Positions 1 to 47,493 of a stretch of DNA of 47,493 nucleotides are shown here, one piece after another. The DNA lies in the NCBI GenBank assembly GCA_026195895.1, contig JAPHRO010000053.1, positions 1 through 47,493 of the forward strand, written 5' to 3'. This DNA comes from Gammaproteobacteria bacterium (lineage in GTDB: Bacteria; Pseudomonadota; Gammaproteobacteria; SZUA-229). The notes beneath the pieces are model-generated. The model had not been told where the DNA came from and did no database searches. It saw only the letters and a list, made by a program, of their open reading frames with translations. Made by a program: the position numbers and the translations under genes. How positions within the stretch are numbered: the stretch's first letter is position 1; each line of letters opens with the position of its first letter.

Positions 1-819
1 CCAATTGCAATTATTAATGGCCGTCTATCGCACAAGACACTCAACACCAGTAACTGGATAAAACAGCAATATAAAGCAAGCTTAAATCTGGTAGATAAAA
101 TACTGGTTCGTAACGATCAGGAAAAAAATAACTTTATTCAGCTTGGGGCAAGCCCGGAAAAACTGGAAGTCCTGGGCAATCTTAAATTTTCGCTGCATAT
201 TTCTGACAGCGAAAATCAACTCGATAATTTCACCTCCAGACCCTACATCCTGGCCGCCTCAACCCACGACAATGAAGAACTGCAACTGGCCCAGCTCTGG
301 AAAAAACTGCAGCCAGACAACCACCTGCTGGTTATTGCACCGAGACACCCGGAACGAACCAGATCCATCCTGCAACAACTGGCACCCCTTGACCTTGACA
401 TAGCCGTCCGCAGCAAACAGCAAACTATAACTAGTACCACCGACATATATCTGGCCGATACCGTGGGTGAACTGGTCAGTTTTATGCGTGGCGCCGACAT
501 TGTATTTATGGGTGGTTCGCTGGTACCACACGGCGGACAGAATCTGCTGGAACCCGCTTATTTAGGCAAAGCCATTATCACAGGACCGCACTATTTTAAT
601 TTCCAGTCTGAAGTAGAACTGTTAATAGCAAACAATGGCTGTCTGGAGGTAAAAACTACCGAAGAATTAGGCGATAATTTACTGCATCTGCTGGGCAATA
701 AAAGCCAGAAAGAATCATTGGAAAAAAATGCCGCGGCCGTAATGCAATCGGCTACCCAGGTCGCTTCCAGATATTTTCGCCGCTTAGATGAACTCTATAG
801 AAGCTATCTAAATAACTGA
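1..819 (+). CDS. waaA: 3-deoxy-D-manno-octulosonic acid (KDO) transferase, C-terminal part
   Basis: The reading frame is open from base 1 to the stop at 819, so the N-terminal part lies outside the window. WaaA transfers KDO from CMP-KDO to the lipid A precursor at the inner face of the cytoplasmic membrane. The C-terminal glycosyltransferase lobe shows family hallmarks: GNLKF, RHPERT-type phosphate-binding residues, and the MGGSLVPHGGQN motif followed by EPA, which binds the CMP-KDO donor. About 272 residues are present, against a usual length of about 420. A KDO kinase gene lies 0.7 kb downstream on the other strand, which fits a KDO/lipid A locus. Confidence 0.95.
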   Translation, partial: PIAIINGRLSHKTLNTSNWIKQQYKASLNLVDKILVRNDQEKNNFIQLGASPEKLEVLGNLKFSLHISDSENQLDNFTSRPYILAASTHDNEELQLAQLWKKLQPDNHLLVIAPRHPERTRSILQQLAPLDLDIAVRSKQQTITSTTDIYLADTVGELVSFMRGADIVFMGGSLVPHGGQNLLEPAYLGKAIITGPHYFNFQSEVELLIANNGCLEVKTTEELGDNLLHLLGNKSQKESLEKNAAAVMQSATQVASRYFRRLDELYRSYLNN

Positions 820-823
820 TAGA

Positions 824-1267
824 CTACTCATCATGATCAATGTGTATATCATTCGGGAAGGGCCTGCCAGCACCTGTTTCAATCGCATCTTTAAGACTTA
901 ATAAAAAAACAGCCCACTTGGTACTGCAGTGCGCCATAAAATCGGATGGCTCTTTCCAGTTTGCATGGGTAAAGCTGAGGTACGTTTGCTCATTACTGCT
1001 TTTCAGTTCAAAGATCACTTCAGTTCCCATCCATGCAGTTGGCATTTTCCCGTAATGTTTCCATTTCACCAATGTATCAGTTTGCAATTCCGCCACCTCA
1101 AAATCCGGACCATCGCCATTGAATCTGAATTCAATAACTGAACCTGCATCACCGGCACCCGATGTGTCAGTGGTCCACCATCGTGACAAACCTTCATTTG
1201 TGGTCAGCACCTTATAAATATCTGCGGCAGGTGCTGCGACTCCAATTCGATGAATAATATCAGCCAT
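824..1267 (-). CDS. AHSA1/SRPBCC-family protein
   Basis: This 147-residue protein has the START/Bet v1-like fold of the activator-of-Hsp90 ATPase homologue 1 group: an N-terminal APAADIYKVLTT segment, GLSRWWT, and a C-terminal FLLSLKDAIETG helix. Members bind hydrophobic ligands in a helix-grip pocket, but the substrate cannot be inferred here. The start has a good ribosome binding site (AAGGAG about 7 bases upstream). The gene ends 5 bases from the waaA stop in a convergent arrangement. The family assignment is firm; the role is unknown. Confidence 0.8.
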   Translation of the reverse strand: MADIIHRIGVAAPAADIYKVLTTNEGLSRWWTTDTSGAGDAGSVIEFRFNGDGPDFEVAELQTDTLVKWKHYGKMPTAWMGTEVIFELKSSNEQTYLSFTHANWKEPSDFMAHCSTKWAVFLLSLKDAIETGAGRPFPNDIHIDHDE

Positions 1268-1497
1268 ATCGCTACTCCTTAATGAGGTAGCCGTATCCGA
1301 TACAGTAGCTGGATAATTACTTGTCCTGCCCGTATCAATTAAACAGATTACTCTCAGGAATTAAAATAAACCAGTTATAAAAAGTAAGGATTAAATAGCG
1401 ACGCGCTGTATTGATTTACGGCGACATGTTGATTGGAAAGAAAACAGACAACTCACCCGCAATGAATACAAATGACCTGTTATTTATAAAACAGAAC

Positions 1498-2148
1498 CTA
1501 TCCATTTTTATAAGCATTGAGAAGATAATTCCAGCATGAGGCAGCGTAATAAAATCTGGCATTCAAATACATTAACTTGGTTAACGAGCGATTCAACCGA
1601 TCGAGATTACTGTTTTTCCAGTGGTTCGATTGTCTAAACTCACCACGGTCAAAATCGATAAGATATATCTTCTGATTTTCATCAAATAAAATATTATCCG
1701 CATTCAAATCAGCATGAAAAACAGAGGCGTCATGAAATTTGCGAATACACCTGCCTACTGCATTCCATTCTGTTTCACTTAAGGAATCTTTTTTCAGTTT
1801 ATCGGCCAGTGTTTCTGCACCCGGTATTTTATTGATCAAAATACCGGCCTGATAAACAGGTACTAATCGACTATATGACCAGCACACAGTAGCTGCTACC
1901 GGCCGGGGCACTGGCAGACCAAGTTCATGCATGGCATATAGTAAATGCCATTCTTTCCATGCCCGTGTCGCTTCCAGGCACCAGCCGAGATAATATTTTT
2001 TGTTGAATTTTGCCACCATGCCACCACGACGATACCGTCTTAGTACCCAGTCATGCTCCTGATAATTAATCAGCCAGGCATCGCCGCGGCCGGTTTTTAT
2101 TTGTTCAGTTTCACCATGAGCATGCAGCCATTTCGGATCAAATAGCAT
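1498..2148 (-). CDS. kdkA: 3-deoxy-D-manno-octulosonic acid kinase
   Basis: KdkA phosphorylates the KDO residue of KDO-lipid A using ATP, at the cytoplasmic face of the inner membrane. The 216-residue protein has a kinase-like fold with the catalytic HADLNADNIL motif (Asp147, Asn152) and a metal-binding LIDFDRGE motif (Asp165, Asp167), both typical of the KdkA/WaaP family. The N-terminal half carries the YYLGWCLEATRAWKEW segment expected in KdkA. Single-KDO LPS biosynthesis with a KDO kinase is known in Haemophilus and Vibrio; the nearby waaA supports the same pathway here. Length is close to the family norm. Confidence 0.9.
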   Translation of the reverse strand: MLFDPKWLHAHGETEQIKTGRGDAWLINYQEHDWVLRRYRRGGMVAKFNKKYYLGWCLEATRAWKEWHLLYAMHELGLPVPRPVAATVCWSYSRLVPVYQAGILINKIPGAETLADKLKKDSLSETEWNAVGRCIRKFHDASVFHADLNADNILFDENQKIYLIDFDRGEFRQSNHWKNSNLDRLNRSLTKLMYLNARFYYAASCWNYLLNAYKNG

Positions 2149-2283
2149 AGGATCAGGACTATCGATAACAGAACTGTCATACAGAATATGACAGTTGCTA
2201 TATGTGAGATGTTTTTTGCTGATAATATTATTCCAGAACAGTTATATCGAGAGGATCGTTGTGTTTTTATCCGTTATTTGAAT

Positions 2284-3228
2284 TCAGCTAATTAAATTTT
2301 TTACCACCGCCGTCCATGCCCTGGCGATATTATCATGGTTGTAACCGCCGCCGCCCATGGCAAGTAATCGCCCATTACATTTTTGCTTCGCTATCTCAAC
2401 CAATCGGCTAGTCGCATGCGCGTGAGCCGCATCGCTATATTTCATATCGGTAATAGGGTCCCCAGCCAGACTGTCTGCACCACACTGTAACAGAATAAAT
2501 TCCGGCTCAAATCGATCTATAAATGTCTCCACGTTTTCCCAGACTTTATAGAAGTCATCATCTCTGGCATCTGGCCGCATCGGAATATTTAATTTGAAAC
2601 TTTCTGCTTCAGCTTTGCCCGTTTCTTCAGCAGAACCTGTGCCTGGATATAAATAATCACCTGATTCATGCACATCCACAAATATCAGGCCAGGGTCATC
2701 TTCAAAACCATAAAACACCCCATCACCGTGATGGGCATCGATATCGACATACAGAATCTGCTTGAGCCCTCTGGTCTTCAAATATTCAATCGCTATGCCG
2801 CAATCATTAAAGGCACAAAATCCGGCAGCACCATTACGTCTGGCATGATGTAAACCGGCAATAGGGATAAACGCATGCTGGAATTCATTTGATAGCAACC
2901 GGTCAACGGCATCGATCACTGTGCCGGCCACATAGCTCGCAGCTTCAAACACCCCTTTGAAGGCGGGTGTATCACCATAGTCTAAAAAACCTTTACCTGA
3001 GGCTGATTTATCAATGACCTGCTGAACATAATCACGGCTATGAAATAACTCAATAACCGATCGATCAGCCAGCACCGGTTTGAGAACACTTACCAGTTTA
3101 TCAAGCTGCTGATCTTCGAAGGCCTGTTGAAATGCCTGATGCCTCTGCGGGCCAAACGGGTGCTGATCCCCAAAACCATAACTGGCCAGCTCTACCCCGA
3201 GATAAACACATGCAGTTGATTTTTTCAT
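2284..3228 (-). CDS. Histone deacetylase family protein (class II HDAC/AcuC-like)
   Basis: A 314-residue arginase/deacetylase-fold zinc hydrolase. The active-site features are present: the HHARRNGAAGFCAFND segment (tandem His127-His128), DIDAHHGDG at 162-170 with the Asp and His zinc ligands, CGADSLAGDP, and the C-terminal GGGGYN motif. Bacterial members deacetylate acetyl-lysine proteins or small molecules such as acetylpolyamines; the substrate cannot be told from sequence. It is transcribed away from the DnaA-box region at 3453-3487, in the same direction as the MarR-type regulator 330 bases upstream, which might control it. No signal peptide is visible, so it is probably cytoplasmic. Confidence 0.9.
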   Translation of the reverse strand: MKKSTACVYLGVELASYGFGDQHPFGPQRHQAFQQAFEDQQLDKLVSVLKPVLADRSVIELFHSRDYVQQVIDKSASGKGFLDYGDTPAFKGVFEAASYVAGTVIDAVDRLLSNEFQHAFIPIAGLHHARRNGAAGFCAFNDCGIAIEYLKTRGLKQILYVDIDAHHGDGVFYGFEDDPGLIFVDVHESGDYLYPGTGSAEETGKAEAESFKLNIPMRPDARDDDFYKVWENVETFIDRFEPEFILLQCGADSLAGDPITDMKYSDAAHAHATSRLVEIAKQKCNGRLLAMGGGGYNHDNIARAWTAVVKNLIS

Positions 3229-3452
3229 GTCCAGGGCCTCAGTTGGTATACCTTCAGGGGAAAGTTATGCACAATGCCAGTGCAAGGCCTTTATAACCCA
3301 AATTAGCGGTAATTAATAGAGTCTCGATGTCAAGATTTTTTTAAACAAATTTGTAAGTAATTGTTTTTTAAAGAAAATCAAATACATGCTCAAAAAACGA
3401 TCAATTTAATACAAATGCCGTAAGGATAATGATTTGAGCCAGAATACATAAG

Positions 3453-3487
3453 CTATCCACAAAGTTATCCACAGTTTTTGTGGATAA
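3453..3487. promoter_or_regulatory. Cluster of three DnaA boxes
   Basis: Three 9-mers matching the DnaA box consensus TTATNCACA lie within 35 bases: CTATCCACA at 3453-3461 (one mismatch), an exact TTATCCACA at 3465-3473, and an exact reverse copy at 3479-3487. The last two form a 9-bp perfect palindrome with a 5-base gap. The DNA just upstream (about 3340-3420) is very A+T-rich. The cluster lies in the 329-bp gap between the HDAC and MarR genes. I see the motifs directly; binding by DnaA is inferred. Confidence 0.55.
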
Positions 3488-3557
3488 TTTCAAAAGCACC
3501 TGTTATATCAATAAGTCATTGAACCAGGTGTATGCCAGCCCTTATTTAACCTCAATC

Positions 3558-4025
3558 TTAACTTCCATCCAGAAAATTCTGAAACTCAGTGGTCGCCAGC
3601 ACCATCGTCAGTCCGCGCAGGGTTCTGGCGGTAAGTTCCAGGTCCTCCTGCAGAAATCTATCTGCGATTACAGTATGCAGCCTGTCCTCCACTACTTTTA
3701 TCTGTTTCAATTGCTGCTCAGCCTGTTTCGATAACTGAATTATCACAGAACGTTTATGCGCAGGATTTTCAACCAGCTCCACCAGATATTTATCTTTCAG
3801 ATGATTAACTATTGACTGAATATGCTGTCGACTGACCTGTTTGTGCGTGGCCAGTTGGGGCACAGTTAAAGGGCCGTTATCTGCTAGCACATCCATTAAT
3901 GATTTCTGACCGGCATTGATCCCATGCTTTCTGTAAAAGCTGGAATAAATTGCTGACAACTTTATCGCCAATTGTTGCGTATTGAGTACAACCTGGAGCA
4001 ATGAAGAATGCTGTATGTTTTCCAT
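3558..4025 (-). CDS. MarR-family transcriptional regulator
   Basis: A 155-residue winged-helix repressor-type protein. It has an N-terminal dimerisation helix, a helix-turn-helix around residues 50-80 (MDVLADNGPLTVPQLATHKQ, then RQHIQSIVNHLKDK), a wing with the family's NPAHKRS motif, and a C-terminal helical dimer segment. MarR proteins usually repress their own gene and neighbours and release DNA on binding small phenolic or similar ligands. Two near-identical palindromes lie 11-51 bases upstream of the start codon, strongly suggesting autoregulation. The ligand and other targets are unknown; the HDAC gene downstream and the exported-protein gene upstream are the nearest candidates. Confidence 0.88.
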   Translation of the reverse strand: MENIQHSSLLQVVLNTQQLAIKLSAIYSSFYRKHGINAGQKSLMDVLADNGPLTVPQLATHKQVSRQHIQSIVNHLKDKYLVELVENPAHKRSVIIQLSKQAEQQLKQIKVVEDRLHTVIADRFLQEDLELTARTLRGLTMVLATTEFQNFLDGS

Positions 4026-4035
4026 GGGATGCCTT

Positions 4036-4076
4036 TGACAACCTGATTGTCATTTAATATGACAAGTATATTGTCG
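4036..4076. promoter_or_regulatory. Tandem palindromic operator, probably for the MarR regulator
   Basis: Two copies of the palindrome TGACAA-N5-TTGTC(A/G) occur at 4036-4052 (perfect 6-5-6) and 4060-4076 (5-5-5 core), with centres 24 bases apart. They sit immediately upstream of the MarR start codon at 4025. The architecture fits two dimers of a winged-helix repressor. The regulator identity is inferred from position. Confidence 0.65.
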
Positions 4077-4159
4077 AATATTGAATACAGTCAATACAGC
4101 ATGTTACACATGTATGAAATAAATATTTTTATCTATAGAAATCAATCAGTTGATGGTAA

Positions 4160-5092
4160 TTAAAATTTAATCGAGGGAATGATGACGATCTGTAAATCCG
4201 TATTTTCCTGCAATGGCGCCAGGTAGCGCTTGTCCGTAGTGCGTATCAGGCCACTACTCAGGGTAAATATTTTTTTCGATCCTTCCAGGGGAATATTTTT
4301 ATGCACCAGTAATCTCTGCTGGGTTAAATCCAGCGTATCCTGGTCAAATTCAAAATAGACATCGACACCACTATTATCCAGGAAAGATAGCCAGGCTCGG
4401 TTGATATTCAATTGATCTCGACGAATTCCAAAATAAATGGCATCGGCAATCGATTGATGATCATGCCACTTGGCCCCTAACCTGAAGCTCCAGTCCAGTT
4501 TACGCTGTGCTCTGACTATATTGCCTTTGATTTTCCACTCAAATTCGATCCAGTTATCATCAATAACTTCATTGTTAAGTAAATGCTTATCCCCATAACT
4601 TAACAGATACCCCATAAATCCTTTATTTTTTCCCTCGACGGACTGATCCACACCATAGGTCACCATATTCCCCAAAAATAGCGACAGCGCATAGGGTTCC
4701 TCAAAACCCGCAGTAAGAATGCCCACCAAATTCTGTTTTTGGCCCAATTCCGCATCCTGATAGAAATTCTCGTGCTGCTCTCGAATATAGGCACCTAATA
4801 CCGGCATGGGGTAAATACTGGCTTCCAGCAGGATAAATCTGGGTTTATGAGAACGTAATAACAGATCCTGATATATCTCCCGTTCCGATGTGTCGCCTCG
4901 GTCGGGTACCGGCTGGTCGGTCAAATTGATATACAGACCCAGATTACTGTAATAAGGATCAACTTCAGTTTCCCAGGAATAACGCCTGAATTCATTGCCG
5001 ACATTGCCCGCCAGTGCCACCAGCGGACACACAAACACAAAGTACAAACTCGCTTTAGTGAATAAAAGCATGAATCCAGGCATTGCTGACAT
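4160..5092 (-). CDS. Exported protein of unknown function
   Basis: I do not recognise this 310-residue protein. The N-terminus looks like a signal peptide: a hydrophobic run (residues about 8-27) ending in ALAG, giving likely cleavage after residue 28. An internal ATG at 5071 (residue 8) would give a more usual signal peptide. The mature part has alternating polar/hydrophobic segments and ends in IIPSIKF, with a C-terminal Phe as seen in outer-membrane beta-barrels, so an envelope location is plausible. It is transcribed toward the MarR gene with a 134-bp gap holding the MarR operators. No catalytic motif is evident. Confidence 0.6.
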   Translation of the reverse strand: MSAMPGFMLLFTKASLYFVFVCPLVALAGNVGNEFRRYSWETEVDPYYSNLGLYINLTDQPVPDRGDTSEREIYQDLLLRSHKPRFILLEASIYPMPVLGAYIREQHENFYQDAELGQKQNLVGILTAGFEEPYALSLFLGNMVTYGVDQSVEGKNKGFMGYLLSYGDKHLLNNEVIDDNWIEFEWKIKGNIVRAQRKLDWSFRLGAKWHDHQSIADAIYFGIRRDQLNINRAWLSFLDNSGVDVYFEFDQDTLDLTQQRLLVHKNIPLEGSKKIFTLSSGLIRTTDKRYLAPLQENTDLQIVIIPSIKF

Positions 5093-5237
5093 TGGTTAAT
5101 TTTTATCGCACAAGTAAATTACAGAACCTGAATTCATTGTCGCATATCTATTCCAGTGCCTCACACATGAACCAGGCTAGCATTCATTATTCCTCAAACA
5201 GAAATTACTTATTGTTGAAGCAAATATCAAAGAAAAT

Positions 5238-5480
5238 ATGGCATTCGTTAACGCCGACAGGAACATGGAAGATATGCCCATTCTTTATGAAAATATCGAA
5301 CTTTCTGCCACGCCTCAGGCGATAGACGATATTGAAGAAATATCTCAGCCCAAAACAGAAAAATCAGCGCCAACAGAAACTATTGAAGAAAAAACCGCAA
5401 TTGTTAAACGCAATTTTTTCAAGCGACTCTGGAGCTGGATGAACTCACCACTCAATGTTAAATGGAAAGATATTAACTAA
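5238..5480 (+). CDS. Small hypothetical protein (80 aa)
   Basis: This short ORF has an acidic, Glu/Thr-rich first 50 residues and a basic aromatic C-terminus (FFKRLWSWMN, then PLNVKWKDIN) that may form an amphipathic helix. No family is recognised. A strong intrinsic terminator follows at 5537, which supports a real transcription unit. The start is uncertain: the ATG at 5238 has only a weak AAAGAAA upstream, while the ATG at 5265 follows AGGA but too closely. It stands alone between a minus-strand exported protein and metH. Confidence 0.45.
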   Translation: MAFVNADRNMEDMPILYENIELSATPQAIDDIEEISQPKTEKSAPTETIEEKTAIVKRNFFKRLWSWMNSPLNVKWKDIN

Positions 5481-5536
5481 TAAAACAGCAGCAAACAGAT
5501 CACACAGACATCTGTTGATATTTTTCAGCTAGACGG

Positions 5537-5580
5537 CCTGTTGACAGGTCATGAACTGCCAACAGGTTTTTGTTTTTTTA
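5537..5580 (+). terminator. Intrinsic terminator after the small ORF
   Basis: The arms CCTGTTG (5537-5543) and CAACAGG (5560-5566) pair, with three further inner pairs (CAG/CTG) after one mismatch, followed directly by a long T-rich tract. It lies between the convergent small ORF and metH. Confidence 0.75.
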
Positions 5581-5590
5581 TCTGAACATC

Positions 5591-8500
5591 CTAGGCATCG
5601 TAGCCCAAATTCGGCGCCAGCCAACGTTCAGCTTCTGCAATACTCATGCCTTTGCGTTGTGCATAATCTTCCACCTGATCGCGATTAATTTTTGCCACCG
5701 CAAAATATCGCGCATCTGGATGAGCAAAATACCAGCCACTCACCGAAGCGGCCGGCATCATGGCAAAATGATCGGTGATAGTAATACCAACATTGGCTTC
5801 AGCATCAAGTAATTGCCACAACTGCGTTTTTTCTGTGTGGTCAGGGCAGGCAGGATAACCCGGTGCCGGACGAATTCCCATATACGCCTCGGACACCAGG
5901 GCAGCGTTATCCAGTTGTTCATCACTGGCATACCCCCAGAACTCTTTACGTACGCGTTTATGCATCAGCTCTGCAAAAGCTTCCGCCAGTCGATCGGCCA
6001 GCACTTTTAGCATGATGGCGTGATAGTCATCATGATCTTTTTCAAAGCGCGCAACATGTTCCTCGATACCAATACCTGCGGTTACCGCAAACGCTCCCAT
6101 ATAATCTTTAATCGCAGTATCTTTCGGCGCCACAAAATCCGTTAAACAATAGTTTGGTCGCCCGGGTGGCTGCTCGGTTTGCTGGCGAAGGTTATGTAGT
6201 TTACTCAATAACTCACTACGCTGATCATCCGTATACAGCTCAATATCATCAGCAATTGCATTGGCCGGAAACAACCCTATAACTGCTCGGGCCTGCAACC
6301 ATTTCTCGGCAATAATCTGACCCAGCATTTTCTGTGCGTCATTGAACAGTTTTGTTGCCTCTTCACCTTTCTCGGCATCCGAAAGAATTTTTGGATAACG
6401 GCCTTTTAATTCCCAGGCAAAAAAGAACGGTGTCCAGTCAATATATTCACTTATTTCTTCCAGCGAATAATCATCGAATACTTTTACGCCAGTAAACTGT
6501 GGCGGGACAGGGGAATATGTAGCCCAGTCGACAGGCGCTTTATTTTCCCGCGCCTGCTCAATTGTCGCCAGTTTGGTTTGTGCCCGGCGCCCCGCATATC
6601 TCACCCGTACCTGTTCGTAGTCATCACGCAATTCTTTAATGAAATTTTCTTTTGAATCCGCGGAAACCAGATGCTGTGCCACACCAACTGCGCGCGAAGC
6701 ATCTTTAACCCAGACGGTAGGACCGGCATAATTCTGTTCAATTTTAACCGCGGTGTGCGCTTTTGAAGTCGTGGCTCCACCAATCATCAAAGGGATATCA
6801 AAACTCAATCGCTGCATTTCTTTGGCCATATGCACCATTTCATCCAGCGACGGTGTAATCAAACCACTCAGCCCGATAATGTCGGCATTTTCTTCTTTGG
6901 CTTTTTCCAGTATTTGATTGGCTGGCACCATGACACCCATATCAACGACTTCAAAATTGTTACACTGCAAAACAACACCGACGATATTTTTTCCAATATC
7001 ATGAACATCGCCTTTCACAGTGGCCATCAGAATTTTGCCATTGCTTTGTGCCTTGCCATCTTTTTCTGCTTCGATAAACGGCAACAAATACGCCACGGCT
7101 TTTTTCATTACCCGAGCAGATTTAACCACCTGTGGCAAAAACATTTTGCCATCACCAAACAGATCACCGACCACGTTCATGCCATCCATCAACGGGCCTT
7201 CGATCACCTGTATCGGACTATCATATTGTGTACGCGCTTCTTCGGTATCTTCTTCTACGAATGCATCAATACCTTTCACCAGCGCATGCTCGATGCGCTT
7301 TATCACTGGTAATTTGCGCCACTCCAGGTCTTCTTCTTTCTGGGTTGTGCCATCACCACGATATTTACCGGCTATATCCAGCAACCTCTCGGTAGCATCG
7401 TTACGCCGATTGAGTACGACATCTTCGACTCTTTCCCGCAGTTCTTCCGGCAGGTCGTCATACACGGCCAACTGCCCGGCATTCACTATACCCATGTCCA
7501 TGCCGGCTTTAATGGCATGATATAAAAACACGGCATGAATGGCTTCACGTACCGGATTATTGCCCCGGAAGGAGAACGACACATTGGAAACACCACCCGA
7601 CACCATGGCATGTGGCAGGCTATTTTTTATTTCACGCGTCGCCTCTATAAAATCCTGACCATAGTTATTATGTTCGTCGATGCCTGTAGCAACCGCAAAA
7701 ATATTGGGATCAAAAATAATATCTTCGGGCGGAAAGCCTACTTGTTCGGTCAATATTTTGTACGCCCGTGAACAGATTTCAACCTTGCGCTCTTTGGTAT
7801 CCGCCTGCCCAACTTCATCAAACGCCATGACGATAGCCGCAGCACCATAGCGATGTACCAGTTTGGCCTGCTCAATAAATTTTTCTTCGCCCTCTTTCAG
7901 GCTAATGGAGTTAACAACGCCTTTACCCTGAATACATTTAAGACCGGCTTCGATAATTTCCCATTTGGACGAATCCAGCATAATAGGTACTTTGCAAATA
8001 TCGGGTTCAGATGCAATAAGATTCAGAAAAGTCACCATGGCCTGTTCGCCATCGAGCATGCCTTCATCCATGTTGATATCTATAATCTGTGCGCCGTTTT
8101 CCACCTGATTGCGGGCCACGTCCAGCGCAGTTTCATAATCCTCTTCCAGGATCAGGCGCTTGAAGGCTGCCGAACCAGTGACATTGGTGCGCTCACCCAC
8201 ATTTACAAATAAAGAATCTTCAGTGATGTTGCAGGGTTCAAGTCCGCTCAAGCGACATTGTACTGGCACGGTCGGAATTTTACGCGGCGCCAAGTCGCTC
8301 ACTGCCTCGGCAATGGCTTTAATATGTTTGGGCGAGGTGCCGCAACAGCCACCGACAATATTTAAAAAGCCATTGGCCGCCCAGTCGGCAATTTCCTCGG
8401 CCAGCATCTCGGGCGTTTCATCGAAACCACCAAAGGCATTGGGCAACCCGGCATTGGGATGCACGTTAATCCCACAGTCGGCAATGGCTGACATTTCCTC

Positions 8501-9274
8501 CACATAAGGACGCAGTTCCTTGGCGCCCATGGCACAGTTAAAACCAAAACTGATGGGTTTGATATGGCGTAAGGAATTCCAGAAAGCTTCTGGCGTCTGC
8601 CCAGTTAGAATACGTCCCGAGGCATCGGTAATCGTGCCGGATATCATCACCGGCAATTTGATATTGTTTGCTTCAAAATACTCGTCAATGGCAAACAGCG
8701 CCGCCTTGGCATTCAAGGTATCAAACACTGTTTCCACTAGCAGGATATCAACACCCCCATCGACCAGACCGTTAACAGCCTCGGCATAAGCAATCCGTAA
8801 CTGATCGAAAGTCACATCACGCGCACCGGGATTATTCACGTCTTTGGACATGGAAGCAGTCACTGGCATCGGACCCAGCACACCGGCGACAAATCCTGGC
8901 CGGTCATCGGTGGCCACGGCATCGACCGCTTCACGTGCGAGTCTGGCACCCGCCACATTCAACTCATAAGCCAGTGCTTCCATGTGGTAGTCGGCCATGG
9001 CAACCGAAGTCGAATTAAAGGTATTGGTTTCGATGATATCGGCACCGGCTTTCAGATAGGCCGTATGGATGTCTCGAATAATCGTCGGCTGGGTAATCGA
9101 TAACAGATCGTTATTACCTTTCAGGTCTGAAGCCCAGTCAGCAAAACGCTCGCCTCGATAACCCGCCTCATCCAGCTCATAACTCTGGATCATGGTTCCC
9201 ATGGCGCCATCCAGAATCAGGATGCGCTGTTCCATGGCTTTAGTTAAACGGGAGATGGCGTGTTGTTGAGACAT
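5591..9274 (-). CDS. metH: Cobalamin-dependent methionine synthase
   Basis: MetH transfers the methyl group of 5-methyl-THF to homocysteine through methylcobalamin. At 1227 residues it equals the E. coli enzyme in length and all modules are in order: the homocysteine domain (about 1-325; zinc ligands in GFNCAMG and VGGCCG), the pterin domain (about 355-615; [13 protein letters not shown]), the B12 cap and B12 domain (about 645-880; [10 protein letters not shown] with the cobalt-ligand His), and the AdoMet reactivation domain (about 900-1227; [12 protein letters not shown]). No B12 or SAM riboswitch is seen upstream. It faces the bpt gene divergently across 102 bases. Using 5-methyl-THF links it to the gcv operon in this window. 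Confidence 0.98.
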
Positions 9275-9376
9275 TATATTTTAACCAGTGTGAATTGCAA
9301 AGCGCAGCATTATAACATCAACTCCAGCATGACTTCCCTATACATATTATAGGGATTGAAATGCTAAAATGGACTC

Positions 9377-10093
9377 ATGAATGACCAGGCATTATCGCTT
9401 TACATTACGACTGAACACCCCTGTGGTTATTACCAGGAGCGCAGTTCAGCCAATCTAATTCCAGACCCGCAACTGCCGATGAATGCTGGCCTGTATAGTC
9501 TGCTGGTCAGCCACGGTTTTCGCCGCAGTGGCGGTTTTGTTTATCGTCCCCATTGCCCCAGTTGCCAGGCCTGCATACCCTGTAGAATTGATGTGAGTTG
9601 CTTCAAACCCAACCGCAACCAGCGCCGCTGCCTGAAACGCAACAATGATCTTATAACCCGGGTACGCCCGGCGGACTATTGCGAAGAAGATTATGCGTTA
9701 TATGTTCGCTATATTAATAGTCGCCATGGTGATGGCAGCATGGCAAACCCCAGCCCTGATGATTATCGGAATTTCCTGCTCAGCGACTGGGGGCAAACCC
9801 TGTTTATCGAAACCCGACTGAACAACAAATTATTATCTATCGCGGTATCCGATCAATTGCAGGCAGGTCTTTCGGCGGTGTACACTTTTTTCGATCCCGC
9901 AGAAGAAAAACGCAGCCTGGGAACTTTCGCTATTTTGCAACAGATCTGGCTAGCACAGGTACATAAGCTGCCCCACGTATATCTCGGTTACTGGATAAAA
10001 AACCATCCTAAAATGGATTACAAAAAGAACTTCAATTCGCTGGAATTCTACTTAAATCAACTTTGGATAGATAAGCACCTGAGCGCTAAATAA
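9377..10093 (+). CDS. bpt: Aspartate/glutamate leucyltransferase
   Basis: A 238-residue protein of the arginyl-tRNA-protein transferase (ATE) family, bacterial Bpt branch. It transfers leucine from Leu-tRNA to N-terminal Asp or Glu, marking proteins for ClpS/ClpAP degradation (N-end rule). The N-terminal ATE domain shows CGYYQERS, and the Cys-rich segment YRPHCPSCQACIPCRI; the C-terminal GNAT-like domain has SAVYTFFDP and YLGYWIKN. The Leu rather than Arg specificity is inferred from the bacterial branch. Divergent from metH. Confidence 0.92.
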   Translation: MNDQALSLYITTEHPCGYYQERSSANLIPDPQLPMNAGLYSLLVSHGFRRSGGFVYRPHCPSCQACIPCRIDVSCFKPNRNQRRCLKRNNDLITRVRPADYCEEDYALYVRYINSRHGDGSMANPSPDDYRNFLLSDWGQTLFIETRLNNKLLSIAVSDQLQAGLSAVYTFFDPAEEKRSLGTFAILQQIWLAQVHKLPHVYLGYWIKNHPKMDYKKNFNSLEFYLNQLWIDKHLSAK

Positions 10094-10220
10094 TTTTTTA
10101 TATCCCGGCCAGCATCTCGCCGAAGTTGTTGATATACATCAAATACCAGCCCCTGTATCCCCTATATGCTAGCCCCAAGTCAGAAAGTAAACATCCATTG
10201 CAAAACTGACAACAGAATTC

Positions 10221-10304
10221 GCCCATTAGGGCACCCGAATCTCCTGGGGGGGAGTAAGGGCTGGTTTTGAAGGCGCTACGCTGAATGAACCAGCTCTTTT
10301 TTTT
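10221..10304 (+). ncRNA. Candidate structured sRNA or 3' UTR
   Basis: Three hairpins follow one another in the 320-bp gap between bpt and bolA: GCCC-ATTA-GGGC at 10221-10232, a CTCC/GGAG hairpin with a G-rich loop near 10241-10254, and a terminator hairpin ending in eight T's. This could be the end of the bpt transcript or an independent small RNA. I see no clear promoter and recognise no RNA family. Confidence 0.35.
10258..10304 (+). terminator. Strong intrinsic terminator between bpt and bolA
   Basis: The left arm GGGCTGGTT (10258-10266) pairs with AACCAGCTC (10288-10296), 9 bp with one G-U pair. The 21-base loop contains a small inner GCG/CGC pairing. T8 follows at 10297-10304. Confidence 0.75.
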
Positions 10305-10413
10305 GCCTTAAAAAAACCATCCAGTTTCCGGCTAATTCCCACACTGACTATCAATAAAATCCTCACCTCAGGAATGTTATGATTGAGTTTAAATTAAACA
10401 TCAGGATTCCAAA

Positions 10414-10722
10414 ATGAGCGTTGAAGACGATATCATCGAGAAATTAACTAACAGCCTGCAGCCCGAGCACCTGCAAGTGATCAATGAAAGCCATATGCAT
10501 AATGTACCACCGGGCTCTGAATCTCACTTCAAGATTGTCGCGGTATCGGACCTGTTTAATGGCAAAATGCTAATCGCCCGTCATCGCATGGTTAACCAGG
10601 CACTGGCAGAGGAGCTGCAAGGCCCCATACACGCACTGGCAATCTATACCATGACCCCGGCAGAATGGGCTGAAAGTGATACTACCCCCAGTTCACCACC
10701 CTGCATGGGAGGCGGTAAATAG
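10414..10722 (+). CDS. bolA: BolA family protein
   Basis: A 102-residue BolA protein with the class II KH-like fold. It keeps the [14 protein letters not shown] segment, the invariant RHRMVNQAL motif with the conserved His, and the [14 protein letters not shown]-terminal strand and helix. A C-terminal SPPCMGGGK tail matches the SPPCRGAG tail of E. coli BolA, which separates it from IbaG/YrbA. BolA proteins pair with monothiol glutaredoxins in Fe-S cluster and redox handling and affect stationary-phase morphology. It stands just upstream of fnr, whose product needs an Fe-S cluster; this may be coincidence. Confidence 0.93.
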
Positions 10723-10861
10723 GCCCCTCCCAAAGTTCCCGAATTATTTATTTTTTCCAGTTTTATTGATTTATTTAAAAAAACTTGGCAAAAACCGGCC
10801 GAATTCATTATCCTTGACTCAATAACAAAATAATTTGCCAAATAAACAGATAGATGATTTT

Positions 10862-11635
10862 ATGCCCGCACAACCTATCAAGCTCTCAGCCCTGAAAACA
10901 GCCTGCAAAAGCTGCAAACTCCATGACCTATGCCTCCCACTGGGGCTTGATCTGGGTGACATAGACAAACTGGATAGCATCATCAAACGGCGCAAGCCCC
11001 TGCAAAAGGGTGAATATCTGTTTCACAGCGGTGACCGCTTCCATTCGGTTTTTGCAGTGCGTAGCGGCTCAATCAAAACCTACTCTGAAAGTGAACAGGG
11101 TGACGAGCAAATTACCGGCCTCTATCTGCCGGGGGAACTGCTGGGACTGGATGCCATCCATGACAACCTGCATCCCTGCTCAGGAATAGCCCTGGAAACC
11201 ACCAGCCTCTGCGAAATCCCGTTCGATATTCTCGAGGACCTGAGTGAGAAAGTTCCTGGTCTGCACCACCAGATGTTCCGCATCATGAGTAAAGAAATCG
11301 CATCTGATCAGACCTTACTCATGCTAATGGCACAGAAAAATGCCGAAGAACGACTGGCGGCTTTCCTGGTCAACCTGTCATCTCGCCTGAAACAACGCAA
11401 CTTCTCAGAAACTGAGTTCTACCTGAGCATGTCTCGTAAGGACATTGGTAATTATCTGGGACTAACCATTGAGACCATTAGCCGTACTTTTAGTCGTTTC
11501 CAGAGTGACGGTCTGCTGACCACCCAGCGTAAATACGTCAACATTATCAAACTGGATCAACTGAAAGCTATCGCTGGTCTGGGGAATGACTGCTCCATTG
11601 ACCACCATTCCCCTTCAGGCTCCATGGCTAAATAG
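10862..11635 (+). CDS. fnr: FNR-type oxygen-sensing transcriptional regulator
   Basis: A Crp/Fnr-family activator with a [4Fe-4S] sensor. Numbering from the ATG at 10862 (257 aa), the cluster ligands are Cys15, Cys18, Cys24 and Cys117 (in SLCEIPF), spaced as in E. coli FNR. A further Cys106 (HPCSG) has no counterpart in E. coli. The cyclic-nucleotide-like barrel (about 30-145), dimer helix, and HTH with ETISR (the FNR E-xx-SR readout) follow. A TTG at 10835 would add nine residues; I prefer the ATG, though neither has a strong ribosome binding site. It would control the switch to low-oxygen metabolism. Confidence 0.93.
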
Positions 11636-11945
11636 CAGTCAACAACAATTGCTCTTTTTTGTGCCCGGCTCATAGCGCAAAAAGGAGCAACGCAATACCC
11701 GCTGGAACATATTCCCAACCCGCGAAGCAAACAAGCCGAATCCTGAATCGCAGCGCCTGAATACCATTCGAAAAATGTCACTTAGCTACAATTTCTACTG
11801 AGTATTTTTAAAAATACGGCCAAGTATTTGATTCCTTTAATAGCAACGAAAAGCAAGTATTTTTTATTCAATTTTTTTTAAATTTTGAGATTAAAAATGA
11901 TGCATTTTGGAGTAATATGGCTCGTCCACGGAAGCGGACAAAATA
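11636..11945. other. 310-bp intergenic region upstream of dusB
   Basis: This A+T-rich gap between fnr and dusB has no convincing ORF. It contains a perfect 16-bp palindrome, GTATTTTT/AAAAATAC, at 11802-11817, with related AAGTATT words nearby at about 11822 and 11855. A weak GTCC/GGAC hairpin at 11924-11939 lies just before the dusB start codon with GGAAG in its loop. The dusB-fis promoter presumably lies here. Confidence 0.4.
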
Positions 11946-12944
11946 ATGAATATCGGCCCCTACCATTTATCATCACCAGTATTTCTTGCCCCCATGGCGG
12001 GCATTACCGACCGTCCCTTTAGACAGCTATGCCGTCAACTGGGTGCAGGTCTGGTGGTATCAGAAATGGTGACCTCGGATCCGACACTACGCAATAGTCG
12101 AAAAACACAATTGCGGCTGGATCATCGTGGCGAACAGGAACCTATCAGCGTGCAAATAGCGGGGACTGAAGCCAGCCAAATGGCAGATGCCGCGCGCTTC
12201 AATGTTGACAATGGCGCACAGATCATTGATATCAACATGGGATGCCCGGCAAAAAAGGTCTGCAATGTCATGGCAGGGTCAGCCTTACTTAAAGATGAAC
12301 AGAAAGTGGCCGCTATACTGACGTCGGTGGTCAATGCAGTGGATGTACCGGTCACTTTAAAAACACGCACCGGCTGGGATAAAGATCATCGCAATGCCAT
12401 ACGCATTGCACGCATCGCTGAAGATAGCGGCATTCAGGCGTTAAGCCTTCATGGCAGAACCCGCGAATGTGGCTACCGGGGTGAAGCTGAATATGACACC
12501 ATCGCCCAGGTTAAAACCAGTATAGGCATCCCTGTTATTGCCAATGGTGATATTGATTCACCACAAAAGGCCAGACAGGTTATGGATTATACGGGTGCCG
12601 ATGCCGTGATGATCGGACGCGCCGCCCAGGGTCGCCCGTGGATTTTTCGTGAAATTAATCACTATCTACAAACCGGTGAAATACTGGCTGAACCGGGCAG
12701 CAATGAAATTAGTCGCTGGCTGGAGCAGCATTTAAAAAATTTGTATGATTTTTATGGGGAACACATGGGTGTACGCATTGCACGCAAACATATTGGCTGG
12801 TATTGCAAAGCACACATCGGTGCCGATGACTTCCGCCAACTAATCAACAAAGTAGAAGACACAGAAACGCAACTAAATGAAGTCATTTCATTTATAAATA
12901 ATTCAAACATAAAACAAATTATAAACGGAACACTTGCCGCATGA
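11946..12944 (+). CDS. dusB: tRNA-dihydrouridine synthase B
   Basis: A 332-residue FMN enzyme that reduces U17-type uridines in the tRNA D-loop. The TIM-barrel carries the DusB pattern: PVFLAPMAGITDRPFR at the start, the DINMGCPAKKVC motif with the catalytic Cys, KTRTGWD, LHGRTRECGY, and VIANGDID, GADAVMIGRAAQGRPW near the FMN phosphate. It overlaps fis by 4 bases (ATGA), the same dusB-fis operon as in enterobacteria, where growth-rate control acts on the shared promoter. Confidence 0.97.
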   Translation: MNIGPYHLSSPVFLAPMAGITDRPFRQLCRQLGAGLVVSEMVTSDPTLRNSRKTQLRLDHRGEQEPISVQIAGTEASQMADAARFNVDNGAQIIDINMGCPAKKVCNVMAGSALLKDEQKVAAILTSVVNAVDVPVTLKTRTGWDKDHRNAIRIARIAEDSGIQALSLHGRTRECGYRGEAEYDTIAQVKTSIGIPVIANGDIDSPQKARQVMDYTGADAVMIGRAAQGRPWIFREINHYLQTGEILAEPGSNEISRWLEQHLKNLYDFYGEHMGVRIARKHIGWYCKAHIGADDFRQLINKVEDTETQLNEVISFINNSNIKQIINGTLAA

Positions 12945-13216
12945 ATAACGTAATCAAGCTAAAGGCTGTTAAAGGGGAAAGCAAACGAATTAGCCTGAAT
13001 GAATCGGTGAAATCTGCTATTGCCCAATTTCTGAGCGAACTGGATGGTGAGCATCCTGACAACATCTATGACCTGGTGATGCAACAGGTTGAAGAACCAC
13101 TGCTGGAACTGGTGCTGGACTATGTTGATGGCAACCAGTCGAAAGCTGCTGAATGCCTGGGCATCAACCGCGGCACCCTGCGTAAAAAACTGAAAACCTA
13201 CGAGCTGATAAAATAG
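12941..13216 (+). CDS. fis: DNA-binding protein Fis
   Basis: A 91-residue nucleoid-associated protein that bends DNA and activates rRNA promoters. The C-terminal HTH (NQSKAAECLGINRGTLRKKL) is very close to that of E. coli Fis; the N-terminal part is more divergent, as is usual outside enterics. It is translationally coupled to dusB through a 4-base overlap. It is followed by a hairpin and a -10-like element ahead of purH. Confidence 0.97.
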   Translation: MNNVIKLKAVKGESKRISLNESVKSAIAQFLSELDGEHPDNIYDLVMQQVEEPLLELVLDYVDGNQSKAAECLGINRGTLRKKLKTYELIK

Positions 13217-13231
13217 CCGCCCTGTCGTCTA

Positions 13232-13278
13232 GCAAATGAAGCTATTGGCTGCTGCCAGGGCTTCATTTGCGGTATAAT
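13232..13278 (+). promoter_or_regulatory. Inverted repeat and -10 element between fis and purH
   Basis: GCAAATGAAGC at 13232-13242 is repeated in perfect inverted form at 13260-13270, with a 17-base loop. No T-tract follows, so it is a poor terminator. A consensus TATAAT lies right after it at 13273-13278, with no good -35 at the usual distance. The arrangement suggests an operator or attenuator at the purH promoter; it does not match the E. coli PurR box. Confidence 0.45.
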
Positions 13279-13316
13279 TTGCATCCTTCAAAAATCATCA
13301 ACCGGAAAGCCAAAGC

Positions 13317-14888
13317 ATGAGCAACAACAATATCAGCCCTGTCAAACGGGCCTTGATCAGCGTGTCAGACAAATCCGGCATCGTCGAACTGGGTAAAGCC
13401 CTGACCGATGCCGGCGTCGAAATTCTTTCAACGGGCGGTACTGCCAGGCTGTTAACTGAAAACAATGTTGCGGTTAAAGAAGTTTCCGAGCACACCGGCT
13501 TTCCAGAAATCATGGATGGCCGGGTAAAAACCCTGCATCCGAAAATACATGGCGGTGTACTGGGGCGGCGTGGTATTGATGATGAAGTCATGAAAATCAA
13601 TGGTATTGATCCCATTGATCTGGTTGTAGTGAATCTCTATCCCTTCGAAGCCACTATCGCTAAAGACGACTGCTCACTGGAAGACGCCATCGAAAATATC
13701 GATATCGGCGGTCCGGCCATGGTTCGCGCAACGGCTAAAAATCACGACTACGTCAGCATCGTGGTTAATCCGGAAGATTATGCGCGCGTCATTGAACAGA
13801 TCAATACGGGCGGTATTAATGCCGAAACACGATTTGACCTGGCGGTTAAAGCCTTTGAACACACCTCCCATTATGATGGCGCCATCGCCAATTACCTCGG
13901 CCGTGTTCAAAATGATGGTAGCAAGACGGACTTCCCGCGCACCTTTAATCTGCAATTCGAGAAAGTACAGGACATGCGCTATGGCGAAAACCCGCACCAG
14001 AAAGCCGCATTTTATAAAGAAGCCACACCGGCAGAAGTCTCAGTTGCCAGTGCCAGACAGATTCAGGGCAAGGAACTGTCCTACAATAATGTGGCAGACA
14101 CCGATGCTGCGCTCGAATGCGTCAAATCTTTTGCTGAACCCGCCTGCGTCATTGTAAAACACGCCAATCCATGCGGCGTCGCTATTGCAGACAACGCCTT
14201 GGGTGCCTATGACCTGGCCTACAAAACAGACCCGACCTCGGCCTTTGGCGGTATTATTGCTTTCAATCGCGCCCTTGAAGACGATGTTGCTGCTGAAATC
14301 ATCAAACGCCAGTTTGTTGAAGTTATCATCGCGCCGGAAATTACTGATGCTGCTAAAGCCGTGTTGAGTGATAAGCCGAATGTGCGCGTGCTGGAATGCG
14401 GCGCCTGGGATAATGCCGTACCCGGTCTCGACTTCAAACGCATCAATGGCGGCCTGCTGGTGCAGGACCGCGATCTCGGCAGCATTACTGAAGCGGACCT
14501 GAAAGTTGTCACCGACAGACAGCCTACCGAACAGGAAATGAGCGACCTGCTGTTCGCCTGGAAAGTAGCCAAATTTGTAAAATCCAATGCCATTGTTTAT
14601 GTCAAAAATAACATGACCATCGGCGTCGGTGCCGGCCAGATGTCCCGTGTTTACTCTGCAAAAATCGCCGGCATCAAGGCAGCAGACGAAAACCTGGAAG
14701 TCAAAGGCTCGGTGATGGCATCTGACGCCTTCTTCCCGTTCCGAGATGGTATCGATGCTGCTCACGCAGCAGGCATTACCGCAGTCATCGAACCCGGTGG
14801 TTCCATGCGCGACGATGAAGTCATCGCAGCCGCTAACGAACATGGCATGGCGATGGTGTTCACCGGCATGCGTCACTTTAAACATTAA
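13317..14888 (+). CDS. purH: Bifunctional AICAR transformylase/IMP cyclohydrolase
   Basis: A 523-residue enzyme for the last two steps of IMP synthesis. The N-terminal IMP cyclohydrolase domain (about 1-195) begins [18 protein letters not shown] and includes [13 protein letters not shown]; the C-terminal AICAR formyltransferase domain shows RYGENPHQ, the catalytic KHANPCG motif, DPTSAFGG and the terminal FTGMRHFKH. It uses 10-formyl-THF. It is followed after 24 bases by purD, the usual gammaproteobacterial purHD pair. Confidence 0.98.
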
Positions 14889-14912
14889 TTTTTTAAAGAA
14901 TTTGAGATAGTA

Positions 14913-16190
14913 ATGAAAGTTCTAGTCATCGGCGGCGGCGGTCGCGAACATGCGCTGGCCTGGAAAGCAGCCCAGTCTGAACAGGTTGAAAAAGTTTTTG
15001 TAGCACCGGGAAATGCCGGCACTGCAGGTGAAGCCAACATGGAAAATATCGCCATCGATGTAGAAGACATCGAGGCGCTGAAAACCTTTGCGCAGGATAA
15101 CGATATAGGCCTGACCATTGTCGGCCCTGAAGCACCACTGGTGCTCGGTGTGGTCGATGCATTTCGGGCAGCGGGCCTTAAAATATTTGGCCCCAGTAAA
15201 GGTGCCGCTCAACTGGAAGGCTCAAAAGCTTTTACCAAAGACTTTCTGGCCCGCCATAAAATCCCTACTGCGGCCTATGGCAACTTTACCGATATCAATG
15301 AGGCCATTGCCTATATCAGGCAACAGGGCGCTCCCATTGTTGTAAAAGCAGACGGCCTTGCTGCAGGTAAAGGCGTTATCCTTGCCCAGACAGAAGATGA
15401 AGCCATTGCTGCCGTAACAGACATGCTGTCTGGTAATGCCTTTGGTGATGCCGGTGCTCGCGTTGTAGTCGAAGAATTTTTGCAGGGCGAGGAAGCCAGT
15501 TTTATCTGCATGGTGGATGGTAAAAATATTTTACCCATGGCGACCTCCCAGGATCACAAAGCCCGCGATGAAGGGGATACAGGCCCCAACACTGGCGGCA
15601 TGGGCGCCTACTCACCGGCACCTGTTGTTACCGATGAAATTCATCGACGGGTGATTGATGAGGTTATTCGTCCAACCGTCGATGGTATGGCAGCCGAGGG
15701 CAATGATTACACCGGCTTCCTCTATGCCGGCCTGATGATTGATCAAAACGGCGCCTCGAAAGTTCTGGAATATAATGTGCGTTTTGGTGATCCTGAAACC
15801 CAGCCCATTATGCTGCGATTTAAATCAGACCTGGTCGAACTTTGCCTGGCGGCCATTGACGGCAAACTGGATCAGCATAAAACAGAATGGGATGAGCGCT
15901 GCTCGCTGGGCGTGGTACTTGCTGCTGGTGGTTATCCTGCCAGTTATGACAAGGGTGATGTTATCCACGGCCTGGATAATCTGGAAACAGACAGCGCCAA
16001 AGTTTTCCATGCCGGTACCGCCGATAAAGATGGCCAGGTTGTTACCGCTGGTGGTCGCGTGCTATGTGCCTGCGCACTGGGTGACACAGTTGCCGAAGCC
16101 CAACAAAATGCCTACAGGCTGGTTAATAAAATTAGCTGGAATAATATGTACTTTAGAAAAGACATAGGACATAAGGCCATAAATCGTTAA
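14913..16190 (+). CDS. purD: Phosphoribosylamine-glycine ligase
   Basis: PurD joins glycine to phosphoribosylamine with ATP, the second step of purine synthesis. The 425-residue ATP-grasp enzyme shows MKVLVIGGGGREHAL at the N-terminus, IVGPEAPL, KADGLAAGKGV, the DHKARDEGDTGPNTGGMGAY glycine/ATP loop and VRFGDPETQ. It is cotranscribed with purH. A terminator begins at its stop codon. Its glycine need connects it with the glycine-controlled gcv operon in this window. Confidence 0.98.
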   Translation: MKVLVIGGGGREHALAWKAAQSEQVEKVFVAPGNAGTAGEANMENIAIDVEDIEALKTFAQDNDIGLTIVGPEAPLVLGVVDAFRAAGLKIFGPSKGAAQLEGSKAFTKDFLARHKIPTAAYGNFTDINEAIAYIRQQGAPIVVKADGLAAGKGVILAQTEDEAIAAVTDMLSGNAFGDAGARVVVEEFLQGEEASFICMVDGKNILPMATSQDHKARDEGDTGPNTGGMGAYSPAPVVTDEIHRRVIDEVIRPTVDGMAAEGNDYTGFLYAGLMIDQNGASKVLEYNVRFGDPETQPIMLRFKSDLVELCLAAIDGKLDQHKTEWDERCSLGVVLAAGGYPASYDKGDVIHGLDNLETDSAKVFHAGTADKDGQVVTAGGRVLCACALGDTVAEAQQNAYRLVNKISWNNMYFRKDIGHKAINR

Positions 16191-16230
16191 CAACAAAGGC
16201 TTACCTGGGTAAGCCTTTGTTGTGCTTTTA
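16190..16230 (+). terminator. Terminator of purHD
   Basis: A perfect 15-bp stem (16190-16204 with 16209-16223) with loop CTGG, followed by GCTTTTA. It begins on the last base of the purD stop codon. The T-tract is short, so termination may be partial and allow read-through to the DUF2007 gene. Confidence 0.7.
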
Positions 16231-16240
16231 TAAAACTCAT

Positions 16241-16462
16241 ATGATAAAAATCTATAAAGCCGCCAACATTACCGAAGCCCATATCGTTAAAGGCATGCTG
16301 GAAGCCAATGGCATCGACGCCTATGTTGACGGCCAGTATCTCCAGGGCGGAATTGGCGAACTGGCCACAATGGACTTTGCAGCAGTTAGTGTCGATGATA
16401 ATGATGGAAAACGCGCCAGAGAAATTATTGCTGAATATGAAAACAAAAATCCTGAAGATTAA
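16241..16462 (+). CDS. DUF2007 family small protein
   Basis: A 73-residue protein with the DUF2007 pattern: MIKIYKAANITEAHIVKGML, GIDAYVDG, then AVSVDDNDGKRAREII. Family members have a single alpha/beta domain proposed to be a signal-transducing or regulatory module; no activity is established. An in-frame start at 16217 falls inside the preceding terminator stem, so the ATG at 16241 is chosen. Confidence 0.82.
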   Translation: MIKIYKAANITEAHIVKGMLEANGIDAYVDGQYLQGGIGELATMDFAAVSVDDNDGKRAREIIAEYENKNPED

Positions 16463-16470
16463 ATACACAT

Positions 16471-16512
16471 AGAAACAAAAAAGCAGATCATGAGATCTGC
16501 TTTTTTGTTTCT
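16471..16512. terminator. Bidirectional terminator between DUF2007 gene and rho
   Basis: A perfect 19-bp inverted repeat (16471-16489 with 16494-16512), loop ATGA, with A-rich left and T-rich right flanks inside the stem, so it can terminate both converging transcripts. Confidence 0.85.
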
Positions 16513-16527
16513 AGAATGGCGTACAGC

Positions 16528-17784
16528 TTAGCGCTTCATTGAATCAAAAAACTCGTCATTCGTCTTGGTTCTTTGTAAACGCTCCAACAGGAACTCAATA
16601 GCACCTAACTCATCCATTGGATGCAGCACTTTGCGAAGCACCCACATCATTTGCAGTTCGTCAGCCGGCATCAGCAATTCTTCGCGACGCGTGCCAGAAG
16701 AGTTGATATTGATCGCTGGATAAATACGTTTCTCAGAAATACGACGGTCCAGATGAATTTCCATATTACCTGTGCCTTTAAACTCTTCGTAAATAACTTC
16801 GTCCATTTTTGAACCCGTATCCACCAGTGCCGTAGCCAGAATCGTAATACTGCCACCTTCTTCAATATTTCGCGCTGCACCGAAGAAACGTTTTGGGCGA
16901 TGCAATGCATGTGCATCAACACCACCGGTTAATACTTTACCGGATGAAGGAATAACCGTGTTATAAGCACGCGCCAGACGGGTAATCGAATCCAGCAGTA
17001 TCACCACATCTTTTTTATGTTCTGCAAGACGCTTGGCTTTTTCAATGACCATTTCAGCCACTTGCACATGACGCGAAGCAGGTTCATCAAAAGTACTGGA
17101 AACAACTTCGCCGCGCACCATGCGCTGCATTTCAGTGACTTCTTCAGGGCGCTCATCAATCAACAAAACGATGAGATAACATTCTGGATGATTAGCCGCA
17201 ATCGACTGAGCAAGGTTACTCAGCATCATGGTTTTACCCGCTTTAGGTGGCGATACAATTAAGCCACGCTGGCCTTTGCCAAAGGGCGCGATCAGATCAA
17301 GTATACGTGCCGTGATATCTTCTGAACTGCCGTTGCCGCGTTCCAGCTTCATGCGATCCTGTGGATGCAATGGCGTAAGATTTTCGAACGCAACTTTGTT
17401 TTTTGCATTTTCCGGCGCATCAAAGTTGATGGAATCAACTTTGAGCATAGCGAAATAACGTTCCCCATCTTTGGGTGGACGAATTTTACCGGCCAGTGTA
17501 TCGCCTGTTCTTAATCCAAAACGTCGTATCTGACTGGGAGATACATAAATATCATCAGGCCCGGCCAGATACGAACCATCGGCTGATCGTAAAAAGCCAA
17601 AGCCATCCTGAAGGATTTCCAGCACGCCTTCACCAAAAATATCTTCACCATTTTTGGCATGCGCTTTAAGGATCGCAAAGATAATATCCTGTTTCTTTGC
17701 TCGGGCAAGATTTTCCAGTTTCATGGATTGAGCAATTTCGACAAGTTCAGCGGGAGTTTTTGTTTTTAGTTCGGTTAGATTCAT
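16528..17784 (-). CDS. rho: Transcription termination factor Rho
   Basis: A 418-residue hexameric RNA helicase, close to the 419 of E. coli Rho. The N-terminal helical region and cold-shock-like primary RNA site (about 50-115; [18 protein letters not shown]) precede the RecA-type motor with Walker A PPKAGKT, the [13 protein letters not shown] segment, Walker [17 protein letters not shown], and the [12 protein letters not shown] and [11 protein letters not shown] segments. It lies downstream of trxA on the same strand, as in enterics, with a 226-bp gap that may hold its own promoter and leader. Confidence 0.98.
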
Positions 17785-17974
17785 AACAGGGATTTTTTCT
17801 GAATAGATTGGATTAAATACAGGAAACAGTTAAAAACGAGAATTAATTTTTAGAGTTTAATGAGTGACGCTTGTTTTATTTTGGCTGGGCACAGCCTTGT
17901 TTATTGATCGCAGGTATTGCCGAATTGGCGAGAAGCAGCTGTCAATTTGCGCACACTCTATCACGTATAAAGCA

Positions 17975-18000
17975 GGTCGTCCACCAGTATGTGGACGACC
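17975..18000 (-). terminator. Possible weak terminator after trxA
   Basis: A perfect 10-bp stem, GGTCGTCCAC paired with GTGGACGACC, with a 6-base loop. On the minus strand it is followed by TGCTTTAT, a poor T-tract. It may separate trxA from rho or act as an RNA stabiliser. Confidence 0.4.
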
Positions 18001-18010
18001 ATCTGTCTTA

Positions 18011-18334
18011 TTACAGATTGCTATCTAAAAAGGCAGTCAACTGTGACTTGGATAAAGCACCTACTTTGGTTGCTTCTACTTCACCGCCTTTAAATAACAT
18101 CAATGTCGGTATGCCACGGATGCCAAATTTTGGTGGCGTGCCGGGATTTTCATCAATGTTTAATTTGGTAACCTTGACCTTGCCGTTGTATTCACCAGCA
18201 ATTTCTTCCAGGATGGGAGCAATCATTTTGCAGGGTCCACACCAGTCTGCCCAATAATCAACCAGTACAGGAACGTCGGATTTCAATACGTCATTTTCAA
18301 AACTGTCATCAGATACATGAACAATATCACTCAC
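18011..18334 (-). CDS. trxA: Thioredoxin 1
   Basis: A 107-residue thioredoxin with the active site WCGPCK (Cys32, Cys35), the cis-Pro loop [14 protein letters not shown] and the usual C-terminal helix. It reduces protein disulfides in the cytoplasm using NADPH through thioredoxin reductase, and serves ribonucleotide reductase and methionine sulfoxide reductases. It is divergent from rhlB across about 295 bases and precedes rho, conserved gammaproteobacterial synteny. Confidence 0.97.
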
Positions 18335-18629
18335 TGCGTTATGCCTCCAGATATAGCATGATCCCTAAAATCACCAATCAAAGTATTGAGTACTCAATAA
18401 AGCTAATAATACTAGATGAAATGATAAATTTAAGACGGGATGGTTTTTAGTCAGATTTCGTTTAGCGAATATATTAGCGAATTTCACACATTTGTACAGC
18501 ATTGCATAGTGCTAGTTTTGCATCCACCAGGAATTATTTATCCCAATCTAACCTAAATCACAGTTTATTTTCACTTTTCTCCTTCGAATAACGCTTAATT
18601 GGACAGGAAATTTGATAGACTGTGGCGCC

Positions 18630-19976
18630 ATGAGTACACACCTAACTGAACAACGCTTCGATGAATTCGACCTGCCTGAACCACTGCTGCAGGGATTAAA
18701 ACAGGCCGGCTTTGAAAAATGCACCCCGATCCAGGCCAAATCCTTACCCCTTGGCCTGGAGGGTAAAGACATCGCTGGCCAGGCTCAGACAGGCACGGGT
18801 AAAACCATTGCCTTCCTGGTGGCCGCCTATAATCGCTTACTGACCCAGCCAGCTTCAGCAAAACGCCGACCCAATCAGCCCCGAGCCTTAATGCTGGCGC
18901 CGACACGTGAACTGGCCATCCAGATTCATAAAGATGCCGAGTTAATCGGCAGTCTAACCGGCCTCAAACTGGGTCTGATTTATGGTGGCACGGGTTACGA
19001 ACAGCAAAAGAACCAGCTAGCGGAAGGCGTCGATATCCTCATCGGCACACCAGGGCGTCTAATCGACTTTTTCAAACAGCATGTGTATGACTTAAAAGAA
19101 GTGCAGGCACTGGTACTGGACGAAGCAGATCGCATGTTTGATCTGGGCTTTATCAAGGATATACGCTATTTAATCCACCGCTGCCCTGATCCTACACATC
19201 GCTTGAGCATGCTGTTTTCAGCAACCCTGTCCTATCGGGTGCAGGAACTGGCCTATGAACAGATGAATAATCCGCAACATGTGATTATTGAAGCGGAAAA
19301 ACGAACCGCCGACAAAATTGAAGAACGGGTTTACTATCCGGCCAATAACGAAAAGATCCCTTTACTGCTGGGACTGTTTCAGCAGGAAAATCCCAGCCGT
19401 AGCATTATTTTTGTCAATACCAAACGTGTGGCGGAAGATATTTATGCCTGGCTTGAAGGCAATGGCTATCCCTCAGCACTGCTATCCGGTGATATTCCAC
19501 AGAAGAAACGTCAATCCCTGCTGAACAAATTTCAACAGGGTGAATACCATGTACTGGTAGCGACTGATGTAGCGGCCCGTGGGCTGCACATTCCAGAGGT
19601 CAGCCATGTATTCAATTATGATTTACCCCAGATGGCAGAAGACTACGTGCATCGAATAGGTCGTACTGCACGTGCCGGTGCATCGGGCCATGCCATCAGT
19701 TTCGCCTGCGAAGATTTTGCCCATACCCTGCCCGAAATTGAAGAATATATCGGCCATAGCATCCCCAGCGAAGCGGTGAGTAATACACTGTTGGTCGCCC
19801 CCAAACCGCCGGCAAAAATTGAACGCTACCGATCCAGCCGTCCGGGCGGCAACAGGGGCGGTAACCGAAAAGGCCATCAGGGGCACTCAGGCAACAAATC
19901 GCGGGGCCAGGGTAATCGCAGACGCCAATCCAGCCAGTCTTCACAGCACAACAAAAAGCCTGCTACCAATACTTAG
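18630..19976 (+). CDS. rhlB: ATP-dependent RNA helicase RhlB
   Basis: A DEAD-box helicase that in E. coli joins the RNase E degradosome. Motifs in order: F and Q motif CTPIQA, Walker [26 protein letters not shown] ([10 protein letters not shown]), [15 protein letters not shown] and [10 protein letters not shown]. The STHLTEQRF start matches E. coli RhlB, so the ATG at 18630 is chosen over a TTG at 18612. The last 50 residues are a basic Gly/Arg/Ser/Gln-rich tail, probably RNA-binding. The head-to-head trxA and following rho repeat the enteric order. Confidence 0.95.
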
Positions 19977-19980
19977 CTAG

Positions 19981-20775
19981 ATGTTTGAACTGGGCCTGTA
20001 TTTAATCCTCGGCGCATTTGCCGGTATCAGTGCCGGCCTGTTGGGTATCGGTGGTGGCCTGATCATTGTGCCGGTCCTTGCCTCACTCTATGCCTTGCAG
20101 GGCATGCATCCCGATATCATCATGCATCTGGCACTGGGCACCTCGCTGGCCACCATCATCGTTACCTCAATTTCTTCAGTAAGAAGTCATCACAGGCACC
20201 AGGCCGTTCTCTGGTCAAGCTTCTGGCATCTGACACCGGGTATTTTAGTTGGCGCCTGGCTGGGCGGCTGGCTGGCCGGCATGACGCCGGGACACTGGTT
20301 AAAACCGGTTTTTGCCCTGTTCGAATTTGCCGTGGCCATCCATCTACTCTTTGGCAAACAGGTGAATCAACAGCGAACACTACCCGGAACACTGGGCATG
20401 AATGGCGCTGGCGGTGTCATTGGATTGATTTCTGCTATTGTCGGCATCGGCGGCGGCACCCTCACGGTTCCCTTCCTGCTATGGAATGGCGTTGATCTGC
20501 GCAAGGCTATCGCGACCTCGGCAGCCTGTGGTTTACCCATCGCCGTTTCAGGTGCGCTGTCTTACATGGTCAGTGGTTGGCATAATACTGCATTGCCGGA
20601 ACACACCATGGGCTATATCCATTTACCGGCCTTGCTGGGAATTGTCTTGGCCAGCGCACTATTTGCGCCGCTGGGTGCACGCTTAACACACTCGCTACCC
20701 ATCGCCCGGTTAAAAAAAATATTTGCGCTGTTCTTATTGGTCATTGCCAGCAAACTATTATTTGAGAGCCTTTGA
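19981..20775 (+). CDS. TSUP/TauE-SafE family permease
   Basis: A 264-residue membrane protein with two repeated halves, each with the family glycine-rich signature: LLGIGGGLIIVP (about 20-32) and IVGIGGGTLTVPFLL (about 154-168). About eight hydrophobic segments are visible. The family (sulfite exporter TauE/SafE) moves sulfonates, sulfite or other small anions; the substrate here is unknown. It begins 4 bases after rhlB and probably shares its transcript. Its 3' end overlaps a convergent gene by 18 bases. Confidence 0.9.
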   Translation: MFELGLYLILGAFAGISAGLLGIGGGLIIVPVLASLYALQGMHPDIIMHLALGTSLATIIVTSISSVRSHHRHQAVLWSSFWHLTPGILVGAWLGGWLAGMTPGHWLKPVFALFEFAVAIHLLFGKQVNQQRTLPGTLGMNGAGGVIGLISAIVGIGGGTLTVPFLLWNGVDLRKAIATSAACGLPIAVSGALSYMVSGWHNTALPEHTMGYIHLPALLGIVLASALFAPLGARLTHSLPIARLKKIFALFLLVIASKLLFESL

Positions 20776-21198
20776 AACATCCTTAAGTGCCGGTGTCGGT
20801 TTTGCTGGCTTATTGTCTTTTACCGGCGGTTTTTTTAATCCCGACTGGTAACGGGTGGGATAAAGAATTTCAGTAAGTCGCGCCATGGCATTGACGAACA
20901 GCTCCCGCGGATATTGACGACAGTGATTTTCCAGCCAGCGCTGCGAAGTGGCAAAATCCGTCTCTCCCAGGATGTCATAGGTGTTCGGCATAATGACGTT
21001 GAAAGCAGACAGATAACCAATCATCCAGTCAATAAAAAAATCTTCTTCTTTGCCGCCTTTTTTTATTGCCTGCAGATAAGTACTACAGGCCTGAGCCCCG
21101 GCACCGTAAACGGCATAACCATCTTCAAAATCGCGTGCTACCGCATTTGGTTGAAACACCAAAATACTCATCAGCACAGGCAGAATTCTTATTAACAT
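20758..21198 (-). CDS. Small secreted protein of unknown function
   Basis: A 146-residue protein with a signal peptide (MLIRILPVLMSILVFQPNAVA, cut near residue 21). The mature part has a Cys in GAGAQACSTYL and another in LENHCRQYP, likely one disulfide, plus a WMIGYLSAFN segment; this resembles Rap1a/Tai-type small periplasmic proteins, but the match is tentative. The tail is Lys/Pro-rich. A good AGGA ribosome binding site precedes the start. Confidence 0.65.
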   Translation of the reverse strand: MLIRILPVLMSILVFQPNAVARDFEDGYAVYGAGAQACSTYLQAIKKGGKEEDFFIDWMIGYLSAFNVIMPNTYDILGETDFATSQRWLENHCRQYPRELFVNAMARLTEILYPTRYQSGLKKPPVKDNKPAKPTPALKDVSKALK

Positions 21199-21317
21199 TA
21201 TTTATGTCCTTGCATCTGTGGCCTCATGACCTGCTACCTCCCCATCATATAGCAGTTCCTTGCTATTTTAACAAAATCAGACTAATGTCTGATTATCTTC
21301 TCCACTCCGAGCCAGTT

Positions 21318-21983
21318 ATGTCCAGCATACAAAAACCGGAACTAAAGATCTCGGTTATCAGCGATTATATCTGTCCTTTCTGTTTTATTGGCCATAAACG
21401 CCTGCAAGCGCTGCGCGAAGATTATGACCTGAAAATCAACTGGTGTTTTGTTGAAATTCATCCGGAAACACCGGCCGAGGGACAGTCCGTCAAGCTACTC
21501 AATTACAGCGATGAATACTGGAACAGCCTGATGCATAATTTGCAAAAACTGGCTGACGAGGAAAACATTCAGTTATCGGAACACACCATCACAACCAACT
21601 CACGCAAAGCCCTGCTGCTGGCCGAATCCAGCAAATCTCTGGGAGCCGAATATTTTTATCCACTGCATGAGCGTATCTTTGAAGCTTATTTTGTTGCCGG
21701 AAAAAACATAGGTGACGAACAGGTATTACGCGATATTGCGACTACATGCGATATCCCTGAACAGATCATTGAACAGGCCTGGAGCGATCCCCATACCAAT
21801 GGCCCAGCCGACGCGGTGCCCGCCGCTTTACTGCGTTATTTACAGTATGCCGGCGCTATCAATGCCCGTAGCGTACCCAGCTTTATTTTTGGCAAAGAAA
21901 TGTTAACTGGCGTAGTGAAAAAAGCGCTACTGAAACAGGCGGCAAAAAATTTATTGGGTGAATTTCAGCATAATTTGAGCTAG
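21318..21983 (+). CDS. DsbA-family oxidoreductase (FrnE-like)
   Basis: A thioredoxin-fold protein of the DsbA/FrnE/HCCA-isomerase group with the active site CPFC in SDYICPFCFIGHKRL, a helical insert, and the cis-Pro loop ARSVPSFIFGKEML. No signal peptide is seen, so it is probably cytoplasmic, like FrnE. The frame is open further upstream, but starts before 21285 run through the promoter of the divergent secreted-protein gene; 21318 is chosen because the domain begins there, with 21285 as alternative. Followed after 42 bases by a TIGR02444 gene. Confidence 0.82.
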   Translation: MSSIQKPELKISVISDYICPFCFIGHKRLQALREDYDLKINWCFVEIHPETPAEGQSVKLLNYSDEYWNSLMHNLQKLADEENIQLSEHTITTNSRKALLLAESSKSLGAEYFYPLHERIFEAYFVAGKNIGDEQVLRDIATTCDIPEQIIEQAWSDPHTNGPADAVPAALLRYLQYAGAINARSVPSFIFGKEMLTGVVKKALLKQAAKNLLGEFQHNLS

Positions 21984-22025
21984 GCTCAGATTACTGGAAT
22001 TAATCAAGACGCAACCATATCCACC

Positions 22026-22586
22026 ATGAATTTTCCTGATAGCGAATTCTGGAACTTCTCGACCCAGATATATCAACAAGCCGAAGTAGAATCGGCCTGC
22101 CTGCATCTGCAAAATACCTATGATGCTGATATCAATATATTACTGTACTGTTGCTGGGCAGGCGAACAGGCATTCAGTCTGAGCACCGATGACATACGGG
22201 AATTAATACAAACCGCGCACCCCTGGCAGACTAACATACTAAAACCATTACGTGATGCGCGCTCAATGATGAAACAGCATATCATCGCCATGCCAGCTCA
22301 CATGATTGAGCAAACCGTTAACAATATGTCAGAAATGGAGCTCAATGCAGAGCACATGGCTCAACTGGCTATGGAAAAAGCCATTGCACTCAATAACAGA
22401 GTGGCTTGTGAAAATAAATCCGCCATCGAATGCAGCATCCAGAATTTATCAGCATATATTCAACAACTTGAATCTGTATCTTCGATTAATGAAGTCATGC
22501 ATGACCTCAGTAATCTATTGAACGGCATATTTCAGGATGCCGAAGCCATTCAGCTCGCTTTTATGAATACGGAAATCGCCTGTTAA
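22026..22586 (+). CDS. TIGR02444 family protein
   Basis: A 186-residue mostly helical protein of the TIGR02444/DUF2390 family, recognised by FWNFSTQIYQQAEVESACLHLQ and DINILLYCCWAG. Members are common in Gammaproteobacteria and have no known function. It follows the DsbA-like gene by 42 bases and may share its transcript; it converges with the chalcone-isomerase-like gene. Confidence 0.75.
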   Translation: MNFPDSEFWNFSTQIYQQAEVESACLHLQNTYDADINILLYCCWAGEQAFSLSTDDIRELIQTAHPWQTNILKPLRDARSMMKQHIIAMPAHMIEQTVNNMSEMELNAEHMAQLAMEKAIALNNRVACENKSAIECSIQNLSAYIQQLESVSSINEVMHDLSNLLNGIFQDAEAIQLAFMNTEIAC

Positions 22587-22597
22587 AAACAAAGCGA

Positions 22598-23170
22598 CTA
22601 AGCACCCAATAAAGCTGCTTTTAAATCTTCAGTTACAGGCTCTTTACCAAGCCAGATATTCAGCAATGCCCGATTAAAATCAGCGCCTTCAACTACACCT
22701 TTTACAACGCCCTTGACCGTCACCCGCGTACCTTTTCCAGGCACGTAATCCAGCAATACAATATCGCCTTCGGCCAGAGTTTCAAACATGTCATTGAACT
22801 GATCGATACGGGGTTTTAATGCGCTGAATGCATCTGCCGATAAATTAGATTCAAAACCATCGATCCAGGCATTTACCAGCTTTTCTTTGGCAACTTCATC
22901 ATATAAAAAATGCATAAGCACACGTTTACCACCAGTGGATTTAACCAGCATATCGGCCTGATTAGTGGGTTCTTCAACGTACAATGCAGCGATATAGATT
23001 TTAAAAAACACCTTATATCGAATACCCAATCCATTGAGTTTTAATGCTTTTTCCATACCAGGAACAGAAATCATCTGATCAAAACTAACGCCAGCTATCT
23101 CTTTAGCCTGTATCTGTACCGGCAACGCCAACAGCATTACCATAATTATTCCCGACATTTTCATTTGCAT
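22598..23170 (-). CDS. Chalcone isomerase-like periplasmic protein
   Basis: A 190-residue protein with a signal peptide ending in IQAKE and the chalcone isomerase-like fold: KLNGLGIRYKVFFKIYIAALYV, LMHFLYDEVAKEKL, and GDIVLLDYVPGKGTRVTV. Bacterial members bind fatty-acid-like ligands or are uncharacterised; flavonoid chemistry is not implied. Starts at 23170 or 23164 are both possible; AAGG sits at a better distance from the second. It is divergent from the diguanylate cyclase gene. Confidence 0.8.
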   Translation of the reverse strand: MQMKMSGIIMVMLLALPVQIQAKEIAGVSFDQMISVPGMEKALKLNGLGIRYKVFFKIYIAALYVEEPTNQADMLVKSTGGKRVLMHFLYDEVAKEKLVNAWIDGFESNLSADAFSALKPRIDQFNDMFETLAEGDIVLLDYVPGKGTRVTVKGVVKGVVEGADFNRALLNIWLGKEPVTEDLKAALLGA

Positions 23171-23263
23171 GAACCTTTTAGTAATCTGCTGAAATACTAA
23201 CTATAATCATGGAACAGAGAATATCCAGCTATATCGCCAATAAAAAATATTGAATACCCTGAT

Positions 23264-23953
23264 ATGCCCAACCATCATGAAAAACATTATGAGATTTTTA
23301 CCAGATATATTCTGATATCAACGCTGATAATGGCTTTTTTAAATGTCGCTCATTCAATAATAAATGATTACGATATTTATCCATCCACTTTTTTAATCCC
23401 ATCGCTGGCAGGCTTATTATTTGGTTACCAGTTAGCTAAAAATAAAATACTCAATCTTCGTATGATTCAGTTAGCCAGCACAGACATGTTGACCGGAATC
23501 TATAACCGGATGCAATTCGATCGTTTCCTCAAAGCAGAAATAGAAAAAGCAGATCGTTATGGCGGTGGCTTTTCAATAATTTATATTGATCTCGACTGCT
23601 TTAAAAAAATTAATGATCGCTATGGACATCATATCGGCGACCAAACCCTAACCATCTTCGCCAATGTCATTACCAATGCAAACAGGGTTTCAGATATTTT
23701 TGCACGTTATGGTGGCGAAGAATTTGTTGTGCTAACACATGCACCGGATATTAAAGACGCAATAAAACATGCCGAACGTTTACGTAAAGCAATTGAAGCC
23801 TATGATTTCCCTGACATCGATCAGCTCACCTGCAGTTTTGGCGTAGCCGCATTCAAGCCCAATGAAGATGAAGAAAAAGATCTGATAAAGCGTGCGGATG
23901 CAGCATTATATGAAGCAAAAAATGCAGGTCGCAACCGGGTTTGTGCTCGTTAA
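23264..23953 (+). CDS. Membrane-bound diguanylate cyclase
   Basis: A 229-residue protein with two N-terminal membrane segments (about 13-32 and 41-58) and a C-terminal GGDEF domain from about residue 70. The active-site signature is intact as GGEEF at 150-154, and the inhibitory I-site RxxD is intact (Arg141-Asp144), five residues before it. It should make cyclic di-GMP from two GTP and be product-inhibited. The short N-terminus carries no recognised sensor domain. Its stop overlaps the end of the dgkA pseudogene by 4 bases. Confidence 0.92.
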   Translation: MPNHHEKHYEIFTRYILISTLIMAFLNVAHSIINDYDIYPSTFLIPSLAGLLFGYQLAKNKILNLRMIQLASTDMLTGIYNRMQFDRFLKAEIEKADRYGGGFSIIYIDLDCFKKINDRYGHHIGDQTLTIFANVITNANRVSDIFARYGGEEFVVLTHAPDIKDAIKHAERLRKAIEAYDFPDIDQLTCSFGVAAFKPNEDEEKDLIKRADAALYEAKNAGRNRVCAR

Positions 23954-24235
23954 TAGTAGAGTACCAGGCCCCATACAACCACCCCATTTAGCAAAGACAA
24001 CATCACCGCAGCCGATGCCATATCTTTCGCACGACCGCTCAATTTGTGTCGTTCAAAACTGATTCGATCCACCACCGGTTTCACCTGGCCAGAAGACCAA
24101 CGGTATTAAAATAATGGCCAGTATGGATTCCTGTCAAAACGCGGCTTCTTTTTTGAAAGCCACCTTTAAACCCTGCCAGGAATAAAGCGTTGCCAGCAGC
24201 ACCCGCTTTATTCCCGTATTGCCACGGTATGCCAT
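23950..24235 (-). pseudogene. dgkA: Decayed diacylglycerol kinase
   Basis: Reading the minus strand from the ATG at 24235 gives a clear DgkA N-terminus (RGNTGIKRVLLATLYSWQGL, then KKEAAF), a TGA at 24134-24136 where the family has Arg (AFRQE; CGA to TGA), then QESILAIILIPLVFWPGE. At about 24080 the frame shifts by one and jumps to VVDRISFERHKLSGRAKDMASAAV, the DgkA C-terminus, ending at a TAA at 23950. About 25 codons are missing, including the ELLNSAIE helix with the catalytic Glu. The gene is thus broken by a nonsense mutation and an internal frameshifting deletion. It follows gcvPB by 25 bases. Confidence 0.85.
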
Positions 24236-24260
24236 CTGCTATATCCGTTTCCGTTCGGCA

Positions 24261-25715
24261 TTAATCCCTGCTGGATCCCCAGGATAAATCCAGTTGCCTG
24301 GCAGCACGCACTTCATCCAGGCGATTAACTGGCATGGTATAGGGCGCAGCTTTAAGCATATCGGGGTCGGTCTCAGCTTCCTGCTGAATTTGCACCAGCG
24401 CTTCGATAAAACCATCCAGTGCCTCTTTGGCTTCTGATTCTGTCGGCTCTATCAACAGGCACTCAGGCACCAGTAACGGGAAATAAGTCGTAGGCGCATG
24501 ATAACCAAGGTCGAGCAGACGCTTGGCAAAATCCATCGCCGTAACATTTAAATCTTTCGCCTGCTTTTTCAGTGTGATGATAAATTCATGGGATGCATAA
24601 CGATCGGGTATGGCCGCCTGAAAACCTTTTTCTTTCAGCTTCGCCATCATGTAATTTGCATTGAGCGTGGCAAACTCGGCAACACGCTGCATGCCTTCGC
24701 GACCCAGTAAACGCATATAAACATAGGCGCGCAGCAACACACCGGCATTACCCATAAACGCAGACATCCGGCCAATGCTTTGCGGGCAATCTTTTTCAGT
24801 CAGCCAGCGATACTGGTCACCTTCTCTGGTTACTACAGGTAATGGCATAAAGGGTTTAAGTCTTTCAGACACGCCAATCGCACCAGAACCCGGTCCGCCA
24901 CCACCGTGCGGTGTTGAGAAGGTTTTATGCAAATTAGAGTGGATAACATCAAAACCCATATCGCCTGGACGGATCTTGCCTAAAATGGCATTGAGATTAG
25001 CACCATCGTAATACAGCAAGCCACCAGCCTTATGAATCACCGCCGCAATTTCTTCGATGTTGCGTTCAAATACGCCCAGCGTGGATGGATTAGTTAACAT
25101 TAAACCTGCGGTCTGCGGGCCCACGGCTGCTTTTAGAGCAGCCACATCCACATCACCATTTTCCAGTGTGGGAATTTCTTTAACGCTATAGCCGCACATG
25201 GTGGCGGTTGCCGGATTGGTGCCGTGTGCCGCATCGGGTATGAGGATTTCCTTGCGCTCAACATCACCATTGGCATCATGGTAAGCACGAATCATCGCCA
25301 CCCCGGCAAACTCACCCTGGGCACCGGCCATAGGCGTTAAGGAAAACCCGGCCATGCCGGTCACTTCGCATAACATGTTCTGCAATTCATACATACAGGC
25401 TAAAAAACCCTGCGAACAGGTATCTGGTGCCAGTGGATGTCGCGCTAAAAATCCGGGCAACATCGCCAGTGAATTGCAGGCCCGTGGATTGTGCTTCATG
25501 GTGCATGAACCCAGGGGATAGAAATGGGTATCGATAGAAAAGTTTTTTTGCGACAACGAAGTGTAATGTCTGACTGCCTGCATTTCAGAAACTTCCGGCA
25601 AGGGCGCAGACGTTTTACGCATCAGGTTTTCAGGAATATCAGAAATTTTAGTGTCCGTTTCCGGCGCCTGGATTTTTGTTTTGCGCCCTGCAGCCGTGTG
25701 CTCAAAAATTAACAT
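24261..25715 (-). CDS. gcvPB: Glycine dehydrogenase (decarboxylating) subunit 2
   Basis: The catalytic half of the two-subunit P-protein. Its 484 residues carry the PLP-binding Lys264 in [14 protein letters not shown], and [10 protein letters not shown] and [11 protein letters not shown] motifs. With GcvPA it decarboxylates glycine and passes the aminomethyl group to lipoylated GcvH. The ORF overlaps gcvPA by 7 bases, so translation is probably coupled. It is the last intact gene of the gcv operon; a dgkA remnant follows. Confidence 0.97.
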
Positions 25716-27067
25716 AAGGCAGCCTCCAGTGCTTCCGCATACAAGGCTATATCTTTTTCGGTGCGCATTTCAGTGGCACAGACCAGTAAACAGTTTTCCA
25801 GCTCAGCATAATCTTGCGACAAATCATAACCACCGAGAATGTTTTTCTCGGCCAGAGCTGTTAACACATCCGCAACCGGTTTATTTAATTTCAATACAGC
25901 CTCGTGAAACCGCGGACCGCTCATGGCACAGTCAACACCATTAATGGCCGATAATTTTTCGACCAGCGCATTGGTGTTCTGATGACAACTGGCGGCAACC
26001 CGTTCCAGGCCATTCGCGCCCAGCAAGGACATATGAATCGTGGAGGCTGTCACCACCAGGCCCTGATTGGTACAGATATTTGAAGTCGCCTTGGAGCGAC
26101 GAATATGTTGCTCACGCGCCTGCAGGGTTAACACAAAACCTTCACGGCCTTGCTGGTCAACGGTGCGCCCCACAATACGGCCGGGCATTTGCCGGACATG
26201 GGCCTTTTTGCAGCACATAAAGCCATAATAAGGACCACCCGATGACATGGGCGCACCCAGTGGCTGACCATCACCCACGGCAATATCGACACCCTGCTCA
26301 CCCCACTCGCCCGGTGGCTTCAGCACGGCGAGGCTAAGGGGGTTAACCACCGCAATGACCAGTATGTTATTGGCATGCGCCCAGTCGGTTAGTGCATCCA
26401 CATCTTCCAGCGTACCGAAGAAACTGGGCTGTGAAATGACTAACGCCGTGATGTCTTCACCCTCGTAAGGTTTCAGTGCAGCAAGATTTGTTTTACCCGT
26501 GTCAGCATCAAAGTCGACATCGACCAGCTCAATATCCTGATGCTGCACAATACTGTGCGTGACCTTGCCATAAACCGGATTCAAATTACGCGGCATCAAA
26601 ATGCGACGCGACTTCGACTTGCGATTCGCACGTACCGCCATCAATACGGCTTCTGCCAGACCCGAAGCACCGTCGTACAGAGAAGCATTCGATACATCCA
26701 TCGCAGTCAACGCCGTCATCATGCTCTGGAATTCATAAATCAGTTGCAAGGTTCCCTGCGATGCTTCCGCCTGATACGGCGTATACGCCGTATAGTATTC
26801 ACCACGAGTTGCAATTTGCCAGACGGCAGACGGAATGTGATGCTCATAGGAACCGGCGCCGATAAAACAGATCGGGCGACCATCTGCTGCTGCACGATCC
26901 TGCATCAGACGATTAATGTCCATTTCAGTCATCCCTGGTGGGATACCATCAAGACCCTTAATTTTAAGATGCGCAGGAATTTCATCAAACAACTGATCAA
27001 TACTGTCGGCGCCTATGGCAGACAACATGTCATGAATTTCATTTTCGGTATGGGGTATAAAAGGCAT
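25709..27067 (-). CDS. gcvPA: Glycine dehydrogenase (decarboxylating) subunit 1
   Basis: A 452-residue subunit with the P-protein N-terminal fold: [52 protein letters not shown] and [12 protein letters not shown]. It is the non-Lys half that completes the PLP site with GcvPB. E. coli has a single fused GcvP of about 957 residues; this genome uses the split form. A 77-bp gap with REP-like repeats separates it from gcvH, unusual inside a tight operon. Confidence 0.97.
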
Positions 27068-27082
27068 AAGGCAAAAACTACT

Positions 27083-27139
27083 GTAGGGTGGGCAGATGCC
27101 ACCAGTATTCTCAAACCAGGGTGGGCAAGGCCCACCCTG
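27083..27139. repeat. REP-like double hairpin inside the gcv operon
   Basis: A GTAG-headed imperfect hairpin at 27083-27103 (GGTGGGCA paired with TGCCACC) is followed by a perfect one: CAGGGTGGGC (27117-27126), loop AAG, GCCCACCCTG (27130-27139). The GTAG head and GGTGGGC core match a widespread proteobacterial REP family. Two related copies in the 77-bp gcvH-gcvPA gap make a small BIME-like unit. Confidence 0.65.
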
Positions 27140-27144
27140 TACAA

Positions 27145-27531
27145 TTAATCTTCCAGCTCAGCTTCGTAAGTAGAAGCGTCCATTAACTGACCAACATCAT
27201 CTTCATCCGCAGGATTGATTTTAAACAGCCAGCCATCATCATAGGGCGAGCTATTGATAATTTCCGGCTCATCAACCAGCGCCTGATTAGTGTCAACAAT
27301 GACGCCATTAATGGGCATGTAAACATCCGATGCTGCTTTCACTGATTCGATGACGCAACAGGCTTCTTCTGCGGCCAGTTCAGAATCCACTTCCGGTAAT
27401 TCAACAAATACCAGATCACCCAGGGCTTCCTGTGCATGATCTGAAATACCGACGGTAACAGTACCGTCTTCTTCCAGACGGACCCACTCATGGCTAGATG
27501 TGTAATGCAAATCTGTTGGGATTTCGCTCAT
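27145..27531 (-). CDS. gcvH: Glycine cleavage system H protein
   Basis: A 128-residue lipoyl carrier that shuttles the aminomethyl intermediate between P-, T- and L-proteins. The lipoyl-lysine is Lys65 in the ESVKAASD motif; the N-terminal [16 protein letters not shown] and C-terminal [11 protein letters not shown] segments are typical. It lies 54 bases after gcvT. Lipoylation depends on LipB/LipA or LplA, not encoded here. Confidence 0.97.
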
Positions 27532-27585
27532 GATATTTCCTCAAACTAAAATTTCACAATTTTGAATAACTATAAATGAAAAAAA

Positions 27586-28674
27586 TTAATCGATGAAGGA
27601 TTTGCCTTCACGATAAAAGACGGGCTTTACCACCCGTGCATTTAATAATTTACCACGCATTTCCACCTGGCAGGTATCACCGGTTGCAACAGGAACGCGG
27701 GCAAAGGCAACCGACTGTTTCAAACTGGGAGAAAATGTACCCGAAGTAATTTCACCTTCGCCGACACCTGCCACAATGACTTTCTGATGGCCGCGCAGCA
27801 CACCCTTATCCGTCAACACCAGCCCGACCAGTTTCTGTTCGACTCCAGCCGCTTTTTCTGCCGCGATCACATCACGACCGATGAAATTACGTTCGGCGGG
27901 TTCCCAGGCAATGGTCCAGCCCAGGTTAGAGATCAGCGGCGAGGTGGATTCATCCATATCGGAACCATACAGATTCATGCCGGCTTCCAGTCGCAGCGTA
28001 TCCCGCGCACCCAGTCCTGTCGGTTTAACGCCCGCTCCTAACAGCGCATCCCAAAGGGCTGTAGCCTCTGATTCCGGCATAATGATTTCAAAACCATCTT
28101 CACCGGTATAACCGGTGCGGGCAATAAACCAGTCACCACTGGCGGCACCATAAAATCGACCCAGATCCGCCGCTGCCTGACTGACATCCAGCGGCAGTAC
28201 CTGCAGCGCTTTTTCTCTGGCATTCGGTCCCTGTACGGCAATCATCGCCACTTCCGGCTGTTCAGTCACATCAACAGCAAACGGCACGGCCTGTTTTGAA
28301 ATCCAGGCCAGATCTTTATCGCGCGTACCGGCATTCACCACCATACGGAACCACTGATCGTTCATGTAATAGACGATCAAATCATCAATCACGCCACCCT
28401 GCTCATTGAGCATGCAACTGTACAGCGCCTTGCCTGATTCTTGCAGACGCGCCACATCATTGGCCAGCAGGTACTGTAAAAACGGCTTCACCTGCTCACC
28501 TTTGAGATCGACGACGGTCATGTGGGAAACATCGAACATGCCGGCATCGGTACGCACCTGATGATGTTCATCGATCTGGGAACCGTAATTGATGGGCATT
28601 TGCCAGCCGGCAAAATCGACGATTTTGCCACCGTATTGCTGGTGTTTTTCGAATAAGATTGTTTGTTGACTCAT
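27586..28674 (-). CDS. gcvT: Glycine cleavage system aminomethyltransferase (T protein)
   Basis: A 362-residue THF-dependent enzyme that releases ammonia from the H-bound intermediate and forms 5,10-methylene-THF. Hallmarks are [20 protein letters not shown], the catalytic Asp in [25 protein letters not shown] and [18 protein letters not shown]. It is the first gene of gcvT-gcvH-gcvPA-gcvPB and is preceded by a tandem glycine riboswitch, so glycine should switch the operon on. Confidence 0.97.
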
Positions 28675-28716
28675 AGGCGAACTCCATTGCTAGTTCTATT
28701 GTAAGGCAATGATTTC

Positions 28717-28925
28717 GCCCCTCTGTCCTGAAACCTGAGAGATATCGACAGACCCTGTCTGTGCTCCCCTTCGGTGGGCCCCCGTTATTCGGGTTACGGC
28801 CGCTCTCCAGAGTCAACCTGTTCTGAGAAAATTCCCTGAACCATGTCGTAGTCCTTTTACCTGAGCGTTTCCGGGCGGTTGCGCCTTCGGTGGCAGCAGC
28901 TGCTGCTCTCTCCCACGACTGTTGC
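28717..28925 (-). promoter_or_regulatory. Tandem glycine riboswitch (gcvT element)
   Basis: On the minus strand, upstream of gcvT, two glycine aptamers lie in tandem. The first (about 28841-28925) has GGGAGAGAGC, CCGAAGGCGCAA and a CGCTCAGGTAAAAGGAC close; the second (about 28717-28812) has TCTGGAGAGCGGCC, CACCGAAGGGGA and ATCTCTCAGGTTTCAGGACAG. These are conserved core motifs of the gcvT riboswitch. Family knowledge says glycine binding switches gcv expression on in bacteria with this arrangement. Confidence 0.93.
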
Positions 28926-29051
28926 GATTGAGCGGGCACTATAAACCAGAAGCTTCTCGATTGCCACGTCAAAGTAATAACAGGTTTGTCATTGGCGGTA
29001 GAATCTGGAATTATCCTGCTTTAATGTGAACTGAATATTTCGGATACGCCT

Positions 29052-30128
29052 ATGGACCAGATCAATAACCAGCAGCTACAGAACTTTCTCAAATTGTTTA
29101 GCGACAATCCCTATTATCAGGCCGCTATCGTAGTTCTGTTAGGTCTGGTCGCTTCGCGCATTATCAATGCCATATTCACCCGGATCATCTTGCGCATCGC
29201 CAACCAGACCCATAGCCGACTGGATAACCATATTATCCTGATTACCCGTCCGGCTCTGTTTTACAGCGTGCAACTGATTGCCCTGGCCATTGCCAATAAT
29301 ATTGTTTTCAGCAATCAGGCCGAGATCGTCATCTATTCGCTGCTGAAATCGGTAGCGGTGTTTGTCTGGACAGTATTTGCCATTCGTCTGGCAAGACTGA
29401 TATTGCGTACATTTAGTGCCACTCCCAATTACTTACCTGTTGTCAGTGTGCAAACTCTACCCCTGTTCGAAAACCTGGCGATTCTGGTCATTGCCAGTAC
29501 GGCGATTTATTTCCTGTTCAGCGCCTGGAATATCGACATGACTGCCTGGCTGGCTTCTGCCGGTATAGTCGGTATTGCGGTCGGTTTTGCCGCCAAGGAT
29601 ACCCTGGCCAATTTATTCGCCGGGGTTTTTATTCTCGCCGATGCACCCTATAAAATTGGCGACTATGTGGTACTGGATACCGGTGAACGGGGCGAAGTGA
29701 CCCACATCGGCATCCGCAGCACTCGCCTGCTCACTCGCGACGACGTTGAAGTCACCGTACCCAATTCCATTATGGGCAACACCAAAATCATTAATGAATC
29801 CGGTGGCCCCCACAAAAAATACCGTATCCGGCTGAAAGTAGGCGTTGCCTATGGCAGCGATATCGACCAGGTAAAACAGGTCTTGATGAATGTCGCTGAA
29901 AACGAATCCGGCATCTGCGCTGATCCCGAACCGCGCGTTCGGTTTAGAAACTTCGGCAATTCAGGCCTGGATTTCGAACTCCTCGGCTGGGTAGAAGAAC
30001 CCATGCTACGCGGTCGCATCCTGGATGCATTGAACAGCGATGTCTATAAACGCTTCCAGCAGGAAAACATTGAGATCCCCTACAGCAAACAGGATCTGTA
30101 TATTAAGTCGTTGCCTGAACCGAAATAA
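29052..30128 (+). CDS. Small-conductance mechanosensitive channel (MscS family)
   Basis: A 358-residue inner-membrane protein. About four N-terminal hydrophobic segments lead to the MscS pore helix and beta domain: GWLASAGIVGIAVGFAAKDT-type sequence around residues 168-190, then FILADAPYKIGDYVVL and VTVPNSIMGNTKIIN. Such channels open under membrane tension to release solutes during hypo-osmotic shock. It stands alone, divergent from gcvT and convergent with the tonB-like gene (7-base gap). Confidence 0.93.
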   Translation: MDQINNQQLQNFLKLFSDNPYYQAAIVVLLGLVASRIINAIFTRIILRIANQTHSRLDNHIILITRPALFYSVQLIALAIANNIVFSNQAEIVIYSLLKSVAVFVWTVFAIRLARLILRTFSATPNYLPVVSVQTLPLFENLAILVIASTAIYFLFSAWNIDMTAWLASAGIVGIAVGFAAKDTLANLFAGVFILADAPYKIGDYVVLDTGERGEVTHIGIRSTRLLTRDDVEVTVPNSIMGNTKIINESGGPHKKYRIRLKVGVAYGSDIDQVKQVLMNVAENESGICADPEPRVRFRNFGNSGLDFELLGWVEEPMLRGRILDALNSDVYKRFQQENIEIPYSKQDLYIKSLPEPK

Positions 30129-30135
30129 TTTTTAA

Positions 30136-31071
30136 TCAGGAAGGTAAAAATTCGATCGGGTAAGTGACGGTAATGGCCTCCACATCACGCGCGCCAAAGT
30201 TAAATAACTTGATGCGCCCCATCAGTCGTCTTTCCAGTTTCTTATCGTTTAACTCACTGGAAAGCATTTTAATATTACTGACCCTGCCTGATGGCTGGAT
30301 GGTTATTTCCAGTACAATTTTTCCTTTCAGCCCAGGATTTTTACGCCGCGCCTTATTGTAAATCGAATACAGTTTGCTTTTGTTTTTATCAAAGACGACG
30401 GTAACATCTTCTTCCATCCGCACACCCGCTGTACGTTTTTTATTTGTAGTCGTCTTTGATTTACTCTTATCTGCAACCAGCGTTTTATCCAGCCGGGTTG
30501 CCTGACGTTGCTGTAAACTGGTTTTATCAATTTGTTTACTAAGCCCCTGCGTGCTTACTCCACCACTGCCTTTACTAACATTAGATGCCAGTAACTGCTT
30601 GTTTACGGCTGTTTTTTGAGCAGTTATTTTGCCCGGTGATACTATTTTTGTACTCACCACTGCCGCTACTGAAGACGAATCCATCAACCCCGCCAGTTCA
30701 TCATTCAGGGCCAGCAAGCCACTGGTTTCAGCTTTTTGGCGCGCTTTTTTCTGCACTTTGGTTAATGGCTTTTTAACGACTGCTTTTTTCCTGGGCAGCT
30801 TTTTAACTTTTAACTTTGGTTTGGGCTTAGGTTTGGGCTCAACCACTTTTATCGGTGGCTTTGGTTTTTCACGCTGCATGACAAACTGCGCGATACGTTC
30901 GGGGACCGCCCGTGCCTGTCGTTCCTCTTTTGGCACATCAATACTGGATAAAACAATGCCCACCAGCAACATGACGACCAGAACTACAATCGCGATCAGG
31001 TTAAATCTGTGATCGCTGCTGCGTTCTGGTTTCCAGCCCAGGGCCAGATTTTCGTATGTTGCTACCGTCAT
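30136..31071 (-). CDS. AgmX/PglI-type TonB-like energy transducer
   Basis: A 311-residue bitopic protein: a short cytoplasmic start, one membrane helix (about 24-43), a Lys/Pro-rich periplasmic spacer (about 68-105), a Ser/Thr/Lys/Gln-rich low-complexity region, and a C-terminal domain (about 225-311) with GLKGKIVLEITIQPSGRVSN, LERRLMGRIKLFNF and ITVTYPIEFLPS, the AgmX/PglI C-terminal pattern, distantly TonB-like. It overlaps the upstream exbD by 4 bases and ends a four-gene ExbB-ExbD-ExbD-transducer operon. It should transmit proton-motive force across the periplasm; the outer-membrane partner is unknown. Confidence 0.85.
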   Translation of the reverse strand: MTVATYENLALGWKPERSSDHRFNLIAIVVLVVMLLVGIVLSSIDVPKEERQARAVPERIAQFVMQREKPKPPIKVVEPKPKPKPKLKVKKLPRKKAVVKKPLTKVQKKARQKAETSGLLALNDELAGLMDSSSVAAVVSTKIVSPGKITAQKTAVNKQLLASNVSKGSGGVSTQGLSKQIDKTSLQQRQATRLDKTLVADKSKSKTTTNKKRTAGVRMEEDVTVVFDKNKSKLYSIYNKARRKNPGLKGKIVLEITIQPSGRVSNIKMLSSELNDKKLERRLMGRIKLFNFGARDVEAITVTYPIEFLPS

Positions 31072-31574
31072 GAACCAGTGCCTTTTGACTTTTGCACAGC
31101 CGCAAATGCAATACGCGTGTAATTTGCCTGACGACAGGTAGACAGAATCTTTCTCAACAATTCATACGGCAGTTGCTCATCACCCATAATAGTGACGGCT
31201 CGACCCCTGGTTTTATCAGCCTGCGCCAGCATGCTTTTTGTCGATTGAAATTTGAGTTCCTTTTCCAGTCCTGGAATCAGCAATTCCTCGGAAGCCAGCA
31301 CCTGGTCAATAGCACCAACCTTTCGTCCCTGCACCAGAATATCTTTTGCGGTCACAGTAATTATTAATGTTTCTTTAGGTGCTTTTTTTGCAACCGACGT
31401 CGGCAAGTTAATATCTTTGCTACTCGGCAGGTTCTGTACACTGGATGAACTGACCAGAAGAAAAAATACCAGGATGGTAAAAATATCCATGAGTGAGACC
31501 AGATTCAGAGCTGGCTGTTTTCTGCGCGCATGATGCCTTTCCATGCGTCTGGCGCGACGCGACATTTTCATCAT
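31068..31574 (-). CDS. ExbD/TolR-family protein with intact channel Asp
   Basis: A 168-residue stator protein with a basic N-terminus, one transmembrane helix (about 24-44) and a periplasmic domain. The helix holds the conserved proton-path Asp (Asp30, in LVSLMDIFTILVFFLL). The periplasmic part ends in the TolR-like segment MGDEQLPYELLRKILSTC. It overlaps both neighbours by 4 bases. It should form the proton channel with the ExbB-like protein. Confidence 0.9.
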   Translation of the reverse strand: MMKMSRRARRMERHHARRKQPALNLVSLMDIFTILVFFLLVSSSSVQNLPSSKDINLPTSVAKKAPKETLIITVTAKDILVQGRKVGAIDQVLASEELLIPGLEKELKFQSTKSMLAQADKTRGRAVTIMGDEQLPYELLRKILSTCRQANYTRIAFAAVQKSKGTGS

Positions 31575-32101
31575 TCAACAGACTCCTGTGTTGAAGTCTG
31601 TTGCGCAGCGGCTAAATCTGGTGCATCACCGATAGAAATATTAGGAAACAATTCCACCGTCTCCAGTGTTGCCACTTGCACAATATCGGCACTACGCACA
31701 TGATCCATTACCTGGATCAAAGTTTTATAATTTATTTTTCGTTCCAGCAATAAGGTAATGCTTTGCTCGTCAGGAAAACGCGATTTTATTTCCACCATAA
31801 TATTAGTGAAATTTTTCCAGTTGGTGTCGTCGCCTTTTCGCTCGATACGTTTTATTAAACCCAGTCGCGCATCCTGAATATCAAAACTGTTTTCTCGAAT
31901 CACCATTTCCAGTTGCAGTTTAACTGTTTCCTGCTGCGCCGCTTTGGCGCCCGCCGGCGGCAGATTTAATTCGAGTACGGTAATACGAGAAAACACGGCG
32001 GTAATTAACAGGAACGGAACCAGTATCACCATTAAATTCATAAAGGCAGTGATATTAAGCTCGACAGCTTCCTGAATATATTTTCGTTTGACCAGTCGCA
32101 T
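31571..32101 (-). CDS. ExbD/TolR-family protein with Asn at the channel Asp position
   Basis: A 176-residue paralogue with one membrane helix (about 16-38) of the form LNITAFMNLMVILVPFLL. The position that is Asp in functional ExbD/TolR/MotB helices is Asn22 here, so it probably cannot carry protons itself. The periplasmic region is longer than usual, with a possible coiled stretch. It sits between exbB (27-base gap) and the second exbD (4-base overlap). A structural or regulatory role in a mixed stator is inferred. Confidence 0.85.
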   Translation of the reverse strand: MRLVKRKYIQEAVELNITAFMNLMVILVPFLLITAVFSRITVLELNLPPAGAKAAQQETVKLQLEMVIRENSFDIQDARLGLIKRIERKGDDTNWKNFTNIMVEIKSRFPDEQSITLLLERKINYKTLIQVMDHVRSADIVQVATLETVELFPNISIGDAPDLAAAQQTSTQESVE

Positions 32102-32128
32102 AATGACTCCCTGATGATTCGAAATTAT

Positions 32129-32749
32129 TTAGTCGTCTTTACTCATCAGGTTAAGGCATTTCACTGCGGCCATTTCAAGATTGTCAACCAGGCGCGCTGT
32201 TTTGGTCACCAGATAGGAATGCATTAGAATCATTGGAATTGCCGCCACCAGACCAAATGCCGTGGTGTTCATGGCAACAGAAATACTGGCTGAAAGTAAA
32301 TCAGCTTTTTCGGCAGGATCCGCACCCGCAACGGCGGTAAATGCCTGAATCAAACCAATAATGGTACCGAGCAAACCTAACAGCGTCGCAATATTGGCAA
32401 AGGTCGCCAGATAGTGAGTACGCTGTTCAAGTTCGGGCATGACTTCCATCATGCCTTCTTCCATGGCCGCTTCAATATCATCACGACGACGGGTTGCACC
32501 GATGCGGGCAAAGCCATAGTTCAGCATCAATGCCAGCGGTGTGGTGATGGATTCAGTAACCTGCATTGCCTGGGGATAATTATTATCTTTCAATAAAGGC
32601 ACCAGTTGCATCCAGATTTTTCGCGTGCGGCTTTGGGTGCGAGAAAGATAGAGAAAACGCTCGATAGAAATTGCAATCCCAAGTGCCAGAATAATCAGGA
32701 TGGGATACATGAACGGACCACCGGTCTGGAAAAAATTTACCACTTCCAT
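32129..32749 (-). CDS. ExbB/TolQ/MotA-family proton channel protein
   Basis: A 206-residue inner-membrane protein with three membrane helices: about 10-30, and a conserved pair at about 110-135 (FANIATLLGLLGTIIGLIQAF) and 155-180 (ISVAMNTTAFGLVAAIPMILM), the ExbB/TolQ signature. It is the first gene of the operon with two ExbD-like and one AgmX-like gene. The absence of pal, tolA or tolB nearby argues against the Tol-Pal system. Confidence 0.92.
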   Translation of the reverse strand: MEVVNFFQTGGPFMYPILIILALGIAISIERFLYLSRTQSRTRKIWMQLVPLLKDNNYPQAMQVTESITTPLALMLNYGFARIGATRRRDDIEAAMEEGMMEVMPELEQRTHYLATFANIATLLGLLGTIIGLIQAFTAVAGADPAEKADLLSASISVAMNTTAFGLVAAIPMILMHSYLVTKTARLVDNLEMAAVKCLNLMSKDD

Positions 32750-32854
32750 GAATTAACCCCTTTGGTATTTTTTAAATATGGTTTCGATATTGGCTATTGA
32801 TTGTAGCTTTGTGATGATGATGGGCAACCAGTTTTAACAGAAACTGTGTGCTAG

Positions 32855-34081
32855 TTACCAACCAGTACATTTGGCCAGCTCAGGCAGATCGCCTTCCAGG
32901 CCCATGGCATGACGCATAAATTTATGTTTGATCGGCCCTAGATTATTAATCAGATTGAGACCAAAATTTCTCACCATGCTGAGTTCGGCCCGGTCATTGC
33001 TGAATAAATTTTTAAATCCACTCATGCTGTACATCATCAACATGTTTTCGCCACGACGCCAGCGTTCGAATTTGCGTAACACCCCATAACTGGCAAAATC
33101 CTGTTTGTTCGAATCCGCATTGATAATAATTTGCGCCAGACTGGCCGCATCCAGTATACCCAGATTAACCCCCTGGCCCGCCAGTGGATGAATGGTATGA
33201 GCTGCATCACCAATCAGCGCCAGCCCCGGTTTAACATAGGCTTCTGCATGGCGACGAATTAATGGAAATGCCGCCCTTGGCCCGACCGACTCAACCGCAC
33301 CGAGCGTGTATTCAAATGCCTGTTCCAGTTTTCGACAGAAGGCTTCTTCATCCATGGCAACCAGCGCGTTGGCCTCATCATCCTGTGCTGACCAGACGAT
33401 CGAACAACGGCCATCACCCAGGGGTAAAAAAGCCAGCGGCCCTACCGGTAAAAATCGTTGCCATGCTGTATAGGCATGATGCCTGGTAGATTTAACCACG
33501 CAGACCACGCCTTTTTGATGATACGGAGCTGTTTCGAGATGAATGCCCGCCGCTTCTCGCACTCTGGAGCTGGCACCATCGGCGCCAATCAATAGCCGTG
33601 CATTGAGGCGGCGGCCGTCTTCCAGTTGTACGCTAGTACTGCCTTCGTGGTAATCAATAGTTGCCACTTTCGCCGGACATAGCCAGTCGATATTTTCTAT
33701 CTTATGTAACTGCTCTAACAGCGCCGCCTGGGTTACTTTATTTTCAACAATATGGCCCAGCGCATCAACACCGAGTTCAGCCGCATCAAAATGAATAACG
33801 CCTGACCCGGTTGAGTCCCATACGTGCATATGTTCATAGCCACTGACCCGACGCGCCTGCATCCCATCCCAGGCGCCCAGGTTGGTAAATACCTGTTGTG
33901 ATGCGCGTGAAATAGCCGAAACGCGTAATTCATAATCATCGTCAGGCTGGATATCACCCGGCTCAAGTGCTTCCACCACGGCAATTTTTAAATCTGTTTT
34001 TTGCCCTAGCGCACAGGCCAGAGTCAGGCCCACCATGCCACCACCAATGACGAGCACATCATAATTATTCCCATCGTTCAT
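32855..34081 (-). CDS. ubiI: FAD-dependent ubiquinone-biosynthesis hydroxylase (UbiI-like)
   Basis: A 408-residue flavoprotein monooxygenase of the UbiH/UbiF/UbiI group: Rossmann GGGMVGLTLACAL, ELRVSAISRASQQVF with NLGAWDGMQARRV, the GADGASSRVR motif and FAD ribose motif LIGDAAHTIHPLAGQG. It hydroxylates the aromatic ring of a ubiquinone precursor using oxygen; C5 (UbiI) is chosen from the pepP-ubiH-ubiI order, but UbiF or UbiM specificity is possible. It overlaps ubiH by 4 bases. Confidence 0.88.
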   Translation of the reverse strand: MNDGNNYDVLVIGGGMVGLTLACALGQKTDLKIAVVEALEPGDIQPDDDYELRVSAISRASQQVFTNLGAWDGMQARRVSGYEHMHVWDSTGSGVIHFDAAELGVDALGHIVENKVTQAALLEQLHKIENIDWLCPAKVATIDYHEGSTSVQLEDGRRLNARLLIGADGASSRVREAAGIHLETAPYHQKGVVCVVKSTRHHAYTAWQRFLPVGPLAFLPLGDGRCSIVWSAQDDEANALVAMDEEAFCRKLEQAFEYTLGAVESVGPRAAFPLIRRHAEAYVKPGLALIGDAAHTIHPLAGQGVNLGILDAASLAQIIINADSNKQDFASYGVLRKFERWRRGENMLMMYSMSGFKNLFSNDRAELSMVRNFGLNLINNLGPIKHKFMRHAMGLEGDLPELAKCTGW

Positions 34082-35325
34082 AGTGGAATCCTGCGCATCA
34101 TTTTACCCATACGACCTAGCAGGCCCATGCTTTGTCGCGCCATCAGATGTCTTAGCGATGGCAACAGGTCCAGCATAATCAATCCTGCTGCCCGCGCATG
34201 TGCTAAGGGTGTAAATTTATTTGAAAATATTTTCACTAATGTATCGGTTAATTGATAAACCCGCAGCATATCTTTGCGCCGACTGGCTTCATATTCTGCC
34301 AGCAACAAGGCATGCCCGGGATCATCCGCCGTGGCAATTAATTCTGCAATTTCAGCCGCGTCTCTTAAGGCCAGGTTATATCCCTGTCCCGAAACCGGAT
34401 GCAATGCATGGGCCGCATTACCAATAATGGCGACACGGCCTTTGACTAATTGTTCGGCTTCCACATAAGCCAACGGATAAGCATTACGTTTGCCCGCATG
34501 TAAAATATGCCCCAGGCGAAATCCAAAGCGTTGCTGCAACTGTGCAATAAAATTTTCATCGCTTAACGACATAATGTTTTCTGTTTCATCCGTATGAATC
34601 GTCCAGACAATGGTGCTGCGCTGCTGATTATCACTTGGCGTCATCGGTAAAAAGGCCAGTGGCCCAGATTCGGTAAACCGTTCATAAGCCACGCCATTGT
34701 GTGCATATTCGGTGGCCACATTGGCGATAATCGCCGACTGTTGATAGTCTTCGCGTTTCACACCCAGCCCGGTTAACTCACGGGTACGCGACATAGCGCC
34801 GTCTGCTGCAACGACTAATTTACAACTGACATTGTTTTGCTGACCCGCAATTTCTAAAACCAGCTGGGCAAAATTTTCATTCTGTTTTAGATCTTCAATA
34901 TGCGCCGGACATAGCCAGTCGATGTGTTTCAGTTGCTGTATGCGCTGCATTAATACGCGACCGATAATGCGATTTTCTGCGACGTAGCCCAGTGCTTCAA
35001 CATTTTCTTCCTGATGATTGATGCGCGTCGCTCCCAGATAACCACGGTCAGAAACATGAATATCTTTAATTGGTTCAATCAAAGGCTCAAGCTCTGCCCA
35101 CAATCCCATCGACTCCCAGATACGCCGGGAACCATAATTCAAAGCAATAACACGATCATCAAAACTGGGCTGCGTATCGGACTCAAATTCAAAAACCTCA
35201 ACGACAGCAATTTTTTTATCCGTTTGACTGGCTAAAGCACAGGCAAGACTGGCGCCCACCATGCCACCACCGATGATAACCACATCGTAATCAACTGAAT
35301 CAATACTGTTTTGCTGTTCGCTCAT
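34078..35325 (-). CDS. ubiH: 2-octaprenyl-6-methoxyphenol hydroxylase
   Basis: A 415-residue flavoprotein monooxygenase for a ring hydroxylation of ubiquinone synthesis. It has GGGMVGASLACAL, DDRVIALNYGSRRIWESMGLW, AADGAMSRTR and IIGNAAHALHPVSGQGYN (Asn in place of Asp, as also in E. coli UbiH), supporting UbiH rather than UbiI. It begins 3 bases after pepP and overlaps the next flavoprotein, forming a tight pepP-ubiH-ubiI operon. Confidence 0.93.
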   Translation of the reverse strand: MSEQQNSIDSVDYDVVIIGGGMVGASLACALASQTDKKIAVVEVFEFESDTQPSFDDRVIALNYGSRRIWESMGLWAELEPLIEPIKDIHVSDRGYLGATRINHQEENVEALGYVAENRIIGRVLMQRIQQLKHIDWLCPAHIEDLKQNENFAQLVLEIAGQQNNVSCKLVVAADGAMSRTRELTGLGVKREDYQQSAIIANVATEYAHNGVAYERFTESGPLAFLPMTPSDNQQRSTIVWTIHTDETENIMSLSDENFIAQLQQRFGFRLGHILHAGKRNAYPLAYVEAEQLVKGRVAIIGNAAHALHPVSGQGYNLALRDAAEIAELIATADDPGHALLLAEYEASRRKDMLRVYQLTDTLVKIFSNKFTPLAHARAAGLIMLDLLPSLRHLMARQSMGLLGRMGKMMRRIPL

Positions 35326-35328
35326 AAA

Positions 35329-36630
35329 TCAGGATGCCATTAAGGCTTCTATTTCTTCCGTCGTTTTTGGCAGGGAGTCAGTCAACACTTCATGACCATC
35401 TTTCGTCACCACCACATCATCTTCGATGCGCACACCTATATCCCACCAGCGTTTCGCGCCGCGACTGCCATGGGGAATATACAGGCCAGGCTCAATGGTT
35501 AACACCATACCCGGTTCCAGCAAACGCCATTCTTCATCGACTTTGTAGTCGCCGACATCATGCACGTCCATCCCCAGCCAGTGACCGGTGCGATGCATGT
35601 AATATTTTTTGTAGGCCTCTTCCTTGATTAATTTTGCCACTGTACCTTTTAACAGGCCCAGCTCCACCATACCTTTAGTTAAGGTTTTAACCGCCGCATG
35701 ATGAGGATCATTCCAGTGATTTCCCGGCTTCACCTGTTTGATGGCATCCAGGTTGGCCTGCACCACCAGATCAAAGATTTCCTTTTGTGCTGGGGTATAT
35801 TTTCCATTCACCGGAAAGGCCCGGGTAATATCCGCATCGTAGCCCTGGTATTCAGCGCCAGCATCGATCAACACCAGATCACCATCTTTTAAAACCTGAT
35901 TATTCTCGGTGTAATGCAAAATACAGGTATTGGCGCCACCGCCCACAATACTGGGATAGGCCCAGGTTGCGCCATTGAACTGGAACTCGTGCAAAATTTC
36001 TGCATCCAGTTGATATTCATACATCCCCGGTTTGCATATTTTCATCGCTCGCTTGTGTGCTTCGACTGAAATTTTCGCCGCCTTTTTCATCAGCCGTAAT
36101 TCATCACGGCTCTTGAACAATCGCATGTCATGTAACAAATAGTCGAGGGAGACAAACTCGTAGGGCACATGCCCGCCAGAACGCGACTGATTACGCAAGC
36201 TATTGACCCAGTCCATGACGCGCTTATCAAAATTGGGATCCAGCCCCATGGTGTAATAAACTCGTTCCGAATGCTCAAGTAACCCCGGCAAGATATCGTC
36301 GATATCCTCAATGGGAAAGGCATCGTCAGCTAAATACTGGCTTTTGGCACATTCAGGGCCACAACGCCGACCATGCCAGATTTCCTGTTCCAGATCCTTG
36401 TCGCGACAAAATAAAATATACTCACCCTGCGCACGGCCGGGCACCAGTACAACCACGCCCTCAGGCTCGGGAAATCCGCTCAGGTAAAAAAAATCGCTAT
36501 CCTGCCTGAACGGGTAATCCACATCGCGATTTCTGGTTCTGACGGGAGTTGAAGGCAATATAGCGATGCCACCAGCACCGACCATACGCATCAGTTGTTT
36601 ACGATGTCTGGCGTGAATTTTTGGATTCAT
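35329..36630 (-). CDS. pepP: Xaa-Pro aminopeptidase
   Basis: A 433-residue M24-family metallopeptidase that removes the N-terminal residue from Xaa-Pro peptides. The dinuclear Mn site ligands are visible: LIDAGAEYQGYDADITRAF (two Asp), HRTGHWLGMDVHD (His), LTIEPGLYI (Glu) and GVRIEDDV (Glu). The N-terminal domain has YPFRQDSDFFYLSGFPEPE. An AGGA ribosome binding site precedes it. It follows ygfB by 55 bases. Confidence 0.97.
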   Translation of the reverse strand: MNPKIHARHRKQLMRMVGAGGIAILPSTPVRTRNRDVDYPFRQDSDFFYLSGFPEPEGVVVLVPGRAQGEYILFCRDKDLEQEIWHGRRCGPECAKSQYLADDAFPIEDIDDILPGLLEHSERVYYTMGLDPNFDKRVMDWVNSLRNQSRSGGHVPYEFVSLDYLLHDMRLFKSRDELRLMKKAAKISVEAHKRAMKICKPGMYEYQLDAEILHEFQFNGATWAYPSIVGGGANTCILHYTENNQVLKDGDLVLIDAGAEYQGYDADITRAFPVNGKYTPAQKEIFDLVVQANLDAIKQVKPGNHWNDPHHAAVKTLTKGMVELGLLKGTVAKLIKEEAYKKYYMHRTGHWLGMDVHDVGDYKVDEEWRLLEPGMVLTIEPGLYIPHGSRGAKRWWDIGVRIEDDVVVTKDGHEVLTDSLPKTTEEIEALMAS

Positions 36631-36685
36631 TCTTTAATATTTCCTGCTATCTACTCGGGGGGATTCTATAATTTCTGCAATCTAT

Positions 36686-37246
36686 CTACTGCTGTAATTC
36701 CGGTGGCTTATGACAGGGCTGTAATTCCTCGTTTATCAACAGCACACCCATGCGCACATATTCATGTATTTGCATATAGGCATCTTCATCAGCATCACCA
36801 CCCTCAATATCATCAGGGTCGGCACGGCCTATTTCAACCATGTCGCGAATCAATTCCTGAGTGTCTTCGGGCAGTTTTACCTCTTCTTTCAGACCGCCGG
36901 CCGCCAGACCATAGGAAAATCCCTGACACCATTGCGCCAGCGCATCGGTTCGGCTGGCCAGATCCTGCTCATCATCGGGTAAAAACAACTGAAATCCTGC
37001 TTCCGGGTCATTGAGCTGCTGCTGGGTGCTTTGATGCAAGCCTACCAGCAACTGACTGGCCTCCTTGATCAACATGTTATTCAGATCCAGCTCTTCATAG
37101 ACCTGGTTCAACCAGTCGCCCAGCTCTACCCGGCCTCCGGCACATGCCATACCGCATAACACACCGTGGGATTCCGCCGCAGTCAATTCAGCATCAGTTT
37201 TACCCAGTGCCACCTGCAAGCTGATATAGTCCGGTCTTTCAACCAT
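36686..37246 (-). CDS. ygfB: YgfB/YecA family (UPF0149) protein
   Basis: A 186-residue all-helical acidic protein of UPF0149: LTAAESHGVLCGMACAGG, FLPDDEQDLASRTDALAQWC, GFSYGLAAGG and MQIHEYVRMGVLLINEEL are typical. The frame is open 47 codons further upstream, but the ATG at 37246 has AGGA 8 bases before it and matches the family N-terminus. The family's molecular role is poorly known; a Pseudomonas YgfB has been tied to beta-lactamase regulation. It faces zapA divergently, as in E. coli. Confidence 0.92.
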   Translation of the reverse strand: MVERPDYISLQVALGKTDAELTAAESHGVLCGMACAGGRVELGDWLNQVYEELDLNNMLIKEASQLLVGLHQSTQQQLNDPEAGFQLFLPDDEQDLASRTDALAQWCQGFSYGLAAGGLKEEVKLPEDTQELIRDMVEIGRADPDDIEGGDADEDAYMQIHEYVRMGVLLINEELQPCHKPPELQQ

Positions 37247-37538
37247 ATTTCGATCCTGACAAAATATAAAATTAATTAATTCTACCAGCTCAGACGCACA
37301 CTGCATCCGCTGAATGCTGCAAGCCAGTATGCAATATCCCATCAAATACCTGTATTTTATGCCCTGCAAGCACACGAAAAACCACAAGCTATTGATTTTT
37401 AATGGAATAATAACCCAGATGCACTCAATCAGGCAGCCATAACAAATAAAACACCCGTTTACCCATACGGTGGATTGACAACTACTTCCAATAGTTGCTA
37501 ATTTGACCTACTCACATTCAGTAACTATATTTACCTAT

Positions 37539-37754
37539 ATGAAAAAAGAGACCCCTCAAAATATCGAAGATCTGGAGCGTAAAGTCGACGAATTGCTCGA
37601 GCTTTCGCGACGCCTGTCAGCAGAAAATGCTTCGCTCAAAAATCAGCTTCAGGAGCTGAAAACTGATCGTTCGGGCCTGATGGAACAGAAAGAACAGGCG
37701 CGTACCCAGGTCGAGAGCATGATAGCTCGCCTCAAAGCAATGGAAACAGCATAG
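37539..37754 (+). CDS. TIGR02449 family coiled-coil protein (ZapB-like)
   Basis: A 71-residue protein that is almost entirely coiled coil, with heptads over LERKVDELLELSRRLSAENA and onward to the end. It matches the TIGR02449 family, small proteins encoded just upstream of zapA in many Gammaproteobacteria and probably linked to cell division. A TTG 36 bases upstream is in frame, but the ATG at 37539 is favoured. zapA follows after 42 bases. Confidence 0.8.
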   Translation: MKKETPQNIEDLERKVDELLELSRRLSAENASLKNQLQELKTDRSGLMEQKEQARTQVESMIARLKAMETA

Positions 37755-37796
37755 TAAATTCACTGTTCCAGCGACTAGCCAATATCGGACTTTTCT

Positions 37797-38102
37797 GTGA
37801 CAAAAGACGTATCCAACCTTAATATCCAGATTATGGATAAAGAATATCGTATTGCCTGCCCAGCCGATGAGCAGGATTCATTACGTGCCTCAGCAGAATT
37901 TCTGAATGCCAAACTAAACGAAATACGTAGTCGTGGATCTGTTATCGGCGCGGAGCGTATCGCCATTATGGCGGCTCTGAACCTGGCTCACGAACTACTC
38001 AATAGTCAGGGCATTACAGAAACCTATAATGATGTGGATGCCCGAGTTGGCAATCTGCAGAAAAAAATTGATATAGCCCTGCGCGAAATTGAAGTAACAT
38101 AG
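37797..38102 (+). CDS. zapA: Cell division protein ZapA
   Basis: A 101-residue FtsZ-ring-associated protein that bundles FtsZ filaments. The N-terminal globular part has LNIQIMDKEYRIACPADEQ and LRASAEFLNAKL; IAIMAALNLAHELL is the start of the long C-terminal helix. The start codon is GTG. It lies between the TIGR02449 gene and the 6S RNA gene, a widely conserved arrangement. Confidence 0.95.
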   Translation: MTKDVSNLNIQIMDKEYRIACPADEQDSLRASAEFLNAKLNEIRSRGSVIGAERIAIMAALNLAHELLNSQGITETYNDVDARVGNLQKKIDIALREIEVT

Positions 38103-38152
38103 ACACATGTCAACAAAGTCTTAATCAGGCTTTAGTACTATGAATTCCAGCC

Positions 38153-38241
38153 CCGTGATTACGGAGCGCTCATCGTCCGAAGCGCCGCTTCGGACAGCGA
38201 GCATATAGAATGCTGCTGTTAAGTATACAGCCTGCATTCTG
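38153..38241 (+). ncRNA. Hairpin array between zapA and 6S RNA (unassigned)
   Basis: Three hairpins occur in series: CCGT-GATT-ACGG near 38155-38166; a perfect 9-bp stem GTCCGAAGC/GCTTCGGAC at 38175-38195, extended by GCTC/GAGC; and a long imperfect one at about 38208-38240 (AGAATGC..GCTGT with ACAGC..GCATTCT). No T-tract follows. It may be the zapA 3' UTR, a 6S processing element, or a separate RNA. Confidence 0.35.
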
Positions 38242-38249
38242 GTAAAAAG

Positions 38250-38455
38250 TTTGGGTGCTTCTGCTGTGTTTGTATGCACACTTATTAATACCCTTGAGCC
38301 TTACTCATCGGCCCCGGGAATATAGCTGCCTGATACTGTGTGCAATACCATCTCGAATGGGAAGCCTTATGTATCGACGCGAGTTCCCACTTGAACTTCA
38401 GGTTCAAGGATCGTGAGTTCTGCTACGGCACTGGCGGTTGCACCCTCCTCAATCT
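38250..38455 (+). ncRNA. ssrS: 6S RNA
   Basis: This lies exactly where gammaproteobacteria carry ssrS, between zapA and fau. Conserved 6S pieces are visible: GAAGCCTTA followed by a CGAC, then ACTTGAACTTCAGGTTCAAG, a hairpin matching the CCUUGAAC...GGUUCAAGG element of E. coli. A closing stem can be drawn between GGGTGC-TT-CTGCTG (38253-38266) and TGGCGG-TT-GCACCC (38432-38445). 6S RNA mimics an open promoter and sequesters sigma-70 RNA polymerase in stationary phase. The ends are approximate. Confidence 0.85.
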
Positions 38456-38472
38456 GGCTCTAAGCTAGCCGC

Positions 38473-39066
38473 ATGAATTCTCCCGACAGAAATCAACTGC
38501 GCCAGCACATCCGCACACAACGTCGCGCCCTGGATCCACATCTACAGGAACAACACGCGCAAAATCTGGCCAGTCTGTTAGTCCAGCAGCCAATCTTTCG
38601 AAATTCAAAACGAGTCGCCTGTTATTTAGCAGAGGATGGAGAAATCGATCCGGGATATATTGTCGAAAAAGCCTGGCAATATAAAAAAGATGTCTACCTG
38701 CCGGTTCTGCCACCGACAGGAAAATCATTATTTTTTGCGCCTTTTAGCGCCGACACCCAATTAACCCCCAATCGCTTTGGTATTGCCGAACCTCGGGTGC
38801 ATCCACGACACTGGCTGCGGGCACGACAACTTAATTTGATACTGATGCCGCTGGTCGCATTTGATATCAGCGGTAATCGTTTAGGCATGGGCGGTGGTTT
38901 TTATGATCGCAGCCTGGCATTTACCACGCACAGAAAGCAATGGCACAGCCCACATCTGATTGGACTGGCGCATGAACTTCAGAAAGTGGATTCACTGCCC
39001 TGTGAATCCTGGGATGTACCGTTGAATATGATTGCTACCGAATCTAACATCTACAAAATTAAGTAG
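38473..39066 (+). CDS. fau: 5-formyltetrahydrofolate cyclo-ligase
   Basis: A 197-residue enzyme that converts 5-formyl-THF to 5,10-methenyl-THF with ATP. It has RNQLRQHIRTQRRAL, the VACYLAEDGEIDPG segment, LMPLVAFDISGNRLGMGGGFYDR with the glycine-rich phosphate loop, and a C-terminal LPCESWDVPLNM. Its gene follows 6S RNA and may share its transcript, as in E. coli ssrS-fau. Its 3' end overlaps ilvA by 8 bases. Confidence 0.95.
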   Translation: MNSPDRNQLRQHIRTQRRALDPHLQEQHAQNLASLLVQQPIFRNSKRVACYLAEDGEIDPGYIVEKAWQYKKDVYLPVLPPTGKSLFFAPFSADTQLTPNRFGIAEPRVHPRHWLRARQLNLILMPLVAFDISGNRLGMGGGFYDRSLAFTTHRKQWHSPHLIGLAHELQKVDSLPCESWDVPLNMIATESNIYKIK

Positions 39067-40591
39067 TTTTATTTTCAGCACCCAGAAACATCTTGTAAGC
39101 GGGATTATCTGTTTCTTCCCACCATCGATAACCCAGGGTACTTAAAAATTCCTGCAATGCCTTATGGTCACTGTGCGGCACCTGCAAACCCACCAGTACA
39201 CGCCCATATGCCGCACCATGATTCCGATAATGAAATAAGCTGATGTTCCAGCGATTACCTATTTGAGTCAGAAAATTTAATAGTGCACCCGGAATTTCAG
39301 GGAATTCAAATCGGTACAGCACTTCATTTTCCAGTCGCTGCACATGGCCACCCACCATATAACGTATATGCATTTTGGCGACTTCATTATCGGTCATACA
39401 TAACACTGGATAACCGGCATCGGTAAGTTTAGTGCGTAACTGCCCCATTTCGACCACGCCATCCGATAACTGAATACCGGCAAATACATTGGCATCCTTA
39501 TCATCTGAATAACGGTAATTAAATTCGGTAATGCCGCGCTTGCCGATAGTTTTACAGAACTTACGAAAACTACCGGGTTTTTCAGGAATCGTAACCGCAA
39601 TCAAACCTTCACGCTGTTCGCCTAACTCTGCCCGTTCAGAAACATGGCGCAGCCGATCAAAATTCATATTGGCGCCGCTGTTAATTGCTACCAGCGTCTG
39701 GTCTTTCAAATCATGCTGCTCAACATATTTTTTTATGCCGGCCACGGCCAGCGCACCCGCCGGTTCAGTAATTGAACGGGTGTCGTCAAATATATCTTTT
39801 ATTGCTGCACAGATTTCATCCGTACTAACGGTAATAACTTCATCAACACATTTTTTGGCAATGCGGAAAGTTTCCCGACCCACCTGTTTTACCGCCACAC
39901 CATCAGCAAATATCCCTACCTGGTCGAGCACGACACGACGATTTTTTTTCAGTGCCTCGGCCATGCTTGCAGCATCTTCTGGCTCCACACCGATAATTTT
40001 AATGTCGGGCCGCAAATATTTAATGAACGCTGACATACCGGCAATTAAACCGCCACCGCCCACTGGAATAAAAACTATATCGATCGGCTCGGGATGCTGA
40101 CGCAACAATTCCATCGCAATGGTTCCCTGCCCGGCAATGACATCCGGATCATCATAGGGATGAATAAAGCTTAAACCTTCTTGTTCAGCTAACTCGTAAG
40201 CATGTTTCGACGCTTCATCATAGGTATCACCAAACAATACGGTTTTGGCGCCATAAGACTTAACCGCTTCTACCTTGATTCGCGGCGTGGTTTTTGGCAT
40301 GACGATGGTCGCCTTCTGACCCAGCTTTTCAGCAGACAGGGCCAGTCCCTGGGCATGATTACCCGCCGACGCTGCAATCACACCTTTTACCTCACCCTGC
40401 TGGGACAACTGAAACAGTTTGTTATAGGCACCGCGCAATTTAAAGGAAAAAACCGGCTGCAAATCCTCCCGCTTAAGCAGGATTCGATTGTCCAGTCTTT
40501 CGCTGAGTCGCTTGGCAAAATCCAGTGGCGACTCGATGGCCACATCATAAACGCGGGCGGTAAGTATTTTTTCTATGTATTTCTGCGTCAT
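39059..40591 (-). CDS. ilvA: Biosynthetic L-threonine dehydratase
   Basis: A 510-residue PLP enzyme that deaminates threonine to 2-oxobutanoate for isoleucine synthesis. The PLP Lys is Lys51 in [11 protein letters not shown]; other motifs are [21 protein letters not shown] and INSGANMNF. Two C-terminal ACT-like domains (about 325-505) mark the isoleucine-inhibited biosynthetic form rather than catabolic TdcB. It is divergent from rpiA, whose start is 58 bases away. Confidence 0.97.
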
Positions 40592-40649
40592 TTGGTCTCT
40601 GCTGACAGATCAGGTATTATTCATTTTCAAATTTTTTGGAGCTGGTACT

Positions 40650-41312
40650 ATGACGCAAGATGAAATGAAACGCAAAGCGGCTGAAGCAGCCATGGCATAT
40701 GTTGTTGAAGATGAATTTGTTGGTGTAGGTACTGGCTCGACTGTAAATCATTTTATTGACTGCCTGGCTGATATCAAGGGCAAAATTAAGGGTGCCGTTT
40801 CCAGCTCTGAAGCATCCACCAAACTGATGCAGGAACGGGGTATTCAGGTGATGGATCTGAACTCCGTTGATTACATCCCGGTGTACATTGATGGCGCTGA
40901 TGAATCCAACCATACCCTGTCTTTGATCAAAGGCGGCGGCGGTGCGCTGACCCGTGAAAAAATTATTGCTGGTGCCAGTGAAAAATTTGTCTGTATTGCC
41001 GATGAAAGCAAGCTGGTTGCTGTAATGGGCAAGTTCCCACTACCGGTTGAAGTGATCCCAATGGCGCGCAGCTACATTGCCCGGAAACTGGTTGCACTGG
41101 GTGGCCGCCCGGTATGGCGCGAAAACTTCATTACCGACAATGGCAACGTGATTCTCGACGTACATGATTTGGAAATTATGGAACCCATCAAAATGGAAAA
41201 TGAAATTAATAGCTGGGCAGGTGTGGTGACTTGTGGCCTGTTTGCCAATCGTGGTGCAGATGTGCTGATTCTGGGCACGCCAGACGGCGCCAAAACAGTC
41301 ATGCCTAAATAA
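40650..41312 (+). CDS. rpiA: Ribose-5-phosphate isomerase A
   Basis: A 220-residue isomerase interconverting ribose-5-phosphate and ribulose-5-phosphate. Motifs: [13 protein letters not shown] (about 24-36), [14 protein letters not shown] and [12 protein letters not shown] with catalytic residues. The start at 40650 has a GGAG ribosome binding site; the frame is open 25 codons upstream but those would overlap the ilvA start. The ilvA/rpiA divergent pair is also found in E. coli relatives. Confidence 0.97.
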
Positions 41313-41355
41313 CTGATGTGGTCCGCGAATGAACGCAAATAAACGCTAAAGTAAA

Positions 41356-41502
41356 AACCACAGAGGATGCGAAAATAAGCAAAAGGAATCATCAGGTATG
41401 ATGTGACATATGTATGTCATCCTTCGGCTCAGCTCAGGATGACATTTCAATGAATAGAAAAATTTCTTTTCACGATGCTGCTATCCAGTACCCTCTGTGG
41501 TT
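41356..41502. repeat. Nested palindromic element (MITE-like)
   Basis: An 11-bp perfect inverted repeat, AACCACAGAGG at 41356-41366 and CCTCTGTGGTT at 41492-41502, encloses a second one, ATGTCATCC (41414-41422) and GGATGACAT (41437-41445). No ORF of note lies inside. The nested layout, with a CGCGAATGAACGCAAATAAA word just to the left, resembles dispersed non-coding repeats seen in proteobacterial genomes. Confidence 0.5.
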
Positions 41503-41510
41503 AAATTTTT

Positions 41511-44500
41511 TTACAAAAGCACTTTCTCAATCCCACCATTCTTCACTGCTTTCACAAACTGTTTCTGCCAGTCTTTGCCCAGCTTGTGATTGGCCAGTTC
41601 GACAATGATGTAATCAACCTCCAGCCCGGTATCTTCCGTATATCGCTCCAGCCCCTGCTGACAGGCAGGACAGGATGTCAGCATTTTCACCTGCCCCGAT
41701 AAGGCCTTCTCATGGCCGGTCAAATGCTTGATGCCTTTGGTCAATTCCTGCTGCTTGCGGAATTTCACCTGCGCTGAAATATCCGGCCGGGCGATAGCAA
41801 AAGTACCCGACTCGCCACAGCACCTGTCTGACAGCTCAACATCCTTGCCCATCAGGCTGGACGCCACTTTAATGGGGTTATGCTGCTTCATTGGCGTATG
41901 GCAGGGGTCATGATACAGATATTGCGTGCCCCCGACGCCATCCATAGTGACGCCTTTTTCCATTAGATACTCGTGTATATCCATCACCCGACAGCCCGGA
42001 AAAATCTGTTCAAACTGGTAGGTCATCAACTGGTCGATACAGGTACCACAGGACACCAGCACGGTTTTGATATCCAGATAATTCAGGGTGGTCGCCATGC
42101 GGTGGAATAAAACTCGATTACCCGTGGTGATCTGCCGCCCCTTTTCAATATCGCCGGCAGACGTCTGCGGATAGCCGCAACATAGATAACCGGGGGGCAA
42201 TACGGTCTGTATCCCCAGTTCATAGAGCCAGGTCAGGGTCGCTATACCGATCTCACTAAACAGGCGCTCGGAACCGCAGCCGGGAAAATAGAACACCGCT
42301 TCACTGTCCGCATCGGTTTTAACCGGATCGCGTAACACCGGGATAGTTTTATCATCCTCCACGCCCAGCATGGCACGCATGGTCCTGGCGGGGACATCGG
42401 CCGGCATCGGCTTGCTGAAAAACTGAATGACCTGCTCTTTGATCTCTGGCTTGCCGGTAGTGGCCTGCGGGCGCTTACCCTTAGGTAGCAGCCCGGGAAC
42501 GGTTTTCAACAGCCTACGGGCCAGCCGCTGTCCGGCATAGCCTGCCTGAATCAGGCCAGCACGCATCAGTTTCACCGCTCCCGGGTCGGTAACATTAAGA
42601 AACGCCATGGACATACGCGTGCCAATATTGGTGCGCCGCTGCCCCTGGGATTTCAGTATGTGGCGCATTTTGATGGTCACGTCGCCAAAATCGATGTCCA
42701 CCGGGCAGGGATTCAAACAACGATGACAAATGGTGCAGTGATCAGCCACGTCATTCATTTCATCGAAATGACGCACCGAAATACCCCGCCGGGTTTGTTC
42801 TTCATATAAAAAAGCTTCGGTAATCAGGCCGGATGCGAGAATCTTGTTGCGCGGTGAATACAGCAAATTGGCCCCAGGCACATGGGTGCTACATTCGGGT
42901 TTACATTTGCCACAGCGAAGGCAATGGGCGATCGAGTCATTCAGCTCGCCCAGCTCGCTCTCTTCCAGAATTATGGCCTCCTGCTTCAATAAACGCAGCG
43001 ATGGCGTGTAGGCACGTTCCAGATCGCCGCTACCCTTGAGTAGCTTGCCCTTGTTGAACCAGCCATCTGGGTCAACCTGGTTTTTATATTTGGCAAACGC
43101 CTCTAATACCGAATCATCCAGATACTGGAATTTGGTAATCCCAATTCCGTGCTCCCCCGAAATGACCCCGCCCAGAGACGTTGCCAGTTGCATAATGCGA
43201 TTAACGACGCGCTCGGCTTCCTGCATCATGGCGTAATCACTGGAGTTAACCGGAATATTGGTATGCACATTGCCATCACCGGCATGCATGTGCAGTGCAA
43301 CAAACAGGCGACTGGACAGTACCTGGCCATGCATATCATCCAGCTTGCTCTGGATGGCCAGGGAATCATGACCACTAAAAATCTGCTTCAGCGGCTGCTC
43401 AACCTCCTGACGATAGGACACTCGAATTTCATGGCGCAATAAGGCGCTAATAAGAGAATCTTCAGGCCGGGTCTGCTGCCGCTCGGACTCCAGTAAAATA
43501 TCGGCATGGGAACCAAGCGGATCATCGAGATGGGTCAATAAGCCATTCCAGCGTTGCCGCACGTCCCGGATTCGCTGTTTCGCCGTCGCAAATTTCGACT
43601 CAATTAAATCAATCGTCTCGGGATCATCCTCCGCACCGGCCCGCTCCTGCTGCTCACTTTGCAACAGACAGGCATCGATCTCATCCAGCAGGCGTAATTT
43701 ATTACTGATCGATTGTTCGATGTTAATGCGCTCAACACCCTCGGAGTATTCCGCCAGTCTATCCAGCGGAATGACCACATCCTCATTAATCTTGAAGGCA
43801 TTGGTGTGGGCGGCGATGGCGGCCGTACGTGCTCGATCCGCCCAGAAGCGGTGCCGGGCTTCGGCGCTAACCGCTATAAAGCCCTCGGCATCCCGCGCAT
43901 TGGCCAGCCGCACCACATGTGAAGCCGCTTCGGCAACCGCATCAGCATCATGACCGGAAATATCAGCCAGCAGCAACATTTTAGGAAAATCACCGCGGGT
44001 CGCCCTGGGGCTGTATTTAACCGCCTTGATATAGCGTTCATCGAGATGTTCAAGCCCAGACAGCAGCACGTCTGGATGCTGATCCAGATAGTCCTTTATC
44101 TCGACAATGGTCGGCACCGAACGATGCAGGTCACTGCCATAAAACTCCAGACATACTGTTCGTATATTTTCGGGCATGGTATGCAGCAGGAAAGTTGCCG
44201 AGGTAATCAGGCCGTCACAACCTTCTTTCTGCACTCCGGGCAAACCACCGAGGAATTTATCTGTTACGTCTTTACCCAGGCCTTCCTTACGCAGGGCCGA
44301 ACCTGGGAATGTCAGCGTTTCCGGCTGCCCGATGATGGCCTGCTTGCGTGCATCATAACGGCTAACCCTGAATTCAACTTCTGCCTGGTCGTGAATTTTG
44401 CCCAGGTTATGATTGATCCGCTCCACATCCAGCCAGTTGCCATCGGCCGTTACCATGCGCCAGGACACCAGATTGTCCAGTGTCGTTCCCCACATAACCG

Positions 44501-45359
44501 CCTTTTTACCGCCAGCATTCATGGCAATATTGCCGCCGATGGTCGATGCATCCTGCGAAGTGGGATCTACGGCAAACACGTAACCCTGCTGCTCGGCCAG
44601 TTCAGACACCCGTTTAGTTACCACGCCGGCGCCAACCCTGACCGTGGGTACCGGCTGGTCGACGCCGGGAATATTGCGTTTTTCTACCGCATCCAGCCGC
44701 TCGAGTTTTTCGGTATTAATAACGGCCGTATTTTCAAACAGAGGCACTGCACCGCCGGTATAGCCGGTACCGCCACCTCGGGCAATAATGGTCAAACCCA
44801 GATCAATACAGGCCCTGATCAGTGCCGGCACTTCTTCCTCGGTATCAGGCGTGAGCACCACAAAAGGAAATTCAACGCGCCAGTCCGTGGCATCGGTGAC
44901 ATGGGAGACGCGTGCCAGGCCACTGAAATCAATATTATCACTCCGGGTCACCCGACTTAACCGCTTCTTAGCTCTGGCACGTAGCAAACGGTGCGTTTCA
45001 AACCAGTCGGAAAATTCTTTTACCGCGACTCTGGCCCTGTCAGCCAGCTGCAGCGCCATGGTGTTGCCATTGGCACGGGCGACGATCTGATCCAGCCGAT
45101 GCGACAGCGCCCCCACCAGTTGGGAGCGGCGCCTGGGGTTTTCCAGTAAATCATCCTGAATGAACGGATTACGCGTGACCACCCACATGTCTCCCAGTAC
45201 TTCGAACAACATGCGCGCCGAATGGCCCGTCCTGCGGGAACCACGCAGCTCGTTGATTACCCCCCACATCGGCTCACCCAGGAAACGAATAATAATTTCC
45301 CGATCAGAAAACGAGGTGTAGTTATAGGGGATTTCGCGAATACGGGTTGTTGACGTCAT
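41511..45359 (-). CDS. Large FAD-linked oxidase/Fe-S oxidoreductase fusion (DUF3683 type)
   Basis: A 1282-residue fused respiratory-type dehydrogenase. The N-terminal 150 residues are the DUF3683-like region. Then come a PCMH FAD-binding domain (about 160-400; [37 protein letters not shown]), an FAD-oxidase C-terminal domain (about 420-800; [25 protein letters not shown]), two 4Fe-4S motifs ([11 protein letters not shown], then [12 protein letters not shown]) and two CCG domains (YLCCGYP; HDPCH and RCCGESGTF). This fuses GlcD- and GlcF-like units, as in D-lactate or other 2-hydroxyacid dehydrogenases feeding electrons to quinone. The exact substrate is not determinable. Confidence 0.9.
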
Positions 45360-45460
45360 TAAAATCGAATAGGGGTCGATGACTGGAAAGCGGGGATTCT
45401 ACCATAAAGGCCATCGAACCAGGCACTGGCAGAGCTTTGATATTTAAAAAACAGGCAAAA

Positions 45461-45490
45461 AAAAAACGGAACCCGAAGGTTCCGTTTTTT
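45461..45490. terminator. Bidirectional terminator between porin and FAD/Fe-S gene
   Basis: A perfect 13-bp inverted repeat (45461-45473 with 45478-45490), core ACGGAACC/GGTTCCGT, loop CGAA, with A-rich and T-rich ends. It serves the porin transcript on the minus strand. Confidence 0.85.
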
Positions 45491-45519
45491 CAAGCCAGGC
45501 TTGTCGTTCTAAATAATTC

Positions 45520-46491
45520 TTAGAACTTGTGCTGCACGCCTACACGTAGAGCAGTGTACTCAGCAGTAGTTGTACCAGCAGTGTTTTCAGAATCGCCATC
45601 AGTGTACATTACATATGCAGTAGAACGCTTGCTCAGACCTACGTCATAACCAACAGACATCTGAGTAGTTTCAATAGCATCGTCATCACCAGTCATATAC
45701 TGGAATTTAGCTTTGTTTTTGCCCATGCCCATACCGAAGCTCAGACCCATAACATCTTTTTCAGCAACGCCACCGTTAGCACTTTCGTTTTCCATCAGGA
45801 AACCAAACTGCATTTTACCCATTGTGTAAGTAGCAACCAGACGCATCAGACCATCAGTCTGGCCAGCAGCAGCACCTGTGTCGTCATAGCTGTCCATCGC
45901 CAGAGAAGCGAATACTGGGCCAGCACTGTACATAGCAGCAATAGAAGTAGTATCGGCTGGGCCGTCACCACCTGTAGTACCATTACCTTCACCAGGAACC
46001 AGTGCCACACCTAAAGTGATGTCACCGAATTTGTTGATGTAGGCGATCGCATTGTCAACACGATTTTCACCCTGAGAAATGCTCAGCGTACCCTGGATAT
46101 CAGCTTTAGTATCGTTAAACTGGTCAAATTTACCCTGTGCCATTTTCAGCGGCGTGTCATGGCGACCGACGCGAACTTCACCGAAGCCGCCTTTCAGGCC
46201 AACATACTGGTTACGACGAGTAATACCGTCATCATCAGCACCGTTGCCATCAGGATTAACACCATATTCTAATTTGTAAACAGCGCTCAGGCCATCGCCC
46301 AGATCTTCTGAACCTTTTACACCCAGACGTGAAGCGTGGCTTTCAACTGTCCAGTTATCAACACCGCTAGTACCTGTATCTTGTGTACCTACAGACATGT
46401 GCACGATACCGTATACAGTAGCATCAGCTTGTGCAGCTAGTGGAGAAGTTAAACCGGCAGCAATAGCAATTGCTAGGAAACGTTTTTTCAT
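45520..46491 (-). CDS. Outer-membrane porin (Porin_4 type)
   Basis: A 323-residue porin. The chosen start (ATG at 46491) has AGGAG upstream and gives a standard signal peptide, MKKRFLAIAIAAGLTSPLAAQA. The mature protein begins DATVYGIVHMSVG and contains SRLGVKGSEDLGDGLSAVYKLEYG, GLKGGFGEVRVGRHDTPLK (the L3 constriction-loop region) and a terminal LRVGVQHKF with the Phe needed for outer-membrane assembly. This is the Gram-negative general porin family common in beta- and gammaproteobacteria. Codon use looks highly expressed. It has its own promoter and terminator. Confidence 0.95.
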   Translation of the reverse strand: MKKRFLAIAIAAGLTSPLAAQADATVYGIVHMSVGTQDTGTSGVDNWTVESHASRLGVKGSEDLGDGLSAVYKLEYGVNPDGNGADDDGITRRNQYVGLKGGFGEVRVGRHDTPLKMAQGKFDQFNDTKADIQGTLSISQGENRVDNAIAYINKFGDITLGVALVPGEGNGTTGGDGPADTTSIAAMYSAGPVFASLAMDSYDDTGAAAGQTDGLMRLVATYTMGKMQFGFLMENESANGGVAEKDVMGLSFGMGMGKNKAKFQYMTGDDDAIETTQMSVGYDVGLSKRSTAYVMYTDGDSENTAGTTTAEYTALRVGVQHKF

Positions 46492-46567
46492 TATGCAAGA
46501 CTCCTGCATGTTGTGTTTATTGTCATAGCTATAACTTTTTGTGTGGTCAAACAAAAAATCAGGGATA

Positions 46568-46595
46568 TTTATAAACATTTAAGGCCTTAAGTCAA
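46568..46595 (-). promoter_or_regulatory. Sigma-70 promoter of the porin gene
   Basis: On the minus strand a -35 TTGACT (46590-46595) and a -10 TATAAA (46568-46573) are separated by 16 bases. The start site would be near 46560, giving a leader of about 70 bases before the porin ATG. Confidence 0.65.
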
Positions 46596-46852
46596 TACTT
46601 TTATTGTCATAAATGTGTTTTCTGTCCCTTATTAGTGCAGATTAGTGCAGTTTTTTTATTCTGTCCAACAAAAGCCCGAAATTATCTTAATATAATCTCA
46701 CAGAATGATCGTATAAACTTGTTGACTCATCTCAACTCTTAAAAACTTTTTTGATTTTTAGTCTTTATATAAAGGCTAATACTAAAGACTAATAGTAAAT
46801 TTAATACTGCAAAATAGTTGATTGAAATCAGATTTATTTTTTAAAAAAACTG

Positions 46853-46891
46853 CGCTCAATTTCAGGAAAAATTCCTGAATAAATTTGAGCG
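46853..46891 (-). terminator. Minus-strand terminator-like hairpin
   Basis: CGCTCAA (46853-46859) pairs with TTGAGCG (46885-46891) and TTCAGGAA (46861-46868) with TTCCTGAA (46872-46879). On the minus strand the stem is followed after three bases by seven T's. It points to a transcript arriving from the right, although no clear gene is seen there. Confidence 0.55.
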
Positions 46892-47340
46892 TACAGGTAT
46901 TTATTTTTTATTGCAGTAAAGCCTTTGTAATTCAAAAGCACAGAAAGATAAGCGCTTTCTTATATACATTACAGCCTACCAAAAGAAGCCGCCAATAATG
47001 ATGTAATTTTAATGGCCACTCTCGATGCTTCATCCATAAATTAAGCAAATCTCATTAATTATTATTTGTAGATTTTGCGGCACTGTCTGGTAAAGCGCGA
47101 CAAAACACCGGATAGCTCCTGCAGCACTGCCAGAATACGCCAGCGAACCCGCCAGGATTAATATTAAGCCTGTGGCTCCAGTAATACAGAAAAGACCTAT
47201 AGACAGCAATTTCACCCTGAACACCAATACCGGTTTTTTGCCCTACACTCCCAGTCAATACAGGAAAGACCCGCTCAGCACCGGCCAGTGCAATTCTCGC
47301 TGAGCCCAATGCCAGTAAGCTAAGGTGATTACCAGATTCA
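46892..47340. other. Non-coding or decayed DNA
   Basis: Apart from the terminator and repeats listed, I see no gene here. Two overlapping minus-strand frames between about 47030 and 47309 have a few membrane-like stretches (GLILILAGSLAYSGSAAGA) but no ribosome binding site, no recognisable domain and no continuity, so they may be remnants. Confidence 0.3.
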
Positions 47341-47404
47341 GTCGCGACCTTAAGGTCGCTCCTACTGCTTAAACAATCCTGTAGGAGCGCATCTTTAGAT
47401 CGCG
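47341..47404. repeat. Pair of inverted REP elements (BIME-like)
   Basis: A GTAGGAGCG-headed palindrome occurs twice in opposite orientation: 47341-47365 (the reverse copy, core GCGACC/GGTCGC) and 47381-47404 (core GCGCATCT/AGATCGCG). The pair is flanked by AATGCCAGT at 47308-47316 and ACTGGCATT at 47419-47427. This is the usual head-to-head BIME layout. Confidence 0.7.
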
Positions 47405-47493
47405 TTTTTGCTTAACACACTGGCATTGACGCTGAGCCAGGATTATTCGACGCTTCCCTGCGCCTCACCCCTTCGGGGCCAGGGCCGAAAAAC

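Follow-up and report, generated by a model that had tools for sequence, protein, structure and literature searches.

The window, a stretch of 47,493 nucleotides of gammaproteobacterial DNA, carries a four-gene operon for one ExbB-like protein, two ExbD-like proteins, and a TonB-like protein whose C-terminal domain is of the AgmX/PglI type. At the position of the channel aspartate, the first ExbD (ExbD1) has an asparagine, whereas the second (ExbD2) keeps the aspartate. This Asn/Asp pair is conserved class-wide, far beyond chance. The operon belongs to the gammaproteobacterial Agl-Glt core complex, and in its own clade the whole complex is incorporated in clusters for type VI secretion (T6SS). 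Our combined results tilt somewhat in favor of a motor of the composition ExbB5-ExbD1-ExbD2 that has a single proton site, is built on a putative rod heterodimer, and would be coupled to T6SS control.

The operon and its family

The operon occupies positions 30136-32749 on the minus strand. The first gene (32129..32749) encodes an ExbB/TolQ/AglR-like pentamer subunit of 206 amino acids (PF01618, 6.7e-28) and is followed after 27 bp by the gene for ExbD1 (31571..32101), an ExbD/TolR-like rod subunit of 176 amino acids with the C-terminal motif LFPxISIGDAP (PF02472, 1.5e-15). The genes for ExbD2 (31068..31574; 168 amino acids; PF02472, 4.9e-19) and for a TonB-like, GltG-like transducer of 311 amino acids (30136..31071) follow with 4-bp overlaps at both junctions. 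Both PF02472 matches are above the cut-off, whereas PF03544 matched weakly. The operon has both kinds of protein found in 5:2 ion-driven motors, a MotA/TolQ/ExbB protein and ExbD/TolR proteins. Direct reading gives the codon AAT (32036..32038) for Asn22 of ExbD1, within FMNLM, and GAT (31485..31487) for Asp30 of ExbD2, within LMDIF. A preliminary description had reported four tightly packed genes of the order ExbB-ExbD-ExbD-AgmX and these two residues; the open reading frames, their strand and packing, the profile matches, and the codons all bear it out.

The transducer combines a transmembrane helix (residues 19-43, also a membrane helix in the AlphaFold2 model) and a Pro/Lys-rich linker with a C-terminal domain of TonB/TolA fold and AgmX/PglI subfamily (residues 220-308; 30148..30414). 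It scored 69.5 bits against the NCBIfam model for AgmX/PglI C-terminal domains (NF033768, cut-off 40) and 31.9 bits against the TonB C-terminal model (TIGR01352, cut-off 27.1). The C-terminal domain was modeled at a pLDDT of about 95, and the best PDB matches of the model were TonB C-terminal domains (Z 8.6, VIA-align).

Together with an MscS gene, the operon lies between a ubiI-type hydroxylase gene and gcvT, within the housekeeping run pepP-ubiH-ubiI-gcvT-gcvH-gcvP. As had been stated, none of the neighboring genes (gcvT/H/P, the MscS channel, the ubiI/ubiH-type hydroxylases, pepP) encodes a TonB receptor, Pal, or TolB. A promoter scan gave a result no better than chance.

The association of AgmX-type proteins with gliding given in the preliminary description was right and already in the literature, where the system goes by the name of Agl-Glt core complex (Luciano et al., 2011; PMC3169522). 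That complex comprises aglR, aglQ, aglS, gltC, gltD, gltE, and gltG and is described as the ancestor from which the Myxococcus Agl-Glt gliding machine grew; in gammaproteobacteria it occupies one region with TPR genes and one extra gene absent in myxobacteria, and its function there was given as unknown (PMC3169522). The loci that we read have, almost without exception, the layout (barrel)-TPRd-TPRb-TPRa-TPRc-c7-ExbB-ExbD1-ExbD2-TonB-like, in which the TPR genes are read as GltC/D/E-like by gene order and by the published description (PMC3169522), the profiles being weak (GltE 35.8 bits, cut-off 225). The window operon contains the aglR-aglQ-aglS-like genes and the GltG-like protein with its AgmX/PglI C-terminal domain. 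GltC/D/E-like TPR genes are absent beside it and present in nearly all other members of the family, as well as on two other contigs of the same genome, C81 and C40.

The window clade and type VI secretion

In a tree of 143 operons built from ExbB, ExbD1, and ExbD2 (548 columns), the window operon falls in one clade of 45 (SH-aLRT 95) that is nested in the TPR-linked family. Besides the window, this clade holds 34 T6SS-linked operons, 7 linked only to a kinase, and 3 cut by contig ends, so that at least 34 of the 44 other members, and not the window copy, are located in a T6SS cluster. The T6SS-linked operons of the clade directly follow genes for TssM, TagF (TIGR03373), a PP2C phosphatase (Stp1, NF033484), and a PpkA-like protein that joins a Ser/Thr kinase to an FGE-sulfatase-type domain (PF00069 and PF03781); this kinase is the commonest direct neighbor. 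A domain of the FGE-sulfatase type also occurs in TagR. In the cluster of genome G004, the genes run in one direction as Fha-TssJ-TssK-TssL-TssM-TagF-PP2C-kinase-ExbB-ExbD1-ExbD2-TonB-like and in the other, by gene order, as TssA-B-C-C2-E-F-G-ClpV and, further on, TPRb-TPRa-TPRc. The same Glt-type TPR block stands at the far end of all four clusters that were read further (G004, G015, G105, and G149). Since motor and TPR block occur in the same T6SS clusters, it is the whole core complex that has been built into them.

The gene neighbors, which the preliminary description had proposed to examine, are typically the TssM-TagF-PP2C-kinase set in the window clade and the TPR genes in the wider family. 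The view that the driven machine is unknown is narrowed by the tie of this clade to T6SS clusters (34/45). In the open-licence papers searched, we found no link between ExbD- or AglRQS-type motors and T6SS.

The genome of the window has a T6SS of its own, distributed over several contigs. Fha, TssA, B, C, C2, E, F, G, and ClpV (TssH) are encoded on C83; TssJ, K, L, M, TagF, and the start of a PP2C gene on C48; and a kinase with an FGE domain, alone, on C42. Its TssM scored lower against the model of the clade's TssM (692 versus about 1600 bits), as did its TagF against the corresponding model; the system is related to the T6SS of the clade but more divergent.

Carriage of the clade's motor and of T6SS co-occur almost perfectly, partly through shared ancestry. 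Among 37 genomes of the same family, TssM was present in 8/8 carriers of the clade's ExbD1 and in 1/29 noncarriers (hypergeometric 2.3e-7 if the genomes are taken as independent, which they are not, five of the eight carriers belonging to one genus). Within two genera (g10 and g11), carriers and noncarriers differ in motor and TssM alike. All six carriers of the class sample had TssM, against a background of 21% (78/370 overall). Genomes with kinase-linked operons located away from T6SS genes (L043, L056, L057, and L060), or with an operon cut by a contig end (L038), likewise have TssM. The carriers that lack it (L040, L041, L042/L050, and L055) come from metagenome-binned genomes 2.2-3.0 Mb in size.

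The window copy itself might nevertheless have no T6SS role and be a stand-alone Agl-Glt core motor that serves the TPR and outer-membrane proteins of C40 or C81 in some envelope task. No T6SS genes adjoin it, its genome's T6SS scores lower against the clade's TssM and TagF models, and about 95 sampled loci of the wider family are linked to TPR genes and not to T6SS; the sequence of the window copy, however, places it inside the T6SS clade, where carriage tracks TssM within the same family even when the two are unlinked. The GltCDE-like genes on C81 and C40 have the ordinary core-complex arrangement. On C40 this takes the form of TPRd-TPRb-TPRa-TPRc-c7, after which the contig ends; motor genes of C40 were probably lost at that end, however, and C81 carries a set itself. 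We regard a stand-alone role of the window copy as rather improbable.

According to a review, PpkA starts T6SS assembly, and the threonine phosphorylation pathway includes TagQRST in Pseudomonas aeruginosa and RtkS in Serratia (PMC10482370). We recognized no TagQ, TagS, or TagT among the genes read of the G004 cluster, a reading that was nonexhaustive. Because the kinase is the constant neighbor of the motor and its homolog PpkA starts assembly, the simplest link, and in our view the most likely one, would be that the motor senses contact at the envelope or transmits it to the kinase.

The rod pair and the proton pathway

At the site of the channel aspartate, 164 of 166 distinct ExbD1 sequences have Asn and two (L066 and L225) have Asp, whereas ExbD2 has Asp in 164/164. 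Ordinary ExbD/TolR proteins have this Asp in 33/33, and its presence in every rod subunit is a defining trait of the ExbBD, TolQR, and MotAB motors, from which ExbD1 departs. The loci came from a scan of GTDB genomes (80 loci of at least 553), biased in that one of its two search patterns included the Asn, and from a profile search of 276 gammaproteobacterial genomes used alongside it, in which full-length family members scored at least 139 bits and the next matches at most 72. A phylum-wide sample added 13 ExbD1 proteins, all from the same class, with 12 Asn, one Ser, and no Asp. The pattern was repeated in 30/30 operons of relatives, and so it was in the second four-gene set of the window's own genome, on C81, whose first rod has Asn (FLNLM) and whose second has Asp. 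The Asn codons, AAC in 83 cases and AAT in 66 (with one GAT), are a single transition from Asp. Since the two Asp-bearing ExbD1 proteins are scattered in the tree, Asn looks ancestral in the family.

The ExbD1 helix around the Asn is at least as conserved as that of ExbD2 (N22, L23, M24, V25, L27, and F30-L32 all at 97-99%), and no compensating acidic residue occurs between N16 and S38. AlphaFold2 modeled ExbD1 as one long helix (residues 15-45) and a confident periplasmic domain; a Foldseek search with this model returned no match at E <= 0.001 and placed TolR (5by4) at rank 4 with a probability of 1.00. By its profile match and its model, ExbD1 is a complete, well-kept ExbD-type protein and not a relic.

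In each of the operons that we read, the genes for ExbD1 and ExbD2 are neighbors, usually translationally coupled, and are accompanied by one ExbB. That one Asp rod is consistently paired with one Asn rod and a single ExbB suggests a pentamer around a mixed ExbD1/ExbD2 pair. The idea of an active/inactive pair with half the proton sites, put forward in the preliminary description, is the natural reading, as the Asn is class-wide and the adjacent Asn/Asp pair near-constant; the mixed stator that was to follow from it stays at the level of what these sequences suggest. Asn is the classical mimic of a protonated Asp, as in MotB D22N (PMC9389320), and current rotary models assume two alternating Asp residues and 36 degrees per proton (PMC12215075). 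The motor that we favor would be driven by protons, reside in the inner membrane, and be of the same kind as ExbBD, TolQR, and MotAB. In it, a pentamer of ExbB would surround one heterodimer in which ExbD1 is a rod fixed in the neutral state, mimicking a permanently protonated one, and only ExbD2 loads and unloads protons. Rotation, if any, might then proceed by 72 degrees per proton, or there may be a one-stroke switch, instead of alternating 36-degree steps. Force would pass through the GltG/TonB-like transducer across the periplasm to TPR and outer-membrane partners. In the window clade the motor would be an envelope module of T6SS. It would sense contact or force at the envelope, or relay it to the PpkA-like kinase, which has an FGE (TagR-like) domain, and thereby to the assembly of T6SS; in the window genome, it would act on kinase and T6SS in trans. 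Among the observations that weigh against this motor, L066 and L225 regained Asp in ExbD1, so in some cases at least, a version with two Asp is viable.

Direct-coupling analysis, noisy with only about 105 effective sequences and unconvincing in its top within-protein pairs, gave ExbD1-ExbD2 couplings about 2.6 times as dense as ExbB-ExbD couplings. Apparent natural fusions of ExbD1 and ExbD2, which would have been proof of heterodimers, were discarded because the long open frames turned out to be read-through or overlapping frames.

A different arrangement, in which an ExbD2 homodimer alone is the motor and ExbD1 a separate subunit that conducts no protons and lies off their path (a decoy, a regulator, or an anchor to peptidoglycan), would agree with the homodimeric nature of all characterized ExbD, TolR, and MotB motors (PMC12215075, PMC9389320). 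Whether AglQ and AglS, which are related, form homo- or heterodimers is not known (PMC9389320), and Asn disables known stators, Asp28 of Myxococcus AglQ being essential and its D28N variant inactive (PMC3858216). The ExbD1 helix is conserved as one would expect if it packs in the pore, however, and the constant, usually coupled pairing of the two rods with one ExbB also speaks against separate complexes, and we consider this arrangement unlikely.

The heterodimeric motor that we prefer would also have an unusual pentamer. In about 150 ExbB proteins of the family, Thr129 and Thr163 are invariant (100%) and align with the pore threonines of ordinary ExbB/TolQ. The position of the TM3 glutamate is occupied by Val158 (95%), although the Glu is present in three ordinary ExbB/TolQ proteins that this genome also encodes, and that of the kink proline by Thr122 (99%); polar Asn119, Asn161, Ser153, and Ser155 are new and fixed at 99%. 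By position, we take these sites to correspond to Thr148, Thr181, Glu176, and Pro141 of Escherichia coli ExbB. The pore threonines and the kink proline are named in PMC12215075. The SHLS motif of TonB/TolA was found in the transmembrane helix of none of 179 family transducers. As the TM3 Glu and kink proline are replaced, new polar residues are present, and SHLS is absent, the proton pathway as a whole is, on this sequence evidence, a variant and not an ordinary motor with a single odd residue.

The same replacements, along with the missing SHLS motif and the FGE-domain kinase as commonest neighbor, would suit a complex that is no motor at all and is instead a proton-gated or structural sensor, one that with a single Asp and no TM3 Glu would leak, or switch a single time, and send a signal to the kinase. 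Such a sensor is made quite improbable by the invariance of both threonine rings and of the Asp in ExbD2, by the TonB-type domain retained in the transducer, and by AglRQS, a related complex that moves and depends on its Asp (PMC3858216, PMC9120999). That the Asn arose by local mutation in a dying gene, or reflects a sequencing error there, is ruled out by its conservation across the class and the second Asn copy in the same genome, the check on orthologous first ExbD proteins that the preliminary description had called for.

More tentatively, and with doubt, we speculate that the proton motor has had one site since its origin and that in one clade it became a force generator or sensor in the T6SS and kinase pathway, where a proton-energized reading of envelope tension or contact might decide the placement and timing of the weapon.

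Comparison with known systems

An Asn fixed in one rod, together with the loss of the ExbB glutamate, provides a natural test of the assumption of two aspartates and 36 degrees per proton. The T6SS link offers a candidate machine for the orphan gammaproteobacterial complex of 2011, and it suggests that some T6SSs may have a proton-driven envelope module, of which we found no example in the open-licence literature searched.

Like ExbBD-TonB and TolQR-TolA, the operon encodes an ExbB pore with two threonine rings, an ExbD2 with the channel Asp, and a TonB-type C-terminal domain; unlike them, it has two different rods with one Asp between them, an ExbB without the TM3 Glu, a transducer without SHLS, and no TonB receptor, Pal, or TolB nearby. 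The clusters of the window clade share TagF, a PP2C phosphatase, a Ser/Thr kinase, and Fha with the T6SS threonine phosphorylation pathway (PpkA, PppA, Fha, and TagF; PMC10482370) and differ from it by a proton motor operon after the kinase. With the Agl-Glt core complex, the operon has in common one ExbB-like protein, two ExbD-like proteins, and a transducer with an AgmX/PglI C-terminal domain. In contrast to ExbD1 with its Asn, Myxococcus AglQ and AglS, compared here by published description, are both said to carry Asp (PMC9389320). The window copy further differs from the core complex in having no adjacent TPR genes, and its clade in sitting in T6SS clusters, T6SS being absent from the 2011 text (PMC3169522).

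The ExbD1 channel position

Asp in place of Asn at the ExbD1 channel position was found only in loci L066 (8001-8570) and L225 (8043-8552); the former also carries a VPFLL-to-ICFLL change, and in the latter the helix of ExbD2 is unusual (MIDMLMIMVVYLL). Since ExbD1 of L304 has Ser at this position (FMSLM), selection may favor a neutral residue and not Asn as such.

Core-complex blocks in the window's genome

The window's own genome encodes a second, complete core-complex operon (TPRd-TPRb-TPRa-TPRc-c7-ExbB-ExbD1-ExbD2-TonB-like; L120, G000:C81:1-18000, and L006/L007), in which the Asn/Asp pair is again present. A third Glt-type block, TPRd-TPRb-TPRa-TPRc-c7 (9931-15606 of L258, G000:C40:34000-49847), reaches the contig end at the place expected for ExbB; genes for a sensor kinase and a response regulator lie immediately upstream.

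Arrangements around the kinase

In L056, L057, L060, and L040, the TPRb-TPRa genes diverge from kinase-ExbB-ExbD1-ExbD2-TonB with no adjoining T6SS genes, which is an intermediate arrangement. The T6SS cluster of L245/L260 (G031:C131) holds the kinase and TPRb-TPRa-c7, and the ExbB-ExbD-ExbD-TonB block is absent after the kinase in this genome, which is only 68% complete. Genes that on visual inspection belong to two-partner secretion, encoding either a filamentous hemagglutinin-like exoprotein or the transporter for one, were repeatedly seen close to the FGE kinase or to the T6SS-linked operons: L159 (11382-18708), L245 (16393-18264), L058 (14724-16480), L079, and L083. They may represent a surface cargo of the machine.

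Probable insertion site of the window operon

Between ubiI-type and gcvT genes, a housekeeping run is interrupted by an MscS-type channel gene and the motor operon (window 29052-36630), probably marking the insertion point of a moved module; in Escherichia coli, this run is contiguous.
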